Below, one piece after another: positions 1-41,107 of a stretch of DNA of 41,107 nucleotides; within the stretch, counting starts at the first letter, position 1, and each line of letters starts with the position of its first letter. Both the position numbers and the translations under genes were made by a program. Below the pieces are notes generated by a model. It was not told the DNA's origin, did no database searches, and saw only the letters and a list, made by a program, of their open reading frames with translations. The DNA is from an uncultured Candidatus Poseidoniales archaeon (lineage in GTDB: Archaea; Thermoplasmatota; Poseidoniia; Poseidoniales; Poseidoniaceae). The stretch spans positions 1 to 41,107 of the forward strand of contig CACODE010000014.1 of the NCBI GenBank assembly GCA_902625885.1. Reading direction: 5' to 3'.

Positions 1-2
1 AC

Positions 3-425
3 GACGATGTTGACGACTGGACCGCCTTTTCCGCAAGGAAACACGCACCTTGGGCCGCCGATGCCCTGAAGGCCATCGGTGAAGAGCGAACGGACATCGC
101 TCGCCTGGGTTTTGCGGGCTGCCCGTGGACCACGACGATGTATCTGTTGGCTGGCGGAACCGGCGACAAGGAGTTCCACAACACAAGAGCCAACGTGTTT
201 TCCAATCCGGAAGCTTCGCAAATGGTCCTGTTCAAGATGGCGGACGCTGTGGGCAGCCTTCTTGCCGACCAGGTCAATCATGGCGAAGCAGATGCCGTGC
301 AGTTGTTTGACACTTGGGCCAGCTCTCAAATTTCGGCGAGAGTTCGACAACAGGGAGGTTCTGCATGGGTATGCCGTTGTTGGCGAGAACGAACGAGATC
401 CTATCGGAGTTCAGGGTTGAGATGA
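3..425 (+). CDS. hemE: Uroporphyrinogen decarboxylase (HemE), internal fragment, 5' end off window, 3' end disrupted
   Basis: HemE decarboxylates the four acetate side chains of uroporphyrinogen III to give coproporphyrinogen III. The frame is open from the left edge and reads as the middle of HemE: a GFAGCPWTTTMYLLAGG segment (compare the GFSGSPWTLATYMVEGG stretch of bacterial HemE), a KEFHNTRANVFSNPEA helix, then ADAVQLFDTWA (the conserved DTW motif). Similarity stops just after DTWA, near position 320. The remaining roughly 33 codons to the stop at 425 are the antisense of the hemD-like 3' end of the neighbouring minus-strand gene. Only about 106 residues of a roughly 340-residue family are present. 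The gene is therefore broken here, or artificially joined. Family assignment is firm; the reading past 325 is not real HemE. Confidence 0.8.
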   Translation, partial: DDVDDWTAFSARKHAPWAADALKAIGEERTDIARLGFAGCPWTTTMYLLAGGTGDKEFHNTRANVFSNPEASQMVLFKMADAVGSLLADQVNHGEADAVQLFDTWASSQISARVRQQGGSAWVCRCWRERTRSYRSSGLR

Positions 426-1407
426 AGCGTGGCCCGTCAGCGTCCTGACCAACTTCCATCAGGGATTGCTCGGGAAGTTTGAGGTCCAGACCGTCCAACG
501 CCCCCGAAAAAGAAAACATCGTGTAGGGGACCCCCTGACAGAAGATTTCCCGCCAATTTTTTGGTGAAACTTGGATATGAACCTGAGAATCAACCACACC
601 AATCCCAGCCGGGAAAAGACAACCCCCGCCCACGGTTTGAAGCAGCCTGCGTTCGGCTTCGACGTTGGCCCGTGTCGGAGAATGGTCAAGCACGGCCTTC
701 AGCGGCTGAAATTCGTCAAAGCGTTCAGCCGCACAATGAACCACAACAGCGCCTTGACCGGGGGCGGTTGGCCAGTCTTGTGGAGCAATCCTTAATGCAC
801 CAATAGCGTCTTTCAATCGATCCAAGGCGCCCGTGCTGTCAAGGCGCTTCAAACCAACCTCTGCAAGAATGACAGCGTCAACCCTTCCTTCAAGGAGGCG
901 CTGCAGACGCGTCTCTACGTGACCGCGAACGGCTAAGGGAATGATGTCGGGGCGCTGACTGAGCAGGAAGGATTGACGGCGACCGGACACGGTCCCAAAC
1001 GTAGCGCCGTGCTCGAATCGGTCAAGGATTGAAGCAAGAGATTGGGAGGATGTACCTGCGAGCGTCTCTTCCAGCGAAGGCACACCGTCGGTCTTTCGCA
1101 TCAACACGAGGTCGTCGGTAACCCCGCGTTCGAGGTAGGCGAGGCTGCGAATTCGCCGGTCCACGTCCACCGGTACGTCTTTGCTTGAATGAACAGCAAT
1201 GTCGATCTCCCCGGACAACAACCTGTCGTCGATGGAATGGATGAACTGCCCGACCGATGCAGACAATTGCCCACCAAGGCTTCGGTCGCCTTGCGATGTC
1301 AGAGGGACGATTTCAGCTGCCAATCCCGCAGAGGTCAGCGCGTTCAAGACAGCGGTTGCCTGCCACATTGCGAGGTTGGAAGCGCGCGTGCCTATCCTGA
1401 TGCTCAT
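274..1407 (-). CDS. hemC: Porphobilinogen deaminase (HemC) fused in frame to the N-terminal start of uroporphyrinogen-III synthase (HemD), truncated
   Basis: HemC polymerises four porphobilinogens into hydroxymethylbilane. It opens with IGTRASNLAMWQA. It has the active-site Asp in HSSKDVP (about residue 77), the RRQ and RGHVETR substrate/cofactor arginines, and the dipyrromethane-cofactor cysteine in GGGC (about residue 263). The HemC body ends near residue 316. The frame continues without a stop into sequence starting RFISTLNSDRISFVLANNG and PVVELSP, which resembles the first strand-helix unit of HemD. From about residue 361 (position 325) the frame is the antisense of the hemE fragment, so the last 16 residues are spurious. 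The ATG at 1407 overlaps the hemA stop (ATGA). HemC is certain; the HemD part rests on a short match, and whether an intact HemC-HemD fusion exists cannot be seen here. Confidence 0.85.
   Translation of the reverse strand: MSIRIGTRASNLAMWQATAVLNALTSAGLAAEIVPLTSQGDRSLGGQLSASVGQFIHSIDDRLLSGEIDIAVHSSKDVPVDVDRRIRSLAYLERGVTDDLVLMRKTDGVPSLEETLAGTSSQSLASILDRFEHGATFGTVSGRRQSFLLSQRPDIIPLAVRGHVETRLQRLLEGRVDAVILAEVGLKRLDSTGALDRLKDAIGALRIAPQDWPTAPGQGAVVVHCAAERFDEFQPLKAVLDHSPTRANVEAERRLLQTVGGGCLFPAGIGVVDSQVHIQVSPKNWREIFCQGVPYTMFSFSGALDGLDLKLPEQSLMEVGQDADGPRFISTLNSDRISFVLANNGIPMQNLPVVELSPKFESWPKCQTTARHLLRHD
318..330. other. Inverted junction between hemE and hemD-like sequence (breakpoint or chimera)
   Basis: HemE similarity on the + strand ends at the DTWA codons (309-320). 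HemD-like similarity on the minus strand ends at the SPKFE codons, about position 325-327. Two genes of the same pathway, usually co-oriented in haem clusters, therefore meet tail to tail inside their coding regions with both truncated. No IS element or long repeat is visible at the join. This is what an inversion, or a multiple-displacement-amplification or assembly chimera, would look like. Confidence 0.7.
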
Positions 1408-2777
1408 CGAGCTCCCCCGGCGACCAGGCTTTTCTCGTTCAGCGCAAGAACGGAGCGTTTGACATCATGGTCGACGTGAGCGATCATCGCTGAACTCAAT
1501 GTTCGCTCGGTGTTGGCAACGAAAGTGGAGAGATCCGAGAGGTCAAACTCGCCGGTTTGAAGGCAAATCCAAGTGGCGATTTCCCTAGCGAACGCACCGA
1601 GTTGCGGAACATCGTCAGCGGTGGCGTGTGGCGAAGTTTCCCACTGCTTCGAGAGTTCTTCCATCTTCCCGTAGATGATGGCTCGAAACTGTCCTTTTGA
1701 CTTGTTCCTCAAGGCCTCAGTGAAGCGCTTTTCAATATCGTCAATAACGGTTTCACTCTCGTTGAGTTTAGCTTCATAGTCCCATTCTTTGCCGTGTTTG
1801 TGGGACAGTTTGATCCAATGTTCCATGCCCATGAGTTGCTGTTCACCGGTGATGGTGGAGGCATCGATTGATGGCGGCCACGAGAAATCCATGGCCGTCG
1901 CATCCGGGTTGAGGGGGAGTGGGTGGTCGGCATGGTAGGTGGACTCGGCGTTTCGGATGGTGGAAATAACGATGTCCAGCGGCGGTGTCTTGTTTCGCCA
2001 GTTCTCGTATGGAATCATGGTGCAGCGAGCGGCCAGTTCAGGAAACCGTGCCATGGATTTCTCTGGGTTGCGAGACACAACCAACACGTCGGTTTGCTCT
2101 GATTCCAAGAGGGCTTCTGCAGCCTTGGCCCCCATCTCGCCAAAGCCCAACACGGCAGCGACCGTGGGGCCTTTGCCTTCGAGAAAATTCTCGAGCGCCG
2201 TGGTCGCAAGACTGAGCATTGATTCGGTGGTTTGCGTGAAACCGAGTTGCTTTCTCACGCCCCTGTTTGCCGAAATAACGTGTTCGAAGAAGGCAGCGTT
2301 GTACTGGTTGATGAGGCCGTGTTCCTTGTGAAGGTTCACCGACTTTCGAAACTGGGACATGACTTGGAGTTCACCCATGATAAAGGAGTCCAAGCCGCTG
2401 CAAACCTTCACGAGTTGCCGCCAGACATCAAGTCCTTCGGACATCTCAAACGGGTTTTGTGCGAGGCCATGGATGTCGGTCAGTTTCGACGCCAGCGCTT
2501 CGGCGTGAATGTCAAAGCCAACATAGAGAACCCGGTTGCACGTCGAAAATTCAAAAATTTCTTTGCCGGTTTGGCTGGACACGTCCCGAATGAAGTCAAT
2601 GCGACCTTGTTTCGTAAGGCCCTCGGAGGTGATGGTTTTGGCCACGTCAATGTTTTCCGATGAGAATTTGAGCGCAGCGAGGGACACGAGCGGAAACAAA
2701 TGCTCGGTTTTTGGCGCTCGTAACGAACCGGACCTTGTTTCCACAAGACCCGACAGATTCACCAGTGTATCGCTCAC
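1404..2777 (-). CDS. hemA: Glutamyl-tRNA reductase
   Basis: Reduces glutamyl-tRNA(Glu) to glutamate-1-semialdehyde, the first committed step of C5-pathway tetrapyrrole synthesis, using NADPH. The catalytic cysteine lies in the signature STCNR (about residue 80). A GELQVMSQFRKS segment and the Rossmann glycine-rich turn VLGFGEMGAKAAEALL follow, and a C-terminal helical dimerisation region completes the usual three-domain layout; 457 residues is slightly long but normal. The start is a GTG at 2777 with a strong Shine-Dalgarno-like GGGGGGAG a few bases upstream. It is translationally coupled to hemC by an ATGA overlap, so the haem genes form an operon. The family call is firm. Confidence 0.95.
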   Translation of the reverse strand: MSDTLVNLSGLVETRSGSLRAPKTEHLFPLVSLAALKFSSENIDVAKTITSEGLTKQGRIDFIRDVSSQTGKEIFEFSTCNRVLYVGFDIHAEALASKLTDIHGLAQNPFEMSEGLDVWRQLVKVCSGLDSFIMGELQVMSQFRKSVNLHKEHGLINQYNAAFFEHVISANRGVRKQLGFTQTTESMLSLATTALENFLEGKGPTVAAVLGFGEMGAKAAEALLESEQTDVLVVSRNPEKSMARFPELAARCTMIPYENWRNKTPPLDIVISTIRNAESTYHADHPLPLNPDATAMDFSWPPSIDASTITGEQQLMGMEHWIKLSHKHGKEWDYEAKLNESETVIDDIEKRFTEALRNKSKGQFRAIIYGKMEELSKQWETSPHATADDVPQLGAFAREIATWICLQTGEFDLSDLSTFVANTERTLSSAMIAHVDHDVKRSVLALNEKSLVAGGAR

Positions 2778-2882
2778 GCGAACTCCCCCCGATTCAACCC
2801 GACTTGATTTGGCTTTAGGAACCTTTGTAACGGGTCGCTAAACAAGCCAGATAGGTTCCATTTTAGAGAAGTATCATTTTGA

Positions 2883-2889
2883 CATAAAA
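2883..2889 (-). promoter_or_regulatory. Possible TATA element upstream of hemA
   Basis: On the minus strand a TTTTATG box follows an A-rich, BRE-like CGAAAAAAAGGC. It sits about 106 nt upstream of the hemA GTG, leaving a leader of roughly 80 nt, which fits the use of a Shine-Dalgarno at this gene. This is pattern recognition only. Confidence 0.35.
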
Positions 2890-2971
2890 TGCCTTTTTTT
2901 CGCCTGAATTTGGCCATTGATATCAATGATGAAATCTCGAAGGAAATACCCCTGGCACGCATCAACGGACC

Positions 2972-3820
2972 TCATGCAAAGAAACCGTCTGAATTCAAAA
3001 TGACAAAAATGGCCAGCGTGAAGAACGCTATCACAACAAGCGTGACGATCGTGGCGGCGGTGGACACCCCTACCCCAAACCAACGGGCAAGCGATTGCAG
3101 CCAAGCCGCCGTCGGTGAATCCGAAAACCGAGCCTCTGAGGCCATGTATGGCGCGTCGTTCTTCTGCTCTGAGGGGGTAAGCATCGTTTGTTGCGTCAAT
3201 TCAACCGCCGGTTTCCTGTACCCTAAACCGCTGGCCGTCAGGGCACCGGAAAGGGGCGCAAACAAGCAGCATGCCCAAAAGAAACGCTTGGCGGCCGTCG
3301 TTTCCCACAAAAATTCGTCGGAGTTGCAGGTGTAGTATTCCTCTCCGTTCTCAACCACCGTGGTCCGGTCTTCCTCTGGACACCACGCTTCCGCAGTAAA
3401 ACCACTGAAGAAGACGACGATAGCGAGAATCCCGACGATGACGCCGCTGATTGAAAGACCGAGCGACACCTGATTTTGCGTGAGGTTGACGTTGAACACC
3501 GACACCGATGCCTCTGTCGATCTCACCGGCTGTCTGGCCTTGCAGGTCGGGCATTCAACGTCACCGTTGTAATCGCTGGGCACGGCGAGAAGGGCGTTGC
3601 AGACTCGGCAGCGAAATTTTGTCTTCTTCTCGCTGCTTTTTACTCCCTGCATGGAAGCGACATTGCCTTCATTTTCGGAAGCGCTAACCTTGCTCGGTTC
3701 CGAGCTTCTCAAGCGTTCGATGAGGTCGCTCTTGTTTCCAGAGACCGGCAGGTCACGGTCGCGCAGGAGGTCTTTGAGTTGGGCGACGGTCATGCCGTCC
3801 AATGCATCCTGCATGAACAT
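2972..3820 (-). CDS. SAP-domain and zinc-ribbon membrane protein, function unknown
   Basis: I chose the ATG at 3820 over an upstream in-frame TTG at 3859. Residues about 8-40 (MTVAQLKDLLRDRDLPVSG, then KSDLIERL) are a SAP helix-extended-helix motif, normally DNA-binding. A zinc ribbon follows (CRVC, then CPTC about 20 residues on). Then come a hydrophobic helix (GVIVGILAIVVFFSGF), a cysteine-containing loop, further hydrophobic stretches (RFFWACCLFAPLSGALTASG) and a C-terminal helix (IVTLVVIAFFTLAIFVIL). This suggests an integral membrane protein with nucleic-acid-binding-type modules at its cytoplasmic N-terminus. It is divergent from the thioredoxin lipoprotein gene. I recognise the domains but not the protein, and give no function. 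Confidence 0.75.
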   Translation of the reverse strand: MFMQDALDGMTVAQLKDLLRDRDLPVSGNKSDLIERLRSSEPSKVSASENEGNVASMQGVKSSEKKTKFRCRVCNALLAVPSDYNGDVECPTCKARQPVRSTEASVSVFNVNLTQNQVSLGLSISGVIVGILAIVVFFSGFTAEAWCPEEDRTTVVENGEEYYTCNSDEFLWETTAAKRFFWACCLFAPLSGALTASGLGYRKPAVELTQQTMLTPSEQKNDAPYMASEARFSDSPTAAWLQSLARWFGVGVSTAATIVTLVVIAFFTLAIFVILNSDGFFA

Positions 3821-3913
3821 TGATGATGCTTCCACCTTACAAGGTTTGAGCCGACCCAACGGGTGCCGACAGCGATGGAGAGGTTAATCGGCCGACAAGC
3901 ACCAAGACCAATC

Positions 3914-4501
3914 ATGCAAGCAAAATTGGTGTTCGTTTCCCTTCTTGTCCTGACCGTGCCGTTGACAGGGTGTTTGGGAGAAGATGAGGTCGAAGCCCAG
4001 GCTGGGACACCAACGGCCCCCGGCGTGCCCATACCGGACCTGACAGCACCAAACCAGTACGGCGAGAACATCACGGTATCGGACATGGAAGGCACGATGC
4101 TCGTCCTTCTCATCAACGCCGGTGGTTGGTGCCCACCGTGCGAAAGTTCGGCTGAAAATTCAACGGCCTTGATTCAAGAAATGGAGGCGATTGACGATCG
4201 GTACAACGTGAGCTTCATCGAGGTGCTGCACAGCAACGACGACGGTGAAACAGCCAACCAAACCTACGCACTGAACTGGTCGGTGGAACACAACACATCG
4301 CATCACATTCTTCATTCGCAACTGGCGCAAGATTACGCAGCGGAGAACCTAGCTGAAGGTTTTCCCACCTACATTATCGTGGACCTTGACGGTCTTCAGC
4401 GGCTCAAGATTGCTTACATGAACGGCATCACGGCCGAAGACGTGCAAGAGCAGTACGAAATTTACCTCGCCGAAAAAGGGGACGATTCATCCGCGTCCTG
4501 A
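3914..4501 (+). CDS. Thioredoxin-fold lipoprotein, TlpA/redoxin type
   Basis: The start is taken at 3914, where MQAKLVFVSLLVLTVPLTGC gives a clean lipoprotein signal peptide with the lipidated Cys at residue 20; the in-frame ATG at 3863 would place 17 charged residues before it. After an acidic, Thr/Pro-rich linker comes a redoxin domain with the active site GWCPPC (Cys73 and Cys76) and a cis-proline region FPTYIIVD. The WCPPC motif is that of TlpA/ResA-type extracytoplasmic thiol oxidoreductases. It probably acts on the outer face of the membrane, reducing or oxidising disulfides of exported proteins or haem-protein precursors. No partner gene is adjacent. Family and location are well supported; the substrate is unknown. 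Confidence 0.85.
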   Translation: MQAKLVFVSLLVLTVPLTGCLGEDEVEAQAGTPTAPGVPIPDLTAPNQYGENITVSDMEGTMLVLLINAGGWCPPCESSAENSTALIQEMEAIDDRYNVSFIEVLHSNDDGETANQTYALNWSVEHNTSHHILHSQLAQDYAAENLAEGFPTYIIVDLDGLQRLKIAYMNGITAEDVQEQYEIYLAEKGDDSSAS

Positions 4502-4529
4502 GTCATGCTCGCCTTCCCCGTCCTCTTCG

Positions 4530-4535
4530 AAAAAA
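4530..4535 (-). terminator. Possible oligo-T terminator of the gmd-GST operon
   Basis: A run of six T on the minus strand lies about 10 nt beyond the stop of the GST-like gene, in the short gap between convergent genes. Archaeal termination commonly uses oligo-T tracts. No strong hairpin is evident. Confidence 0.35.
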
Positions 4536-4544
4536 CGCCTCCGT

Positions 4545-5144
4545 TCAGGGAAACAGCACCGTTTCAGCGCCCTCAAGCCACTGCTTCTCTTTCTTCATGC
4601 AGCGCTTGAATTCCTCCGAGTCGAGGTGCTCGGCCAGCCAAGCGTGAACGTTGGCCCATGGCTGAACGTCAAACCAGTCTCGGTCGTGATTGGCGAACTG
4701 ACGCACGAACGGAAAGAGGGCGTCGTTGAGTTGCGGGGCGAAGGCAGAGCCCTCACCTAAACGAGCATCAAGGTCGATCAGATAGGCCGATGCGAGCGTG
4801 CGATGCTCCACTTTGTCCACGTCGTGGTAGCGGTTCGGGTACTTGTAGCGGTCCAGGTGAAACTTGAATTCCTCGTCGTTGCGTTCCACCCAGTGCGCTT
4901 CTTCCTCGCTGAGTTCCCAATCGAGGACGTGCTGCATGATTTCGAGGCTCTCCTCAATGACCGTGCCGTCGGGGAGCAGGAGCACGGGCACTGTGCCCTT
5001 GGGTGAGATTTCCATCATGTGGTCGGGGCGGTCCCGCAGAACGACTTCTCGGAGTTCAACGGCGTAGTCTTCCCGAACGATGGACATCCGTGCCCGTATG
5101 GCGTAGGGGCAGCGGCGAAAGGAGTAGAGAATTGGCAGCGGCAC
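4545..5144 (-). CDS. Glutathione S-transferase-like thioredoxin-fold protein
   Basis: The N-terminal half has the GST thioredoxin fold: PILYSFRRCPYAIRARM with a CPYA motif typical of omega/beta-type GSTs and glutaredoxin-like proteins, the KGTVPVLLLPDGTVI cis-proline segment, and IEESLEIMQHVL, the glutathione-binding ES pair. The C-terminal half is helical and ends in a Trp-rich segment. I start it at the GTG at 5144, which has AGGAAG eight bases upstream and lies just beyond the gmd stop. The longer frame to 5198 would overlap gmd by 38 bases. It is presumably co-transcribed with gmd. Archaea generally lack glutathione, so the true thiol partner is unclear. Confidence 0.8.
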   Translation of the reverse strand: MPLPILYSFRRCPYAIRARMSIVREDYAVELREVVLRDRPDHMMEISPKGTVPVLLLPDGTVIEESLEIMQHVLDWELSEEEAHWVERNDEEFKFHLDRYKYPNRYHDVDKVEHRTLASAYLIDLDARLGEGSAFAPQLNDALFPFVRQFANHDRDWFDVQPWANVHAWLAEHLDSEEFKRCMKKEKQWLEGAETVLFP

Positions 5145-5160
5145 GCCAACGCTTCCTGCT

Positions 5161-6225
5161 TCATTCCGGGGGCGTGGGCGGCGCGTAGCCACCGTCAACG
5201 GCCTCTTGGACGGTCGCCATGTCGGCGTCGACCATCATCTGGACGAGTTCCTCAAACGAGGTGCTGGGCACCCAACCAAGTTCCTTCTCGGCCAGAGCGG
5301 GGTCGCCAATGAGCAAGTCAACTTCAGCCGGGCGGAAGAACTTGGGGTTGGTGCGGACGCGAACAACGCCGTTCTGGTCCGTAGCGATGGTGTCCACACC
5401 TTCACCCGACCAGGTCAAGTCCATACCGACGTGGGAAAAGGCCAGCGTGATCATGTCTCGAACGCTGTGTGTGCGCCCAGTAGCAACAACGTAATCGCCG
5501 GGCTTATCTTGCTGAAGCATGCGCCACTGCATCTCGACGTAGTCCCCTGCGAAGCCCCAGTCGCGCTTGGCATCGACGTTGCCGATCCACAAGCACTCGT
5601 CAAAGCCATGGGCAATACGTGCAGCGGTCATGGTCACCTTTCGGGTGACGAATTCAAGGCCACGGCGAGGGCTCTCGTGGTTAAAGAGGATGCCCGTGCA
5701 AGCGAACATGTCGTAGGATTCGCGATAGTTTCGGGTGATTTCGAAAGCGAACACTTTCGCACAACCGTAGGGTGAACGAGGATGGAAGGGCGTCAACTCG
5801 GTTTGAGGAACGTCCCGAACTTTTCCGTACTGCTCAGAAGAGCCGGCCTGATAGAAGCGGCAGTGTGGTGCGTGCTTGCGAATGGCCTCGAGGCATCGTA
5901 GCGCCCCCAAGCCAGTGATGTCGGCGGTCATCATGGGCGAACGCCATGACTCGGGAACAAAGGACATGGCCCCAAGATTGTAGAATTCATCGGGTTGGGT
6001 GGTTGAGACGGCGTTGTCAATGGAATTCTGGTCGGCAAGGTCGCCGTTCAGCAGGTGGAAGCGGTCGTTGCTCATGAGGTGGTTGATGAGACTGCGGCCG
6101 GATGTCGGTTGGGAAACCCGACGAACCAGACCGTACACCGTGTAGCCTTTCTCGAGGAGAAGTTCAGCGAGGTAGGAACCGTCTTGTCCGGTGATTCCTG
6201 TCACCATGGCTGTCTTGCCGCTCAT
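5161..6225 (-). CDS. gmd: GDP-mannose 4,6-dehydratase
   Basis: An extended short-chain dehydrogenase that converts GDP-mannose to GDP-4-keto-6-deoxy-mannose, the precursor of GDP-fucose, rhamnose and perosamine-type sugars. It shows the NAD(P)-binding TGITGQDGSYLAELLLEKGY at the N-terminus, a SSEQYGKV substrate loop, the catalytic Tyr and Lys in SPYGCAKVFA, and the GMD-specific NHESPRRG and RDWGFAGDYV segments. The start is set at the ATG at 6225, directly before the Rossmann fold; 25 extra codons extend upstream in frame but look non-coding. It is divergent from a glycosyltransferase gene and followed by the GST-like gene. It most likely feeds surface glycan or glycoprotein synthesis. No fucose synthase or epimerase gene is adjacent. 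Confidence 0.93.
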   Translation of the reverse strand: MSGKTAMVTGITGQDGSYLAELLLEKGYTVYGLVRRVSQPTSGRSLINHLMSNDRFHLLNGDLADQNSIDNAVSTTQPDEFYNLGAMSFVPESWRSPMMTADITGLGALRCLEAIRKHAPHCRFYQAGSSEQYGKVRDVPQTELTPFHPRSPYGCAKVFAFEITRNYRESYDMFACTGILFNHESPRRGLEFVTRKVTMTAARIAHGFDECLWIGNVDAKRDWGFAGDYVEMQWRMLQQDKPGDYVVATGRTHSVRDMITLAFSHVGMDLTWSGEGVDTIATDQNGVVRVRTNPKFFRPAEVDLLIGDPALAEKELGWVPSTSFEELVQMMVDADMATVQEAVDGGYAPPTPPE

Positions 6226-6342
6226 GGTGAAGCGTAGAAGCCCCCCTTTTTCAAACGGTCGCGCGATTGCGAAGTTCAAAATCCCGCCACAGACCGACAT
6301 TTTAGGGTGGAATTGAAAGAGGGGGAGCAGGGCTTCCCAGCG

Positions 6343-7629
6343 ATGGCAAAAGGTGGTTCAGCGGCGGTCAAACGACCTCGTGTGCTGATAGTTCGAGGCT
6401 CTTTTGCTGCCCTGGGCGGTGCTGAACGGGAACTGCTCCAACTGCTCAGGGCGGTTGCCACACGCTGGGATGTGGCGCTGGCAACCCTTGATTTTCCCCC
6501 GGAAGCCGAAGCGTTACTCGCCGACGCCAGCGTGCGTGTGTTCAAACCGACTTCAGCGCTGTCCTGGCCGGCGGGTGCCCGTGCCGAAATTGCAGCCTCT
6601 GCCAGCAAAATTGCGGAACAAACGTGGAAACAGGTGGCGATTCCATGGGAGGATTTTGACGCCGTTCATCTTTCGGTCTGCAGAGGAACGTTGGAGATTC
6701 TACCGCTTGTTCCAGGTCGCCTTCCCGTACATTACCACTGCTTAGAACCGCCGCGGTGGTTGTACGAAGACGTTCTCCACCGTCGCTTGGACGGTCAACC
6801 CAAACGACCGCTGTGGCTCACCCGTCTCCTTTTCAGTGCGCAACGGCGCCGAGATCGTCGTTTTGTCAAGCGGCTTTTGCAACGGCCCCATGCCTCGATT
6901 TCAGGCAATTCCATGTGGATACAGCGACGCCTGAAGACCGTGTACGGCCTGGCCTCCGACCCCATGAAGGAAAACGGAGAACCGCCAAAGCGAGACGAAC
7001 AATATCGACCGTTGGAAGCGACCCACCTCATGCATGTCATTGACCTTGACGCCTGGCCAACGGAGCCCGCTCCAGAGGAACAAACCGAGCTTGCGCAAAC
7101 ACCCGCTCCTCCCGAACGCTACGTGATGACCGTCGGCCGTGTTTCTCACGTGAAAGGCACTTGGGAAACGCTGCGTTCGCTGCAAGGCACGGGCCTCGGT
7201 TTGGTTCACGTGGGCGGCGGTGATGAGGCCGATGTCGGGCGGTTGGAAAGCGAGGCCCTGCGTATCGGTGTGCCCTTGGTTTGCATGCCTCGCCTCTCGC
7301 AGCCTGCTCTGGTGGGCTTGGTACGAAACGCAGAGGCGATGGTGAGCCACGCCCATCACGAGCCGTTCGGGCTCACGCCGATCGAAGCCATGGCGGTCGG
7401 CACGCCCGCCCTGATGGTTGATGAGGGCGGTTTCCAGTGCACCATGTCGGGCGTGGAATCTGGCAGGTTACTCCGACGCAACGACCAGGCTGCATGGCGT
7501 CAAGCCTACCAAGAGCTCGGGAACACCGATTTGCGAACGGCCTGGGCAGATGTCGGCCGACGCCACGTTGAGCAGAACTTCACGTTGGATGTTCAAATCG
7601 CCGCTCTTGAGCGAATGTTGGGCTTGTAG
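6343..7629 (+). CDS. Glycosyltransferase, GT4 family (group 1)
   Basis: A retaining, GT-B-fold glycosyltransferase. The N-terminal domain begins RVLIVRGSFAALGGAERELLQLL (GG acceptor-site loop). The C-terminal domain starts at YVMTVGRVSHVKGTWETLRSL and contains EPFGLTPIEAMAVGTP, the conserved E-x7-E sugar-nucleotide motif. I prefer the ATG at 6343; a GTG at 6307 in frame would add 12 residues. It sits divergent from gmd, so a nucleotide sugar derived from GDP-mannose could be its donor, but this is inference from context. Acceptor and linkage are unknown. It probably acts at the cytoplasmic membrane face. Confidence 0.88.
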   Translation: MAKGGSAAVKRPRVLIVRGSFAALGGAERELLQLLRAVATRWDVALATLDFPPEAEALLADASVRVFKPTSALSWPAGARAEIAASASKIAEQTWKQVAIPWEDFDAVHLSVCRGTLEILPLVPGRLPVHYHCLEPPRWLYEDVLHRRLDGQPKRPLWLTRLLFSAQRRRDRRFVKRLLQRPHASISGNSMWIQRRLKTVYGLASDPMKENGEPPKRDEQYRPLEATHLMHVIDLDAWPTEPAPEEQTELAQTPAPPERYVMTVGRVSHVKGTWETLRSLQGTGLGLVHVGGGDEADVGRLESEALRIGVPLVCMPRLSQPALVGLVRNAEAMVSHAHHEPFGLTPIEAMAVGTPALMVDEGGFQCTMSGVESGRLLRRNDQAAWRQAYQELGNTDLRTAWADVGRRHVEQNFTLDVQIAALERMLGL

Positions 7630-7643
7630 CGTTTGCTTTTTGG

Positions 7644-7654
7644 ATATTTTATAA
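7644..7654 (+). promoter_or_regulatory. TATA box of the E1-JAMM operon (leaderless promoter)
   Basis: ATATTTTATAA is centred about 26 nt upstream of the ATG at 7677, with an AT-rich stretch in an otherwise GC-rich context. This spacing puts transcription initiation at or next to the start codon, and no Shine-Dalgarno is present. It fits a leaderless archaeal transcript starting a new unit after the glycosyltransferase stop at 7629. Confidence 0.7.
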
Positions 7655-7676
7655 CCTCTAAAAAGCCAGTTCTTGC

Positions 7677-8312
7677 ATGAACGAGAAACAATCCCCGCGT
7701 AAGTTGCTTTTGGTGGGTGCCGGAGGCATCGGCACGCAGTTGGCTGAACTGTTGGTATCGGCCCTTCGAAGGGTCAACCTCAGAGGCGAAATCACGCTGA
7801 TGGACGGCGATATTGTCGAACCGACCAACTTGGGTCATCAACGGTACACCGCCGATGACATTGGTTCACCAAAGGTCACCCGTTTGGCCCAACGTCTGGA
7901 CGACGAAACCTCCTCGCTGCGTGTCAAAGGCCTGGTTGAGAATTTGCGAAGCGACGAGCAACTGCACGGCTACGATTTCATCGCCGTGTGCGTCGACCGG
8001 CCCGAGCCTCGACGCCTGGTGCACAACAGCAGCCCTGCCTGGCTCGACGTGCGTTGCAGCGGTGATGGCTGGATGGTTCTGTCCTCTGCCTCACCGCCCG
8101 CTCTGCTCGAACGCATGACACCGGACCACGAACCGGCCAGCTGTCAGGTCGCTGGAGCGCTTGAAGCAGGGAATTTGGAGTTCGGGTTTGCTGTTGCCGC
8201 CGCTATCGGGGCACAGTGGGCTTTGCAACAATGGCGGGGGCGTCCTGCGCCCGTTCAATCCATGGGCAGCCTCACCTATGGTTCTCTGGCGTTTCCGGAG
8301 GTGGAAGCATGA
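7677..8312 (+). CDS. E1/ThiF-MoeB superfamily adenylating protein, short form
   Basis: E1-like proteins adenylate the C-terminus of ubiquitin-like or sulfur-carrier proteins. Visible motifs are the nucleotide-binding VGAGGIGTQLAELL (residues 13-26), the acidic end of the next strand LMDGDIVEPTNLGHQRY (residues 41-57), and DDIGSPK with the conserved Lys66. In MoeB/ThiF the NLxRQ arginine contacts ATP; here the triplet reads NLGHQR, so the usual Arg is His and the neighbour is Arg. Cysteines at about 127 and 146 are candidates for a thioester or persulfide, but the zinc-binding CxxC pairs of MoeB are absent. At 211 residues it is short, nearer to ThiF proteins of PRTRC-type cassettes. Its stop overlaps the JAMM start (ATGA). 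The superfamily is firm; activity is uncertain. Confidence 0.85.
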   Translation: MNEKQSPRKLLLVGAGGIGTQLAELLVSALRRVNLRGEITLMDGDIVEPTNLGHQRYTADDIGSPKVTRLAQRLDDETSSLRVKGLVENLRSDEQLHGYDFIAVCVDRPEPRRLVHNSSPAWLDVRCSGDGWMVLSSASPPALLERMTPDHEPASCQVAGALEAGNLEFGFAVAAAIGAQWALQQWRGRPAPVQSMGSLTYGSLAFPEVEA

Positions 8313-8857
8313 TGCAACTCCCCGATGCCGAAGGTCTCCAAATGGAGGGCGACGCCTGGCACCGTGCATGCCAAGCAGCAAGTGAGCGACGTGTAGATGA
8401 CGACGATTTGTTGGCCGTTCAACGGTTGCTCGCCGAGGCAGGTCGGTGGGACGGCGTCTACATTCTCTCGGTGATGGCGGGGCTCGAGACCTCGGTGCTC
8501 ATCGATGCCGACGAACGCATTTTCATCGATTGGGGCACGGCAGGCCAGGTCACGCTTCAACCCCCTGTCGGAGGACGGTTGCCGTTCAAGTTGTGGGTTC
8601 ACACCCACCCTCGGTTTGCTTCGTATTGGAGCAGCACCGACACCAACAGCTTGAGTTTGGGTGCTCGGATTCTAGAGAGCGCAATGGTCCTTGGTCAACC
8701 GGGACCGAAGCACAGCACCAACCGAGCGATGGTCAAAGTTGACAACACCACCATGCTCAGCGAGGAAGGCCCCCTCAACCTCTGGACCAGCGAGGAACCC
8801 GTGCCGTGGAGTGCGTGGTATGAGCGCAACAACATCGAAGTGGAGGTGATGGAATGA
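8309..8857 (+). CDS. JAMM/JAB (MPN+) metalloprotease-like protein
   Basis: Residues 98-111 read HTHPRFASYWSSTD, an exact HxH-x7-SxxD zinc-binding JAMM motif. A Glu at about residue 60 (GLETSVLI) is placed suitably for the catalytic base. JAMM proteins cleave isopeptide or peptide bonds C-terminal to ubiquitin-like proteins, or trim sulfur-carrier precursors. The N-terminal 45 residues are helical and acidic, and the C-terminus is short, giving 182 residues. The start is the ATG at 8309 overlapping the upstream E1-like stop, not the longer frame from 8216, whose first 31 residues are the +1 shadow of that gene. It is followed by an ATGA overlap into the next gene, so all three are translationally coupled. 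Confidence 0.87.
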   Translation: MMQLPDAEGLQMEGDAWHRACQAASERRVDDDDLLAVQRLLAEAGRWDGVYILSVMAGLETSVLIDADERIFIDWGTAGQVTLQPPVGGRLPFKLWVHTHPRFASYWSSTDTNSLSLGARILESAMVLGQPGPKHSTNRAMVKVDNTTMLSEEGPLNLWTSEEPVPWSAWYERNNIEVEVME

Positions 8858-9090
8858 CGGCCCGAACGCCCAAAGACCATGAGGAGCACTTCCGAGCCTT
8901 GATGGCCATTCTCAACGGGCGAGGACGTTCCGTCGCTGATGTCGTCGAGGAACTGACGGGACAAGTGCCATCTGAAGAAACCGTCTTAGCGGTGAAAAAC
9001 AGGTTGGAGATGGCCGCTGAGAGCGGCGAACAGGTCGACATTGCGGCCGTCGTGAAATCGCTGGACGAGATGGCGCTCAAGTGGGCCTGA
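8854..9090 (+). CDS. Small helical protein of the E1-JAMM operon, unknown
   Basis: A 78-residue protein whose ATG overlaps the JAMM stop (ATGA). It is predicted largely helical and charged: DHEEHFRALMAILNGRG, SVADVVEELTG, then SEETVLAVKNRLEMAAESG and VDIAAVVKSLDEMALKWA. It has no cysteine, no di-glycine C-terminus and no obvious beta-grasp pattern, so it does not look like a ubiquitin-like modifier. Coupling to the E1-like and JAMM genes suggests an adaptor, regulator or substrate of that pair. It ends one base before the stop of the convergent acyl-CoA gene. I do not recognise the family. Confidence 0.75.
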   Translation: MTARTPKDHEEHFRALMAILNGRGRSVADVVEELTGQVPSEETVLAVKNRLEMAAESGEQVDIAAVVKSLDEMALKWA

Positions 9091-11160
9091 TCATTGATTG
9101 GTATAGGTCGGTCGACGGTTTTCAATCAAGGCCGAGAGGCCCTCAAGCGCGTCTTTCGTGGAGAAAATGGTGTTCAATCCGTCCAATTCCATTTGCAGAC
9201 CGGACTGCAGGTCAGTCGTTGCCGTGGCATCGATGAGGTCGCTGGCCATGCGCAACCCTATGGGCGCCGTGAACGAGAGGCTCTTGATTTGCCGAGCGAC
9301 CAGTTTCTCTTCCTTGTCAAAGCCGTCGGGGCATTGACCGCTCATCAGCACCGCCATGTTGTCGTCGGTGAAGAACGAGGAAGCAAATTTAGCGACGGGA
9401 GACGAAGGGTTGGCCGGCTGACCGGGATATTTCTCGGCCGGCTTGCCTGCGACGGAAAGGCTGCGGATGCATTCGTCAACCGCCGCCACGTCCACCAGGT
9501 GCGTGACCAAACCGAGGTCGGCAGCGGTCTGTGCATCCATGAAATTGCCAGCAAGAACCGCCCAACGTGCGAGCGGGATGCCGCATATCCGGGCCGGGCG
9601 TTGCGAGCCTCCAAGCCCAGGATAGATGCCTATGGTGGTCTCAGGGAAACGGAATTGTGTGCGCCGGGTCCCGATGCGATAATCGCAAGCCAACGCCAGT
9701 TCAAGTCCCCCGCCCAACGCCAAACCCGTGGTCAGAGCGACGGTTGTTTTGCTGGAATCCTCAAGCATGTTGAGCAGATCGTGCCCACCGGCCGTGAAAT
9801 CGTAGATCTCTGGAATGGCGTCGGCTCGAATCTTGTCCACAAAGAATTTCACATCAGCGCCAGCGACAAACGCTTTGCCAGCCCCGTCCAGCACAACCGT
9901 GTGAACCGCATCGTTGGCATTGGCGGCGGCAACGGCTTCGGTTAACTGATGCACAACGGTTACGTTGAGCGCGTTCATCGCCTCGGGACGGTTGATGGTG
10001 ATGGTTGCCACGCCGTTGTTGACCGTGCTGTCAACGTAGGAAAACGCCCACGCTTTGTTGCCCTGCTTTGAAAAGAACGCAGGCACCTTCCATCCTTCAC
10101 CGGCCGTTTTGGCGTAGGCCTCAGCCATGCGGCAAGCCTCGGCAACACCAACCCGGTTCATCATTTCAAACGGACCGCGTGCCCAACGAAGACCGACTTT
10201 GGCGCCCCTGTCGACATCTTCCATGCTGCAAATGCCCTCTTCAACGATTTGGGCAGCCACGCCAAACACAACACCAAGCAAACGCTCCGAAACGGCTTGG
10301 TACTGCCCTTCGGTGTAATCGGCCTCCTGCGAAACATCCCACTCTTCGTTGGCCTCGATCAGCGCCCTGAGGTTGGCGGCACCCGTGTATCGCGGCGTGT
10401 TGAGCTGTTCAGCAAGGTAGTCTGTGGAGTGCAAGGCGATGGGCGGACCGGTGAGGTTCATCAAGCCAAAAGGCCCCAAGCCAATGCGGAAAGCTTTGCA
10501 GGAAATAGCGTCAATTTGGGCGGCGTTCGCAACCCCTTCCTCAAGCAGAAGGCAGGCTTCGTTCAGCCACGGGACGAAGAATCGATTGACGACGAAACCG
10601 GGCCTGTCGGCGCAAACGATGACAACCTTGCCCAGCATTTTGCAGTACTGAACGACCTTTTCAATCGTTTCAGGACTCGATGCCTCGGCCGGAATAACCT
10701 CAACGAGGCGGTTCTTCGCAGGATGGTAAAAGAAATGCAAGCCAACAAATCGATCCGGCCTGCCGGTGGCTTCGGCGAGGGCATTGACGGACAGCGAAGA
10801 GGTGTTGGACGCCAAAATCGTGTCCTTGCCGCAAGCCTGATCCAGCGCATTGAACACGTTGGTTTTGACCTCAAAGTCCTCAAACACAGCCTCAATGACA
10901 AGGTCAGTGTTCTCCGCTGTGTTCTCAACGCCGACCACGCCCGAAATTCTCGATTGTATGGCTTCAACTTGGCTAGGGGAAAAAATACGGCGCTCAACCG
11001 CTTCTTTGAGGAACCCCCCGATGATGGACTGCCCACGCTCAACCCACTGTTGCTCCCTGTCGACCATTTGGACATCGAACTCTTCCTGAGCGCTTTTTTG
11101 GGCAATACCTGAACCCATGTTGCCGGCGCCGACAACGGCCACGCGTTGTATTGGTTGCAT
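9091..11160 (-). CDS. 3-hydroxyacyl-CoA dehydrogenase / enoyl-CoA hydratase fusion
   Basis: The N-terminal half is an NAD-dependent L-3-hydroxyacyl-CoA dehydrogenase: VVGAGNMGSGIAQKSA (Rossmann turn, residues about 8-23), ASNTSSLS, GLHFFYHPAKNRLVEVI with the catalytic His, and a C-terminal helical dimerisation domain. From about residue 375 a crotonase domain follows: NRPEAMNAL, the oxyanion-hole AGADVKFF, GGGLELALACDY and FPETTIGIYPGLGGSQR, carrying both hydratase glutamates. The order dehydrogenase-then-hydratase is the reverse of bacterial FadB/FadJ and matches archaeal fusions acting on crotonyl-CoA and longer enoyl-CoAs. The likely role is fatty-acid or short-chain acyl-CoA oxidation in the cytoplasm. 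At 689 residues it is full length. The neighbouring operon converges on it with no spacer. Confidence 0.92.
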   Translation of the reverse strand: MQPIQRVAVVGAGNMGSGIAQKSAQEEFDVQMVDREQQWVERGQSIIGGFLKEAVERRIFSPSQVEAIQSRISGVVGVENTAENTDLVIEAVFEDFEVKTNVFNALDQACGKDTILASNTSSLSVNALAEATGRPDRFVGLHFFYHPAKNRLVEVIPAEASSPETIEKVVQYCKMLGKVVIVCADRPGFVVNRFFVPWLNEACLLLEEGVANAAQIDAISCKAFRIGLGPFGLMNLTGPPIALHSTDYLAEQLNTPRYTGAANLRALIEANEEWDVSQEADYTEGQYQAVSERLLGVVFGVAAQIVEEGICSMEDVDRGAKVGLRWARGPFEMMNRVGVAEACRMAEAYAKTAGEGWKVPAFFSKQGNKAWAFSYVDSTVNNGVATITINRPEAMNALNVTVVHQLTEAVAAANANDAVHTVVLDGAGKAFVAGADVKFFVDKIRADAIPEIYDFTAGGHDLLNMLEDSSKTTVALTTGLALGGGLELALACDYRIGTRRTQFRFPETTIGIYPGLGGSQRPARICGIPLARWAVLAGNFMDAQTAADLGLVTHLVDVAAVDECIRSLSVAGKPAEKYPGQPANPSSPVAKFASSFFTDDNMAVLMSGQCPDGFDKEEKLVARQIKSLSFTAPIGLRMASDLIDATATTDLQSGLQMELDGLNTIFSTKDALEGLSALIENRRPTYTNQ

Positions 11161-11206
11161 GTCTTTCCGGTAGCCACCACGCCTAAGAAGAATCCGTCGT
11201 GGAATT

Positions 11207-12412
11207 CTAGGACCCTAAATCAGGACAACCGTAAGCAAGGCCCATTTTTCGCACAAATTCGTCTTCAGAAAACTTTCGAGCGTGGAGCACCAGGGCCTCG
11301 TCTGGTGCTTTTTCCTCGCTCGCACGCCAGTGCTGATACCGGTCGTTCAAAGCGTCCAACCAAGCCTGCACGTCGCCGGGTGGCAGGCCCGTGCCCTCCG
11401 GTAGCAGTTCGTTGTGGGCTGGCAAGTCCGAGCACAGCACAGGGCAACCTGCGGCCATGGATTCAAGAGGCGGGTAGCCAAAGCCTTCTGCGGCGCTGGG
11501 AAACAGCAAGACATCAGCCGTGTGCCGAAGGTGCATCAACGCCAACTCACCGAGGGAAGCGTGAACGTGGCACTCGAAATCAAAGCGACCGCTCAGTTTG
11601 TTCCCGTCGTTGTCCACGCCGCCCACGATGTGAAGCACGGCATCTTGTCTGATACTGTCTTCCAGTTGCATCAGCATGTCGCAGAGAAAATCGAGTCGCT
11701 TGCGTGGGTCCGATGAGCCGATGAACAGCATCGTGAATTTCTTGTTCTTGTCTTGAATATCGGCCGCCTTGTAGGCGTCCACATCGATGCCGAGGGGAAC
11801 GGTCATTGTTTGGACGCCGGGAAACGCGTGTTCACAAGCGCTTCTCGTATGCTCAGAATCGCAGACCAAGAGGTCAGCTCGTGCAAGACCGTCTCGGAGT
11901 TTTTGCAGATCGCGACGTCGGAAAAAACCCGGGTTGCTATCGCCAATCTCAACCGTTTCACCTTCTTCCTCATCGCCCTCATCGCCAACAGGAATACGCA
12001 TCGTTTCAGGGAAGAGGTGAAACAAATCGTGCACGGTAACGATGACCTTTGGTCGGTTTGCGTGCCTGGGTGGCGTGAGGTGAGCCTGTTCTTGGTCCGT
12101 GATGTGGAGAACATCGTCAGGGCCGAGGCGTTGTTTGCACGCCTTGGCCACGCGCTTGGGATGGCTGAACCACCGAAACCTCAACCGGGAAAAGCCCGAA
12201 CGCTGTTCCGGATATTCCATCACGTCGATGAGGTGAAGGTCTGGAAACCTGGCACGGTTGTGATGATTGACAAGCGCTGCGTGGGCGCCACCAATACCGG
12301 AAAATTTGGTCAGCGCTCCTCCTCGAGCCAGCATCACGCGCCGGATGCTCGATGATCGGAGGGAGGACTCCATGCTTCGCGCAGGTGAAGCCTCCTCTTC
12401 AAGGGATGACAT
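11207..12412 (-). CDS. Glycosyltransferase, GT4 family (group 1)
   Basis: A GT-B glycosyltransferase. The N-terminal domain includes SGIGGAHAALVNHHN (acceptor loop) and VIVTVHDLFHLFPE. The C-terminal domain includes FTMLFIGSSDPRKRLDFLCDML and SAAEGFGYPPLESMAAGCPVLCSD, the E-x7-E type motif. The start is uncertain: an upstream TTG at 12454, ATGs at 12412 and 12373, and the fold really begins at RRVMLARGG; I give 12412. It lies downstream of a separate promoter, divergent from the HxlR-type regulator. No sugar-nucleotide gene is adjacent, so donor and acceptor are unknown. Confidence 0.85.
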   Translation of the reverse strand: MSSLEEEASPARSMESSLRSSSIRRVMLARGGALTKFSGIGGAHAALVNHHNRARFPDLHLIDVMEYPEQRSGFSRLRFRWFSHPKRVAKACKQRLGPDDVLHITDQEQAHLTPPRHANRPKVIVTVHDLFHLFPETMRIPVGDEGDEEEGETVEIGDSNPGFFRRRDLQKLRDGLARADLLVCDSEHTRSACEHAFPGVQTMTVPLGIDVDAYKAADIQDKNKKFTMLFIGSSDPRKRLDFLCDMLMQLEDSIRQDAVLHIVGGVDNDGNKLSGRFDFECHVHASLGELALMHLRHTADVLLFPSAAEGFGYPPLESMAAGCPVLCSDLPAHNELLPEGTGLPPGDVQAWLDALNDRYQHWRASEEKAPDEALVLHARKFSEDEFVRKMGLAYGCPDLGS

Positions 12413-12507
12413 CTCTTGACCGCAAAAGTGGAAGGTTCCCACGAATTGTTTCAAAGGTGTAGAAAAGAAATCAAGTAGTGTGAACCGTCAGGGTTTGTTG
12501 AACCAGC

Positions 12508-12963
12508 ATGCCAAAGCCGCCCATGTCCATCCCGAGTGAAAAATTCTCAGCCATTGAAAACGGCATCAGCAGCACCATTGACCACGGGAAAACGATTCGA
12601 AGCCTCCTCGCAAAACACTCCAACCAAGGACCCTACAACGCTGAATGGGAAGTCGAAGCAGCGGTCGAAGCGCTGCACGTTTTCGCCTCGCGTTGGACCA
12701 TTGAGATTCTTGCTACCCTTTACATCACGGGCCCGAGAAGGTTCAACGAAATGAAGAACATGCTCAGCGGGATTTCCAGCCGGACGCTCTCCGACAAGTT
12801 GCGATTTTTGACCGAAGAAGGTTTGGTGCTACGCCTTGTAACCGACGGCCCGCCGGTGAAAGTGAACTACGAGTTGAGCGCTCACGGCATGACGTGCGGC
12901 AGGCTCCTTTCACCGCTGGTTGCTCATCTCAAGATGGTCGCCGGTTCGGTTGTGAGCGATTAG
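12508..12963 (+). CDS. HxlR-type winged-helix transcriptional regulator
   Basis: 151 residues. The core from about residue 50 reads EAAVEALHVFASRWTIEIL, then GPRRFNEMKNMLSGISSRTLSDKL (helix-turn-helix) and LRFLTEEGLVLRLVTDGPPV with VNYELSAHG (the beta wing). This is the classic HxlR/MarR-like pattern. HxlR proteins act as dimers, often responding to oxidants or electrophiles; the single Cys in GMTCGRLL lies near the C-terminal dimerisation helix, so redox sensing is possible but only inferred. It is divergent from the glycosyltransferase, which is one plausible target. Confidence 0.88.
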   Translation: MPKPPMSIPSEKFSAIENGISSTIDHGKTIRSLLAKHSNQGPYNAEWEVEAAVEALHVFASRWTIEILATLYITGPRRFNEMKNMLSGISSRTLSDKLRFLTEEGLVLRLVTDGPPVKVNYELSAHGMTCGRLLSPLVAHLKMVAGSVVSD

Positions 12964-13038
12964 CATCCTCCCCCTGCCCCCGTTAACAGCGGCACAAAAC
13001 AGCGATGGATTAAGGGAGGAGAAGTTCAACCACAAGCC

Positions 13039-13710
13039 ATGCCTCTGCTGGCTCAGTGGACTCGACAACGCCCGTGGTTGGCGGCGGGGCTCACGGGAGT
13101 AGCTGGCGGTGCGGTTGGCCTTGCAAGCGGCATTGCAGGGCTAGCGGGCGCCGTGGGGGCCATGGCCATGGGGAGCATTTCCACTCGCGCTTCATCCTAC
13201 GAGCATCCCCTCCGCAGGCGGATCCTCTCGACCCTTGAAGCCCGTCCTGGCCTTTGCTACCGAGAACTCCAAGCCGTCCTCAACGCCGCCAACGGCACGT
13301 TGCGGCACCACTTGGACGTGCTTCAAGCAAGACGGTCCGTCTCGGTCATGCCCGTTAACGGAAGAACGTGCTACTTCGCCGGTGGGCCGAGCCAGGTTGA
13401 GGTGCTGCGCAGCAAAGTTGTCGGCGAAGAACGCATGGCTCAACAACTCCCAATCGGCCTCTCGCCCGTCCAACGCCTTGTTCTGGAGAGCATCGAAGAG
13501 GAGGGTGTGCCTCGTTCTCAGGCAGCGCTCGCTCGGCGTCTGGGGCGAACCCGTGCAACGGTCCACAGCGCCGTGAAGGTTCTGCGCCGTCGCGGCATTC
13601 TCAAGGAAGACAGTATCGAATTGATGCCGCACGTCGATCTCGGTGTTTACGCACGCCCGGTCGTGGTGACCTACGAGTTCGTGGACGAGCGGCGGGCCTT
13701 ACCGCAGTGA
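13039..13710 (+). CDS. Tandem winged-helix protein with N-terminal hydrophobic segment
   Basis: Residues about 13-46 form a Gly/Ala-rich hydrophobic segment (WLAAGLTGVAGGAVGLASG, GLAGAVGAMAMG), long enough for one or two membrane passes. A first winged helix follows (HPLRRRILSTLEARPG, YRELQAVLNAANGTLRHHL, then a NGRTCYF wing). A second follows (LSPVQRLVLESIEEEG, SQAALARRLGRTRATVHSAVKVLRRRG). The layout is that of a membrane-anchored transcription factor with two DNA-binding modules. A possible TATA-like GGATTAAG sits about 28 nt upstream of the ATG at 13039. It stands between two other winged-helix genes. Targets are unknown. Confidence 0.78.
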   Translation: MPLLAQWTRQRPWLAAGLTGVAGGAVGLASGIAGLAGAVGAMAMGSISTRASSYEHPLRRRILSTLEARPGLCYRELQAVLNAANGTLRHHLDVLQARRSVSVMPVNGRTCYFAGGPSQVEVLRSKVVGEERMAQQLPIGLSPVQRLVLESIEEEGVPRSQAALARRLGRTRATVHSAVKVLRRRGILKEDSIELMPHVDLGVYARPVVVTYEFVDERRALPQ

Positions 13711-13788
13711 AGCATCATTTACGAAAACTGTCGCCTGAGCGACATTTAATGCACAGCCTTCAAAGACTCTTGACGACGCCACCGAGCC

Positions 13789-14901
13789 ATGTTTGCCGTG
13801 CGATTGGTCGAGCACCCGCTACCAACCACTGAACGCGATGTTGACGGCCTTATCGCTTGGCTGATTGAAACACTCTCGTTGGTTCGAAAACGGGGCGAGG
13901 CCACCGCCGATCATGGACGAGCCGGCCCTGTTCACCGTCTGCTGAGGGACCACTTGCTCGGACAGCCTGACAAAAGCTGGGACGCCCAAATGTTGGCGGA
14001 CGAATTGGCACAGATGCCTGCCTCGCTGAATCACCACCTGGCACGCTTGGTTGAAACGGGCCTCATCGGGTTCACCAACGAAGGGAAAGGGTGGCGGAAA
14101 TATTACCTGCGAGGTGGGTCGATGACCAACGCCGTAGCCTACCTACGACAGCACTGCACCATGGTGCTCCAGCAACGGTTCGACCTGGTTCACCAACGTT
14201 GGTCGAGAACAGACGCGACCTTACCGGTTGAGCTGCCTCAAGAAGAAAGCGCTCCGTTTTCTCTTGGCCTCGTCGACCACCGACCGCTGCAAGAAGGCGC
14301 CGAAGGCGATAGCCTCTCTCATTGGATGAACGATTTCGGCCTGCTCGGTGAAAGGCCCGGTGCCGAAATACGAGCAGATTCGCTCTCCGTACGTCTTTTC
14401 TCGACCCTGCTGGAGCGGAATTTACCGCTTTCATTGGACGAGGCGGTTGAACTTCACGGTGGACAGAAAGCCAGGGTGGGGCGCGTGCTCGACCGGTTCC
14501 GGGCCACAGGTATGGTTGAGCGGGTGCCGCGCACCGATCGATTGAACATGGCGTTGTGGACCGCCATGACCGCTCAATATCAGCGGCGTGGTGAAGACTG
14601 GATGTTGAAGAAAGGCGGCTTCCAGCGCATCTTGAACGATTCGCAGCAATCCAAGTTGCTCGCGAGCCTCATGAAAGGCGCCCTCTCCATCGAAGACGTT
14701 GCCAAGCACCTCAACGGCGTCGAGGCCAGGGAGCAGATGCTTCTGTTGAACCTCCTCGGAGGCCGCCTTCCCATGGGCTATCGAATGTCGGGGACCACGG
14801 CGGCGGGGGTGCTGCGGCAGGTGCAGGACCGGCTCGACCGGGTTCTTCGCCGCATGGTTCGTGTTGCTGGTTTGCTGGACGATGCTCTTGCTGCCGAGTG
14901 A
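13789..14901 (+). CDS. Winged-helix DNA-binding protein, two HTH regions, unknown
   Basis: 370 residues. An N-terminal helical region precedes a winged helix at about residues 40-110 (VHRLLRDHLLGQ, AQMLADELAQMPASLNHHLARLVETGL, GKGWRKYYLRG). A second HTH-like region lies around residues 200-245 (SVRLFSTLLERNLPLSLDEAVELHGG, VGRVLDRFRATGMVERV). The C-terminus is helical and ends in an Arg/Leu-rich amphipathic helix. It probably regulates transcription, perhaps as a dimer. It has its own short upstream region and is followed 19 nt later by dus, with which it may be co-transcribed. I do not recognise a named family. Confidence 0.72.
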   Translation: MFAVRLVEHPLPTTERDVDGLIAWLIETLSLVRKRGEATADHGRAGPVHRLLRDHLLGQPDKSWDAQMLADELAQMPASLNHHLARLVETGLIGFTNEGKGWRKYYLRGGSMTNAVAYLRQHCTMVLQQRFDLVHQRWSRTDATLPVELPQEESAPFSLGLVDHRPLQEGAEGDSLSHWMNDFGLLGERPGAEIRADSLSVRLFSTLLERNLPLSLDEAVELHGGQKARVGRVLDRFRATGMVERVPRTDRLNMALWTAMTAQYQRRGEDWMLKKGGFQRILNDSQQSKLLASLMKGALSIEDVAKHLNGVEAREQMLLLNLLGGRLPMGYRMSGTTAAGVLRQVQDRLDRVLRRMVRVAGLLDDALAAE

Positions 14902-14920
14902 GCAGGTCCGAGGTGTTGTC

Positions 14921-15946
14921 ATGTCCGAATTCATTGGCCCCAAACGTGGACCTTGGGACGGTGAACCGCGACCGCTCTACCTCGCACCCATGTCGGGTGT
15001 CTCCGACCTGCCTTACCGACTTCTTGTCAAGGAATGCGGTGCAGACACTACGATCACCGAATTCACCAACTCAACAGCGCTCACTCGCGAGGCAGCCACG
15101 TCGTGGCGACGAATGGAAACACACGAAAGCGAAGTGCCGTTTATCCCGCAAATCTTCGGCGGCGACCCGGGCGACATGGCGACGGCGGCAGAAATGTTGG
15201 CGCCAAGCGCCGATATTATCGATTTGAATTTTGGATGCCCCGCTCCGAAGGTCACGAGCATCTGTGCGGGTGCAGCGTTGATGGGCGAACCGGACCGTTT
15301 GGTGAACATGGTGGAAACCATCGTCAACCGGGTTGACGTCCCGGTGACGGCAAAGATGCGGTTGGGAACCGGAAAGGCTCCAAACAACTCAACGGAAATT
15401 TGCGAACGGTTGGAAGAAGTGGGTGCCCAAAGGCTGTGCATTCACGGACGTACCCTTCGCCAGCGGTACGCCGGTGTTGCGGATTGGTCGAGCATCAAGG
15501 AAGCCGTAGAGAGGGTGGAGCTACCCGTCGTGGCCAACGGCGACATCACGGACGCTGTCTCTGCCGCTGCATGCTTGGAAACCACGGGAGCCTCCGGCTT
15601 GATGATCGGACGGGGCGCCATCGGAAGGCCAACCGTGTTCGCCGACATCAAGGTGGGGCTCGGCTGGATCGACCAACAGGAACTTCCGTGGGTTCGTCAG
15701 CACGAGAATTGGGAGAATCTGAGTGAAACGGGGCAGGCGTTTGCGTCTCGCAAATGGTGCTGGGACCGCTACATTGCGTTGTCTGAAGCGACGGTAGGCA
15801 TTCACGGCAAGTGGATGCAGCGTCATGCCATCGCCTTCACAAAAGGTCTGCCCGGGGCGAAAAAAGTCCGTTCGCTGATGCACCAAGAGCAAAGCGACAG
15901 GGGGAAGGCTGAAGCCATCAGCCGGTTTTTAGGTCGACCTGCTTGA
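14921..15946 (+). CDS. dus: tRNA-dihydrouridine synthase
   Basis: An FMN-dependent TIM-barrel enzyme reducing uridine to dihydrouridine in the tRNA D-loop. It has the FMN-binding LAPMSGVSDLPYR at the N-terminus, the signature LNFGCPAPKV with the catalytic Cys at the usual position, VTAKMRLG, CIHGRTLRQRY, PVVANGDI and MIGRGAIGRP, all in Dus order. The start is the ATG at 14921, with AGGTCCGAGG upstream, just after the preceding stop; a longer frame begins inside that gene. It is convergent with rpsB (3 nt between the stops). 341 residues is normal length. Confidence 0.93.
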   Translation: MSEFIGPKRGPWDGEPRPLYLAPMSGVSDLPYRLLVKECGADTTITEFTNSTALTREAATSWRRMETHESEVPFIPQIFGGDPGDMATAAEMLAPSADIIDLNFGCPAPKVTSICAGAALMGEPDRLVNMVETIVNRVDVPVTAKMRLGTGKAPNNSTEICERLEEVGAQRLCIHGRTLRQRYAGVADWSSIKEAVERVELPVVANGDITDAVSAAACLETTGASGLMIGRGAIGRPTVFADIKVGLGWIDQQELPWVRQHENWENLSETGQAFASRKWCWDRYIALSEATVGIHGKWMQRHAIAFTKGLPGAKKVRSLMHQEQSDRGKAEAISRFLGRPA

Positions 15947-15949
15947 CCG

Positions 15950-16558
15950 TCAGAAGGTGGATTCCCACTCTTCCAAATCGTTGGCTTCTGCCCAAGCTTC
16001 GTCGGTCGTCTCTCCACGAACCTTCAGGACTTCTCTGGCGAGAAGCCAGTAGATGAGAGCGAGCGAACGACGGCCCTTGTTGTTGGCAGGCAAGGCAATA
16101 TCCACGTTGCGGAGGTGGTTGTTAGCATCCACGATGCCCACGATGGGCAGACCGGTGACCACGGCTTCCCTGAGGGCCTGCTGGTCGTTTGCCGGGTCGG
16201 TGACAAACAGAATGTCCGGCTCAATGTAAGAACGCAGAGCGGGGTTGGTGAGCGAACCTGGAATAAAACGTCCAACAGCGGAGTGGGCACCGATGGCTTC
16301 GGCGAACATGCGAGCGGGGCGCTGCCCGTATTGGCGAGCGCTGACCACCATGATGGATGGGGCGTCGTACGTGTTCAACAGCGCCGCAATCGAACGGATT
16401 CGTGAGTCCGTGGTTTGGATGTCAAGCAGGTACAGGCCGTCCTCTCGCACACGGTCAATGAATCGGCTCATGTCCGCACTCTTCTGTTGCGTACCGATGT
16501 TGACGGCGTTTTCCTCGTAGGTTTCGGCGGAGACGAGCAACTTGGCTTCCTCGGACAT
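15950..16558 (-). CDS. rpsB: 30S ribosomal protein uS2 (archaeal S2)
   Basis: A small-subunit ribosomal protein of the archaeal/eukaryal S2/SA type. It shows NIGTQQKSADMSRFI, LYLLDIQTTDSRI, RPARMFAEAIG, GRFIPGSLTNP, EPDILFVTDPANDQQALREA, PIVGIVDANN and the strongly conserved ALPANNKGRRSLALIYWLLAREVL. The start is taken at MSEEAKLL (16558); eight further in-frame codons upstream (GTG at 16582) are not typical. 202 residues is usual for archaea. In many archaea rpsB lies in a cluster with rpl13, rps9 and rpo genes; here it stands alone between dus and the Cas4-like gene. Confidence 0.95.
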   Translation of the reverse strand: MSEEAKLLVSAETYEENAVNIGTQQKSADMSRFIDRVREDGLYLLDIQTTDSRIRSIAALLNTYDAPSIMVVSARQYGQRPARMFAEAIGAHSAVGRFIPGSLTNPALRSYIEPDILFVTDPANDQQALREAVVTGLPIVGIVDANNHLRNVDIALPANNKGRRSLALIYWLLAREVLKVRGETTDEAWAEANDLEEWESTF

Positions 16559-16592
16559 GTTGAACCACAGCAAGCCGCCCACTAACCCCCTG

Positions 16593-16600
16593 TATTAAAC
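16593..16600 (-). promoter_or_regulatory. Possible TATA box of rpsB
   Basis: On the minus strand GTTTAATA lies about 39 nt upstream of the chosen ATG, which would give a leader of roughly 12-14 nt. The surroundings are GC-rich, so the AT-rich box stands out. Weak but plausible. Confidence 0.4.
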
Positions 16601-16665
16601 CACTTCGTCCCTCATTCCCACCGCTTTTCCGCCCTGAACGGCGCGCGCACCCCCAGAAAAGGCCT

Positions 16666-16676
16666 CATTTACGAGA
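16666..16676 (+). promoter_or_regulatory. Possible TATA-like element of the Cas4-like gene
   Basis: CATTTACGAG, with an A-rich CCAGAAAAGG just upstream as a possible BRE, is centred about 23-25 nt before the ATG at 16694. This implies a leaderless transcript. A similar CATTTACGAAAA occurs at about 13717, downstream of one winged-helix gene and ahead of the next. Confidence 0.35.
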
Positions 16677-16693
16677 AGGTCGTTGGATGATTC

Positions 16694-17881
16694 ATGTCGG
16701 AGGGAGGGACGGTCATCGTTGGCTCACCCCCTACCCACCCAGAGGCCAAACAAGACGATGAGGGACGATGGCGAATGCCGGACGGACGACCGCTTCCCGT
16801 CAGCGCAAGCGACCTTGAACGCTTCACCTACTGCCCGATGTCTTGGCATCTGAGCGCAACCGGAACCAGTGGAACAAGCGAGGCCATTGAGCGAGGAATA
16901 GCCGAACACCGCTCCATCCACGAAGCCATCGTGTCGTTCGGTGAACAACGTTTTCTAACCAAGAGGAACCTGTTGATATGGGAATGGTGGTACGCTGTTA
17001 TTGTGGTCCTGCTCATCGACACGTTGGCCTTCCAGTACATTGACGATGTCGGGCTAAACGTGGTGGAATTTTCCCGCTTCCTCGCAGCGGGTGCGCTCTC
17101 TTTCCTGTTGGTCGGGCTTGTGGCTGTGCTGGTTCCGTGGCGACGGGCCATCGGTTTGAACGAGCCGTTCAGGCCCAAACGTCAAGGGCACGTGGACGCT
17201 GTTGAACCGGTGTTTGAACCAAGAGGCTTCATGGGTGGGTGGTTTGAAGGCGGTTTGCTCGAAGCGTTGATGTTTGTCTCCGCAATTGTGCTGGCGCTCC
17301 ATTCCACCGCCCTTTTGTTTGCCGACAACCGGGAACAGGCGTCTTATGTCCTGGCGGCGACCACGCTTGGGTGGACACTTTTGGCCTCAACACTCCTCCG
17401 TAAAGCCTTGAAAAACAACGAGGAGGCTCGACGCTTGGCGGTTGAAAACGATCTTGACATGGATGCAGAGGTTTCCTATTCCGATGACGACGCCACGACG
17501 GCCCTGCTCATTGACAAAGAAACTGGACTGCGGGGCCGACCCGACCAGATCGTGATCATTGACAGCGAATTTATTCCGGTCGAGCAGAAAACAGGAAAAG
17601 TACCCAAACGTCCTCACGCCTCGCACCGATTCCAAGCCTTGGCTTACGCAAGGCTTGTGGAGATGACAACGGGCCGGGCGCCCCCCTATGCCCTGCTCCG
17701 GTACGGTCAAAACAACCTCCATCAACTCCCCTGGGATCAATCGGCAAAGGACGAACTTCACGAACAAATCCGAGCCATTCAACACATCATGGCAAAAGGT
17801 GGAGCGACACGAAATCACAACCGTCCGGGGAAGTGCAAGAACTGCTCGAGGCGGCATGCGTGCGCCGAGCGCATTGTCTAG
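16694..17881 (+). CDS. Membrane-embedded Cas4/RecB-like PD-(D/E)XK nuclease with Fe-S cysteines
   Basis: Residues 38-50 (SDLERFTYCPMSW) hold the first cysteine of a Cas4-type 4Fe-4S site (Cys47). The other three lie at the C-terminus, KCKNCSRRHAC (Cys381, Cys384, Cys390). The nuclease core is GLRGRPDQIVIID with Asp284, FIPVEQKTGK with Glu297 and Lys299, and HRFQALAYARL (motif IV Gln/Tyr). Between Cys47 and the core, four hydrophobic segments (about 97-113, 125-149, 187-210, 215-236) break the domain, which is not seen in ordinary Cas4. Cas4 proteins cut DNA ends, with 5'-3' exonuclease or spacer-processing activity. No cas genes or CRISPR array are in the window. The nuclease/Fe-S assignment is good; the membrane location is predicted from hydrophobicity only. 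Confidence 0.83.
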   Translation: MSEGGTVIVGSPPTHPEAKQDDEGRWRMPDGRPLPVSASDLERFTYCPMSWHLSATGTSGTSEAIERGIAEHRSIHEAIVSFGEQRFLTKRNLLIWEWWYAVIVVLLIDTLAFQYIDDVGLNVVEFSRFLAAGALSFLLVGLVAVLVPWRRAIGLNEPFRPKRQGHVDAVEPVFEPRGFMGGWFEGGLLEALMFVSAIVLALHSTALLFADNREQASYVLAATTLGWTLLASTLLRKALKNNEEARRLAVENDLDMDAEVSYSDDDATTALLIDKETGLRGRPDQIVIIDSEFIPVEQKTGKVPKRPHASHRFQALAYARLVEMTTGRAPPYALLRYGQNNLHQLPWDQSAKDELHEQIRAIQHIMAKGGATRNHNRPGKCKNCSRRHACAERIV

Positions 17882-17882
17882 G

Positions 17883-18440
17883 TCAGGAACACTCCTCGAC
17901 CAGCGGGTACTGAACACAACTGTTGGTCACCGTCACCATGACCATGAAATTGTCGCGAAGTGTCCCGGTGATGTCGTCGCCCGCACCGCGGGCTTTGACA
18001 TCCAGCTCCCACTCACCCTCGGCAAAGGAAGGGTTTGGTTGGAGCGTCTCTTCCAGCGGACTTGCGTCCTCGCTCACGTCTTGCTCCCACTGAACCATGC
18101 CCTCGCTGTCCGTCAAGGTCGCTCGGACATAACGGGTTTCGTTGTCCAAAGCCGAGCCTCCGACCAACCTGGACAATTCAAACGAGGCCTTGAAATAAAC
18201 GTTGATTTCGGTGGTGTCTCCCGTCACCTGGAACGTTGAGCGGTTGGTAAATTCCTCCGTGTAATCGATGAGCGAGGTGAATTCGTGAATGACGGTGACC
18301 TTCTCCTCAGCGAGGCTCTCGTACGCCGGCTCCCGGAGGAATTCAACCGACTCTCGTGCGGCAATGAGGCCCATGCAACCCGACGTGGAGGCCATCAAAG
18401 CCACCATCAGGAGAGCCACAGCCGGACCGGGGCGCCGCAT
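17883..18440 (-). CDS. Predicted lipoprotein, unknown
   Basis: The start at 18440 gives MRRPGPAVALLMVALMASTSGC, a signal peptide with lipobox STSGC and lipidated Cys22. The mature part is about 164 residues, acidic and beta-rich, with no cysteines until NSCVQYPLVEEC at the C-terminus, where two Cys may form a disulfide. It is probably anchored on the outer membrane face. It is convergent with the nuclease gene (one base apart) and lies 149 bp downstream of the large CARDB/zinc-ribbon gene on the same strand, so possibly the same transcript. No known domain recognised. Confidence 0.78.
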   Translation of the reverse strand: MRRPGPAVALLMVALMASTSGCMGLIAARESVEFLREPAYESLAEEKVTVIHEFTSLIDYTEEFTNRSTFQVTGDTTEINVYFKASFELSRLVGGSALDNETRYVRATLTDSEGMVQWEQDVSEDASPLEETLQPNPSFAEGEWELDVKARGAGDDITGTLRDNFMVMVTVTNSCVQYPLVEECS

Positions 18441-18479
18441 GTCAAGACCACCGGATTCAACCCTATGAAGGCCTCGCTG

Positions 18480-18503
18480 GGGCATGCCGAGCATTTGAAG
18501 ACC
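18480..18503 (-). promoter_or_regulatory. Candidate shared upstream element (copy 1)
   Basis: GGGCATGCCGAGCATTTGAA (+ strand) lies about 40 nt upstream of the lipoprotein ATG and matches the element at 21411 at 18 of 23 bases by eye. Role unknown; may be chance. Confidence 0.25.
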
Positions 18504-18589
18504 CTGCGCCTTTTGGTGAGACCGTCTGAATGAAGCGGAGTTACGGCCGAGCCACGGCGATGACGAGCCCTATGAACGCTGACAGACAC

Positions 18590-21400
18590 TCAACCAAACT
18601 TCGCCCCGCAAACGCCACATTCCGAGGCCCCTGCCGGAAGGTCGGCACCGCAAGCACCGCACACGTCGGTATCGGCTGGCTCTGCCTTCTTCGGTTGCCG
18701 TGATGAGCGGCGACGAACGGGTTTTCGTGTTTTCTCGGACGGTGCTGGTTTTTCCGTATCGCTGGATTTCGGGAGCGGTTTCTCGTCCTTTTCATCAAAA
18801 GAAAAGTCAGCGCTTGCTTCCGAGACCTCGTTGCCGGCAAACGATGAATCCGTCAGGCTCATCCCGATTTTGACCTTCTCACCTGGAAGAACGCCGTCCT
18901 CTCCGGTGATCTCGAAGAGCTGCTCGCGAATCGAGGCATCGGACGCACTCAGTTCACCCGTGTCCTCGCCCAGAGACTTCAGTTCTCCCTTCTCTGAAAG
19001 AATGGTGTCAAGGTCCTGAGCCTCGTCGCCCCTTCGGGTTCCAAGGGTTGGCGTGACCGTGTCTTTGTAGGCCTCTTTCTCCTCTTCCGTCATCTCTTCC
19101 ATCGCCAACTCGTCTGCATAGCGACGGTCGTAAGCCGCTTCAACCTCCGCCTCGGCTGCGACAATGTTGGTGTCCCACTCTTCCTCAAGGTGCGTTTCAT
19201 CAAACCCGAATTCTTTGACAGTGTCGGCAAAGTTTTGCGTTCCCGTGACGATTTCGTCCTCGTCGTCCTCTGGTAGAGCCACTTCCTCCTTTACCACCTC
19301 GCGACGCTCGCGTCGTTCCCTTTGCTCAAAGAACGAAGACACGTCTTGCAGGGAGCCACAGTACGCACAATTTTCCATCATATCGGGAATTGATTCACCG
19401 CACTCCAAGCATTCATGAAACTGATTTCGAGCCTTTTTCAGGTTGAAGAGGCAATGCGGGCATCGGTCCTCGGCACCCTCAAGTTCACCATCGCACGACG
19501 GGCAATACTCGTAGATGTCCCGTTCCACTTCTTCCTCACGCTCACGGGTGAGAACAACCGCAGCGACCAGAGCGCCAACAAGAGCAACGGCCACCAAACC
19601 AAACAGGACGATGGTACCCGTTTCAGAAGAACCTCCTTGGACGTCATCACCTGAATTGGAAGCGACGGTGGCAAAACCTCGTGAATACGCAGAGGTAACC
19701 GAAGGATCCTCAGCAACCAGGCGAACGGTGGTCAGCGTGGCCGAGGCGGTAAAGGTGCAGGACAGAGCGCCACGATCGCCTCTGTTCTGGATGTCAACGA
19801 CCATCGTCGCCCAAACGGTGTTGCCGCCGTCTTGACACGTGAAGTTGGCCAGACCGGTTTCCTGACTGGTCATGCTGATGTTGAGCGTGTAAGCCTCCCC
19901 GTCCGTAAGCGGTAGGTCGACCTCTTCAAAGTCGGCATCCAGAAGTTTAAACGAGGTGTACTCCCAATTCAACTTGAGTTTGGATTCGACAAGCACCGAG
20001 CCCGTGGCAAGAGAATTCTGCTTGTTGGCGTCCCAACTTCCCTGTGCAGCAACCCACTGCCCTTCAAAGGAGGCGGTATGTGCCCCGAGAGCCGTTGGTA
20101 GGGTGATGGTCCACGTAAACGCCTCCCCGGCATCCAGGAGAATCGGAGGAGAGGTCCCGCTCAACCCGTCAAAGATGTACTGTATGTTCCCTGAGACACC
20201 AATATCGCCGGTGTTCTCCATGGTCACTCGCCACTCAACATCGTCGCCCGATTGAACGGATGGCACCGTTGGGAGAGCGTTAGCGTCCACGTAGACGTCG
20301 GGTATGGGGTAGATGGTCAACACACCCGAGGCAAGATCGTTGTCCGTTCGCTCCTGTTCAAGCCCAGCGACGTTGAAGGGGTTGATCTTGGCCGAAACGA
20401 TGTGATCGCCATCCGGAAGAGGGCTAAGGGTGGTCGCGCTGAGTTGCGCTGAGAAGGCGCGCTCTGTGTAGCCGACACCGCTGAAAGACACGTCAAACGG
20501 CTGGCTGGTGATGAGGCCTCCCGAGGGGTTGTCGATTTGCAGCCAAACAGGGACATCGAGAGGCCCCGTGCCGTTGGTTCGAACCATGGTTCCTTGAACC
20601 GTCCACGGCCCCTCAAGGGCGCCCTCCGCTGTGGTCACGGTCAACCCGTCTTTGAAGCTCAAGTCCATTCGGGTGGCCACAACCAACTGAACTTCGGTGA
20701 CCTTGTTCAATTCCGAGGCTTCTTCGATGATGTTTTCTGCATCGGGCGTGACCTGAACCGCATGGACGCCGCTGCTGGGTGCGGTGATGGTGGTGTTTAC
20801 CCATGCCGATTCGCCGGCGGTCAAGGCAGGGATGTCGAGAAGAACATCGCTTGATTCGGGCACCTCAACAAGGAGGCGCGAGGTGGGTGCATCAACGCTC
20901 CCGGAATTCAGGACAAGCGTGGACAGGGCGACCGTATCTCCTGAGTAAATGGGTGCACTGGTGTCGATTTCAAGGGTGTCCACACGCAAGTTAGCCAAGC
21001 CCGAGACGTTGAATTCTCTGTAAAAGCGCGCTTGTATGTCACCGCCGGCTGAAAATTCGAACCATACCTTGTGGTTGCCTTCGGTCAACCCAGACCACAC
21101 CGTTTCAGCCGTGTAAAACGACTCCGCCGCAATGGTAACTTCGTCGAGGAACAACCGATTGTTTGGTGCGATGTTTTCTTTGTAGAACGCCATGTTCACG
21201 TTGTAAGCGTCACTTTGCTGGCTGTTGTACAGCGTCACGGCTACATCAACCGAACCACCCATAACGGGTTGTTGTGGGGTGAGGGCCATTTGAGCGACGG
21301 AGGACTGAACACCACCGCTTTCTTCTGCCTGAACAGGGTAAGGAAGAACGCTGAGCAAAAACAGGCTGAGAACGAACAGTGCCTTGGCTTTGCGGTCCAT
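18590..21400 (-). CDS. Large CARDB-repeat surface protein with one membrane helix and cytoplasmic zinc ribbons
   Basis: 936 residues from the ATG at 21400. The signal peptide is MDRKAKALFVLSLFLLSVLP, with cleavage near VQA-EE. Then come several CARDB/Ig-like beta repeats (VDVAVTLYNSQQSDAYNVNM, LSTLVLNSGSVDAPTSRLLV, EWRVTMENTGDIGVSGNIQY). A transmembrane helix follows (TIVLFGLVAVALVGALVAAVVL) with a basic/acidic stop-transfer segment. The C-terminal third is cytoplasmic: a double zinc ribbon (CPSC/CPHC, CLEC/CAYC), a long acidic, charged linker, and a final ribbon CGACGADLPAG with CGVCGAKFG at the end. An outside adhesion-type region tied to inside zinc ribbons suggests signalling or scaffolding. 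The 56 extra codons upstream in frame look non-coding. Function unknown. Confidence 0.85.
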   Translation of the reverse strand: MDRKAKALFVLSLFLLSVLPYPVQAEESGGVQSSVAQMALTPQQPVMGGSVDVAVTLYNSQQSDAYNVNMAFYKENIAPNNRLFLDEVTIAAESFYTAETVWSGLTEGNHKVWFEFSAGGDIQARFYREFNVSGLANLRVDTLEIDTSAPIYSGDTVALSTLVLNSGSVDAPTSRLLVEVPESSDVLLDIPALTAGESAWVNTTITAPSSGVHAVQVTPDAENIIEEASELNKVTEVQLVVATRMDLSFKDGLTVTTAEGALEGPWTVQGTMVRTNGTGPLDVPVWLQIDNPSGGLITSQPFDVSFSGVGYTERAFSAQLSATTLSPLPDGDHIVSAKINPFNVAGLEQERTDNDLASGVLTIYPIPDVYVDANALPTVPSVQSGDDVEWRVTMENTGDIGVSGNIQYIFDGLSGTSPPILLDAGEAFTWTITLPTALGAHTASFEGQWVAAQGSWDANKQNSLATGSVLVESKLKLNWEYTSFKLLDADFEEVDLPLTDGEAYTLNISMTSQETGLANFTCQDGGNTVWATMVVDIQNRGDRGALSCTFTASATLTTVRLVAEDPSVTSAYSRGFATVASNSGDDVQGGSSETGTIVLFGLVAVALVGALVAAVVLTREREEEVERDIYEYCPSCDGELEGAEDRCPHCLFNLKKARNQFHECLECGESIPDMMENCAYCGSLQDVSSFFEQRERRERREVVKEEVALPEDDEDEIVTGTQNFADTVKEFGFDETHLEEEWDTNIVAAEAEVEAAYDRRYADELAMEEMTEEEKEAYKDTVTPTLGTRRGDEAQDLDTILSEKGELKSLGEDTGELSASDASIREQLFEITGEDGVLPGEKVKIGMSLTDSSFAGNEVSEASADFSFDEKDEKPLPKSSDTEKPAPSEKTRKPVRRRSSRQPKKAEPADTDVCGACGADLPAGASECGVCGAKFG

Positions 21401-21410
21401 GGTCCCTCTT

Positions 21411-21433
21411 GGGCATGCAAAGCACTTGAACCC
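21411..21433 (-). promoter_or_regulatory. Candidate shared upstream element (copy 2)
   Basis: GGGCATGCAAAGCACTTGAA (+ strand) lies about 11 nt upstream of the CARDB/zinc-ribbon ATG, within the divergent intergenic region. It resembles the element at 18480. The different spacing to the two start codons argues for caution. Confidence 0.25.
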
Positions 21434-21566
21434 ATCTCCATAATGAGGCAGAAAATCATGGATGGCCACCCCTTTTCTCATGGCGGGGTAACCCGCCTCT
21501 CGGAACTTCATCTTCCTCAGCCCTCGGAGGGGAGAGTTGAAGGCTCTCGGAAGGTGTGGAGACGCC

Positions 21567-23393
21567 ATGGGACGAAGCAGCGTTGCCGTATGGCTTGCCG
21601 GCCTGCTGCTCTGTTCTCTCCTCCTCTCTCCGGGCCTTCAAAACGCGAAGCGGTCTGATTTGCTGGCAGAGGACGACCAGGCTTCGCTGAGCAGCCCCTC
21701 CAATTTGGTCATCGCTTTCTCCAACGGTCCTTCCCCTGATGACGACATCAAGGGCACCTACGCGCTTACCTTCAGCGTTGGTGGAAGCGGCACGCTTGAT
21801 TCGTTGCTCATTGAGATCACAACCGATGAAACCAGCTGGACCACCGTGGTGAACCTGACCACAACACCGTGGATGTATCCTTTGGACACCACTGGCTACA
21901 CCAACGACACCTACAAACTGCGAGCCTCTGGTTGGGACAGCGACACCGAAAGTTTCGCTTTGGCGACAAGCGGATGGTTCCAAGTCGTTAACCAAGTGCC
22001 CGTCATCACGACGTTTACCGTGCTCAATCCAGATGCAGGAACGGGGGCCAGCCTCACCGATCGCGCTTGGTTCAACATCGATGCGCAAGACGCCCTCTCG
22101 TTCAGGTGGGGAGCGAGCGATGACGATCTCAAGCAAGCCACCCTCGCCAACGTCCCGGGACCGGGTGCACCAACGGCGGACGGACCAACAACGCTGAACT
22201 ACGGATGGGACTGGTCGAGCGGGAACATGCAAGAAGGCACCTGGTCGCCTCGTCTGACCGTCGCTGACCACTCCGGCCTGACGAACACGTCAACGCTGTT
22301 CATCGGCATCGACCGCACGGGCCCCACCGTGGGCAGCGTGGTGGTTGGCGATGGCGATGCTTGGCAACAATCGGGCACCGTATCGGTATCGGGGTTGATG
22401 ACCGAAGCCGACGACGGTCAAGGCTCTGGTGTGGCCAGCGTTCAATACGCACTCGGCGATGAGGACTGGTCCACAACCAGCAGCGACAGCCTGTCGCTCA
22501 CGCTTGAAGAGGGGGTCCACTCGTTGCATCTCCGGGCCGTTGACCGGGTGGGCAACATCGGTGCATCAACCACCGTCACCGTCCGGGTTGACCAAACCGC
22601 ACCCATCGGCCTTTCGTGGACAGTAGACGAATTGACCACGAGCCGCATTGGACCAGCGAACGTTTCCTTCAACGCTGAAGATGCTCATTCCGGCATTGAC
22701 CAGTCAGCCTCCTACATCCAATACGGGTTTGACTCCAACGGCGTCGGTGAAACCCCCGACCTCTCCGGTCGCTGGCTAACCATGGGCGTTAACGGCCTCT
22801 CCGGTCAGGTGGGTCTCGCCAGTTGGGCCACGAAATCCCGCCAACACCTCATGCTTCGAGCGATTCTGGTTGACGAGGCCGGAAACTCGTTCACGACCCA
22901 GGCGAGCTCTTACCAAATCCTTCCCGGCCTTGACCTGTCGTGGAACGCCAGCCAAACGAACGTCGACCGCATTGTGGTACGGCCGGGAGAAAAGACGGGT
23001 AACGTCACCATCACCAGTGTCCTGGAATCCAACGAGGACTACGGTGGCAGCGTCATTGTGCGCCTTGAAACCGCCCCAGCAGACCGCTCGTCCGATGTCG
23101 CATGGACGGTCATGGAAACAAGAAATTTGCCAGCAGGAACGCTGTCGAACAGCAGCGAAACCATCGTTTGGAATTACGCCGTACCGCGAGCCGGTCAATT
23201 CGACCTGCGGCTTGTCATCGACTTCGCTGACGTCATCGATGAATACGATGAAGGCAACAACGCCAATTACCTCGTCGTCACAGGAGCCTCGATCGATTCG
23301 CCCGGCTTGGTGCCGTCCTTTGCTCCGTCCCTTCTCCTGATCGTGCTGGTTGGGTTTGCTCTCGCTCTTCTGCAGCAGAGGACAAGGGATTGA
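21567..23393 (+). CDS. Secreted Ig-like/CARDB surface protein with C-terminal membrane anchor
   Basis: 608 residues from the ATG at 21567: signal peptide GRSSVAVWLAGLLLCSLLLSPG, then tandem beta-sandwich repeats. Repeated phrases such as IDRTGPTVGSVVV, HSLHLRAVDRVGNIGASTTV and VDQTAPIGLSW are typical of bacterial/archaeal Ig-like (Big) surface repeats. A CARDB-type domain follows (RLVIDFADVIDEYDEGNNANY). A final hydrophobic helix (LLLIVLVGFALALL) with QQRTRD anchors it. It is divergent from the other large surface protein across a 166-bp spacer. Probably a cell-surface structural or adhesive protein; ligand unknown. The KH gene begins 25 nt downstream on the same strand. Confidence 0.83.
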   Translation: MGRSSVAVWLAGLLLCSLLLSPGLQNAKRSDLLAEDDQASLSSPSNLVIAFSNGPSPDDDIKGTYALTFSVGGSGTLDSLLIEITTDETSWTTVVNLTTTPWMYPLDTTGYTNDTYKLRASGWDSDTESFALATSGWFQVVNQVPVITTFTVLNPDAGTGASLTDRAWFNIDAQDALSFRWGASDDDLKQATLANVPGPGAPTADGPTTLNYGWDWSSGNMQEGTWSPRLTVADHSGLTNTSTLFIGIDRTGPTVGSVVVGDGDAWQQSGTVSVSGLMTEADDGQGSGVASVQYALGDEDWSTTSSDSLSLTLEEGVHSLHLRAVDRVGNIGASTTVTVRVDQTAPIGLSWTVDELTTSRIGPANVSFNAEDAHSGIDQSASYIQYGFDSNGVGETPDLSGRWLTMGVNGLSGQVGLASWATKSRQHLMLRAILVDEAGNSFTTQASSYQILPGLDLSWNASQTNVDRIVVRPGEKTGNVTITSVLESNEDYGGSVIVRLETAPADRSSDVAWTVMETRNLPAGTLSNSSETIVWNYAVPRAGQFDLRLVIDFADVIDEYDEGNNANYLVVTGASIDSPGLVPSFAPSLLLIVLVGFALALLQQRTRD

Positions 23394-23418
23394 AAAGCAT
23401 CGGGCCTCACGGGCGTCC

Positions 23419-24168
23419 ATGCGCCAACCCCTACCACGTGTGCCAAAGGACCGCATTGCGGTCATCATCGGTGCCAAGGGGGCGACCAGCAAAGCGATTC
23501 GAGAGGCCGCTGGATGCAGGAAGTTCATCATTGATTCCGAATCCGGGGACATCGAGGTTGAATGGGGTGAACCCGGAACTTACGACCCTGTGAAAGCCAT
23601 GAAACTCCCGGACGTGGTGAAAGCCATTGCTCGTGGCATGGCTCCCGACGCCGCCGTTCGTTTGTTGGAAGATGACCATTTCTTTGAGCTGGTGGATCTC
23701 CGAGAATTCGTGGGCAAGCGTTCCAACCAACAACGACGTATACGGGCACGAATCATCGGCAGGCAAGGAAAAATTCGCAAGCTCATTGAACAGTTAACGG
23801 ACACGCAAATCAGCATCTACAATTCAACCGTGGTCTTGGTTGGCGAGGAAAGCGGCCTTTACGCCGCACGCCAAGCGATTGAAATGCTGGCGGGTGGGTC
23901 TGAGCACGGCACCGTTATCGGATTTCTCGAACGGGACCGCAAGCGCGCTCGCTTGGAATCTCGCTCGCTCATCGCCTTTGAGGAACGTCAACCCACCGAT
24001 ACCTCAGCGTCCGGGTTTGAAGGGCTCGTGCCCGGGCTGGCAGAGATATCCCAAGAACGGCGTAACCGTCGCATGAAAGCGGCGCAGGTCGACCCGGAGG
24101 ACGAAGAAGCGGTTGCGGAATTGATGGAACTCGCCGATGACGAAAACATCACCTGGGAAGAGGAATGA
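23419..24168 (+). CDS. Two-KH-domain RNA-binding protein, archaeal Dim2/Pno1-like
   Basis: Eukaryotic Pno1/Dim2 and its archaeal relatives bind pre-rRNA near the 16S 3' end during small-subunit assembly. The N-terminal KH-like domain has the GxxG loop in AVIIGAKGATSKAIREAAG. The second, at about residues 95-155, has RIIGRQGKIRKLIEQLTDTQI and a VVLVGEESGLYAARQAIEML helix. The C-terminal 70 residues are charged and acidic, ending DENITWEEE. The start is set at the ATG at 23419, after the upstream stop. It meets RIO1 tail to tail with no spacer. In many archaea the gene is co-oriented with rio1 and aif1A; here it is on the opposite strand. Confidence 0.88.
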   Translation: MRQPLPRVPKDRIAVIIGAKGATSKAIREAAGCRKFIIDSESGDIEVEWGEPGTYDPVKAMKLPDVVKAIARGMAPDAAVRLLEDDHFFELVDLREFVGKRSNQQRRIRARIIGRQGKIRKLIEQLTDTQISIYNSTVVLVGEESGLYAARQAIEMLAGGSEHGTVIGFLERDRKRARLESRSLIAFEERQPTDTSASGFEGLVPGLAEISQERRNRRMKAAQVDPEDEEAVAELMELADDENITWEEE

Positions 24169-25158
24169 TCACTCCATCAATTCAACCTGCTCAACATCGC
24201 CAAGGTCCATGTTCAGCACCTCATACATCGCATCGGCAAGGTTGACATCCAACGCATTTTTTTGTCCCCATTCAACGAGGCGCGTCACGTCCCTGACCAA
24301 AAATTCCTGAGCTTTTGGGTGGCTATCGACCACGCCCTGGCCCACATCGATAACGCAGGCCTTTCCGTCGTGCCAAAGGATGTTGTAAGGCGAAAAATCT
24401 CCGTGAACCATGTTCGCTTTTTGCCACGAAACGGCAAGGAACCGAAGCAACTGCTCGTAGACCTCTTGAGGCGCTTCCACACCGACGTCCCGCAATTTGG
24501 GCGACGGTGAGGTTGCGCTGCCCACGTAATCCATGACGAGGACGTTCTTGTGAACGCCGTGAGGGTGCGGGACGTTCAATCCCCAACGAGCCAACCGGTT
24601 CAGGTTGCGGTATTCTTTTCGGACCCAAACCTCGACCAAGTCCCGATGCTTTCGGCGAAGACCCGTGAACCGAGGGTCGCCCTCAATGTACTGAATGAGG
24701 TTCTTGAACACGGCGTTTGAGGTGTGAAAAATCTTGACCGCCACGGGCTCTCCTGCGAGGTTTGTGCCGTGAAACACGTGAGCCTCTTTGCCCCTTGCGA
24801 CCGGGAAGTCGAGCGTGTCAATGACGCCGGACTTCATCATCTTGTACAGCGCCATCAGGGTTAGGCGGTCAAAGACCTGGTCAAACACCCGACGATCGAC
24901 CCAGTCGTATGTTCCCGTACCCATCGCACCCTGAATTTTGGCCTCGATGTTGCGAAACATGGTGTTGTACCGTTCCTCTTTCATCCATTCATAGCGACCT
25001 TGCCGATCGTTCAAGCCACGAAGAAATTCGTTCTGCTCGAAGCGGTGGTGTTCAGCATCAAGGCGGGCTGCTTTGCTCTTGTGCTGTTTTTTCTTCCTTG
25101 ATTTGCGTCCTTTGCGGGGGCGACCGGCGAGCTCTTCCCAGTCGTCGTCATTGACCAT
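24169..25158 (-). CDS. rio1: RIO1-type serine protein kinase
   Basis: An atypical protein kinase involved in small ribosomal subunit maturation. A basic N-terminal tail (GRKSRKKKQHKSKA) precedes the RIO1 domain. The RIO nucleotide loop is ARGKEAHVFHG, with the ATP-binding Lys in AVKIF (about 142). The catalytic loop is VHGDFSPYNILW (Asp254, Asn259) and the metal-binding loop VIDVGQG (Asp271). The flexible loop residues KHRDLVEVWVRKEYRNL are typical of RIO1 rather than RIO2, and no N-terminal winged helix is present. 329 residues is slightly long because of the N-terminal tail. It follows aIF1A by 17 nt, forming an operon with it. Confidence 0.94.
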   Translation of the reverse strand: MVNDDDWEELAGRPRKGRKSRKKKQHKSKAARLDAEHHRFEQNEFLRGLNDRQGRYEWMKEERYNTMFRNIEAKIQGAMGTGTYDWVDRRVFDQVFDRLTLMALYKMMKSGVIDTLDFPVARGKEAHVFHGTNLAGEPVAVKIFHTSNAVFKNLIQYIEGDPRFTGLRRKHRDLVEVWVRKEYRNLNRLARWGLNVPHPHGVHKNVLVMDYVGSATSPSPKLRDVGVEAPQEVYEQLLRFLAVSWQKANMVHGDFSPYNILWHDGKACVIDVGQGVVDSHPKAQEFLVRDVTRLVEWGQKNALDVNLADAMYEVLNMDLGDVEQVELME

Positions 25159-25175
25159 AATCCGACCTCATCGCT

Positions 25176-25886
25176 TCAAGCAAACAGGGCATCGACGTCG
25201 GCGTCGTCATCGTCGTCTTCGGGTTCTTCCTCAACGGCGGGCTCGCTCGGTGTCGTGTCTTCTTCACCGACCGCTTCGGCAGGTGCTTCGCCCTCATCAT
25301 CGTCGGCAAAGAGGTCGTCCCCCTCATCATCGTCAGCAAACAGGTCGTCGCTGTCATCGTCAGCAAACAGGTCGTCGCCCTCGTCATCGTCAGCAAACAG
25401 GTCGTCGCTGTCATCGTCAGCATCGTCTTCAACAGGTGCCTCGTCTTCATCATCGGCCGTGTTGCCGGAAGCAAAGAGGTCGTCGTGTTCTCCATCGTCG
25501 TCGAGTGAGACGCCCATGCCAAACATGTCGACATCGTCAGGAAGAACGCCTTTTCTCGAGAGGTACATCGCTTGGGTTTTGGTGTAGCGGTGCTTGACGT
25601 CGGCCTTTGAATCTTGGAAATCCCAAGGCCACACGATGATGAGATCGCCTTCCCTGACCCACTGACGACGGCGCATTTTTCCAGGAATACGCGCCATCCG
25701 GGTCTCGCCGTCCTCACAGAGCACGGTTACACGGCGTCCACCCAGAATTTGGGAGGCAAGGGCGAACATTTCGTTGACTTTTTTGTTCGGCATTTTGACA
25801 CGGATTTTGCCGTCGCTAGCATTTTCAGGACTCTCAAGACGTGCGAGTTCTTCGACGTCCACTTTTTCCTCAAATCTGCGACCCAA
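25176..25886 (-). CDS. eif1A: Translation initiation factor aIF1A with long acidic DDLF-repeat tail
   Basis: Residues about 25-110 are the S1/OB-fold initiation factor: GGRRVTVLCEDGETRMARIPGKM, RRRQWVREGDLIIVWPWDF and KADVKHRYTKTQ, all hallmarks of a/eIF1A, which binds the A site of the small subunit. Archaeal aIF1A is normally about 100-115 residues; this one has 236. The added 120 residues are acidic and contain DDLF at about 135, 161, 171, 180 and 190, and end DVDALFA. The start is a TTG at 25886 with GGTGA seven bases upstream; no suitable ATG precedes the domain. It is co-transcribed with rio1. Confidence 0.93.
   Translation of the reverse strand: MGRRFEEKVDVEELARLESPENASDGKIRVKMPNKKVNEMFALASQILGGRRVTVLCEDGETRMARIPGKMRRRQWVREGDLIIVWPWDFQDSKADVKHRYTKTQAMYLSRKGVLPDDVDMFGMGVSLDDDGEHDDLFASGNTADDEDEAPVEDDADDDSDDLFADDDEGDDLFADDDSDDLFADDDEGDDLFADDDEGEAPAEAVGEEDTTPSEPAVEEEPEDDDDDADVDALFA
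25290..25406 (-). repeat. In-gene tandem repeat encoding DDLFADDD(S/EG) units
   Basis: Four consecutive units of 27 or 30 bases in the 3' part of the aIF1A gene encode DDLFADDDEG or DDLFADDDS. DNA identity between units is very high (the + strand phrase TCGTCAGCAAACAGGTCGTC recurs), indicating recent duplication or slippage. The frame is preserved throughout. Confidence 0.9.
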
Positions 25887-25965
25887 TCAGTCTCACCTGC
25901 CTATGCGAGTGGCCGACCCTTCTTGAAGGCACCACCCAAAACGGGGGCACAAACGGGGCCGAGGC

Positions 25966-27681
25966 TCACCAAGCACCGACGAGCGCATTGGCGGCCGATT
26001 CGCACAACGCGATGAGTTGGCCAGCGCCGACACCAAAGTACACCGTGGTCAAAACGCACAAAACAATCGCAAACCGAACCGACCTTCCTGCCGGTAGCGG
26101 ACCGGTGCGGCCTTCTTCGGGTTCATGGAAGTACATGACGAGGCCGATGCGGAGGTAATAGAACACGGAGATGGCGGAGTTGATGACCATCAAGAGCGCC
26201 AGGTACCAAACCCAGTGAATGTCGGCGAAGCTCAGGTCGGTGGCAACTACGTCGAGAAGAGCGACCTTGACGATGCCCATAATGACCAGCAGTTTCGAGA
26301 CGAAACCGGAGAGTGGCGGGACGCCGGCAAGCGACATCATGAACACAAACATGGCCACGGCCAAGAAGGGATCTCGTTTGGCAAGGCCGCCAAGCGATGA
26401 AAGGGTGTGGCCGCCTTTCTCGGCCTCGAGCAGGGAGAGGACAAGGAAAGCGCCGAGTTTGAAACAAACGAGGACCGCGAGGTGGAACACGAGGGCCGTT
26501 ACGACCGCAAGGGCTGCGTCGTTGCTCGAGTCAACATAGCCGCTTTCCCAGTTGAGCGCCCCAATGGCGGTGATGGCGGCCAGCATGTAGCCGGCATGCG
26601 CCACCGAGGAGTAGGCAAGCATGCGCTTTGGGTTGGTTGAACCAAGGGCGGCGAGATTGCCCCAGGTCATGGTGATGACCGACAAAACACCCAGGGCGAT
26701 GAGCCAGACCGCTGAACCGTCGGTCGCTTCGGGGGAAGCGACCACCAGCAAGATGCGCAACAAGCCGAGCACGCCCATGGCTTTGCTGGCGGTTGCAAGC
26801 ACACCCGCTATCGGAGCAGCAGCGCCCGCATAGGCGTCAGGAGCTGCAAAGTGGAACGGTGCGGCACTGACCTTGAAACCGAAACCGACGAGGAGCAAAC
26901 CGAGGGCAATCAGCGGGAGAGGTTCCAAACCGTTCTCGGCAAAGGCGACGGAAAGGTCCGCAAACTGCAAGGAGCCCGACCAGAGGTAAAGAAGCGACAA
27001 ACCGTACAAACCGACGCCAGAAGCGACCGAACCCACGATGAAATACTTCATTCCAGCCTCGGTACCCTCTCGACTTTCCTTGATGAAGGCCACCAAAACA
27101 TAGGTCGAAAACGAAGCCAGTTCCAGGCCGATGAACAGCATGAACAAATCTTGAGCCAAAGCCACGATGGACATGCCAAGACCTGTGGTGATGAGGAGAA
27201 TGTAGAAGTCGATTTGGCGGCGGTTGTTGTACAGGCCGTTCGGGCTTCTGTCGGCTCGACTCGTTGCTGGAAACCGGTTCACTGAGGCAGCGCTGGCGAG
27301 CGCCAAGGCGCCAAAGAAAATGAGTTCAAACATTCGGCTGAACTCGTCGACCTTCAGCATGGGGGTGCCACCGGGCGTGACGATTTCCGTTCGCGCCATG
27401 CCGTTGACAAACGACACACCACAGAGGAGGAAAGCGATGGAAAAGAACACGGTCGCCAGCAAACCCGGCAGGCGAGGATCGCTCTCGAGGTTTCGCCGTT
27501 TGCCGCCGAAGAACCACGGCAGGCGTACTTGCGTGAGCGGTATTCGGAACGTTGCATCGCCCATGTTGGGCACGATCATCAGCGTGAAGAGACCGATGAT
27601 CAACACAAATTCAGGAGCGAGGGCGGTGATCAGGTCGCTGCCCTGAGAAAAGGGTTCAACCGTGGAAACGTGACCGCTCAT
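25966..27681 (-). CDS. nuoN: NADH-quinone oxidoreductase-like complex, subunit N
   Basis: An antiporter-like proton-pumping membrane subunit, last gene of the nuo operon. It has about 14 hydrophobic helices with family motifs: LFIGLELASFSTYVLVAF with the key Glu of TM5, EAGMKYFIVGSVASGVGLYGLSL with the Lys of TM7, and KRMLAYSSVAHAGYMLA, the quinone/Mrp antiporter signature. The ATG at 27681 follows GGAGGTGG and begins one base after the nuoM stop; a GTG at 27693 is less likely. About 571 residues, longer than E. coli NuoN (about 485), mostly through a 60-70 residue N-terminal loop containing FGGKRRNLESDPRL. No interrupting frameshift is seen. Confidence 0.93.
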   Translation of the reverse strand: MSGHVSTVEPFSQGSDLITALAPEFVLIIGLFTLMIVPNMGDATFRIPLTQVRLPWFFGGKRRNLESDPRLPGLLATVFFSIAFLLCGVSFVNGMARTEIVTPGGTPMLKVDEFSRMFELIFFGALALASAASVNRFPATSRADRSPNGLYNNRRQIDFYILLITTGLGMSIVALAQDLFMLFIGLELASFSTYVLVAFIKESREGTEAGMKYFIVGSVASGVGLYGLSLLYLWSGSLQFADLSVAFAENGLEPLPLIALGLLLVGFGFKVSAAPFHFAAPDAYAGAAAPIAGVLATASKAMGVLGLLRILLVVASPEATDGSAVWLIALGVLSVITMTWGNLAALGSTNPKRMLAYSSVAHAGYMLAAITAIGALNWESGYVDSSNDAALAVVTALVFHLAVLVCFKLGAFLVLSLLEAEKGGHTLSSLGGLAKRDPFLAVAMFVFMMSLAGVPPLSGFVSKLLVIMGIVKVALLDVVATDLSFADIHWVWYLALLMVINSAISVFYYLRIGLVMYFHEPEEGRTGPLPAGRSVRFAIVLCVLTTVYFGVGAGQLIALCESAANALVGAW

Positions 27682-27682
27682 T

Positions 27683-29338
27683 TCACTGGCCACCTCCTGT
27701 CAAAATCGGTATCAGGAAGGCATCAAAGAAGTCCAAAGTCCAGTCGTGCATCATGTCGAGCGCTATCCACGGCATCACGCCGAAGAGGATGGTGAACGCC
27801 GCCATGATGAGCATCGCGCCTTTTTCCGCATCGCTGATGTCGGGCACGGCTTCACCGTGCAGGCTCTCTGGCGGTTGCGTTTCGTCGCCGCCCTCAAAGA
27901 TGGTTCGCTGCATCGACCAGAGGTAATACGCCGCCGTGACGGCGAGAACAAAGGCTGGACCCACCATCCAAAGCACGCTCCAGCCCTCTGAGGAAAGGAA
28001 ATGCCACAAAGCGAGGAACATCATGAGTTCGGCCACGAAGCCGGCCAGCAGCGGCAAGCCCAAGGATGCCATCCAAGCGAACATCATGGACGTGGCGAGC
28101 CAAGGTGAATGCTTGGCCATGCCCCGCATGGCCCCGATTTCCATGCTGTGATAGTGGTGCTTGAACGCACCGCAAACAGCGAACAACATCGGGCTGATGA
28201 TGCCGTGGGCGAACATCATGAACAGGGCGGCCGCCCAGCCAAGCGGCTGCATGGTGGCGATACCGATGAGGATGACACCCATGTGCGAAACAGAGGAGTA
28301 AGCCACCATTTTCTTGAGGTTGGTCTGCCCGAGACAGACCACCGCACCCCAAACCAACGAGACCATCCCGAACGTCAAGAGCCAAAACTGGAAGTGTTGA
28401 GCGGCGTGAGGGAACAACGCCAATGGCAGCCTAAACATGCCGTAAGCCCCCATCTTGAGCATCACACCGGCCAGCAACATGGAACCGCCAGTGGGCGCCT
28501 GAACGTGAGCGTCGGGCAGCCAAGTGTGGAACGGCACCGAAGGCAGTTTCACCAAGAAACCAACCATCAACATGATGAAGAGGATTTTCTGCAGGCTTTC
28601 GCCAAGGAACCATTCGCCAGAGGCGTTGGCGCTTTGAGCGTGGGCGATCAAGGTTGGAATGTCAAAGGTTCGACCCGTCCACTTACCGGCGTGCGGCAAG
28701 TCCTCGGGCTGAAGGAAGTACACGGTGACGAGGCCAAGCAACATGATGACCGAGGCCGTGAACGTATAGATGAAGAACTTCTGAGAAGCGTATTTTCGGT
28801 CTTTTCCACCCCACTTCAGGATGAGGAAGAACATGGGAATCAACGTCAATTCCCAGAAAACGTAGAACATGAAGAGGTCAAGGGAAACAAACACACCGAT
28901 GAGGGCACCACCCATCAGCAAAATCAGCGGGAAGTAGGTTGCGGCGTTTTTCTCGTGCCAGGTAGCCACGATGGTGATGGGCAGCAAAAAGGTGGTCAGC
29001 CACACCATGGGGAAGGACAGCGCGTCCATGCCGACGGTCCAGTGGATGCCCAGCGATTCGATCCAATCGTACCGTTCGTAGTAGTTCAACTGCGAAAAAT
29101 TGAGACCGGTCCAATCGTGCATGTCGCCAATGAAGTTCGCTCCTATGAACATGGCCGTCGTGAGCGCCAACATGACCAGCGAAATCACGAGAGAAACGAG
29201 GCGAATGTTGCCTCCGATGTGTTCTTTTGCCGCTGGCGAAAGGCGGGCCACAAAGGCCAACAAGACAAGGCTGCTGAAGATGGGCAGCGCCACCAGCGGC
29301 AGGGAAATCCAGTCCGTCGTCAAGCGACCAACCCCCAT
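27683..29338 (-). CDS. nuoM: NADH-quinone oxidoreductase-like complex, subunit M
   Basis: An antiporter-like proton-translocating subunit. Motifs are FYVFWELTLIPMFFLILKWGG (TM5 Glu), ASQKFFIYTFTASVIMLLGL (TM7 Lys), VKLPSVPFHTWLPDAHVQAPTGGSMLLAGV (the most conserved stretch of the family) and LKKMVAYSSVSHMGVIL. The C-terminal Gly-rich tail ends GGGQ. 551 residues. The ATG at 29338 lies 19 nt inside the 3' end of nuoL; a TTG at 29323 overlapping the nuoL stop is an alternative. Same strand and no gap to either neighbour, so clearly operonic. Confidence 0.94.
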   Translation of the reverse strand: MGVGRLTTDWISLPLVALPIFSSLVLLAFVARLSPAAKEHIGGNIRLVSLVISLVMLALTTAMFIGANFIGDMHDWTGLNFSQLNYYERYDWIESLGIHWTVGMDALSFPMVWLTTFLLPITIVATWHEKNAATYFPLILLMGGALIGVFVSLDLFMFYVFWELTLIPMFFLILKWGGKDRKYASQKFFIYTFTASVIMLLGLVTVYFLQPEDLPHAGKWTGRTFDIPTLIAHAQSANASGEWFLGESLQKILFIMLMVGFLVKLPSVPFHTWLPDAHVQAPTGGSMLLAGVMLKMGAYGMFRLPLALFPHAAQHFQFWLLTFGMVSLVWGAVVCLGQTNLKKMVAYSSVSHMGVILIGIATMQPLGWAAALFMMFAHGIISPMLFAVCGAFKHHYHSMEIGAMRGMAKHSPWLATSMMFAWMASLGLPLLAGFVAELMMFLALWHFLSSEGWSVLWMVGPAFVLAVTAAYYLWSMQRTIFEGGDETQPPESLHGEAVPDISDAEKGAMLIMAAFTILFGVMPWIALDMMHDWTLDFFDAFLIPILTGGGQ

Positions 29339-31920
29339 ATCATCGAGAAGAGCGCCAGCGTGCCCACGGCGGCCATCAGGATGTAATCACGTGCCGAACC
29401 CGTGGTCAACGCACGCAACTTGGTCGAGAGTTGTTGCGAGGTCCTCTCGATGGTTTTGATGGTGCCGTCGATGACACCAGAATCCGCCTCTGCGGCCTTG
29501 AACGAGAAGGCTGCGACAATTTTCAGCATCGCCATATCGTAATAGTGGTCGAAATAGAGCCGGTTCGAAAGCGCCGTTGAAAAGCCGGATTGAGCAAAGG
29601 ACGTGTTGTCCCAGTGGTACCGACCCTTGATGGCGGCGTTGACCGCAACCACAGGGGCAAACCACGGCATGAGTTTCTCGCCTTCGTTGAGCTTGCCACC
29701 GTACAGCGACAGCGCCAATCCAGGACCGACCAGAGCGGCGAGGAAAATGGCGATGTAGGTCAAGATGAAGAAGCGTGTGTCCTCGTTAGCAAAGGCGTGC
29801 CCGAGTTCGTACACGAGGCCTTCAACGAAACTCTTCTTGCCGTTAAAGAACGGTTCGTAGGTCACATCGGGAGCCCAGTGCGTAAAGCCCATGCTCGCCA
29901 GAACGATGCCACCCAGGCTGAAGAAGGTCAGAACGAACAACGGGATTTTGATCCACGTGTTGGTGGGGTGGACGTGTTCGGCGACCTCTGTCTTCGGAGG
30001 GCCAGCAAACGTCTTCAGCCACATTCTGGACATGTAGAAACCGGTCATCGCCGCACCGAGCAGGACGCACATCGCTGGATAGATGAAGCGCGGGTCAGTA
30101 AAGGCAACGCGCCACGTGTTGGCGATGATGCCTTCCTTCGACCAAAAACCACCGATGAGCGGGAACCCCATGATGGACAGCGAACCGACCAACATCGCCG
30201 TGGCCGTAAGCGGCATTTTTGATGCCAGGCCTCCCATGTTGTCCATGGATTGAGCGTCGAACTCGTCGTGGTGGTCGTCGTGGTGGTCGTCGTGGTGGTC
30301 GTCTTTCCCAGCCAATGAAGCCAAATGGATGCGGCCAAGCGACACCTCGAGTTCCGGGACGTTGATGCGGCCGTTGCCGTCCATGTCAAGCGCTTTCATC
30401 AGCGGCTCCATTTCCCAAGGCGGCAGGTCGGCAATATCGGATTCTTTGAGCGCTCTTTGGAACTCGTACGTGTCCACTTCACCGGACTGGTCGAGATCGA
30501 TGGCGTTGAAGAAGCCGAACACGGACTGCCCGGTTTCCTGCAAGTAATTGGCAAGCATCAGCAACTCTTCGGGGGCGGGCTCGTGATGGTCGTCGTGGTG
30601 ATCGTCGTGATGATGGAGGTGATGGTGGGCGTGGTGCACTTCGTGAATGACCGCTCCGCTCGCCATGAAGAGCATGCCCTTGGCCATGGCGTGGTTGAAC
30701 AGGTGGAAGAGCGCTGCACCAAAGGCCACGATGACGATGCCGTGTGCTTTGTAATCGTGGTGCCAGTCAAGGGTGTTCGCCAGGTAGAGCGCTGCGCCCA
30801 AGCCGGTGAAGATGTAAGCGAGTTGCGACATCGTCGAGTATGCGAGGACCTTCTTCAGGTCGTGTTGAACGAACGCAATGGACGCCGCCATCACGGCCGT
30901 GGTGCCACCGATGGCTGCGATGATGAACGCCAAATCCGTCAGTTCGCCATGGAGGTAGTCCGAGCCAAAGAAGGGGAACATGCGGGCCACGAGGTAAAGC
31001 CCGGCGTTGACCATCGTTGCGGCGTGGATGAGGGCGGAGACGGGCGTAGGGCCCTCCATGGCGTCGGGCAACCACACGTGAAGCGGGAACTGCGCGGATT
31101 TGCCAACCGCCCCAATGAACATCAACCCGAGGGCCCAGGCAAGGGTTCCCGTGCTGCTCTTGGCAACTTCCTTGATGTTAGCATCGTCAAAGACCACGGC
31201 GTAATCCAGGCCGCCCTGCCCAGCACCTGCGTAGGGGTTGAACAGCGTCCACAACATCGCCAAGCCGACCATCAGGAAGACGTCGCCCACCCGGGTGGTC
31301 AGGAAGGCTTTCTTGGCGGCGTAAGCGGCGCTGGGTCGTTCGTAGTAGAACCCGATGAGCAGATAGGAACAAAGCCCCATCAGTTCCCAGAAAATGAACA
31401 GCCAGAGGAACGAATCGGCCAGAACCATGCCGAGCATGCCGGAACAGAACAGAACGAATTCTGCGTAGAAGCGGTGATTGCGGTTGTCGTTGATGGGGTC
31501 GGTGTTCATGTAGCCGACGGCAAAGAGGTTGATGAGAAGGCAAAGGAAGGAAGCGATGAACAGCAACATCACGGTGATGTGGTCAACGTAGATGCCAAAA
31601 CCGAGGGTCAGCGCGGTCGACTTGTTCGTTCCAGACTCCCAAACGGCGGATGTAAACCACGTCCAGCCTTCGGAATCCGCCAGACCGGCGCCGCCGATGA
31701 AGTCCGACACCAGCCACAAGGCGAAGCAGAGGCTTCCCGCCATGACGGGCAGCGCGATGAGGCCGCCTTCCTTGAGACGGTTTTTCCAGAAATCCTTCCC
31801 GTTGAACACCTTGCCGAAAAAGAGGATGAACGGGAAAGCAAGCATCGGCAGCAGCACGATAAGGGGGGCGTAATCCACCGCAGCGGTGTGAACGAGTTCC
31901 TTTGCCTCTGAACCAGCCAT
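29320..31920 (-). CDS. nuoL: NADH-quinone oxidoreductase-like complex, subunit L, with EF-hand insertion
   Basis: The largest antiporter-like subunit, with the lateral-helix C-terminus. The core is normal: WELMGLCSYLLIGFYYERPS, AKKAFLTTRVGDVFLMVGL, QFPLHVWLPDAMEGPTPVSA, LKKVLAYSTMSQLAY and HAMAKGMLFMASGAVIHE. Directly after that helix, about 130 extra residues appear before NMGGLASKMPLT. They comprise a His-rich stretch (about 428-446), an EF-hand loop DLDQSGEVDTYE, a second loop DMDGNGRINVPE and a second His/Asp-rich stretch (about 540-552). The insertion keeps the frame and is absent from ordinary NuoL (about 610 residues; here 866). The ATG at 31920 follows GAGGTGGGG; a GTG at 31929 is an alternative. 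Confidence 0.94.
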   Translation of the reverse strand: MAGSEAKELVHTAAVDYAPLIVLLPMLAFPFILFFGKVFNGKDFWKNRLKEGGLIALPVMAGSLCFALWLVSDFIGGAGLADSEGWTWFTSAVWESGTNKSTALTLGFGIYVDHITVMLLFIASFLCLLINLFAVGYMNTDPINDNRNHRFYAEFVLFCSGMLGMVLADSFLWLFIFWELMGLCSYLLIGFYYERPSAAYAAKKAFLTTRVGDVFLMVGLAMLWTLFNPYAGAGQGGLDYAVVFDDANIKEVAKSSTGTLAWALGLMFIGAVGKSAQFPLHVWLPDAMEGPTPVSALIHAATMVNAGLYLVARMFPFFGSDYLHGELTDLAFIIAAIGGTTAVMAASIAFVQHDLKKVLAYSTMSQLAYIFTGLGAALYLANTLDWHHDYKAHGIVIVAFGAALFHLFNHAMAKGMLFMASGAVIHEVHHAHHHLHHHDDHHDDHHEPAPEELLMLANYLQETGQSVFGFFNAIDLDQSGEVDTYEFQRALKESDIADLPPWEMEPLMKALDMDGNGRINVPELEVSLGRIHLASLAGKDDHHDDHHDDHHDEFDAQSMDNMGGLASKMPLTATAMLVGSLSIMGFPLIGGFWSKEGIIANTWRVAFTDPRFIYPAMCVLLGAAMTGFYMSRMWLKTFAGPPKTEVAEHVHPTNTWIKIPLFVLTFFSLGGIVLASMGFTHWAPDVTYEPFFNGKKSFVEGLVYELGHAFANEDTRFFILTYIAIFLAALVGPGLALSLYGGKLNEGEKLMPWFAPVVAVNAAIKGRYHWDNTSFAQSGFSTALSNRLYFDHYYDMAMLKIVAAFSFKAAEADSGVIDGTIKTIERTSQQLSTKLRALTTGSARDYILMAAVGTLALFSMIWGLVA
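30244..30639 (-). other. EF-hand pair and His/Asp-rich insertion within nuoL
   Basis: This segment encodes the insertion described under nuoL. Both 12-residue loops fit the EF-hand consensus: Asp at 1, Asp at 3, Ser or Asn at 5, Gly at 6, Ile/Val at 8, Glu at 12. The loops lie 37 residues apart, as in a paired EF-hand lobe, with helical segments before and after. The flanking His/Asp blocks are encoded by short GTGGTCGTC-type repeats on the + strand. Confidence 0.88.
30261..30303 (-). repeat. Short tandem repeat encoding His-Asp runs in nuoL
   Basis: A 12-base unit, GTGGTCGTCGTG on the + strand, repeats about three and a half times and encodes DHHDDHHDDHH. A related but less regular block lies at about 30585-30635. 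Both border the EF-hand module. Confidence 0.8.
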
Positions 31921-31930
31921 GCCCCCCACC

Positions 31931-32233
31931 TCAGTTCTTCAGGACGTTGACGTCGTCCAACGTGATCGATTCGTGTTGCCCGTACATGGCAAGGAAAATG
32001 GCCAAGCCGATGGCGACCTCGCTGGCCGCAATGGCGATGGCAAAAATGGTGTAGACCCAACCGGTCGTATCGCCGTGATGAACGGCCGCCGCCGCAAATT
32101 GCATGTTGGCGGCGTTAAGCATCAATTCGATGCACATCAGCACGATGATGGCGTTCTTTCTCGTGAAGGCGCCGGCAAGGCCAATGACAAACAACAGCGC
32201 AGATAGACCGGATACCCACGCCGGGTCGATCAT
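31931..32233 (-). CDS. nuoK: NADH-quinone oxidoreductase-like complex, subunit K
   Basis: A three-helix membrane subunit homologous to MrpC. It shows LSALLFVIGLAGAFTRKNAIIVLMCIELMLNAANM, with the conserved Glu of TM2 (CIELMLNA), and FAIAIAASEVAIGLAIFLAMY with the second conserved Glu in TM3. 100 residues, the standard length. The ATG at 32233 overlaps the stop of the upstream nuoJ second half (ATGA); nuoL starts about 11 nt after its stop. Confidence 0.95.
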   Translation of the reverse strand: MIDPAWVSGLSALLFVIGLAGAFTRKNAIIVLMCIELMLNAANMQFAAAAVHHGDTTGWVYTIFAIAIAASEVAIGLAIFLAMYGQHESITLDDVNVLKN

Positions 32234-32499
32234 TCCTCTTCACCCCCAAACTCCCACAGGAGGTTCTCCATGCGTTCGTCTCGTACGAGGTAGGCCGCGC
32301 CCATCATGGCCATGGCCATCAGAAGACCGAGCGCCAAGAGAGCGAAGCCCCACTCAAAAAGGAGCGATTCAGCAAGGCCGATGGTGGTCGGAGTGGTGGA
32401 AGCCGGTTCAGACCAAACACCTTCTTCGTTGAGCACCGCCACGAGGATGAAGCCAAAAGCAACAAGCCCGAGACGGGTGAACAACGAGGTGAACTTCAT
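32230..32499 (-). CDS. nuoJ2: NADH-quinone oxidoreductase-like complex, subunit J, C-terminal half as separate gene
   Basis: 89 residues with two hydrophobic helices (RLGLVAFGFILVAVL and WGFALLALGLLMAMAMMGAAYLV), matching the last part of NuoJ (TM4-TM5 region, ending near the conserved GAAYLVR). It overlaps the first-half gene by four bases (ATGA) and nuoK likewise. NuoJ split into two genes is known in archaeal complexes (for example FpoJ-N and FpoJ-C of Methanosarcina), so this is a natural split rather than a frameshift: both halves have their own start and stop in the usual coupling arrangement. Confidence 0.82.
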   Translation of the reverse strand: MKFTSLFTRLGLVAFGFILVAVLNEEGVWSEPASTTPTTIGLAESLLFEWGFALLALGLLMAMAMMGAAYLVRDERMENLLWEFGGEEE

Positions 32500-32771
32500 T
32501 CAAAGTCCTCCTCGAGAATTTGGCGCCGCGTGAGCATGATACCGAAAAGAACCACCAACCCCACGCTGGCGAGGTAAACCAAAATTTGAATGGCGGCGAG
32601 AAATTCCGCACCCAGCAGGATGAAAATACCGGACACCGCCATGAAGCAGAAAATCAACGAAAGCATCGAATGTGCGACGCGTTGAGCGAAAATGAGGCCG
32701 AGCGCTCCACCGAGGGTGATGGCTGCAAACAGGAAAAACACACCTGTTTCAGCAGCGCTGGCCACGTCCAT
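32496..32771 (-). CDS. nuoJ1: NADH-quinone oxidoreductase-like complex, subunit J, N-terminal half as separate gene
   Basis: 91 residues with three hydrophobic helices: GVFFLFAAITLGGALGLIF, HSMLSLIFCFMAVSGIFILL and FLAAIQILVYLASVGLVVLFGIML. The GAEFLAAIQILVYLASVGLV segment is the NuoJ TM3 pi-bulge region. The start is the ATG at 32771 (MDVASAAETG), one base after the nuoI stop; a frame reaching 32966 is the shadow of nuoI. It ends with a charged RRQILEEDFE and couples by ATGA to the second half. Confidence 0.88.
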   Translation of the reverse strand: MDVASAAETGVFFLFAAITLGGALGLIFAQRVAHSMLSLIFCFMAVSGIFILLGAEFLAAIQILVYLASVGLVVLFGIMLTRRQILEEDFE

Positions 32772-32772
32772 T

Positions 32773-33822
32773 CTAAGCGTCCCCCTTCGCGGCTTTTGCT
32801 GAGGCTTTGGCCGCCTCGGCCGCTTTTGTGGCGCTGTCGTTCTTGTCTGCATCAGCGGCGGCCTTGGCTGCTTTGGCAGCCTTTTTCGCTCGCTTCTCTC
32901 GCTCCTTGGAGGCTCGCTTTGCCAACTCTGCGTCGACGGCTTCCTGATGAACGCCGGGCAGGACACGGGTGCGAGATGCGTCGAACCACAGGTCTTGCCG
33001 GGTGAAACCGGACATACCGTCGTATTCGTTGGTCATGAAAAAGGACGTGAAGCCACAGGCTTCCATGCACAAACCGCAGAACATGCAGCGGCCAAGGTCG
33101 ATTCTGCCCGAAACGATCTGATCGTCGGCAGGGTAGAGTTCAGCGGCAGCGATAATGGCCTCCTCTCCGGAGTCGTTCCATCGCACGGTGGCGTTATCGC
33201 CCGACAAGTCCAGAACTTCAGCAAATCGCCATTCCTCTGGTGCATCGGCGTGGGCCGTAACGTGGTTGAAGGAGTCGAGCTCCGCCATCACTTCGGGCAC
33301 TTCAACCGCTGCGAATTTACCGACCTCAAGTTCTGCTCCAAACCCGGCGTTCTCGCCTTGAGCGTTGTCGAGAACGTCAACGCGAAGTTCGGTGGTCATG
33401 TGAAGGCAGTCGTTAGGGCACACGTTAACGCACATCTTGCACGCCGTGCACGTTTCCCAAATGACGCCAATGCGTCCGTTGTAGTTTCCGGGGACGAACA
33501 ACCACGGCTCCATGTCTTCAAGACGTTCGTAGGGGTACTGCACGGTTTGCGGTTTCCAAAGCGTGGGTTTGAGATCGGAAGTAACACGATCGGGTGCAAA
33601 CTCTTGACGGCTGATGTCGTTCATGTCAGCGGTGGCTGATGCTCGAGCTCGGCTGCCGTCGTCGAGGAACTCTGGATGTGACGTGTTGTGGTAGGCACCG
33701 AGTCGCTTACCGAACCGCTTGCCGATGAAAGGAAACGTTCGCAACGCTGTGATCAGCGTGATTTTGAACGGGTACCAAAACAAGTTTCTGAAATTAGGCT
33801 GTGCGTGTGGATGCATTGGCAT
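32773..33822 (-). CDS. nuoI: NADH-quinone oxidoreductase-like complex, subunit I (2 x 4Fe-4S), with insertion and Ala/Lys tail
   Basis: A ferredoxin-like subunit carrying clusters N6a/N6b. Cluster motif one is CTACKMCVNVCP (Cys125-Cys135), motif two CMFCGLCMEACG (Cys246-Cys256), where the usual final Pro is Gly. In ordinary NuoI the two motifs are about 30-40 residues apart; here 110, so about 75 residues are inserted (around 145-235, acidic, beta-like). The protein ends in a 50-residue Ala/Lys-rich, probably helical tail (KKAAKAAKAAADADKND and similar). 349 residues against roughly 160-180 usual. The ATG at 33822 precedes a nuoI-like N-terminus with an LFWYPFKITLITAL amphipathic helix. Confidence 0.92.
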   Translation of the reverse strand: MPMHPHAQPNFRNLFWYPFKITLITALRTFPFIGKRFGKRLGAYHNTSHPEFLDDGSRARASATADMNDISRQEFAPDRVTSDLKPTLWKPQTVQYPYERLEDMEPWLFVPGNYNGRIGVIWETCTACKMCVNVCPNDCLHMTTELRVDVLDNAQGENAGFGAELEVGKFAAVEVPEVMAELDSFNHVTAHADAPEEWRFAEVLDLSGDNATVRWNDSGEEAIIAAAELYPADDQIVSGRIDLGRCMFCGLCMEACGFTSFFMTNEYDGMSGFTRQDLWFDASRTRVLPGVHQEAVDAELAKRASKEREKRAKKAAKAAKAAADADKNDSATKAAEAAKASAKAAKGDA

Positions 33823-33831
33823 GGTTTCACC

Positions 33832-35352
33832 TCACTCCCGCCCCGGGGCTACCGTCCCCGCGGCTTTGTCCGTATGGACGTGGAACATGCGTTCCTGATT
33901 GATCGATTTGTCCTCATCGTTGAGGTACACCACGAAGAGGCCGAGCCAGAACAACGTGGTCAGGATGGGGACAAGAGAAGGGATGCCAAAGGCGCCCCAA
34001 GCCATGCCGCCACCGATGTCGTCGTAGGCCGACATGCCTTCGGGATTGAACAGGTAAAGCCTGTAAACGAACGCAAGAATGACCTGGAGCACGGCCAGCG
34101 GGAGAAGCATTCGCCAACCGAATTCCAGGATTTGGTCGGTTCGGATACGGGCGAGCGAGAATCGAGCCCACACAAAGACGATGAGGAAGACCAGCCATGC
34201 TTTCACGAGGGTTACAACGGCTCCGGGCACCAGCGTGAGAAGTTCACCAAGCGCCGGAGAAAGCGTGCCTATCGTGCCCTGGAAGGGCAGGTGCCAGCCA
34301 CCGAGGAAGAAGTGCGTGAAGAGGAAACAGGCGGCATAAGTCCGGATGTATTCAGCCATGAACAGCATGCCAAAGCGCATGCCACCGTATTCCGTCCACC
34401 AGCCTTCCACCAGTTCAGCCTCCGCTTCGGGCATGTCAAACGGCACCCGCTCGACTTCAGCGATCATGGTGACAAGGAACAGAACGGCGGCAAGCGGCAT
34501 CAGGAAAATATTCCAAGCACCAGCGGCATGTTGGAAGTGAATGCTCTCAACGATGTTGAACGTCCCGGACAGGATGGCCACAGAGAGCAACGTCAGGAGA
34601 AGGGGGATTTCGTAGGCGGTCAGTTGGGCCGCCGAACGAATACCGCCGATGAGGGTGTACTTGTTGTTGGAAGACCAACCGGCGAAGAACACCCCAATGG
34701 GGGCGATACCAAAGATGGCGATGGCGTAGAGAATGGACAGGTCGGGGTTTGTGGCGTAAATGCCGCTTGACAGTGGGATCATGCCCAGAATCAGCAGCGT
34801 CGAGGAAACGATGAGGAACGGCGAGACCTCGAAGATAAGGCGGTCTGCACGCTGGGGCACCATGTGCTCTTTGACAAGGAACTTCATGCCGTCCGCCACG
34901 TTTTGGAAGAACCCTGGCAAGATGGTCTTCCCCATCCATGAGCGGTTGTTTACACGGTCGACGGTCGGGAAGTTCTCGTCGCGATTACCGAAGTTCTTGT
35001 TCAGCCATTTGTTGACAATGCCGATCGGTTTTCCAAGGCCAAAGGGCAGCATGTTCCACCACTCACCGGCCGTAACGCCGTTTTCGCCAACCCACAGCGA
35101 GCGCAGTGCCGTGGTGGCCCCGTACCGGTCTTGCATGCGAGCGACGGCCTTCCTTTCAATCCAAAGAATGGCGAATTGGGAAAAGAAGAGCATCAAGAAC
35201 ACCACGTTGGTCAACGCAAACGTGGCGGCGGCGAACGACAAACTGCCAGCGCTCTCCTCGAGCGGTGTGCCTTCAAGCGCTCCGATGATGGCGGAACGCA
35301 ACAGACCGTCCTTGCTGAGGAAGAAACCGACGAGGTCGTACTTGTCGTCCAT
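33832..35352 (-). CDS. nuoH: NADH-quinone oxidoreductase-like complex, subunit H, with insertion after TM1
   Basis: The membrane subunit joining the arm to the quinone site. Conserved blocks are LWIERKAVARMQDRYG, FQNVADGMKFLVKEHMVPQRAD, SSNNKYTLIGGIRSAAQLTAYEIPLLL, ERVPFDMPEAEAELVEGWWTEYGGMRFGMLF and FVWARFSLARIRTDQILEFGWRMLLPLA. Between DRYG and the ADG motif, where other NuoH proteins have about 15 residues, there are roughly 80 (about 79-150, including VGENGVTAGEWWNMLPFGLG). 506 residues against about 325 usual; the rest of the extra length is N- and C-terminal. No frameshift: the conserved blocks on both sides share one frame. Confidence 0.93.
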   Translation of the reverse strand: MDDKYDLVGFFLSKDGLLRSAIIGALEGTPLEESAGSLSFAAATFALTNVVFLMLFFSQFAILWIERKAVARMQDRYGATTALRSLWVGENGVTAGEWWNMLPFGLGKPIGIVNKWLNKNFGNRDENFPTVDRVNNRSWMGKTILPGFFQNVADGMKFLVKEHMVPQRADRLIFEVSPFLIVSSTLLILGMIPLSSGIYATNPDLSILYAIAIFGIAPIGVFFAGWSSNNKYTLIGGIRSAAQLTAYEIPLLLTLLSVAILSGTFNIVESIHFQHAAGAWNIFLMPLAAVLFLVTMIAEVERVPFDMPEAEAELVEGWWTEYGGMRFGMLFMAEYIRTYAACFLFTHFFLGGWHLPFQGTIGTLSPALGELLTLVPGAVVTLVKAWLVFLIVFVWARFSLARIRTDQILEFGWRMLLPLAVLQVILAFVYRLYLFNPEGMSAYDDIGGGMAWGAFGIPSLVPILTTLFWLGLFVVYLNDEDKSINQERMFHVHTDKAAGTVAPGRE

Positions 35353-35361
35353 GATATCACC

Positions 35362-36501
35362 TCAACGATCGGTCTCCCCGATGCACGGATCGAAACTGCC
35401 CATGATGGCGGGTATGTCAGCCACTTTGTAACCAATCATGGTCTTAGCAACATAGGGAATGGTGATGAACATCGGTGAACGAATCGACAACCGGTAGGGG
35501 TTTTTCCCCCGGCTGTCGCCGCCGCCCTGAATGTAAAATTGTGAGGCTCCTCGGGTGCACTCGTAGTTCGAGAAACCGGTGGCGCCTTCCGGAGCACGGG
35601 AGGGGGCTTTGGTGAGAATCATCTTGTCGCCCTTGGCGTAATTGGTGTTTTTCCCCCCGGGAATTTTCTCGATGGCGTCGAGGATCATGCGGCACGATTG
35701 GCGCATTTCTTCCATGCGAACACGGTAGCGGTCGTAACAGTCCGCACCCTTGACCGATGTCGGTTTTTCAACCGCCGGCTCCCAATCCACCTGGTCGTAA
35801 ACGGAGTAAGGGTGCGCCCAGCGAACGTCGTAATTGACGCCAGCCGCCCGCACGTTGGGGCCCGAGACGCCGGCGTTGACCATTTCCTCGGCGTTGGCGT
35901 AGCCAACACCCTGCAAGCGAACCAGCCAGATGGTGGATTCGTCCAGCATCATCTCGTATTCGTCGATGCGGTGCTCGAACAGTTTTGTCTTGGCGATAAG
36001 GCGGTCGGCAAAACCGATCGGGATGTCTCGCTTGATGCCACCAACCCTCGGGAAGTTGTAGTGCATTCGCGAACCGCCGAGTTCTTGCAGAAGGTCGAGG
36101 AACATTTCTCGGTCTCGCATGCACCACGTCATGAGCGTCAAGCTGCCGATATCCGGACCGTAGGCGCCCAACCACATCAAGTGAGAAGCAAGGCGCTGAC
36201 ATTCTGCCGCGATGAGGCGAACGTATTCAGCACGCTCGGGCACCTCCACCTCCAACAAATCCTCGGCAGCGTAAATGTAGGAATTGGCCCAAGTCATGGC
36301 GCTGACGTAGCAAAGGCGGTCACAGTACGGCGTGATTTGGGTGAAGTCGCGGGCTTCGGCGATCTTCTCAACGCCTCGATGAATGTAGCCAAGTTCCGCC
36401 TCAGTGTCAACCACGGTTTCGCCGTCAACTTTGACCCGGAGAGTCCACAGACCGTGCGTCATGGGGTGCTGAGGGCCCATCGTGATCCACATTTGCGCCA
36501 T
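35362..36501 (-). CDS. nuoD: NADH-quinone oxidoreductase-like complex, subunit D (49 kDa)
   Basis: A quinone-site subunit related to the [NiFe]-hydrogenase large subunit. It shows MGPQHPMTHGLWTLRV with the quinone-binding His, ELGYIHRGVEKIAE, YCDRLCYVSAMTWANSY, RLASHLMWLGAYGPDIGSLT, the RGASQFYIQGGGDS loop with RLSIRSP, and the C-terminal SFDPCIGETDR. 379 residues. The start is the ATG at 36501, 9 nt after nuoC's stop. NiFe-hydrogenase cysteine pairs are absent, so this is complex I rather than a hydrogenase. Confidence 0.95.
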   Translation of the reverse strand: MAQMWITMGPQHPMTHGLWTLRVKVDGETVVDTEAELGYIHRGVEKIAEARDFTQITPYCDRLCYVSAMTWANSYIYAAEDLLEVEVPERAEYVRLIAAECQRLASHLMWLGAYGPDIGSLTLMTWCMRDREMFLDLLQELGGSRMHYNFPRVGGIKRDIPIGFADRLIAKTKLFEHRIDEYEMMLDESTIWLVRLQGVGYANAEEMVNAGVSGPNVRAAGVNYDVRWAHPYSVYDQVDWEPAVEKPTSVKGADCYDRYRVRMEEMRQSCRMILDAIEKIPGGKNTNYAKGDKMILTKAPSRAPEGATGFSNYECTRGASQFYIQGGGDSRGKNPYRLSIRSPMFITIPYVAKTMIGYKVADIPAIMGSFDPCIGETDR

Positions 36502-36510
36502 GATATCGCC

Positions 36511-37170
36511 TCACTTAACCCGGCCCTCGTCGGTTGGCTTGCGAAGAAAGCCCTGGGCATCGTCGTACATCTCGTTGAAATCGTGGTAGCGAATTTTGTG
36601 CTGTTTTTGCAAGGGATGGAATCCGTCAGGGCTGTCGTGCGGATTCAAGACCCGATGCATGTTGTCGTGGCCCTCGAATTGGATGCCGACCAAATCCCAC
36701 GTTTCTTTTTCGTTCCAGTCCGCTCCCACCCAGATGTCCTGAATACTCGGGACCGTTGGGTTCTCTCCCTGAGGAAGCGAGACCACGGCTTCAACCTCAA
36801 GAGGTACATCGGCGCCGTTGAGTTGTTCAGCAACATGCACGGTGTGCGTGTGCGGCTTTTGATCGACCACCGGCTGGCGCAGGAAGTGGTAAACGACTTC
36901 CCAGCCTCGCTCCGCACCGCCTTCCGGGTAGTGTGTTCCGGTGACCATCGAACAGTAGTTCACGCCGAGGTCAAATCGGAGGTGCTTGGCGACGGCGACC
37001 CAGTGCTGTGGTGGTGCGACCACCCTGGTAAACGCCATTTTGTAGGCGTTGTTGTGGTGCTCGACGGTCGCTTGAACGTCGGAGCCCCCAAAACGCTCGT
37101 TGATGCTGTTGGCAGCGTGCTCTGCCGCTGCCTCTGCTTGTTCGTTGGAAATCCGCATGCCCATGCTCAA
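36511..37170 (-). CDS. nuoC: NADH-quinone oxidoreductase-like complex, subunit C (30 kDa)
   Basis: A peripheral-arm subunit. Its signature is ADWNEKETWDLVGIQFEGH with MHRVLNPHD (compare the ERE.D..G..F.GHP.L.R.. motif of NuoC). The usual ERE/YDM is WNEKETWDLVG here. An N-terminal 80-residue region is less conserved. The ATG at 37170 overlaps the nuoB stop (ATGA); the stop is 9 nt before nuoD. NuoC and NuoD are separate genes, not fused. Confidence 0.92.
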   Translation of the reverse strand: MSMGMRISNEQAEAAAEHAANSINERFGGSDVQATVEHHNNAYKMAFTRVVAPPQHWVAVAKHLRFDLGVNYCSMVTGTHYPEGGAERGWEVVYHFLRQPVVDQKPHTHTVHVAEQLNGADVPLEVEAVVSLPQGENPTVPSIQDIWVGADWNEKETWDLVGIQFEGHDNMHRVLNPHDSPDGFHPLQKQHKIRYHDFNEMYDDAQGFLRKPTDEGRVK

Positions 37171-37760
37171 TCCTCTCCAACGATGATGGGTTTGTCGCCC
37201 TTGCGCCCGCTGCTTGGCGCTGCGCCGATTCGAATGATTTTTTCACGGAGCAACCCGAAACCGTCGATGAGGGCTTCGGGTCGCGGTGGGCATCCCGGGA
37301 CGTAAACATCAACGGGAATGACGGTGTCGACACCTTCCAAGATGTTGTAAGATTGGAAGTACGGCCCTCCTGAAATGGCGCATTCACCCATCGCAATGCA
37401 GTACTTTGGTTCGGGCATCTGCTCCCAAAGACGGACGATTTTGTCGGCGAATTTCTTGCTGATGGGGCCGTTGACAAGCAGAACGTCGGACTGCCTTGGA
37501 GAGGAACGGAACAGCACACCAAACCGGTCGCCGTCAAACCGAGGTGTGGCGGCGGCCGCCATCTCGATAGCGCAGCACTTGATGCCCAAGTGGAGCGTGA
37601 AGAGCGACTTTCGGCCGGCCCAGTTGAAGTAGCGGCCCGCTAAAACGCTCAGGAACTGTTTGATTTTCGTGGCCTTCAGCGCTTCGTCGGTGACGTCACC
37701 TACCATCTCGACAAGCGCCCGACTGTTGAACGCAGCGTAATTTTCGTCCTGACCCGCCAT
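37167..37760 (-). CDS. nuoB: NADH-quinone oxidoreductase-like complex, subunit B (N2 cluster)
   Basis: Carries cluster N2 next to the quinone site. The four ligands are visible: GIKCCAIEM (Cys62, Cys63), MGECAISGG (Cys127) and VPGCPPRPEALI (Cys157). FGVLFRSSPRQSDVLLVNGP is the conserved central segment. The start is the ATG at 37760 (MAGQDENY); the longer frame to 37958 overlaps nuoA and is a shadow. 197 residues, slightly long, with a 40-residue N-terminal extension of acidic helices. Confidence 0.95.
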   Translation of the reverse strand: MAGQDENYAAFNSRALVEMVGDVTDEALKATKIKQFLSVLAGRYFNWAGRKSLFTLHLGIKCCAIEMAAAATPRFDGDRFGVLFRSSPRQSDVLLVNGPISKKFADKIVRLWEQMPEPKYCIAMGECAISGGPYFQSYNILEGVDTVIPVDVYVPGCPPRPEALIDGFGLLREKIIRIGAAPSSGRKGDKPIIVGED

Positions 37761-37770
37761 GCTTCTCACC

Positions 37771-38247
37771 TCAGATGTAAATGCGGCCCCGCTTGCGGAA
37801 AACATACCACACGCCCAGCGACATGGTCGTGAAGAAAATTGCGAGGGTGAAAAGGGCGTCGGTTGCCTTGTTGATGGCGTTGGCGTCCTCAACGCCCGCA
37901 GCCGTTGCATCCGAAGCCACCATGCCGCCCAAAACCAAGAACATGAAGGCCACGTCAAAGACGAGGAAGATGATGGCGTACCAGTAGTACTGGAAGTGGA
38001 ATTGGATCATGGCTTCACCCACGGGTTCGCTGCCGCACTCAAAGGTGGTCAGCCGGCGCGGGTAGAGGCTGTGGTCCCGCTCGTAGCCCTCCAGCAGGTA
38101 CGACCGCGTGATGTGGGGGCGGGCCGGGTCCACCTTGGGTCGGACGACCCACGTGATGAGGAAATTTGTCAGGGGCATAATGATGCCAACGACGGTGAGG
38201 AAACCAATGGAAAGGTATGCACTCGGCACAGATTCAAGCCCCGACAT
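37771..38247 (-). CDS. nuoA: NADH-quinone oxidoreductase-like complex, subunit A
   Basis: A three-helix membrane subunit and first gene of the operon. It shows the conserved TTFECGSEPVGEAMIQFHFQYYWYAIIFLVFDVAFMFL (Cys and the Glu/Asp of TM2) and a third helix LFTLAIFFTTMSLGVWYVF. The start is set at MSGLESVP (38247), preceded by GGGGGTGA; the 31 in-frame codons upstream are not NuoA-like. The operon runs nuoA-B-C-D-H-I-J1-J2-K-L-M-N without nuoE, nuoF or nuoG. Confidence 0.94.
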   Translation of the reverse strand: MSGLESVPSAYLSIGFLTVVGIIMPLTNFLITWVVRPKVDPARPHITRSYLLEGYERDHSLYPRRLTTFECGSEPVGEAMIQFHFQYYWYAIIFLVFDVAFMFLVLGGMVASDATAAGVEDANAINKATDALFTLAIFFTTMSLGVWYVFRKRGRIYI

Positions 38248-38406
38248 CGGTTCACCCCCAAGGAACGCATACGCTCCTTTGTAACAGCGACTTGAAACCC
38301 CTCCATAAGCGTTGTCTGTCGCCTTCGTGCAAAGGCCCACTGAATCAGGGTTGAAACATGCTCGTAGTGCATCGTTTTTGTGCGTGACTGCAGGCGACCG
38401 CTTGGC

Positions 38407-41107
38407 TCAAGTTCGGCGGGTTATAATCGCCGCAATAAGCAAGACAACGAGAACGCCACCGACGACCTGTGCAACCATCACTTCCGAGAGACCAAACACG
38501 CCCTCTGGAGGTGTACCTGATACGGCGAATTCGATGTTCTGTCGATCGAGAACACCGGTTTCTGTCGGTTCGGCCGAGACCGTGAACTTGTAGACATCGT
38601 CCATCTCTGCACCATAAGGCGCTCGCACGGTGACGTTCACGTACAGCGTTTCTCCCTCGTCAACCATGCACAAAATTTCGCTGTTCTTCAATTCACAATC
38701 AGTGTTATCGCTGTCCAGGACAACCGACCAACCCCGTAGGTTTTCGGAACTGAACACGCGAATTTCAGCGCGTATGTTGCCGGTGTTGACAATGCTGATT
38801 TCCTCGGTGACCGCAGGTTGGCCGTAAACAATGTCCATCTCCTGACGCTGTCCTGCTTCAACAAACGCCAATTCGTAGATGGTGCTGACCTCCAACGAGA
38901 CGGACACCAGGCCGGACCGGTCTGCAGCGTTCTTTTCGCTCGTGGCAAGAATTTCCAAGAGTCCACCTTGCCCTGTCTGGGCACTTGGGTTGACGCTGAT
39001 GGTCAGTTCGAGGTAAATTTCGTACTCCCTGGCTTCGTAGATATTCAACAAACCGTTCTTGCTGATGTGGATGTTGGCAAGTTCTTCATCCGCAAACACG
39101 TAGGGTTCATCCGTCGTTTCGTTGAAGTAAAAACCGCTGGATGCGTTCCAGAGGCCGTAGCCTTTTGGAACCAAGAGTTGGTCGGTGACAGGATTGCCGT
39201 TGACGCGAAGCGTACGGGTGGCGATGCCCTCGAGCCCCCCAATCGTGAAGAGGGCGGTGTCGTCGTTGCGGTCGCCCGTGTTTCGCAGCCACATGCCGAT
39301 CGTTTGTTGACCGTTTGGCGGCAGTACGACAGAGGTGGTGGTGGCCGTGTCTCCATCATCAAGGCGGAGGTCCATCGAGAAGTTCAGGTCCGAAAGCCGG
39401 GCGGTGAACACGGCTTGACGTTGGTTGTCAGGAATACCGTCGCCGTCCCTGTCCTGCCCGTTGGGGTCGTCCTTGTTGCGAATCCGCACGGTCAGCCTCG
39501 TGTAGTCGGCCTCTTCTTCGCCGTCAACGCTGACCACGAGGTACACGGTGGTGGTGGATTGCGGGTCGACATCGGTCTCCGTGAACGGGGTGCCGTCTTC
39601 GGTTTCAAAAGACGAATCCCATCGCGGGCTTGCGGACTGTGAAACGACGGAGAGGCCGATGGTGTCGCGGACGTTGCCCTCGTTGATGAGGTCAATTGGG
39701 AATCGGACCTCCGTTCCGGAACGACCGGTTTGGTCGATGGCGGGCGTGTCGACTTCCACTTTGTGAACGGCGGCCACGGTCACCTTGAGCGAGACGGTGT
39801 CGTAGGCGGTGCCCCCTGATGACGGAAGAACGCTGAACACCAACTCGATTTCTTCGGTGGCGAGAGCGTCGGTAGGCACCCGCACGGTGACGCCAACCTG
39901 CGCAGATTTCTCGTTGCCATGGCGAGAACCCACAGAGACCGAAGAGGCATCCAGCTGCACCGCCCATCCGGTCGGAGCAATGGACGAAGCCACGCGAAGG
40001 TTGTCTTGGCCGTTGCCTTGGTTGGTGACGGTGATGGTGGTCGATTTGTTGGTGCCCGGCTCGATGTTGGAAAGAACGCTGGTCGCCAGCGATATGCTTG
40101 CGGCTCGCGACTGCCCAACGGTGATGCGGAGGTCCACCTGGCACTTGATGGGCCCGGTGTTGCCGTCTTTGCCAACAATCCTTACCACGGTTTCAGAGCC
40201 GGCATCAACCGAATCGTCCGGAGAGACCACAAAGTCAAACGCACGCTCACCGTTGCCGTTGTCGTAGGGCAGAAGACCGGAAGACGTTCCTTCAACCTGC
40301 ACCCAAGATGACTTGCTTCCAACAGGCGAGGCGAACACGGTCCAATCCGCATTGCCGTCGTTGGCATAGGTCGCCGTAACCTTGGTTTCATCGTCGGGGT
40401 TGACGCTGACCGCAGTCTTGCTGAGTGAGACGGTGCACTTCCTTAATTCCGGGACGACCAGTTCGAAGTCCTCGGTGTCTTTGGCTTCCTGTGCGGGGTC
40501 GTTGGCCACCGTTCCAGTGACTTCCCAGCAATAGGTGTCGGCCGTGGCACCTTCAGGAATCTCGACGGTGGCCGTAACCGTTTCGGATTCTTCTTGGTCA
40601 ACGTTAACGGACGTTTCGCTCAGGGTCACGGTGAAAGCTGATGTCGAGCCGCAGCCCGGTCCCGTGCCTTCGCTTACGGCGAGGTTAACCGTCGCATTCG
40701 TTTGGCCCGTGTTTTCAACCTCAATCCTGTAGTCGAGCTCTTCCTCACCGTTCCAGTTCTGGCTTCGCTCGCTTTCGCTGATGATGAGGTCCACGCCAAA
40801 CAGTGCACTCCCGCTGCCGTCGTCTGCCGACGTCGTGACGGTGACGGATTCCTGGGCCGGTGCACCCGCCACGTCCGGGGGCGTGGCCTGTTCGTTGGCC
40901 GTGACCGTGACGGTCGTGTCGCACTCACCTTCGGCCGTTTGGGTCAGCGTGATGTTCATGGTCGCTTCTTCGTAGGAGCCGGCGTCGATCGGTCCGGGAA
41001 TCTGGGTGATGCTTGAGGTGTAAGCGTTGCACTCCTGCGTGGCCTCTTCGGAAGTGGCGAGCGAGACGGTGACGGGGTTGGAGCCGGTGTTGCGCACCCT
41101 GATGGTG
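38407..41107 (-). CDS. CARDB-repeat surface protein with C-terminal membrane anchor, N-terminus off window
   Basis: The frame is open to the right edge (in-frame codons read through TIRVRNTGSNPV), so the gene starts beyond the window; the GTG at 41097 is not the real start. About 900 residues are visible: repeated CARDB-like beta-sandwich units (EELDYRIEVENTGQTNATV, ITVTNQGNGQDNLRVASSI, EEISIVNTGNIRAEIRVF). One calcium-type motif is DRDGDGIPDNQ (thrombospondin-3/dockerin style). The terminal helix VMVAQVVGGVLVVLLIAAII, followed by TRRT, anchors it with a short cytoplasmic end. Like the two other large surface proteins in this window, it probably belongs to the cell envelope. Its stop is 160 nt upstream of nuoA on the same strand. 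Confidence 0.85.
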   Translation of the reverse strand, partial: TIRVRNTGSNPVTVSLATSEEATQECNAYTSSITQIPGPIDAGSYEEATMNITLTQTAEGECDTTVTVTANEQATPPDVAGAPAQESVTVTTSADDGSGSALFGVDLIISESERSQNWNGEEELDYRIEVENTGQTNATVNLAVSEGTGPGCGSTSAFTVTLSETSVNVDQEESETVTATVEIPEGATADTYCWEVTGTVANDPAQEAKDTEDFELVVPELRKCTVSLSKTAVSVNPDDETKVTATYANDGNADWTVFASPVGSKSSWVQVEGTSSGLLPYDNGNGERAFDFVVSPDDSVDAGSETVVRIVGKDGNTGPIKCQVDLRITVGQSRAASISLATSVLSNIEPGTNKSTTITVTNQGNGQDNLRVASSIAPTGWAVQLDASSVSVGSRHGNEKSAQVGVTVRVPTDALATEEIELVFSVLPSSGGTAYDTVSLKVTVAAVHKVEVDTPAIDQTGRSGTEVRFPIDLINEGNVRDTIGLSVVSQSASPRWDSSFETEDGTPFTETDVDPQSTTTVYLVVSVDGEEEADYTRLTVRIRNKDDPNGQDRDGDGIPDNQRQAVFTARLSDLNFSMDLRLDDGDTATTTSVVLPPNGQQTIGMWLRNTGDRNDDTALFTIGGLEGIATRTLRVNGNPVTDQLLVPKGYGLWNASSGFYFNETTDEPYVFADEELANIHISKNGLLNIYEAREYEIYLELTISVNPSAQTGQGGLLEILATSEKNAADRSGLVSVSLEVSTIYELAFVEAGQRQEMDIVYGQPAVTEEISIVNTGNIRAEIRVFSSENLRGWSVVLDSDNTDCELKNSEILCMVDEGETLYVNVTVRAPYGAEMDDVYKFTVSAEPTETGVLDRQNIEFAVSGTPPEGVFGLSEVMVAQVVGGVLVVLLIAAIITRRT

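Follow-up and report, generated by a model that had tools for sequence, protein, structure and literature searches.

An EF-hand pair in the proton-pumping NuoL subunit of marine archaea points to possible calcium control of energy conversion

Introduction

To our knowledge, it is a matter of debate whether cytosolic Ca2+ directly controls complex I or ATP synthase in mitochondria, and no such control has been described in archaea. Type II NADH dehydrogenases (NDH-2) are non-pumping flavoproteins unrelated to the complex I subunit NuoL. For the plant NADPH dehydrogenase NDB1, the available text describes an EF-hand domain that extends a surface loop, and activation by Ca2+ (PMC4587368). In the antiporter family to which NuoL belongs, available passages describe H369/K377 and K432/E433 as channel residues of MrpA (PMC7419157) and mention K399/D400 of E. 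coli NuoL (PMC9271201). Calcium-binding domains are also listed as lineage-specific among the family-specific protein modules of Poseidoniales, as far as the available text goes (PMC9258230). Here, we describe an EF-hand pair inside NuoL in a 41,107-nucleotide contig of an uncultured Candidatus Poseidoniales archaeon (GCA_902625885.1, CACODE010000014.1; the window).

Results

An EF-hand pair lies between TM11 and TM12 of NuoL

The nuoL reading frame has no internal stops, and its product scores 424.4 bits against the NuoL family model TIGR01974 (NCBIfam; cut-off 407.5); the equivalog model NF005141 ranks first by E-value, yet its 447.5 bits fall below a cut-off of 556. The Pfam antiporter domain Proton_antipo_M is split, with its best stretch at residues 171-435 followed by a second one, and across all 869 residues Pfam otherwise reports only EF-hands and one sub-threshold dockerin match, with no flavoprotein fold of the type II NADH dehydrogenase kind. 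The operon is that of a NuoL, with nuoJ and nuoK upstream and, downstream, nuoM (TIGR01972, 438 against a cut-off of 263.8) and nuoN (TIGR01770, 287.6, below the cut-off of 332.6).

29320..31929, minus strand: nuoL, 869-aa proton-pumping complex I subunit with internal EF-hand module (intact ORF, profile search)
31931..32233, minus strand: nuoK, without EF-hand (PF00420 as sole Pfam match)
32230..32499, minus strand: second half of NuoJ, 89 aa, ending in GGEEE, here without EF-hand, unlike its counterparts in g9 and g15 (assigned by resemblance to relatives rather than by its own profile search)
32496..32966, minus strand: first half of NuoJ, without EF-hand (PF00499, profile positions 1-63 of 146)
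30643..30720, minus strand: TM11, around residues 404-429, bearing H409 and K417, which we assign to the distal proton channel (hydrophobicity, helix count)
30583..30636, minus strand: first His/Asp-rich run, residues 432-449 (sequence)
30316..30576, minus strand: EF-hand pair module, about residues 452-538 (Pfam, lobe alignment, AlphaFold2 model, Foldseek)
30463..30498, minus strand: EF loop 1, D478-E489, DLDQSGEVDTYE (sequence, Pfam, alignment of 23 NuoLs)
30352..30387, minus strand: EF loop 2, D515-E526, DMDGNGRINVPE (sequence, Pfam, alignment of 23 NuoLs)
30256..30303, minus strand: second His/Asp-rich run, residues 543-558 (sequence)
30121..30216, minus strand: TM12, about residues 572-603, with K598 and E599, which we assign as distal channel lysine and exit acid (hydrophobicity, alignment)

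The original prediction, made from the DNA letters alone, placed an EF-hand pair at 30244-30639, and this span holds: it corresponds to residues 431-562, the 132-residue loop between TM11 and TM12, in which the pair lies within a His/Asp-rich run. The two loops start 37 residues apart, in frame and with a His/Asp run on either side, and both carry D, N, S or E ligands at positions 1, 3, 5, 9 and 12 and a Gly at position 6. Profile scores of the 132-residue segment are far beyond chance: EF-hand_5 (E = 1.3e-9), EF-hand_1 (6e-9) and EF-hand_6 (3.5e-8) all exceed their cut-offs, as does the pair model EF-hand_7 (4.6e-7, 30.5 bits against a cut-off of 30). With the whole protein as query, the first three stay above their cut-offs and EF-hand_7 drops below (26.1). 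The pair is thus a genuine one, as had been claimed. An AlphaFold2 model of 112 residues (mean pLDDT 72.1) predicts two helix-loop-helix units along with two short strands, the paired fold of an EF lobe. Foldseek against the PDB gave an EF1-EF2 pair as best match (E 3.4e-3, target-normalised TM 0.72), with ACF7 EF1-EF2, centrin, calmodulin and troponin C among the top matches; none reached E 0.001, and some matches are unlabelled chains of large assemblies.

The conserved channel residues E182, K277, H302, H409, K417, K598 and E599 are all present, and K598/E599 align with the FWSKD motif of solved relatives. We assign their roles by analogy with the available text of PMC7419157: H409/K417 would correspond to MrpA H369/K377 (both spaced 8), and K598/E599 to MrpA K432/E433 and E. 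coli NuoL K399/D400. The helix bearing HAMAKGMLF, described earlier as preceding the loop, does so and is TM11 by helix count. The same count predicts that the loop and its lobe face the cytoplasm, in agreement with the original expectation; the full-length NuoL model (mean pLDDT 39.5) was used neither for sidedness nor for contacts between lobe and channel.

The module recurs throughout the genus and is under purifying selection

The window organism is itself Poseidonia-like, and the EF-bearing insert occurs in 28/28 Poseidonia-type (g1) genomes whose NuoL covers the TM11-TM12 loop, as the proposed alignment of relatives was meant to reveal, and the same in-frame insert in 28 genomes rules out an artefact of assembly or frame. 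Five of these NuoLs were incomplete or had unresolved bases, leaving 23 for alignment. Positions 1, 3, 5, 9 and 12 of loop 1 are invariant in these, as are positions 1 and 12 of loop 2, in which positions 3, 5 and 9 are always D or N; of the 10 side-chain ligand columns, 7 are therefore invariant and 3 vary between D and N only. Loss of the acidic residues in relatives, which would have spoken against calcium binding, is not seen, and the only departure from the loop consensus is one Gly6-to-Glu change in loop 2. Mean column identity is 0.93 for ligand columns vs 0.71 in the rest of the module, a level matched by 358 of 100000 random column sets. Pooled pN/pS of the module is 0.234, indicating purifying selection. 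The membrane core on either side has 0.094 and 0.066, which the module exceeds by a factor of between two and a half and three and a half, and the remaining C-terminus is close to the module at 0.202; all ratios are rough because pS is 0.60-0.94.

NuoL likely gained the module twice

EF-hands had been called foreign to NuoL, and the pair is indeed absent from all 26 directly read NuoLs of 18 genera outside g1 and g9. Among 57 matched sequences, no NuoL-like chain had a best-matching stretch crossing residues 436-540. The second EF-bearing genus, g9, belongs to the order's other family; 9/9 of its NuoL-bearing genomes encode an EF-bearing NuoL. Its interloop is one residue shorter than in g1, and Arg replaces Gly at position 6 of loop 1 in 9/9 sequences, so this lobe may bind weakly (loop 2 of g9 was read by eye). 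For g1, 12 named contigs are probably search-set genomes and add no evidence of their own, since each of the 11 readable loops is identical to one in the search set; their titles do point to assembly by several separate projects.

In a tree of NuoL built without the loop, the g9 proteins fall inside their own family (f2) and the g1 proteins inside theirs (f1), each on 100/100 branches. This rules out sideways transfer of a whole NuoL between the two families, and the well-supported branches force two changes in EF-hand presence. Because the EF-bearing NuoLs of g1 and g9 stand apart, two gains are likely; a single ancient gain followed by many losses is costlier by parsimony. The EF lobe alone may have moved between families without NuoL; a tree of the lobes, with 83 columns for 78 rows, leaves 41 of 75 inner branches without full support.

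Homologous lobes occur on other membrane proteins

A survey of NuoL, NuoJ and ATP-synthase subunit I within one phylum identified further carriers, whose EF pairs are 41-60% identical to that of the window NuoL. NuoJ carries the lobe in g9 and g15. Subunit I of the A-type ATP synthase carries it in 5/5 genomes of g13, the sister genus of Poseidonia, vs 0/25 genomes of other genera; placement on NuoL or ATP synthase is reciprocal in the sister genera examined. The fourth carrier is a multi-helix membrane protein, with which loci L155, L160, L161 and L162 were grouped by resemblance. We considered whether it is haem-copper oxidase subunit I and rejected this: a profile comparison with 16 COX1 proteins gave about 1% probability (E 0.056) and the EF-hand is its sole Pfam match, so it stays unclassified.

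Discussion

The best explanation of these observations would be a cytoplasmic regulatory or docking domain that responds to divalent cations, with Ca2+ the likeliest, and was repeatedly recruited to proton-translocating machines. This is to us an evenly balanced proposition. The lobe would derive from a family of EF pairs found widely across this archaeal order, and it would have entered a pre-existing His/Asp-rich linker joining TM11 and TM12, the helices to which we assign charged residues of the last proton channel and of its exit. While cytosolic Ca2+ is at its resting level, the lobe would be apo or Mg2+-bound and the linker slack; rising Ca2+ would open the lobe, which could then pull on TM11/TM12 or dock on a neighbour and thereby alter the pumping rate, the slippage or the stability of the complex. 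Since a homologous lobe sits on NuoJ or ATP-synthase subunit I in related genera, what they would have in common is that calcium adjusts how proton-motive force is made or used. Matches to the Na+/Ca2+ exchanger family in 26/26 genomes are compatible with controlled cytosolic Ca2+, but such genes are common in prokaryotes (11/14 controls). Against this reading stand the pN/pS of the module, higher than that of the membrane core, and the Arg in loop 1 of g9. Long flexible His/Asp linkers could also uncouple the lobe from TM11/TM12, and we know of no Ca2+ signal in these archaeal cells. More tentative, and somewhat doubtful, is the extension to a single transferable lobe that would place calcium control on whichever proton machine a lineage regulates: NuoL for Poseidonia, NuoL together with NuoJ for g9, NuoJ for g15 and ATP-synthase subunit I for g13.

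The lobe might instead carry Ca2+ or Mg2+ at all times and sense no changes, serving as a structural or docking module that holds a partner protein, supercomplex neighbour or assembly factor on the cytoplasmic face. A tethered domain would suit the flexible linkers, and recurrence on several membrane machines is expected if these share one partner. A PPW motif on the surface between the loops is kept in 12/15 lobes aligned from the four kinds of carrier. However, the three lobes lacking PPW are those of g1's own unclassified membrane protein, against a single partner within that genus; no shared partner emerged from the analysis, and the ligand set is canonical. We regard this non-sensing reading as fairly unlikely.

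Near-neutral insertion, by illegitimate recombination at His/Asp codon repeats that landed a folded lobe harmlessly and kept it only for stability, is improbable. The acceptor sites in NuoL and subunit I are both His/Asp-rich linkers, which in the window genome are alike (...DDHHEPAP and ...DDHHHEPAP, respectively), and the two genes share an exact 14-base stretch there, weak support given its low complexity and the lack of a chance control. Against this stand the preferential conservation of ligand residues, the presence of the module throughout the genus and its repeated acquisition on proton-translocating complexes. Equally improbable is a metal sponge, one of the options first proposed, in which the His/Asp runs and EF-hands together hold Zn2+, Ni2+, Cu2+ or Ca2+ near the membrane independently of pumping: His-rich stretches do border the lobe in NuoL and in EF-bearing subunit I, but one lobe per complex offers a tiny capacity, and a loop of 21-47 residues with at least 5 His occupies the same site in all 26 module-free NuoLs. 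The two subunit I sequences of g1 that were read directly likewise have a His-rich linker but no EF-hands, so one feature can occur without the other. The original prediction therefore stands in its observation of an EF pair and in part of its interpretation, and falls where it tied the His/Asp runs to the EF-hands.

If calcium responsiveness is real, it would amount to direct Ca2+ control of archaeal chemiosmosis, evolved in parallel with and independently of mitochondrial schemes. Abundant surface-ocean archaea would gain a candidate link from calcium to energy, and sister genera differing in the lobe-bearing machine would offer a natural experiment. Among the best-matching literature titles, none reports an EF-hand in a core subunit of either complex I or ATP synthase. 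The modules of PMC9258230 come from the same order and include calcium-binding domains, and its available text does not mention NuoL, NuoJ or ATP synthase. Like calmodulin-type lobes, the module has two canonical loops, whose starts lie 37 residues apart, and, in the predicted structure, paired strands; unlike them, it is a single lobe in or on membrane energy-coupling subunits, mostly with a PPW interloop. The window protein passes the NuoL cut-off and has the charged residues of TM7, TM8, TM11 and TM12 found in NuoL/Nqo12/ND5 and MrpA, from which it differs by the EF-hand pair in its TM11-TM12 loop of 132 residues. A precedent is found in the external NDB-type NDH-2 of plants and fungi, respiratory NAD(P)H dehydrogenases that, as far as the available text describes them, also bear an EF-hand as a surface-loop extension; in the archaeal case, however, the host of the lobe is a complex I membrane subunit that pumps protons.

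An EF-hand pair within NuoL

The window carries a nuo operon of nuoJ (in two pieces), nuoK, nuoL, nuoM and nuoN.

29320-31929, minus strand: nuoL, 869 aa (TIGR01974, 424.4 bits against a cut-off of 407.5)

In NuoL, 132 residues separate the helix ending ...NHAMAKGMLFMASGAVIH from the helix starting ...KMPLTATAMLVGS, leading from a His/Asp run through an EF-hand pair to a second His/Asp run. The EF loops, DLDQSGEVDTYE and DMDGNGRINVPE, start 37 residues apart; four Pfam EF-hand models score above cut-off on this segment, and three do so on full-length NuoL. AlphaFold2, given the 112-residue module and 12 relatives, predicts the EF pattern twice (mean pLDDT 72.1). Foldseek matched the model to EF-hand proteins, though the E-values are modest: the best is 3.4e-3 and none reaches 0.001.

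We searched 318 genomes of the order for the module, then read and recounted the loops. It occupies the NuoL loop in 28 of 30 genomes of the window's Poseidonia-like genus, g1, or 28/28 where judgeable, since G018 begins past the loop and no NuoL match reached the threshold in G008. An EF pair at the same loop is found in 9 of 10 genomes of genus g9 (9/9 where judgeable, because G202 gives no match), which belongs to f2, presumably the order's other family. No module was found in the NuoL loops of 26 genomes from 18 other genera, each read directly; these loops are 21-47 aa long with at least five His each. G133, of genus g13, was left out because N-masking covers its loop, and g2 and g6 NuoLs were judged from split matches alone. 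Across the phylum (389 genomes), module and NuoL flanks were spanned only in g1 and g9 among the matches listed. Genome G009 has two nuoL copies, on contigs L045 and L046 (84% and 81% identity to the window's), and may be a mixed bin.

Selection was assessed on 23 of the 28 g1 NuoLs, five being dropped as incomplete or carrying unresolved bases. Pooled pN/pS is 0.234 for the EF pair, 0.094 and 0.066 for the flanking core and 0.202 for the rest of the C-terminus, ratios that are rough because pS is 0.60-0.94. The ten side-chain ligand columns are conserved: seven are invariant and three hold only D or N, with a mean column identity of 0.93 versus 0.71 in the remainder of the module, a value matched by 358 of 100000 random ten-column sets. 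In g9, Gly6 of loop 1 is Arg in 9/9 NuoLs; loop 2 is canonical as judged by eye.

Repeated recruitment to proton-translocating machines

A tree of 47 NuoL sequences, with the loop taken out, places g1 inside family f1 (Poseidoniaceae) and g9 inside f2, each clade at 100/100, and its well-supported branches force two changes of module state. Among the genera in this tree, g13 is sister to g1 (100/100); the module was not found in the three g13 NuoLs read. The A-type ATP synthase subunit I of g13 (PF01496, 113.9 bits) has a homologous lobe immediately ahead of its membrane domain in 5/5 genomes. Subunit I has no insert in 25/25 genomes of other genera (seven from g1), as the matches there stop at residue 310-318 and restart at 408-414. 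Both g1 subunit I sequences read directly have a His-rich linker at the corresponding site, which in the window's own genome reads ...DDHHHHDDDHDDHHHEPAPP.... The acceptor sites in NuoL and subunit I are thus both His/Asp-rich linkers, and the sister genera g1 and g13 picked different machines.

NuoJ is a third carrier.

32496-32966, minus strand: first half of NuoJ, which is split between two overlapping genes
32230-32499, minus strand: second half of NuoJ, overlapping the gene for the first half; ends ...LLWEFGGEEE, with no lobe

In g9, the second half of NuoJ has a homologous lobe near its end, 46-55% identical to the window's (five genomes) and present in 7 of 9 genomes, the stretch lying outside the DNA examined in the other two. 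Genus g15 has it in 2/2 genomes examined. In profile searches, two of the EF-bearing ORFs matched the NuoJ family PF00499 over its C-terminal half, with E=7e-4 and 1.7e-6, both below the curated cut-off. Because most EF-bearing second halves shown retain the GGEEE ending after the lobe, it looks inserted rather than added at the C-terminus. One such second half (L120 1180-2211, G199) bears an extra C-terminal extension of ~150 residues, and similar text occurs in L079 and L080. In the window, an ORF at 32773-33822 (minus strand), which we take to be a probable NuoI from its ferredoxin-like Cys motifs, has a long Lys/Ala-rich C-terminal tail that overlaps nuoJ.

Other EF-pair proteins

The lobe was detected at E <= 1e-10 in 27 of 44 surveyed genomes and 14 of 22 genera. 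Many f1 genomes encode a multi-helix membrane protein of ~650-860 aa with the lobe at its C-terminus; in all nine loci checked for neighbours it adjoins a gene presumably for an Obg-like GTPase. A conserved membrane protein of 656-665 aa, predicted to have ~12 helices and bearing an EF pair at its C-terminus, lies beside such a presumed Obg-like GTPase gene at three loci:

L035 396-2390
L139 1703-3682
L133 2009-3976

Two scanned members have no Pfam family beyond EF-hand. Identity to the window's NuoL lobe is 41-43% for lobes of the g1 multi-helix protein and higher for those of g13 proteins (54-60% in five of six, 44% in one), so by sequence identity the multi-helix protein is not an obvious recent donor.

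Remoter EF pairs occur in zinc-ribbon proteins. At four loci (L039, L047, L048, L059), the proteins have several EF pairs along with Cys motifs resembling zinc ribbons, and two membrane helices can be made out by eye at the C-terminus; the LPP motif between the loops of the NuoL module recurs in some of these EF pairs. A protein on two near-identical contigs of G038 (L040, L041) opens with a signal-like segment and a single membrane helix, followed by a motif resembling a zinc ribbon and by an EF pair. A 628-aa protein (L146 337-2220, G180) has an EF pair very similar to the module and a remainder unlike other carriers. The window also encodes a small basic protein (25176-25886, minus strand), a probable translation initiation factor 1A, whose acidic tail repeats units similar to DDLFADDDEGDD.

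Membrane side and proposed function

Solved Mrp and complex I structures show the beta-hairpins facing the periplasm and helix HL, which lies between TM15 and TM16, facing the cytoplasm; the key lysines are found in TM7, TM8 and TM12 (PMC7419157). With HL cytoplasmic, odd helices would run from outside to inside and the TM11-TM12 loop bearing the module would face the cytoplasm, a reading drawn from published topology rather than from the full-length NuoL prediction, whose confidence was too low (pLDDT 39.5). The TM9-TM10 loop (QHDLKK) is consistent with the positive-inside rule. The window's NuoL K598-E599 corresponds to MrpA K432-E433 on TM12 (PMC7419157); it also corresponds to K399-D400 of E. 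coli NuoL, the pair through which protons are proposed to leave (PMC9271201). NuoL H409 and K417, eight residues apart, correspond to MrpA H369 and K377, and we read their TM11 location from helix order. The module would link this helix to the one with the proton-exit pair.

Na+/Ca2+ exchanger-family matches in 26/26 genomes searched make low cytosolic Ca2+ plausible in these archaea, although such genes are common (11/14 controls). The presence, fold class, ligand conservation and fixed position of the module and its repeated recruitment are shown by the data, while its cytoplasmic side, ion binding and regulatory role are inferred. We favor a lobe that would bind Ca2+ and respond to it in a regulatory or docking role, at roughly even odds. 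A purely structural docking lobe is possible though less probable, and a metal buffer or a tolerated insertion each seems unlikely.

For a Ca2+-responsive lobe, the best functional precedent is plant NDB1, in which a surface loop bears an EF-hand domain and NADPH oxidation is Ca2+-dependent, with half-activation at ~1-120 μM varying with pH and acceptor (PMC4587368). The NuoL module may work alike, although NuoL lies outside the NDB1 family. Calcium-binding proteins specific to families are described in Poseidoniales (PMC9258230). Among the literature matches listed, drawn mostly from outside the subscription literature, no title dealt with an EF-hand in ATP synthase subunit I, NuoJ or NuoL. 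Respiratory enzymes with an EF-hand domain are known; in these archaea the domain sits on proton-translocating core subunits.
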